The position numbers were made by a program, and so were the translations under genes. 12,160 bases of DNA from Oscillospiraceae bacterium (GTDB taxonomy: Bacteria; Bacillota; Clostridia; Oscillospirales; Ruminococcaceae). The notes under the pieces are model-generated. The model did no database searches, had not been told where the DNA came from, and worked only from the letters and a program-made list of their open reading frames with translations. Location of the stretch: assembly GCA_009784765.1 (NCBI GenBank), contig WQXP01000015.1:1-12160 (forward strand), read 5' to 3'. Below are positions 1 through 12,160 of this stretch, piece after piece (the first letter of the stretch is position 1; each line of letters begins with the position of its first letter).

Positions 1-73
1 AGCTTCTAATCGGATTTGAACCGATGACCTCATCCTTACCAAGGATGCGCGCTACCGACTGCGCCATAGAAGC
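1..73 (-). tRNA. tRNA-Thr (anticodon GGT)
   Basis: The reverse complement folds as a tRNA. The 7-bp acceptor stem is GCTTCTA/TAGAAGC (67-73 with 2-8), the anticodon arm is CATCC-TTGGTAA-GGATG, and the T arm carries GGTTCAAATCC. The loop gives anticodon GGT, so threonine (ACC/ACT). The discriminator base is the first base of the window, so any encoded CCA would lie outside. It sits 39 bp downstream of tRNA-Pro and is probably processed from the same precursor. Confidence 0.95.
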
Positions 74-112
74 ATAGGGGATAAAAGCGGCAGAGCCGTT
101 CTTGTTCCCATC

Positions 113-186
113 TCGAGGTGACAGGATTCGAACCTGCGGCCTCTGCGTCCCGAACGCAGCACTCTACCAAGCTGAGCCACACCTCG
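113..186 (-). tRNA. tRNA-Pro (anticodon CGG)
   Basis: The reverse complement begins CGAGGTG and pairs with CACCTCG at the other end. The anticodon arm is CTGCG-TTCGGGA-CGCAG with anticodon CGG (proline, CCG) followed by the expected G37. The T arm has GGTTCGAATCC. The discriminator is A and no CCA follows, so CCA must be added after transcription. It is the first gene of the small tRNA unit read from the promoter at 243-271. Confidence 0.96.
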
Positions 187-192
187 CCTTGT

Positions 193-240
193 CAGTTGAC
201 AATTGACAGTTGACAGTTATCAGTTGAGAATTAACAGTTT
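193..240. repeat. 14-bp tandem repeat (about 3.4 units) in the tRNA leader
   Basis: Three imperfect 14-bp units follow each other, cagttgacaattga, cagttgacagttat and cagttgagaattaa, and a partial unit cagttt closes the array. It lies between the tRNA promoter and tRNA-Pro, so it would be transcribed in the tRNA precursor leader. The units contain TTGACA on the plus strand, but no -10 box is correctly placed for them. Similar short AT-rich minisatellites occur between genes in many Firmicutes; no function is evident here. Confidence 0.8.
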
Positions 241-242
241 AT

Positions 243-271
243 ATTATATCACAGTTTTTTGAGCTTGTCAA
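243..271 (-). promoter_or_regulatory. Sigma-A promoter for the tRNA-Pro/tRNA-Thr unit
   Basis: On the minus strand TTGACA (266-271) is followed by a 17-bp spacer and TATAAT (243-248), with TG one base before the -10 box (extended -10). It points at the two tRNA genes and is back to back with the pyrG promoter; the two -35 boxes are 18 bp apart. The match to consensus is complete, as expected for stable RNA. Confidence 0.88.
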
Positions 272-289
272 GCATTTTCATAAAAAATC

Positions 290-318
290 TTGACAAATTT
301 GCAAAAATGTGATACAAT
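290..318 (+). promoter_or_regulatory. Sigma-A promoter for pyrG
   Basis: TTGACA (290-295), a 17-bp spacer and TACAAT (313-318) with an upstream TG (extended -10). Transcription would start near 325, leaving a leader of about 30 nt with AGGAG at 341-345 and the ATG at 355. The leader is too short for the pyrG attenuation (reiterative-transcription) arrangement known in Bacillus, and no run of G is seen at the likely start site. Confidence 0.88.
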
Positions 319-354
319 CTTCTTGAAGTATGTTGAAAATAGGAGAATAAAACC

Positions 355-1719
355 ATGGCAAAATACATTTTCGTAACGGGCGGAGTGGTATCGGGGCTCG
401 GCAAGGGAATAACGGCGGCATCTCTTGGGCGGCTTCTCAAGCAGAGGGGGCTGAAAGTCCTCGCGCAGAAGTTAGACCCGTACATGAACATAGACCCGGG
501 GAACATGAACCCTCTCCAACACGGTGAGGTTTTCGTGACCGACGACGGCACGGAAACAGACCTTGACTTAGGGCACTATGAGCGTTTCATGGACGAGAAT
601 CTGTCGCGCTTGTGCAGTTTAACTTCGGGGAAAGTCTACTCGCAGGTTCTCGAGAACGAGAGGGGCGGGAAGTATCGCGGCGCGACGGTGCAAGTGATTC
701 CTCACGTAACAAGCGTGATTAAAGACTTCATAATCGCGGGCTCAAAAGATGTAGACGCGCTGATTGTCGAAATCGGCGGCACAGTCGGGGATATTGAGAG
801 CCAGCCGTTCTTAGAGGCAATCAGGCAAATTTCGATTGAAGAGCGGGAGAACTGCCTGCTCATACACGTAACCCTTGTGCCGTATCTCAAGGCATCGGGA
901 GAGCATAAGTCAAAGCCCACACAGCACTCAGTCAAAGAACTGCGAATGCTCGGGCTTACCCCTGATATTATAGTAACCCGCGCAGATGAGGCGATTAGCG
1001 GTGGGATTAAAGACAAAATCGCGCTGTTTTGCAATGTAAAGCCCGATTGCGTAGTCGAGAATATGTCAATTGAGTCGTTATACGAAGTTCCTCTCATGCT
1101 TCATGATAACGGGCTTGACCGCGTTGTCTGCCGCGAACTGAAATTAGACACCCCTGAACCCGATTTAACCGAGTGGTGCAGCATGGTGAGCAAAATCAAG
1201 AACCGCAGAAACGTGGTGAAAATCGCGATTGTCGGCAAATACACCAAGTTCAAAGACGCATATCTGTCAATCCTCGAAGCACTCACCCATGCGGGAATAG
1301 AAATCGGCGTGAATATTGACCCGCGCTGGTGCCGCGACGGAGATTTTGAGGATTTCGCAGAAGCAGAACTCGAAAACTTAGATGCAATCGTGGCAGTAGG
1401 CGCGGGGGAAAACGTGCGGGCGTTCGCTCGTGAGAAAGCTATACCCTTGCTTGGTCTTCCTGCGGGTGAGTCGGGGAAAGATAATATCGGCTCACGGAGA
1501 TACACTCTTGAGGAGGGGTCGTTGCTTCATAAACTATACGGCGAGACGGAAATCGCTGAACGCTGCCGCTGTAAACCGCATGAAATCATCGCTTTGCCTG
1601 CAAGCGAGCATCGCTTCTACGCAGAAGTGCCTTTTAATCCCGAGTTTAAGAGCCGCCCTAACCGCGCACACCCGCTGTTTTTGGGGCTGATTCGGGAAGC
1701 CGCGAAAAAGTTTCAATAA
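355..1719 (+). CDS. pyrG: CTP synthase with a degenerate, probably inactive glutaminase domain
   Basis: CTP synthase aminates UTP to CTP using ATP, the last step of pyrimidine nucleotide synthesis, in the cytoplasm. The N-terminal synthetase domain (about residues 1-265) is well kept: the P-loop region GGVVSGLGKGI (9-19), QHGEVFVTDDG (55-65), DLDLGHYERF with D71, VEIGGTVGDIES with E139, and the UTP-binding region GEHKSKPTQHSVKEL. The C-terminal class I glutaminase domain (about 287-450) is recognisable by VGKYTKFKDAYLS and the C-terminal PEFKSRPNRAHPLF. It is about 80 residues short, and the whole protein is 454 residues against the usual 530-545. The nucleophile segment GICLGMQ is replaced by LGLPAGES (366-373), the oxyanion-hole segment GGFG by VGAG, and FHPEF by FNPEF (N428 for His). 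Frame and C-terminus are intact, so this is not a recent frameshift. It probably uses free ammonia. AGGAG lies 9 nt before the start. Confidence 0.93.
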   Translation: MAKYIFVTGGVVSGLGKGITAASLGRLLKQRGLKVLAQKLDPYMNIDPGNMNPLQHGEVFVTDDGTETDLDLGHYERFMDENLSRLCSLTSGKVYSQVLENERGGKYRGATVQVIPHVTSVIKDFIIAGSKDVDALIVEIGGTVGDIESQPFLEAIRQISIEERENCLLIHVTLVPYLKASGEHKSKPTQHSVKELRMLGLTPDIIVTRADEAISGGIKDKIALFCNVKPDCVVENMSIESLYEVPLMLHDNGLDRVVCRELKLDTPEPDLTEWCSMVSKIKNRRNVVKIAIVGKYTKFKDAYLSILEALTHAGIEIGVNIDPRWCRDGDFEDFAEAELENLDAIVAVGAGENVRAFAREKAIPLLGLPAGESGKDNIGSRRYTLEEGSLLHKLYGETEIAERCRCKPHEIIALPASEHRFYAEVPFNPEFKSRPNRAHPLFLGLIREAAKKFQ

Positions 1720-1734
1720 ATTTCACAAAAACCC

Positions 1735-1764
1735 TTGACAAAGTGAGGCGGAATTTGTTATAAT
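1735..1764 (+). promoter_or_regulatory. Sigma-A promoter for the PHP/dockerin-like gene
   Basis: TTGACA (1735-1740), an 18-bp spacer and TATAAT (1759-1764), preceded by TG one base upstream (extended -10). It starts 15 bp after the pyrG stop codon. No terminator is visible between pyrG and this promoter, so some read-through from pyrG is possible. The predicted 5' UTR is about 100 nt and includes the hairpin at 1806-1837. Confidence 0.85.
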
Positions 1765-1805
1765 TATTTTATGTAAAGTTTTCGTAAAGTAAACAAGAGC
1801 GATTT

Positions 1806-1837
1806 CCCTGCTGGGCGGGATTTGCCCGTCCGCAGGG
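1806..1837 (+). promoter_or_regulatory. GC-rich hairpin in the 5' UTR
   Basis: CCCTGC (1806-1811) pairs with GCAGGG (1832-1837). After a single bulged T, GGGCGGG (1813-1819) pairs with CCCGTCC (1825-1831), including one G-U pair, around a 5-nt loop. No run of T follows, so it is not an intrinsic terminator. It ends about 20 nt before the ribosome site (AAGGAGGG, 1857-1864). It may stabilise the mRNA or be part of a control element; no known riboswitch class was recognised. Confidence 0.6.
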
Positions 1838-1870
1838 GGAATAGCTTGACAGAATTAAGGAGGGACTATT

Positions 1871-4800
1871 ATGAAAAAAACCGCTTCTCTGGCACTGGCT
1901 TTTTCGATGCTCGTCGGCATGATTACAATGTCCGGGCTGTCAAGAACAGGCGCACCTACATTTGTCGCAGATGTTGCGGCGAACTCGGCGTTCATAATCA
2001 CCAACCCTTATGAAGACGTAAACTGGACGACTACCGGTCGCTACAGAGCGGGGCTTCACAACCATACCACCAACTCTGACGGAAACCACAGCCTCAGCAC
2101 TATGGCAGAAGAGCATTACAGGGCGGGCTATCACATAGTTTCGTTCACCGACCACAGCCGACAGGCACCGTGGCCCGACAAAGTGCCGACAGGCGCGATG
2201 ACAGCGGCGCGGACTGCAGAGATGGCGGCGGGTTCGGGGCGTTCAGGGGCGGCGGGAATGATTTTCGTGCCATATACTAACGAGCGTTCTGTCACCTTTG
2301 ACTGTACCGGCGGCTCAGCGTGCGGGGCGAACTGCGCTTGTACTCCTTACGGAATACGGCAGCCTACTCGTAACATAGAGGCGGACGGACGCCCGCGCAG
2401 ACATCATGTGAATACTTACTGGGCGGCAAGCAGAGTGAGTACTATATCCTTTCAAGATATGCTCCACGAAATGCGGACGCTTGAACGCCCGACAGACCGT
2501 GTTCCTAACCCTGCTGTAAAAGCAGAGGGAACGGGAATAGCGCACCTGAACCACCTCGGGCGTTTCACAGGCGCAGAAATGAACAGAACCCTTGCTCAGG
2601 CTAACGCGATTTCGAACGACCCTGCTTTTTATCGCCCCTATGCACGGCTTCTTCGTGAAAATCCGAATCTTATCGGTATGGAAATTGTCGGTAAGTTTGA
2701 CCCGGAAACCCAAGGCGATCGCGTAATCTGGGATAATATCCTTAAAGAGAATATGCAGCACGGCGTTCCCGTGTGGGGATTTGCCTCTGATGACGCGCAT
2801 CATCAGCGGGCGATTGGCTTTGCGTATAACATCATGCTTATGCCCGAATTGACACTGTGTGAGTTCAGGAACTCTATGCAGTCGGGGGCTTTTCTTGCAT
2901 TCTCGCGGGTTGACCGCCAGTACGGGATTTTCCCCGGGGCAATCGGGCAAGCGATGTGGGTAGGAAATGAGCTTAATACAGAGAATATGACGGCAGTCCG
3001 CAATCGCGCTACACCCGAAATCGAAAGCATTACTGTTGCAGGAGATACTATATTCATAGTCGCGAGCGGACATGATACAATCCGCTGGTATTCTGACGGA
3101 ACACTGCCTGTTGCTACAGGCGCGACCCTTACGCTCCCTGCGAATTTCACGGGAACTTACGTCCGCGCCACAGTGGCGAGCAATTCTAACGGCGTACTGT
3201 ACACACAGCCTTTCGGAGTTCGCCCTGCGGCGACTGTTTGCAGGCTCCCTGTATTAGAGAGCATAATGGAACTCCCCCCCGTTACTGCGTCAATCGGTGC
3301 AGCAGCGACTGTGCAGGGCTTAGGGCTTCCTGCGGCAGTGAATGTCCGCGCAACTACTACAACAAGCCGTACCAACGCGATTCACCCCGCCCCTATTCGC
3401 TGGAACTTAAACGGAATTGCATACAATCCTGCTATTACCGACGTTGACCAAACTTTTACTGTTACAGGAGTCGTCCGACCGACGAAAATGACAGTTCCTG
3501 CAGGAACAGACCTCGGCATTTCTGTTCAGGTAACGGTTGAGGCTTATGTCTGCCACGAATGCAGTGAACAAACGTGGGCGTTAGATTTCTCGCGGCTGAC
3601 TACGGCAGGAGCGGGCGGTGATGCCAATTTACCCGCTGAGTTTGAGGGTTCGCCGAATATGCGTTCTCTCGGAAGCACGTCCTACCGCCCGGGGGTTCGC
3701 CGGGAATCGGGTGCGAACAATCCGCTGATTATGGTAGGTTCTGCTCCCTTCTCTTCCTTTAAGTGGGCGAATTTGCATACAAGCCGTGTCGGGCTTAACA
3801 TCGAAACAGGTTCTGCTACGGGAATCGGCGGAACGAACTCTTCCCGTCCGAGTTCCACGACAGACCCTCAGGCGTTTAATCCGCGGGTGGGCGAAACCTA
3901 CGAACTTCGAATGACTGCGACAGGTACGGGAACGCTTATCATTCACGGCGCGAGGGCGGGCGACCACAGCAAACACCCGCAACAAACGGTAACGCTGTCT
4001 GAACAGCCGCAAGAATTCACGCATATTTGGGCGCAAAACTCCGGCGGCGGGAACGTGTTCATGGAACTGAGCCCTGCTGCTTCAATCGAGGTTACTGCCA
4101 TGAGCGTACACCGCCTCAACACTTGCGGCGGCGGCAGTTGCGGAAGTGCAGGAAAATGCTGCCCCGACTATCCCGAATGCGAATGCGGAATCTGCGACAA
4201 ATGCGATAAACGCCCCTGCGAATGTATAGTAACACCTACTTGTTGTGAGCTGTTCCCCGATTGTAACTGCGTCGCCCCGCCCTGTGAGCTTTGCGGCGAA
4301 CTCTGCGGAACTAAGCCTTGCTGCAATATTGCGGCGTGCCGTGAGTGCGAATGCGGTGAAGACACCTGCTGCAACGATTTCCCTGATTGCAATTGCAACG
4401 GTACAAATCCTGTACCCTGTTCCTTTTGCACAAACCCGATTATTCCGGGTGCTGTCTGTCCTTGTCGGACTACTCCTGTGCCTTGCCCTGATTGCGCGGC
4501 TCATCCTTGTTCTTGTCCGCCGCCGCCGTGTCCGGGGGGGTGCGGGGAAATAATCGTGCTGTGTACTTGCGAAGTTCCGCCGATATGCGAAACTTGCGGG
4601 AACACATTAGCGACTTGCTCTTGCCCGAAACCTTGTGTTTTCTGCCGAATAATCGGCTGTACGGGAACTTGTCAAGCTCCTCAACCATGTGTGCATTGCA
4701 GTGTCGCGGGCTGTACCGGTACGTGTCAGAATCAGCAACCCTGTGTTCATTGTCAAAACGTCGGTTGTGCGGGAACGTGCCAAAATCAGCAACAGCCCTG

Positions 4801-5635
4801 CATTCATTGCCAAAACCTCGGCTGTTCCGGAACTTGTGTAATCGTTCAAGTATGCCCGCAGTGCAGTTTCCCCGAAGACGACTGTGTCTGTGCGTGCTGT
4901 GAGCTGTTCCCCGAGTGTACCTGTGCTGAGCCGCGTCCGCCGCAAACGATTTATTCGATGTGGGGGGTTTTGAATGATGAGATTTTAGAACAGCTCCTCG
5001 AAAGCGACAGACCGCGAAACATCAACTTAGGAACACGGGGGAACAACAGAGTTGTAACAATTTACCCCCACCCTGAGACGCAAACCCTTGATGATGCGCG
5101 TGTAATCACTGATTTGTGTATCAATATCGCGACTGTTACTCGCCCCGCAAATACACCCGCGAACAGCGTCATGATTAACCCTGCTGACCTCGGCGGAGCT
5201 TTCGGGTTTGAGCTTGGGTTCATTGTAACTGAGGCAGAACTCAAAGCTGCGGGGCTGGCTGCACAAGATGTGAAAGTTTTCCGCGTTACAAGCACCGGCG
5301 CAATCGTTGAAGAGGGCAGAATCCTTGCAAGGAACGACAACGGCTCTGTTGTGGTGGGAATCACCTGTTCGTCGAATTATATCCTCACGACAGTCCGTCC
5401 CGGGCTTCTTACCGGCGGCGACGGCCCTCCGGGAATTAACGACGCACTCGCGATTTTGCGCAGTATTATCGGGCTTCCCAACGTGATGAACAATAACAAA
5501 ATCGCCTTCGATGCGGCGAATATCACCCGGCCCGGTACAGTGATTGCCGCGCCGATAATCGACGACGGGCTTGCAGTTCTGCGTTTTATCATCGGGCTTG
5601 ATTCTCCGTTAGATGCTTATTGGAAAGCAGGGTAG
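1871..5635 (+). CDS. Secreted PHP-domain protein with Ig-like domains, Cys-rich region and dockerin-like C-terminus
   Basis: This is a 1254-residue exported protein. The N-terminus MKKTASLALAFSMLVGM is a signal peptide (two Lys, then a hydrophobic core). Residues about 58-320 form a PHP-type metal-dependent phosphoesterase domain: LHNHTTNSDG (H63, H65, D70), SFTDH (D94, H95), NERS (E138), AHLNHL (H225, H228) and SDDAH (D308, H310). Residues about 380-455 and 460-558 look like beta-sandwich domains; the second resembles the group 4 bacterial Ig-like domain. Residues about 566-750 resemble a jelly-roll, carbohydrate-binding-type module. Residues 751-1019 hold about 66 cysteines. Residues 1026-1175 form a further domain of a kind often found before dockerins. 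The C-terminus has two dockerin-like half repeats, each ending in DALAILRSIIGL or DGLAVLRFIIGL, but without a classical calcium loop. The substrate cannot be read from sequence; a phosphodiester or phosphoester at the cell surface is a reasonable guess. The arsC-like gene follows after 7 bp. Confidence 0.85.
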   Translation: MKKTASLALAFSMLVGMITMSGLSRTGAPTFVADVAANSAFIITNPYEDVNWTTTGRYRAGLHNHTTNSDGNHSLSTMAEEHYRAGYHIVSFTDHSRQAPWPDKVPTGAMTAARTAEMAAGSGRSGAAGMIFVPYTNERSVTFDCTGGSACGANCACTPYGIRQPTRNIEADGRPRRHHVNTYWAASRVSTISFQDMLHEMRTLERPTDRVPNPAVKAEGTGIAHLNHLGRFTGAEMNRTLAQANAISNDPAFYRPYARLLRENPNLIGMEIVGKFDPETQGDRVIWDNILKENMQHGVPVWGFASDDAHHQRAIGFAYNIMLMPELTLCEFRNSMQSGAFLAFSRVDRQYGIFPGAIGQAMWVGNELNTENMTAVRNRATPEIESITVAGDTIFIVASGHDTIRWYSDGTLPVATGATLTLPANFTGTYVRATVASNSNGVLYTQPFGVRPAATVCRLPVLESIMELPPVTASIGAAATVQGLGLPAAVNVRATTTTSRTNAIHPAPIRWNLNGIAYNPAITDVDQTFTVTGVVRPTKMTVPAGTDLGISVQVTVEAYVCHECSEQTWALDFSRLTTAGAGGDANLPAEFEGSPNMRSLGSTSYRPGVRRESGANNPLIMVGSAPFSSFKWANLHTSRVGLNIETGSATGIGGTNSSRPSSTTDPQAFNPRVGETYELRMTATGTGTLIIHGARAGDHSKHPQQTVTLSEQPQEFTHIWAQNSGGGNVFMELSPAASIEVTAMSVHRLNTCGGGSCGSAGKCCPDYPECECGICDKCDKRPCECIVTPTCCELFPDCNCVAPPCELCGELCGTKPCCNIAACRECECGEDTCCNDFPDCNCNGTNPVPCSFCTNPIIPGAVCPCRTTPVPCPDCAAHPCSCPPPPCPGGCGEIIVLCTCEVPPICETCGNTLATCSCPKPCVFCRIIGCTGTCQAPQPCVHCSVAGCTGTCQNQQPCVHCQNVGCAGTCQNQQQPCIHCQNLGCSGTCVIVQVCPQCSFPEDDCVCACCELFPECTCAEPRPPQTIYSMWGVLNDEILEQLLESDRPRNINLGTRGNNRVVTIYPHPETQTLDDARVITDLCINIATVTRPANTPANSVMINPADLGGAFGFELGFIVTEAELKAAGLAAQDVKVFRVTSTGAIVEEGRILARNDNGSVVVGITCSSNYILTTVRPGLLTGGDGPPGINDALAILRSIIGLPNVMNNNKIAFDAANITRPGTVIAAPIIDDGLAVLRFIIGLDSPLDAYWKAG
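4631..4837 (+). repeat. Four tandem 18-19-residue Cys repeats in the PHP protein
   Basis: Residues 921-989 consist of four copies of P-C-x-x-C-x4-C-x-G-T-C followed by a Gln/Asn-rich spacer, for example PCVHCQNVGCAGTCQ. Unit lengths are 18, 18 and 19 residues, and the last unit is incomplete. They form the end of a larger Cys-rich region (about 4121-4927) that also holds four scattered copies of CC-x-x-[FY]-P-[DE]-C-x-C starting at residues 763, 791, 833 and 1009. The DNA copies are diverged, so the repeats are maintained at protein level. Confidence 0.85.
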
Positions 5636-5642
5636 AAAGCTC

Positions 5643-5993
5643 ATGAACGTACAAATCTTCGGGAAGGCGAAATGCTTCGATACAAAGAAAGCAGAGCGGT
5701 TCTTTAAGGAACGGGGCGTGAAAACGCACAATGTCGCGGTTCTTGAGAAAGGCTTGAGCAAAGGCGAACTGACTTCGGTGGTTGCGGCGGTTAAAGCTGC
5801 AGGCGGAATTGACGCAATCGCAGACGCAAAATCCGCTGATTTTCATCTGTTCTGCCATCTCACTTCTCAGGGCAAGTTTGACAAACTGCTTGACTGTCCT
5901 GCCCTGCTCAAAACACCGATTGTTCGCTTAGGCAAAATCGCGACAGTGGGTTACTGCCCGCAGGTTTGGGAAAGTTGGTTGAAGTTAAAATAG
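5643..5993 (+). CDS. ArsC/Spx-family thioredoxin-fold protein
   Basis: The 116-residue cytoplasmic protein begins MNVQIFGKAKCFDTKKAERF and has the family's usual length. C11 lies where ArsC/Spx proteins carry the active cysteine; there is no CXXC. The motif FDTKKAERFFKERG and the C-terminal TPIVRLGKIATVGY match the ArsC-like family found widely in Clostridia. Whether it reduces arsenate is doubtful: no arsR, arsB or thioredoxin gene is nearby, and many members of this branch have no known role. A possible upstream ATG at 5613 lies inside the preceding gene and adds residues outside the family, so 5643 is preferred; its ribosome site is weak. It follows the PHP gene by 7 bp and is closed by a terminator. 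Confidence 0.85.
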   Translation: MNVQIFGKAKCFDTKKAERFFKERGVKTHNVAVLEKGLSKGELTSVVAAVKAAGGIDAIADAKSADFHLFCHLTSQGKFDKLLDCPALLKTPIVRLGKIATVGYCPQVWESWLKLK

Positions 5994-5998
5994 AATTA

Positions 5999-6027
5999 AG
6001 CCGAAGGGGCAACCCTTCGGCTTTTTT
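5999..6027 (+). terminator. Intrinsic terminator of the PHP-arsC operon
   Basis: AGCCGAAGGG (5999-6008) pairs perfectly with CCCTTCGGCT (6013-6022) around a GCAA tetraloop and is followed by a run of six T (6022-6027). It starts 6 bp after the arsC-like stop codon. Read from the other strand the same stem is followed by TTAATTC and later TATTTT, so it may also weakly stop transcription coming from the sigma/LRR side. Confidence 0.93.
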
Positions 6028-6042
6028 GATTTAGTTTACATA

Positions 6043-6071
6043 ATTATACCATACAATACACCGATTGTCAA
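6043..6071 (-). promoter_or_regulatory. Consensus promoter facing the antisense strand of arsC/PHP
   Basis: On the minus strand TTGACA (6066-6071) is followed by a 17-bp spacer and TATAAT (6043-6048) with TG one base before it. This is as good a match as the other housekeeping promoters here. Its -35 box overlaps the stop codon of the LRR gene. Transcription would start near 6036 and run at once into the hairpin at 5999-6022, then antisense to the arsC-like gene. No credible gene follows on that strand. Confidence 0.6.
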
Positions 6072-7477
6072 TGCTCTTTCACGCCGTGAACTTCGTCAAA
6101 AACTGCGACGTTGTCAAGTGTGGGGTCATCTGCAGTCGGAGAGTCAGGTACAAGGGGCGATTGATTGTGATTACGTTCGCGGGGCTGCTGGGAACTCGGG
6201 CGGGCGAAAGCATCGGGGAATTTTTCCTCAATTGCACTCCTCTGAGAACGCGAAATGCGATTTCCTTCAAGCCACAGCACCGTGAGTGCAGGCAAAGAGT
6301 CGATTACGTCAGTGCTGCGGAGGCGGTTTTCGCTCAACAGCAACATTTCAAGATTCGGGTGGTTAGCCAGCGGTGTGAGGTCGCTAATCATGTTATTGGT
6401 CAGCGACAGCCCTTTGAGGTTCGCGAGGGGTTCAACGAAAGCGATGTCACTAACGCGATTGCCGTTGAGGCTCAAAGAAGTCAACGCGGTAAGCCCGCCG
6501 ACGGGAGTGAAATCCTCGATGCGGTTATCATCTAACCACAGACCGGTCAATTTGCTCATATTCGCTAAAGCAGAAACGTCTGCGATTTTGTTGTCGTTAA
6601 GCCAAAGCTGTTCTAAGTTGGTGAGAGAGCTCAGCGGTGTAATATCCGAAATGAGGTTGTTGTTGAGATAAAGCACTGCTACATTCGCAGGGATTTCGCC
6701 GCTATGCACCATGCGTGCTAATTCTCTGTCAGTAATGTCGCGGTCGGTAAGGGATATTCGCACAGGGCGAGGTGCAGGAGCGGGCGTAGTCGCTGCTGTG
6801 GTTTTGCTTGTGCTCGGTGCTGTCGGAGCAGTAGTGGGGGCAGTCGTGGAAACAGTTGTCGGCGACGTTGCAGGAGTAGTCGCCGGCCCGCTGTTCGCTG
6901 TAGGCGGCGGTTCGGGAGTAGTAACCGGTAAATCAACACCGCTTGTGTTGCTTTCGGAGGGTTCACCGCTCGGGTCTTGATTAGGAACGCCCGGAAAGTC
7001 AAGAGGCATTTCAAGTACAGGGGGTTCGAGGGGAATCCCGCCTTGAGGGGCGCGAATTGTCTGCGATGTCCTTGAGCGAGCAGTAGTCGCGGCGGGAGCA
7101 GTCGGCAGTTGTACCGGTGCATCATCAGAATTGTCGGGGGTGGTGATTGCAGGGGGTTCGGTCAAACTCTGCGAACCGGAATCATCTTGAGAAACTAAAG
7201 GAGCTTCTGTTATGAACTCATCTTGAGTTTCGTCGGGCTCAAGTACATCAATGAGGAAAAAGCCCTGAGATGACAGGAATGCGATTATTCCGATTACCGC
7301 GCAAGCCGCGAGGGAAAAAGCATAAGACGAACGCACCCGTGTAGTTCTTACTTTTTTGAACACGGGGTGTTGAGTGTATGTTTCCTCTGCTATGGCGCGG
7401 TTAATACGCTCAAGCGTGCGTTTGCGCACCTGAGTTTCAACCGTTATATTATCTAAAAAAGTGTTGTATTTTTCCAT
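6068..7477 (-). CDS. Single-pass membrane protein with extracellular leucine-rich repeats, putative anti-sigma factor
   Basis: This 469-residue protein has a short charged N-terminus (1-50), one transmembrane helix (about 51-70, SYAFSLAACAVIGIIAFLSS), a long linker rich in Pro, Thr and Ser (about 80-240), and an LRR domain. The LRR units are exactly 22 residues long, starting at 269, 291, 313, 335, 357, 379 and 401, with the pattern LxLxxNxIxDIxPLxxLxxL as in internalin-type repeats. A polar tail (420-469) ends the protein. The start lies 3 bp after the stop of the ECF sigma gene with GGAGT in front, so the two are co-transcribed and probably translationally coupled. By position it should be the membrane partner that holds the sigma factor, with the LRR part as outside sensor. 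No zinc-type anti-sigma motif (HxxxCxxC) is present in the N-terminus, so this role is inferred from context and topology. Confidence 0.85.
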   Translation of the reverse strand: MEKYNTFLDNITVETQVRKRTLERINRAIAEETYTQHPVFKKVRTTRVRSSYAFSLAACAVIGIIAFLSSQGFFLIDVLEPDETQDEFITEAPLVSQDDSGSQSLTEPPAITTPDNSDDAPVQLPTAPAATTARSRTSQTIRAPQGGIPLEPPVLEMPLDFPGVPNQDPSGEPSESNTSGVDLPVTTPEPPPTANSGPATTPATSPTTVSTTAPTTAPTAPSTSKTTAATTPAPAPRPVRISLTDRDITDRELARMVHSGEIPANVAVLYLNNNLISDITPLSSLTNLEQLWLNDNKIADVSALANMSKLTGLWLDDNRIEDFTPVGGLTALTSLSLNGNRVSDIAFVEPLANLKGLSLTNNMISDLTPLANHPNLEMLLLSENRLRSTDVIDSLPALTVLWLEGNRISRSQRSAIEEKFPDAFARPSSQQPRERNHNQSPLVPDSPTADDPTLDNVAVFDEVHGVKEH

Positions 7478-7480
7478 GGT

Positions 7481-8107
7481 TTACTCCGCTTCCGTAATCA
7501 AATCCTTCAGTTTTTTGCGTGCGCGGGCTAAGTGGCTTCGCACGGTGGATTCGTTTTGCTTGGTTATATCCGCGATTTCTTTTGTCGAATACCCCTCATA
7601 ATAAAATAAGTAGACAGCGGCCCTGTGCTTGGGGTCGAGTGCGTTTATGCTCTCGGTTAATCGCTTGCTTTCGTTATCGTGAGGATTGACTGAATAAGTT
7701 TCGACAATGTCTTCGAGAGGGACAGTTTTCTTGCGCTTATATCCCCTTATAATCGAATTGCATTGATTGACTGTAACGCGAGTTACCCACGCCGCCTCAT
7801 GTTCATCAGAGGCAAATTGAACAGGAGTCGATTTCCGGCTCTCAAGAATGATTTTCAAAAAGACCTCTTGCATAGCGTCTTCCGCGTCAGCTTTGTTAGC
7901 CATAATCGCCATAGCAGTCCTGAAGACTTGGCGTTCATGCTTGCAAACGAACGCTTCGATTTCTGCCGTCGTGCTGTACGCGCGGGCTTCAGAAACAGCC
8001 GACACATCTGCAGGCGGATTTGCCGCAAGGGTGTTAGGCTTATACGTGCCGCTTCGCGTAAGGTCGAGTGTGTTGCTGAGCGGGTACGCACTTGATGAAT
8101 TGTACAT
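7481..8107 (-). CDS. ECF-type RNA polymerase sigma factor
   Basis: This 208-residue sigma-70 family protein directs RNA polymerase to stress- or signal-dependent promoters. Region 2 spans about 52-118 (HERQVFRTAMAIMANKADAEDAMQEVFLKI is split by the family's typical DAEDAxQEVF). Region 4 spans about 148-204, with the helix-turn-helix in GYSTKEIADITKQNESTVRS. Regions 1.1 and 3 are absent, as in ECF factors. The first 45 residues are an unusual polar extension, yet the start at 8107 is supported by GGAGGGAG at 8112-8119 on the minus strand. A SigW-like promoter lies directly upstream, suggesting that it activates its own gene. The next gene encodes the likely membrane regulator. Confidence 0.92.
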   Translation of the reverse strand: MYNSSSAYPLSNTLDLTRSGTYKPNTLAANPPADVSAVSEARAYSTTAEIEAFVCKHERQVFRTAMAIMANKADAEDAMQEVFLKIILESRKSTPVQFASDEHEAAWVTRVTVNQCNSIIRGYKRKKTVPLEDIVETYSVNPHDNESKRLTESINALDPKHRAAVYLFYYEGYSTKEIADITKQNESTVRSHLARARKKLKDLITEAE

Positions 8108-8144
8108 AGAACTCCCTCCGAATTGTTTAACGCTCCTATCTATA

Positions 8145-8173
8145 TATACGCTTTGAAACGCCGAAATGTTGCA
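8145..8173 (-). promoter_or_regulatory. ECF-type (SigW-like) promoter of the sigma gene
   Basis: On the minus strand TGCAAC (8168-8173), a 17-bp spacer and CGTATA (8145-8150) match the ECF pattern with AAC in the -35 box and CGT in the -10 box; Bacillus SigW promoters read TGAAAC and CGTA. There is no sigma-A promoter nearby. It gives a 5' UTR of about 30 nt and fits autoregulation of the operon. Confidence 0.72.
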
Positions 8174-8177
8174 GCCC

Positions 8178-8321
8178 TCAAAAATTTTGTTGCTTCTTCA
8201 TAACTACTGAAAAGTTTCCGCATAAAAAAGAAGCCATCGAAAAGATTGAGCCGATACGATGAGATGGAGAGGTATGGGAATTTAAGTTGGGGCATTTCGG
8301 ATTGGTTGTTTGGTTAGTCAT
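8178..8321 (-). CDS. Small ORF of 47 residues, possibly a truncated membrane protein
   Basis: ATG at 8321 is preceded by AAAGGAGAA at good spacing, better than many real genes here. The predicted peptide starts MTNQTTNPKCPNLNSHTSP and continues with a moderately hydrophobic stretch RIGSIFSMASFLCGNFSVV, then ends KKQQNF. A polar, Asn-rich start followed by a helix of this kind recalls the beginning of DUF4190-type small membrane proteins, so it may be the remnant of a longer one. It lies 58 bp after the DUF6273 gene and ends just upstream of the sigma promoter. The alternative is a chance ORF with a good ribosome site. Confidence 0.4.
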   Translation of the reverse strand: MTNQTTNPKCPNLNSHTSPSHRIGSIFSMASFLCGNFSVVMKKQQNF

Positions 8322-8379
8322 GGTTTTGTTCTCCTTTGAATAAATTTCATAATAAAAGTGTTGTAGTTCATTCCTCGCT

Positions 8380-9435
8380 TCACACCCCTTGAACCCAAAT
8401 CGCGGGGCGGACTCCCCGCCAATGCGCGGTGAGTGAATCCCTGTCTTTCATGCCGATACCGCCGTTTTTGAGGACAAATAACACCTGTGTCGAATGATCT
8501 CCCGCAGTCCGCAACCACCACGTCGAACACGGATTACTCAAATCACCTGTAGGCAGGAATGTAACCGCGTCTTGCGCCTCATTGTACTTAGTCACAGAAT
8601 TAGAAAAGTCGTTCCAATCCAACACGCATTTGTCGCGAGCTTTCTTCAACTGCGGATTATCGTTTTTGATGTAATCACTCCCGACTGCGCGACGCTGCGC
8701 GGGCTTACGGTCATCTGAAAGCCGCTCCCACTCCTGCGCGTCGAGATTAGACAAAACACCGCGATACTGCCGAATTTCATCCAAGCTCAAAAGAAAGACT
8801 TTCCCGATGCCCTTGTCAATGATTTTCTCTTTGTCGGAGTCCGTAAAAGCATTGTCATAGAACCAGTCCGTCCTGTGCTTTTTCGGATAAGCGGACAAAC
8901 TCTCGAAAGCCCACGAACTGCCGTTAAGCCACTTGCCGATGTCCGAGTGTTTCCAATATTCGCTTGGGTCGGGCGGCCAGCGAACTTCGGGCGTTGCGTA
9001 GTACTCGTAAGCGTAGGGCAGTCGCGGGCCTTTGTAGTCGTCAAAGGAATAGCCCATAGGTACGTCCCACACCGGGGAGTCGCCCTTGTGCCAATCCGCA
9101 GTAGCTTTTTCGGAACTGTGGAACATGGCACAGTCTAAGATTTTCTCGGACAACAGAAGCATTCCCCCGTCGTTTTGACAGGTAGACGGATTCAAAACAA
9201 TCCACATAATCGGCAGACATTGTCCGTCTGCGGTTTGCGGATACGTCCCGAACGGCAGCAAAGCCCTCCCGAACATATCTGCTTTTGCGTGCGGGACGCT
9301 CTGCAGAATTTGGTTTTGGCTCTGCGAAATCTGCTGTTTCAGAAGCGCGTTATGGTTTACAGCAACCGCCGCTGTCCCAGCTGAATTAGCTTTAGGCGGC
9401 GCAGGTGTGTTGAGTAACTTTTTCAGAAAACTCAT
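8380..9435 (-). CDS. DUF6273-domain protein
   Basis: This 351-residue protein has no signal peptide or membrane helix. Residues 1-55 are polar, with a Gln-rich stretch (33-45) that may be helical. From about 57 to 349 it shows the DUF6273 pattern: FGTYPQTADGQCLPIMWIVL (62-81), LLLLSEKILD-type segment (92-101), IGKWLNGSSW, FYDNAFTDSDKEKI, KVFLLSLDEIRQY, WWLRTAG and the closing WRGVRPAIWV. The fold resembles the formylglycine-generating-enzyme/C-type-lectin group by pattern; no catalytic role is established. AGGAGA at 9442-9447 and ATG at 9435 set the start. A consensus promoter lies at 9501-9529. The gene heads the minus-strand block that continues with the small ORF and the sigma/LRR pair. 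Confidence 0.82.
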   Translation of the reverse strand: MSFLKKLLNTPAPPKANSAGTAAVAVNHNALLKQQISQSQNQILQSVPHAKADMFGRALLPFGTYPQTADGQCLPIMWIVLNPSTCQNDGGMLLLSEKILDCAMFHSSEKATADWHKGDSPVWDVPMGYSFDDYKGPRLPYAYEYYATPEVRWPPDPSEYWKHSDIGKWLNGSSWAFESLSAYPKKHRTDWFYDNAFTDSDKEKIIDKGIGKVFLLSLDEIRQYRGVLSNLDAQEWERLSDDRKPAQRRAVGSDYIKNDNPQLKKARDKCVLDWNDFSNSVTKYNEAQDAVTFLPTGDLSNPCSTWWLRTAGDHSTQVLFVLKNGGIGMKDRDSLTAHWRGVRPAIWVQGV

Positions 9436-9500
9436 GGTTTTTCTCCTAACATCTCTAATATATACACGCAGGAGGCAAGTTGTTGAAAGTAATACAATTT

Positions 9501-9529
9501 ATTGTATCATAAAATTTTGATAGTGTCAA
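9501..9529 (-). promoter_or_regulatory. Sigma-A promoter for the DUF6273 gene
   Basis: On the minus strand TTGACA (9524-9529), a 17-bp spacer and TACAAT (9501-9506) with TG one base upstream of the -10 box. The leader to the ATG at 9435 is about 60 nt. It is back to back with the plus-strand promoter at 9541-9569, the two -35 boxes being 11 bp apart. Confidence 0.85.
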
Positions 9530-9540
9530 TCAATTTTTTC

Positions 9541-9569
9541 TTGACTTTTTGGCGAAAGTGTGATAGAAT
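9541..9569 (+). promoter_or_regulatory. Sigma-A promoter for the DUF3791/DUF3990 cassette
   Basis: TTGACT (9541-9546), a 17-bp spacer and TAGAAT (9564-9569) with TG one base upstream. Transcription would start near 9576, leaving about 160 nt before the first cassette gene. That leader holds the two very short ORFs at 9604 and 9654. Confidence 0.78.
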
Positions 9570-9603
9570 AATTAACAACAACTCCACGAAAGGACGCACC
9601 GCT

Positions 9604-9669
9604 ATGGCTACGCTTAAACGCAGACTGCCAACAAATAAAAGGGGGCATTTGATATGGCAACTCAGATGA
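9604..9669 (+). CDS. Very short ORF in the cassette leader (21 residues)
   Basis: The ATG at 9604 follows GAAAGGA with 9 nt between. The peptide begins MATLKRRLPTNKRGHL and is strongly basic. Its last 16 nt overlap the next short ORF in another frame. It could be a leader peptide that couples translation along the transcript, or a chance ORF. No family was recognised. Confidence 0.3.
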   Translation: MATLKRRLPTNKRGHLIWQLR

Positions 9670-9722
9670 GGCTCTGTGGGATAAGACGCTTGGAAAATAT
9701 GTGCAAAGCACAGATTGATTAA
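9654..9722 (+). CDS. Very short ORF directly before the cassette (22 residues)
   Basis: The ATG at 9654 follows AGGGGG with suitable spacing. The peptide begins MATQMRLCGIRRLENM and ends KAQID. Its TAA stop overlaps the AAGGAGG ribosome site of the first cassette gene, so its translation could influence that gene. It is too short to judge by composition; conservation in related loci would be needed to accept it. Confidence 0.35.
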   Translation: MATQMRLCGIRRLENMCKAQID

Positions 9723-9734
9723 GGAGGCACACAA

Positions 9735-9950
9735 ATGAACAGTAGAGAACTCCATTTCACAGTGTTTTGTATCGAAAACGTGGCCGAACGTCTTAACAAG
9801 AGCGGTGCAGAAGTCTATGCGCTACTGAAAGTGAACAGCACCATACTTGATGATTATATCGTTCCTAATTACGATACCCTTCACACTCAGGGAAAAGAGT
9901 ATATCGTAGATGACATAATCGAATTTATGCAAGAAAAGAGGTTAGCCTAA
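9735..9950 (+). CDS. DUF3791-type small protein, likely partner of the DUF3990 protein
   Basis: The 71-residue protein begins MNSRELHFTVFCIENVAERL and ends with YDTLHTQGKEYIVDDIIEF, the LHTxGxxYIVDDI signature of DUF3791. It is small and helical with no membrane segment. AAGGAGG lies 7 nt before the ATG. Its stop overlaps the next start (TAATG), so the two proteins are made together. In related genomes such genes sit beside DUF3990 genes and are viewed as its partner, perhaps an antitoxin; this is context-based. Confidence 0.85.
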   Translation: MNSRELHFTVFCIENVAERLNKSGAEVYALLKVNSTILDDYIVPNYDTLHTQGKEYIVDDIIEFMQEKRLA

Positions 9951-10426
9951 TGACACTTTATCACGGTTCGTATTTAGCTGTTGAAATGCCGAATATTTCC
10001 TATTCTCGTGAAAAAGTCGATTTCGGGAAAGGCTTTTATACCACTCAGATTAAAGAACAGGCAGTAAGGTGGTCGGCACGATTCAAGCGAAAAAAGGGGC
10101 AATGTGTCGTGTCGTTATATGAAATCGACAAATCTGAATTACTAAATAATTCTAAAATTTTGTCGTTTGAGACATACAGTGATGAATGGCTTGATTTCAT
10201 TCTTGATTGCAGGCGTGGGAATGATACAAGCGATTATGATGTGGTAATTGGTGGAGTAGCTAACGATAAAGTTTTTGATACCATTGAGCTTTTCTTTGAG
10301 AAGCTGATTGACAGAGCAGAAGCGATAGAGCGATTGCGGTATGAATCACCGAACCTGCAATACTGTTTTAGAAGCCAAGACATTATTGACCGCTACTTAA
10401 AATTCGTTTCAAGTGAGGAGGTTTGA
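9950..10426 (+). CDS. DUF3990 protein, ADP-ribosyltransferase-like, possible toxin
   Basis: This 158-residue protein begins MTLYHGSYLAVE. LYHGS (H5) and DFGKGFYTT (Y30) match the first two motifs of the His-Tyr-Glu class of ADP-ribosyltransferases. The conserved segments YDVVIGGVAND (96-106) and LQYCFRSQ (136-143) are typical of DUF3990; the residue serving as the third catalytic position is not certain. It would transfer ADP-ribose from NAD to an unknown target. It overlaps the DUF3791 gene by one base and is followed after 4 bp by a third small gene. Lower GC than the surroundings suggests horizontal transfer. Confidence 0.83.
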   Translation: MTLYHGSYLAVEMPNISYSREKVDFGKGFYTTQIKEQAVRWSARFKRKKGQCVVSLYEIDKSELLNNSKILSFETYSDEWLDFILDCRRGNDTSDYDVVIGGVANDKVFDTIELFFEKLIDRAEAIERLRYESPNLQYCFRSQDIIDRYLKFVSSEEV

Positions 10427-10430
10427 AGAA

Positions 10431-10628
10431 ATGAAAGCAAGCCGTACACTGCTCGGGCGGAAATATGCACGAGTAATTGAGGCATTTTCGCAAAAGCAAA
10501 GCATCAGCTTAAACGAGGCTATGGATATATTTTATAAATCCGAAACATATCAGGAGATGAGCAACGGTGTTTCCGATATGCACTGTCGAAGCGATGAATA
10601 CCTTGCCGATGAGTTAGCGTTGGAATAA
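10431..10628 (+). CDS. Third small gene of the DUF3790/3791-DUF3990 type cassette
   Basis: The 65-residue protein begins MKASRTLLGRKYARVIEAFS and contains EAMDIFYKSETYQEMSNG and RSDEYLADELA. This pattern (short helical protein, AMDxFYxSxxY, SDEYLADEL) accompanies DUF3990 genes in other Clostridia. ATG at 10431 is chosen because AGGAGG (10416-10421) lies 9 nt before it; a GTG at 10413 would place the ribosome site inside the gene. It may be a second immunity or regulatory subunit. Confidence 0.78.
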   Translation: MKASRTLLGRKYARVIEAFSQKQSISLNEAMDIFYKSETYQEMSNGVSDMHCRSDEYLADELALE

Positions 10629-10630
10629 AA

Positions 10631-10683
10631 AAAACAGATAAATTTCGCGCAGGTAATCTTGATTTGTCAAGCAGCCTGCGCGA
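10631..10683 (-). terminator. Probable terminator of the aldolase operon
   Basis: TCGCGCAGG (10645-10653) pairs with CCTGCGCGA (10675-10683), and inside it CTTGA (10658-10662) pairs with TCAAG (10667-10671). Read on the minus strand, the stem lies 20 bp after the aldolase stop. The T run (the A run at 10627-10634 on the plus strand) comes about 10 nt after the stem, farther than usual. It lies in the gap between two convergent operons; on the plus strand no T run follows. Confidence 0.6.
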
Positions 10684-10703
10684 CGCCCCCCGAACCACAA
10701 CCG

Positions 10704-11249
10704 CTATCCTAACAATCTTGCATATCGCGCTAAGAGCAGGGTTTGCGCACAAAGCTCCGCCGTTTCGAGTTTCGCGAAAGCTTCAAGCAAATTCGCGCCG
10801 ACAGCGACGATACCGTGATTAGCAAGCAGGATTACATCATGTTTCGCAAGAAGCGGCGCGATTGAATCACCGACCTCTTCCGTGCCTTGCTCCGCGAAAG
10901 GCGCGACAGGAACATCGCCGATTGTCAACGACATTTCGACTAATTTTGAGCCGTCTAAAGGCTTGCCTGCCACCGCGAACGCCGTCGCATAGGGCGGGTG
11001 TGCGTGAACCACAGCACCTATGTCGCTGCGCTGTGCGTAGGCGCGAAGGTGCATTTTTATTTCGGTGGAACACGACGGCGACGGGTATTCCACAAGCATT
11101 TCAGGAGTCATCAGCTCTTTGCTTACTCCGGTGGGGGTTACTAAAATCGCGCCGTTGTCTAACTCCACGGATATGTTCCCGTTGAATGCCCCCCACCCCC
11201 GTGAGTACATTTTATGGCAGATGTTACATATTTCTTCGCGAATGTTCAT
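10704..11249 (-). CDS. Class II aldolase/adducin-family protein (FucA-like, short)
   Basis: The family contains zinc-dependent aldolases and epimerases such as L-fuculose-1-phosphate aldolase (FucA) and AraD. This 181-residue protein has FNGNIS (22-27), VTPTG (37-41), the catalytic E63 in STEIKMH, zinc ligands H82 and H84 in VHAHPP, and H145 in ANHGI. These are spaced exactly as E73, H92, H94 and H155 of E. coli FucA, shifted by 10. It is about 35 residues shorter than FucA, missing mainly the C-terminal part that carries a catalytic Tyr from a neighbouring subunit, so substrate and reaction are open. The start overlaps the stop of the HD gene (ATGA). Splitting of a sugar phosphate into dihydroxyacetone phosphate and an aldehyde is the family reaction. 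Confidence 0.87.
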   Translation of the reverse strand: MNIREEICNICHKMYSRGWGAFNGNISVELDNGAILVTPTGVSKELMTPEMLVEYPSPSCSTEIKMHLRAYAQRSDIGAVVHAHPPYATAFAVAGKPLDGSKLVEMSLTIGDVPVAPFAEQGTEEVGDSIAPLLAKHDVILLANHGIVAVGANLLEAFAKLETAELCAQTLLLARYARLLG

Positions 11250-11737
11250 GATAAAACCCCCTCTTTTTCGTGATAGTCATACTTGTAGATTTTGAAAGTC
11301 TCAAGCAATGAGCAGTATTTGTCTGCGAAGCAGACGAGCCACGCCTCGCGGCAGGTCGGGAAGTTCAGCAGAGTCATGGGCCACATATGTTTGCGGATTA
11401 TATCCCTTTCACGCATAGTGAGGTTGAACTGCTTATGCGCATTCTTGAGTGCCAATCGCGGATGTTTCCAGCCGTGGAGCAAGTCCCAATCGTCGTGCCA
11501 GTCATACTGAAAGAAGTCATGCAGAAGCGCGCCGCGAACTAAGCTTTTCAGGTTGAACATAATGCCGAGCTTTTCGAGGCTCTTCGCCATTTTGTAGCTA
11601 TGCTCTGCCACGGCGACGCTGTGAGAGTATACCGAAACGCTTCCGTGCTGAACATAGTTCTTGCTTTGTTGCATTTCGGGGCTTTGCAGAATGTCGATTA
11701 TATCTTGCTTCGTTATTTTAGTTACTCTTTTACTCAT
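11246..11737 (-). CDS. HD-domain phosphohydrolase
   Basis: This 163-residue cytoplasmic protein carries the HD metal-binding pattern: H39 in YSHSVAVAEHS, H73-D74 in LLHDFF and D139 in FADKY, with H92 and H117 as further conserved-looking histidines. HD proteins hydrolyse phosphomonoesters or phosphodiesters, often of nucleotides; the substrate cannot be read here. GGAGGAG lies before the ATG at 11737. The gene overlaps the upstream membrane-protein gene by 1 nt (TAATG) and the downstream aldolase by 4 nt (ATGA), a tightly coupled operon. Confidence 0.88.
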   Translation of the reverse strand: MSKRVTKITKQDIIDILQSPEMQQSKNYVQHGSVSVYSHSVAVAEHSYKMAKSLEKLGIMFNLKSLVRGALLHDFFQYDWHDDWDLLHGWKHPRLALKNAHKQFNLTMRERDIIRKHMWPMTLLNFPTCREAWLVCFADKYCSLLETFKIYKYDYHEKEGVLS

Positions 11738-12160
11738 TATTGCTCCTCCGACGAATCGAAATCGTTTTCATCGCCTTCATCTTTAATGCTCAGCTGCAGT
11801 TTTTCGACTGCGGCTTTTGTTTTGTCATAAATCATTCCGCGAAACTCACGGATTTGTTGCCGCCCGCCCATTCGCAGCATATTTTTGAGCAGAGCCTCTT
11901 GCAAGCGTTCCGGCGAAAGCTTCTTGAGAAACTCACGAATGCCGATATATCTGTGAATTTGCAAGACTATATCTGTCCCCATAAGCGCAGTCATCACAGA
12001 GCAGACAATCGCGATTACGCGAATATCTAACGACAGAGTATGAGCCGAAATAACATCGTAGAACCAAAAGGTGACGAAAAGCGCGGCAATCCCGAAAAAC
12101 ACTGATGATACAAGGGAAATGCGGTTTTTATAGGTGTATCGCGCAGTGAGTTTCAGCGTG
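11737..12160 (-). CDS. Membrane protein, 5' part outside the window
   Basis: The reading frame stays open to the window edge, so the GTG at 12102 is not taken as the start; about 140 residues are visible. Two transmembrane helices can be seen (around SSVFFGIAALFVTFWFYDVI and VIAIVCSVMTALMGTDIVL). A soluble tail follows, with RYIGIREFLKKLSPERLQEA, a basic amphipathic stretch and an acidic end DEGDENDFDSSEEQ. The C-terminal layout resembles the putative ABC-transporter type IV (CmpB) family, which is often found beside HD-domain genes, but the identification is tentative. It is translationally coupled to the HD gene. Confidence 0.75.
   Translation of the reverse strand, partial: TLKLTARYTYKNRISLVSSVFFGIAALFVTFWFYDVISAHTLSLDIRVIAIVCSVMTALMGTDIVLQIHRYIGIREFLKKLSPERLQEALLKNMLRMGGRQQIREFRGMIYDKTKAAVEKLQLSIKDEGDENDFDSSEEQ

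Follow-up and report, generated by a model that had tools for sequence, protein, structure and literature searches.

The window, as the whole 12,160-nt stretch analysed here is called, comes from a metagenome-assembled genome (MAG) of an Oscillospiraceae bacterium, designated G000, which is 61% complete and in 219 contigs. It carries a pyrG gene, encoding CTP synthase, with AGGAG immediately 5' of the ATG and a promoter-like site further upstream (Table 1). This promoter call is a consensus match only; positions 180-1900 contain nine such sites, compared to a mean of 1.6 after shuffling. Other genes include one for a cysteine-rich protein of 1254 aa in which a signal-like start, a PHP-like motif at the N terminus, and dockerin-like repeats at the C terminus were noted by eye (but no Pfam match at E 0.01); a sigma-70-family (ECF-like) factor gene followed by one for a protein with, by eye, leucine-rich repeats and a membrane-like segment; and a DUF3791 and DUF3990 gene pair within a stretch of low G+C content (about 0.39).

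Table 1. Positions of pyrG, its domains and altered motifs, and neighboring features in the window; residue numbers of substitutions and deletions are those of E. coli PyrG.
Feature	Position	Strand	Details and basis
Promoter-like site	290..318	+	TTGACA-17-TACAAT, TG ahead of second hexamer; 11/12 consensus match
pyrG (CTP synthase)	355..1719	+	454 aa; single open frame, no internal stops
Synthetase (amidoligase) domain	355..1152	+	Residues 1-266; PF06418, E. coli alignment
L4 loop of synthetase domain	658..681	+	R105 to G, D107 to K, L109 to R; E. coli alignment
Remnant of class I glutaminase (GAT) domain	1213..1716	+	Starts at PyrG residue 287, first of the glutaminase half; Pfam, alignment, structure model
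Eroded oxyanion strand and lid L11	1393..1425	+	AVGAGENVRAF replacing PGGFG...; alignment
Motif AVGAGEN	1393..1413	+	Window letters
Nucleophile elbow	1450..1479	+	LGLPAGESGK; Cys379 to Pro, residues 382-424 deleted; alignment
Motif LGLPAGES	1450..1473	+	Window letters
VPFNPEFKSRP	1627..1659	+	His515 to Asn, Glu517 present; alignment
Motif FNPEF	1633..1647	+	Window letters
1254-aa cysteine-rich protein	1871..5635	+	
Sigma-70-family factor and leucine-rich-repeat protein genes	6068..8107	-	
DUF3791 and DUF3990 gene pair	9735..10426	+	

The PyrG protein belongs to the CTP synthase family. It scores 397.5 bits with CTP_synth_N (PF06418, cut-off 26.1) and passes the NCBIfam CTP synthase models (565.7 vs. 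308 and 526.8 vs. 462.75 bits). In a phmmer search of PDB, E. coli CTP synthase is matched by residues 3-371 and, more weakly and in a segment apart, by residues 410-453. By alignment to E. coli K-12 PyrG, the reference for residue numbering, all nine of what we take to be the ATP, UTP, and metal site residues are kept (K18, K40, D72, E140, K187, K189, Q192, R211, and K223), as are three of three tunnel-gate residues (P54, H57, and V60); a preliminary description of this DNA had already considered the active-site segments of the synthetase half complete. The latter three form the gate of the ammonia tunnel of CTP synthase (PMC9138612). CTP synthases can also form filaments, in which the GAT domain has a role (PMC9138612), and the protein could conceivably have given up making CTP to serve as a regulator or filament scaffold. 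With the nine site residues in place, and the synthetase domain the more strongly conserved part in related forms with a damaged glutaminase (below), this is most improbable.

The other half of the protein does not qualify as a glutamine-hydrolysing class I amidotransferase: the catalytic triad reads Pro, Asn, Glu (C379 to P, H515 to N, E517 kept), and matches to GATase (PF00117) fall below the 22.8-bit cut-off for both the whole protein (12.1) and its C-terminal part (14.9). The oxyanion and lid region has G352 changed to A and R356 to N, and F353 and residues 357-363 (lid L11), 382-424, and 473-498 are deleted. At 454 aa, the protein is 74 residues shorter than the intact PyrG of its nearest relative (L031, 528 aa) and 91 shorter than that of E. 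coli (545 aa). The preliminary description had noted the missing Cys and His, the altered oxyanion segment, a shortfall of about 80 residues, and an intact reading frame, and the alignments and frame bear it out on all of these. Three in-frame deletions together with several catalytic substitutions are unlike the usual sequencing or assembly error, and the same kind of loss is found in other assemblies, so that even for a metagenome assembly in 219 contigs a chimera or sequencing error is hardly conceivable.

A structure model (60 input sequences, window PyrG first), proposed earlier as a check on the missing block, gave a confident fold, with a mean pLDDT of 86.8 and a pTM of 0.87. Its best PDB match by Foldseek is E. 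coli CTP synthase (query TM 0.92; 531 alignment columns, gaps included). By ten-residue blocks, pLDDT in the glutaminase remnant is 80-97 except at 331-340 (69), 371-380 (62), and 401-420 (75 and 71); the L2 stretch of the synthetase domain (41-60) is at 59-60. The model thus suggests that an inactive glutaminase domain has been retained as a fold.

Loss of GTP activation is plausible, judging from the deletion of most of lid L11 and the replacement of D107 by K and L109 by R. The roles of lid L11 and the L4 loop are described in PMC9138612, which links the L4 residues D107 and L109 of E. coli to GTP and to NH3 coupling. According to the same source, exogenous NH3 can be used directly by CTP synthase, its supposed point of entry lying close to the GTP cleft, with GTP acting as a bung (PMC9138612). 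As the nucleophile loop and the greater part of lid L11 are gone, the window PyrG would be expected to admit ammonia and to be unresponsive to glutamine. Very probably, then, it is an ammonia-dependent CTP synthase, representing one of several independent glutaminase losses in gut Oscillospiraceae. Its synthetase domain would phosphorylate UTP with ATP and then aminate it with free NH3 from solution; the former glutaminase domain would hydrolyse no glutamine and persist as a folded structural remnant, GTP activation probably having gone along with the glutaminase function.

It could instead be a decaying copy, with a normal second pyrG in the part of the genome missing from the MAG. Neither protein nor PF06418 searches found a second pyrG in G000, but at 61% completeness this is a weak test. 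Two PyrG matches are found in five of 71 same-genus genomes (G010, G011, G056, G064, and G065), and in three of these (G065, G010, and G064) triad residues are missing from the second copy. Decay is nonetheless unlikely: the window pyrG has an intact frame, start region, and promoter-like site, and keeps its site and gate residues; the closest relative (G067, 98% complete) has one PyrG; and five genomes at 94-98% completeness (G053, G023, G027, G020, and G021) have a single PyrG match (E <= 1e-60) with a triad residue lost. In two further genomes, G119 and G465, a shortened PyrG is the sole one found with PF06418. The check for a second full-length pyrG that had been suggested for this DNA therefore came out clean for these two, and weakly so for G000. 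Fifteen of the 71 genus genomes have no PyrG match; the seven of these retested with PF06418 (G022, G028, G034, G046, G066, G040, and G017) yielded no CTP synthase, and six of the seven are 90-99% complete.

The searches returned 110 loci; apart from that of the window, uncut frames were of at least 521 aa except for L036, at 477 aa (the frames of L008, L012, and L046 are cut by contig ends). In an order-wide search of 394 genomes, 232 had a match at E <= 1e-60, and among the matches listed the smallest non-window frame was 514 aa. No close relative of the window's own shortened form was found. Purifying selection can therefore be shown in related forms only. L036 is from MAG Emb289P1bin98 (G119), and a search of 98 relatives of this genome found a form 93% identical to it, in G465. 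Both read LGIGVG at the nucleophile position (Cys to Gly), with His515 kept and Glu517 changed to Gln. Between them, dN/dS (NG86) is 0.036 for residues 1-266 and 0.095 for residues 291-478; both domains are under purifying selection. In a 157-row tree built on the synthetase domain, the window PyrG groups with the intact L031 and L003 (SH-aLRT 99), and L036/L140 with L141 (SH-aLRT 94), a sequence cut before Glu517 but with no loss in the part read. A common origin for the two shortened forms was considered and rejected: each joins intact-as-read relatives on starred branches, forcing at least two changes.

A triad residue has been lost in 12 of 57 PyrG loci read, referred to as dead below. Besides the window, L036, and L140, these are five full-length proteins with Cys379 to Ser (G053, G023, G027, G012, and G020); three with His515 to Arg and Cys kept (in G021 as the sole copy, in G010 and G064 as a second one); and a second copy in G065 that is also shortened (483-aa frame), with Cys to Gly and His to Arg. 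The remaining 45 have a canonical triad as far as readable, with four cut at the 3' end; the PyrG of G457 is intact-looking, with its 3' end cut. On a 64-row PyrG tree six changes are required to explain the dead state, and starred branches force at least five. None of 500 label shuffles was as low as six, which indicates clustering only, and because G045 is intact inside the Cys-to-Ser group, one of the six may reflect a regained triad or a loss in parallel. For five dead pairs (not all independent), dN/dS is 0.07-0.125 in the glutaminase domain and 0.018-0.041 in the synthetase domain; for eight intact pairs, the values are 0.015-0.112 and 0.007-0.034. Dead glutaminase domains are therefore somewhat more relaxed, yet constrained.

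Other amidotransferases show similar losses. A PF00117 search of six genomes showed that CarA of G000, with GVGLGHQ and VQFYPFG, has lost Cys (to Gly), His (to Tyr), and Glu alike; a CarB-like frame (by eye) follows it. Dead CarA is also found in G003, G119, and G465, while CarA is intact in G067 and present as one dead and one intact copy in G457. E. coli genomes searched with the carA stretch of G000 gave no match. Within the genus, 64 of 71 genomes have a CarA match, and of the 62 read, 15 have dead or truncated CarA only and 47 have an intact one. Several dead forms probably share an ancestor, for example a Cys-to-Arg group in G028, G040, and G069. In G044 and G046, the sole CarA match is the N-terminal domain (147 and 141 codons of open frame), and carB begins downstream of it; the 1.5-kb stretches read at these loci contain no convincing glutaminase match. 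This N-domain-only CarA ahead of carB, with a PyrF-like frame upstream (by eye), is found as the sole form in G044 (L254) and G046 (L257) and as a second copy in G006 (L255) and G065 (L256).

GMP synthase (PF00958) is matched in 59 of the 71 genus genomes. Seventeen of the 58 assigned have GuaA without a glutaminase domain only, and a long form is present in 41; the two kinds occur together in ten genus genomes. The glutaminase-less frames (L263-L266, L268, L269, and others) are of 313-345 aa, plus a 434-aa form with an eroded stub in G003 (L269). Short GuaA occurs beyond the genus too, in G465 and G457, in the latter together with the front of an intact GuaA at a contig end; G000, G022, G010, and G119 have no PF00958 match. 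At three loci (G056:C4, G065:C39, and G064:C46) guaA adjoins a window-like pyrG, and in G056 and G065 the contig includes carA as well. Both G065 and G056 additionally have a short GuaA, accompanied in G065 by a dead PyrG and an N-domain-only CarA and in G056 by a dead CarA; the guaA-pyrG loci are perhaps a re-acquired glutamine-dependent set.

Split amidotransferases exist, GMP synthase of archaea being an example, and glutamine might likewise still be used by the shortened PyrG if a separate glutaminase subunit acted on it in trans. However, the dead CarA and a single TrpG/PabA-like protein account for all other PF00117 matches (E <= 0.001) in G119 and G465, and a Pfam scan of ten other window proteins found no class I glutaminase, G000 itself being 61% complete. 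Such an arrangement is very unlikely. The residues lost, the second case under purifying selection, the six changes on the tree, and the CarA and GuaA losses together support the original suggestion that glutamine hydrolysis has been lost from PyrG and the synthetase kept.

Class II enzymes were surveyed by a PF13522 search of nine genomes, with enzyme names and start codons assigned by eye. AsnB starts with MYGI (Cys2 to Tyr) in G000 and G067, vs. MCGI in G022 and G028; the AsnB-like proteins of G119 and G465 (two each) and G003 are also without a Cys right after the start. The PurF Cys is kept in six of seven genomes read (G000, G067, G119, G465, G046, and G053); in the seventh, G022, a PurF-like protein (L319, G022:C56) starts MGGFFG, its nucleophile Cys seemingly lost. 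No PurF was seen by this search in G003 or G028. GlmS is intact in G022 and G028, and TrpG/PabA-like proteins with the Cys, His, and Glu motifs kept are found in G119, G465, G457, and G067. Since PurF, GlmS, and the TrpG/PabA-like proteins still appear glutamine-dependent, the glutaminase loss is selective.

Within the genus, the losses are associated. Status sets for CarA, PyrG, and GuaA were compiled by hand, and the tests ignore shared descent. All 13 genomes with dead-only CarA have short-only GuaA, vs. three of 39 with intact CarA (Fisher 9e-10). Dead and intact PyrG number 6 and 2 with dead-only CarA, and 1 and 37 with intact CarA (Fisher 2e-5); counting absent PyrG as dead, these become 13 and 2, and 6 and 37 (7e-7). 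Restricted to genomes with a completeness of 90% or more, short-only and long GuaA number 9 and 0 with dead-only CarA and 1 and 26 with intact CarA, and dead and intact PyrG 4 and 1, and 1 and 28. Left out of the 71 were seven genomes for PyrG, with partial or broken matches (G031, G039, G047, G055, G057, G059, and G068); nine for CarA (G016 and G037, matched but unread, and seven without a match); and 13 for GuaA (12 without a match, and G051, cut). PyrG was scored intact when any one copy was, and the 42 intact calls include G006, G065, and G042, cut before the complete triad could be read; the CarA of G004, with HPD, was scored intact; and several long GuaA were judged on frame length alone, that of G013 being cut at its start. 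The coupling is imperfect: G003 and G044 have dead CarA but an intact PyrG triad, and G020 intact CarA but dead PyrG; G004, G020, and G052 have short-only GuaA despite intact CarA; and G004, G007, G034, G043, and G063 have intact CarA but no PyrG match. In the closest relative, G067, PyrG, CarA, and GuaA are intact, yet AsnB has Cys2 to Tyr.

It is reasonably likely that gut Oscillospiraceae lineages have repeatedly dropped glutamine as a nitrogen donor, with CarA, PyrG, GuaA, and AsnB losing their glutaminases together, whether through point changes, shortening, or removal of the entire domain, and running on ammonia, and the PurF Cys mostly kept. The glutaminase modules of these four enzymes tend to decay together, and free ammonia would be fed directly into pyrimidine, GMP, and asparagine synthesis; a high ammonia supply may be the cause. 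The ammonia-rich gut habitat first proposed for this enzyme fits what is known of its relatives. L031, the nearest relative of the window PyrG, is from isolate Nt197P1bin1, and in such isolate codes Nt stands for the termite Neocapritermes taracua and Emb for Embiratermes neotenicus (PMC7886697). The L031 and L036 genomes are thus from termite guts, and from such relatives a gut origin may be presumed for the window as well. Termite guts are rich in ammonia, given as 68.7-899.6 umol per g dry weight, unrelated to feeding guild (PMC4675541).

Among known enzymes, the window PyrG is most directly compared to that of E. coli (EC 6.3.4.2): the synthetase domains are 58% identical over 264 aligned positions and the fold is the same, but the window protein has neither the catalytic Cys nor the His, has lost the stretch following the nucleophile together with most of lid L11, and is 91 residues shorter. 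Vertebrate carbamoyl phosphate synthetase I is ammonia-dependent, with a glutaminase domain inactivated by a Cys-to-Ser change. It resembles the window PyrG in being an amidotransferase with an inactive class I glutaminase domain, if the ammonia use predicted for the latter is correct, and the same Cys-to-Ser change is found in PyrG of G053, G023, G027, G012, and G020. It is, however, a different enzyme; in the window PyrG the domain is shortened as well, and the losses extend to several enzymes of a single organism. Laboratory E. coli mutants in PyrG C379 and CarA C269 keep ammonia-dependent synthesis and lose glutamine hydrolysis; these are engineered single changes, unlike the natural losses in the window. 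Asparagine synthetase A differs in being an unrelated enzyme type, rather than a type B enzyme that lost its glutaminase. It is described as strictly ammonia-dependent, beside the glutamine-using type B (PMC3854871). NadE likewise has ammonia-using and glutamine-using forms inside one family, with free ammonia the direct donor in vivo for single-domain NadE; this form, however, is thought to be ancestral, while the window PyrG has lost a glutaminase (PMC3376133).

Most ATP-dependent amidotransferases are considered to use glutamine in living cells, and the same 2012 study counts NAD synthetase as just the second enzyme known to take up ammonia directly, glutamine synthetase being the first (PMC3376133). 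No published glutaminase-less CTP synthase was recognised in the titles and abstract openings of the open-licence PMC papers that searches for one listed. Natural CTP, carbamoyl phosphate, and GMP synthases without a glutaminase would test what purpose GTP control, the ammonia tunnel, and the glutaminase domain itself serve, and the repeated joint loss may mark bacteria living on high ammonia.
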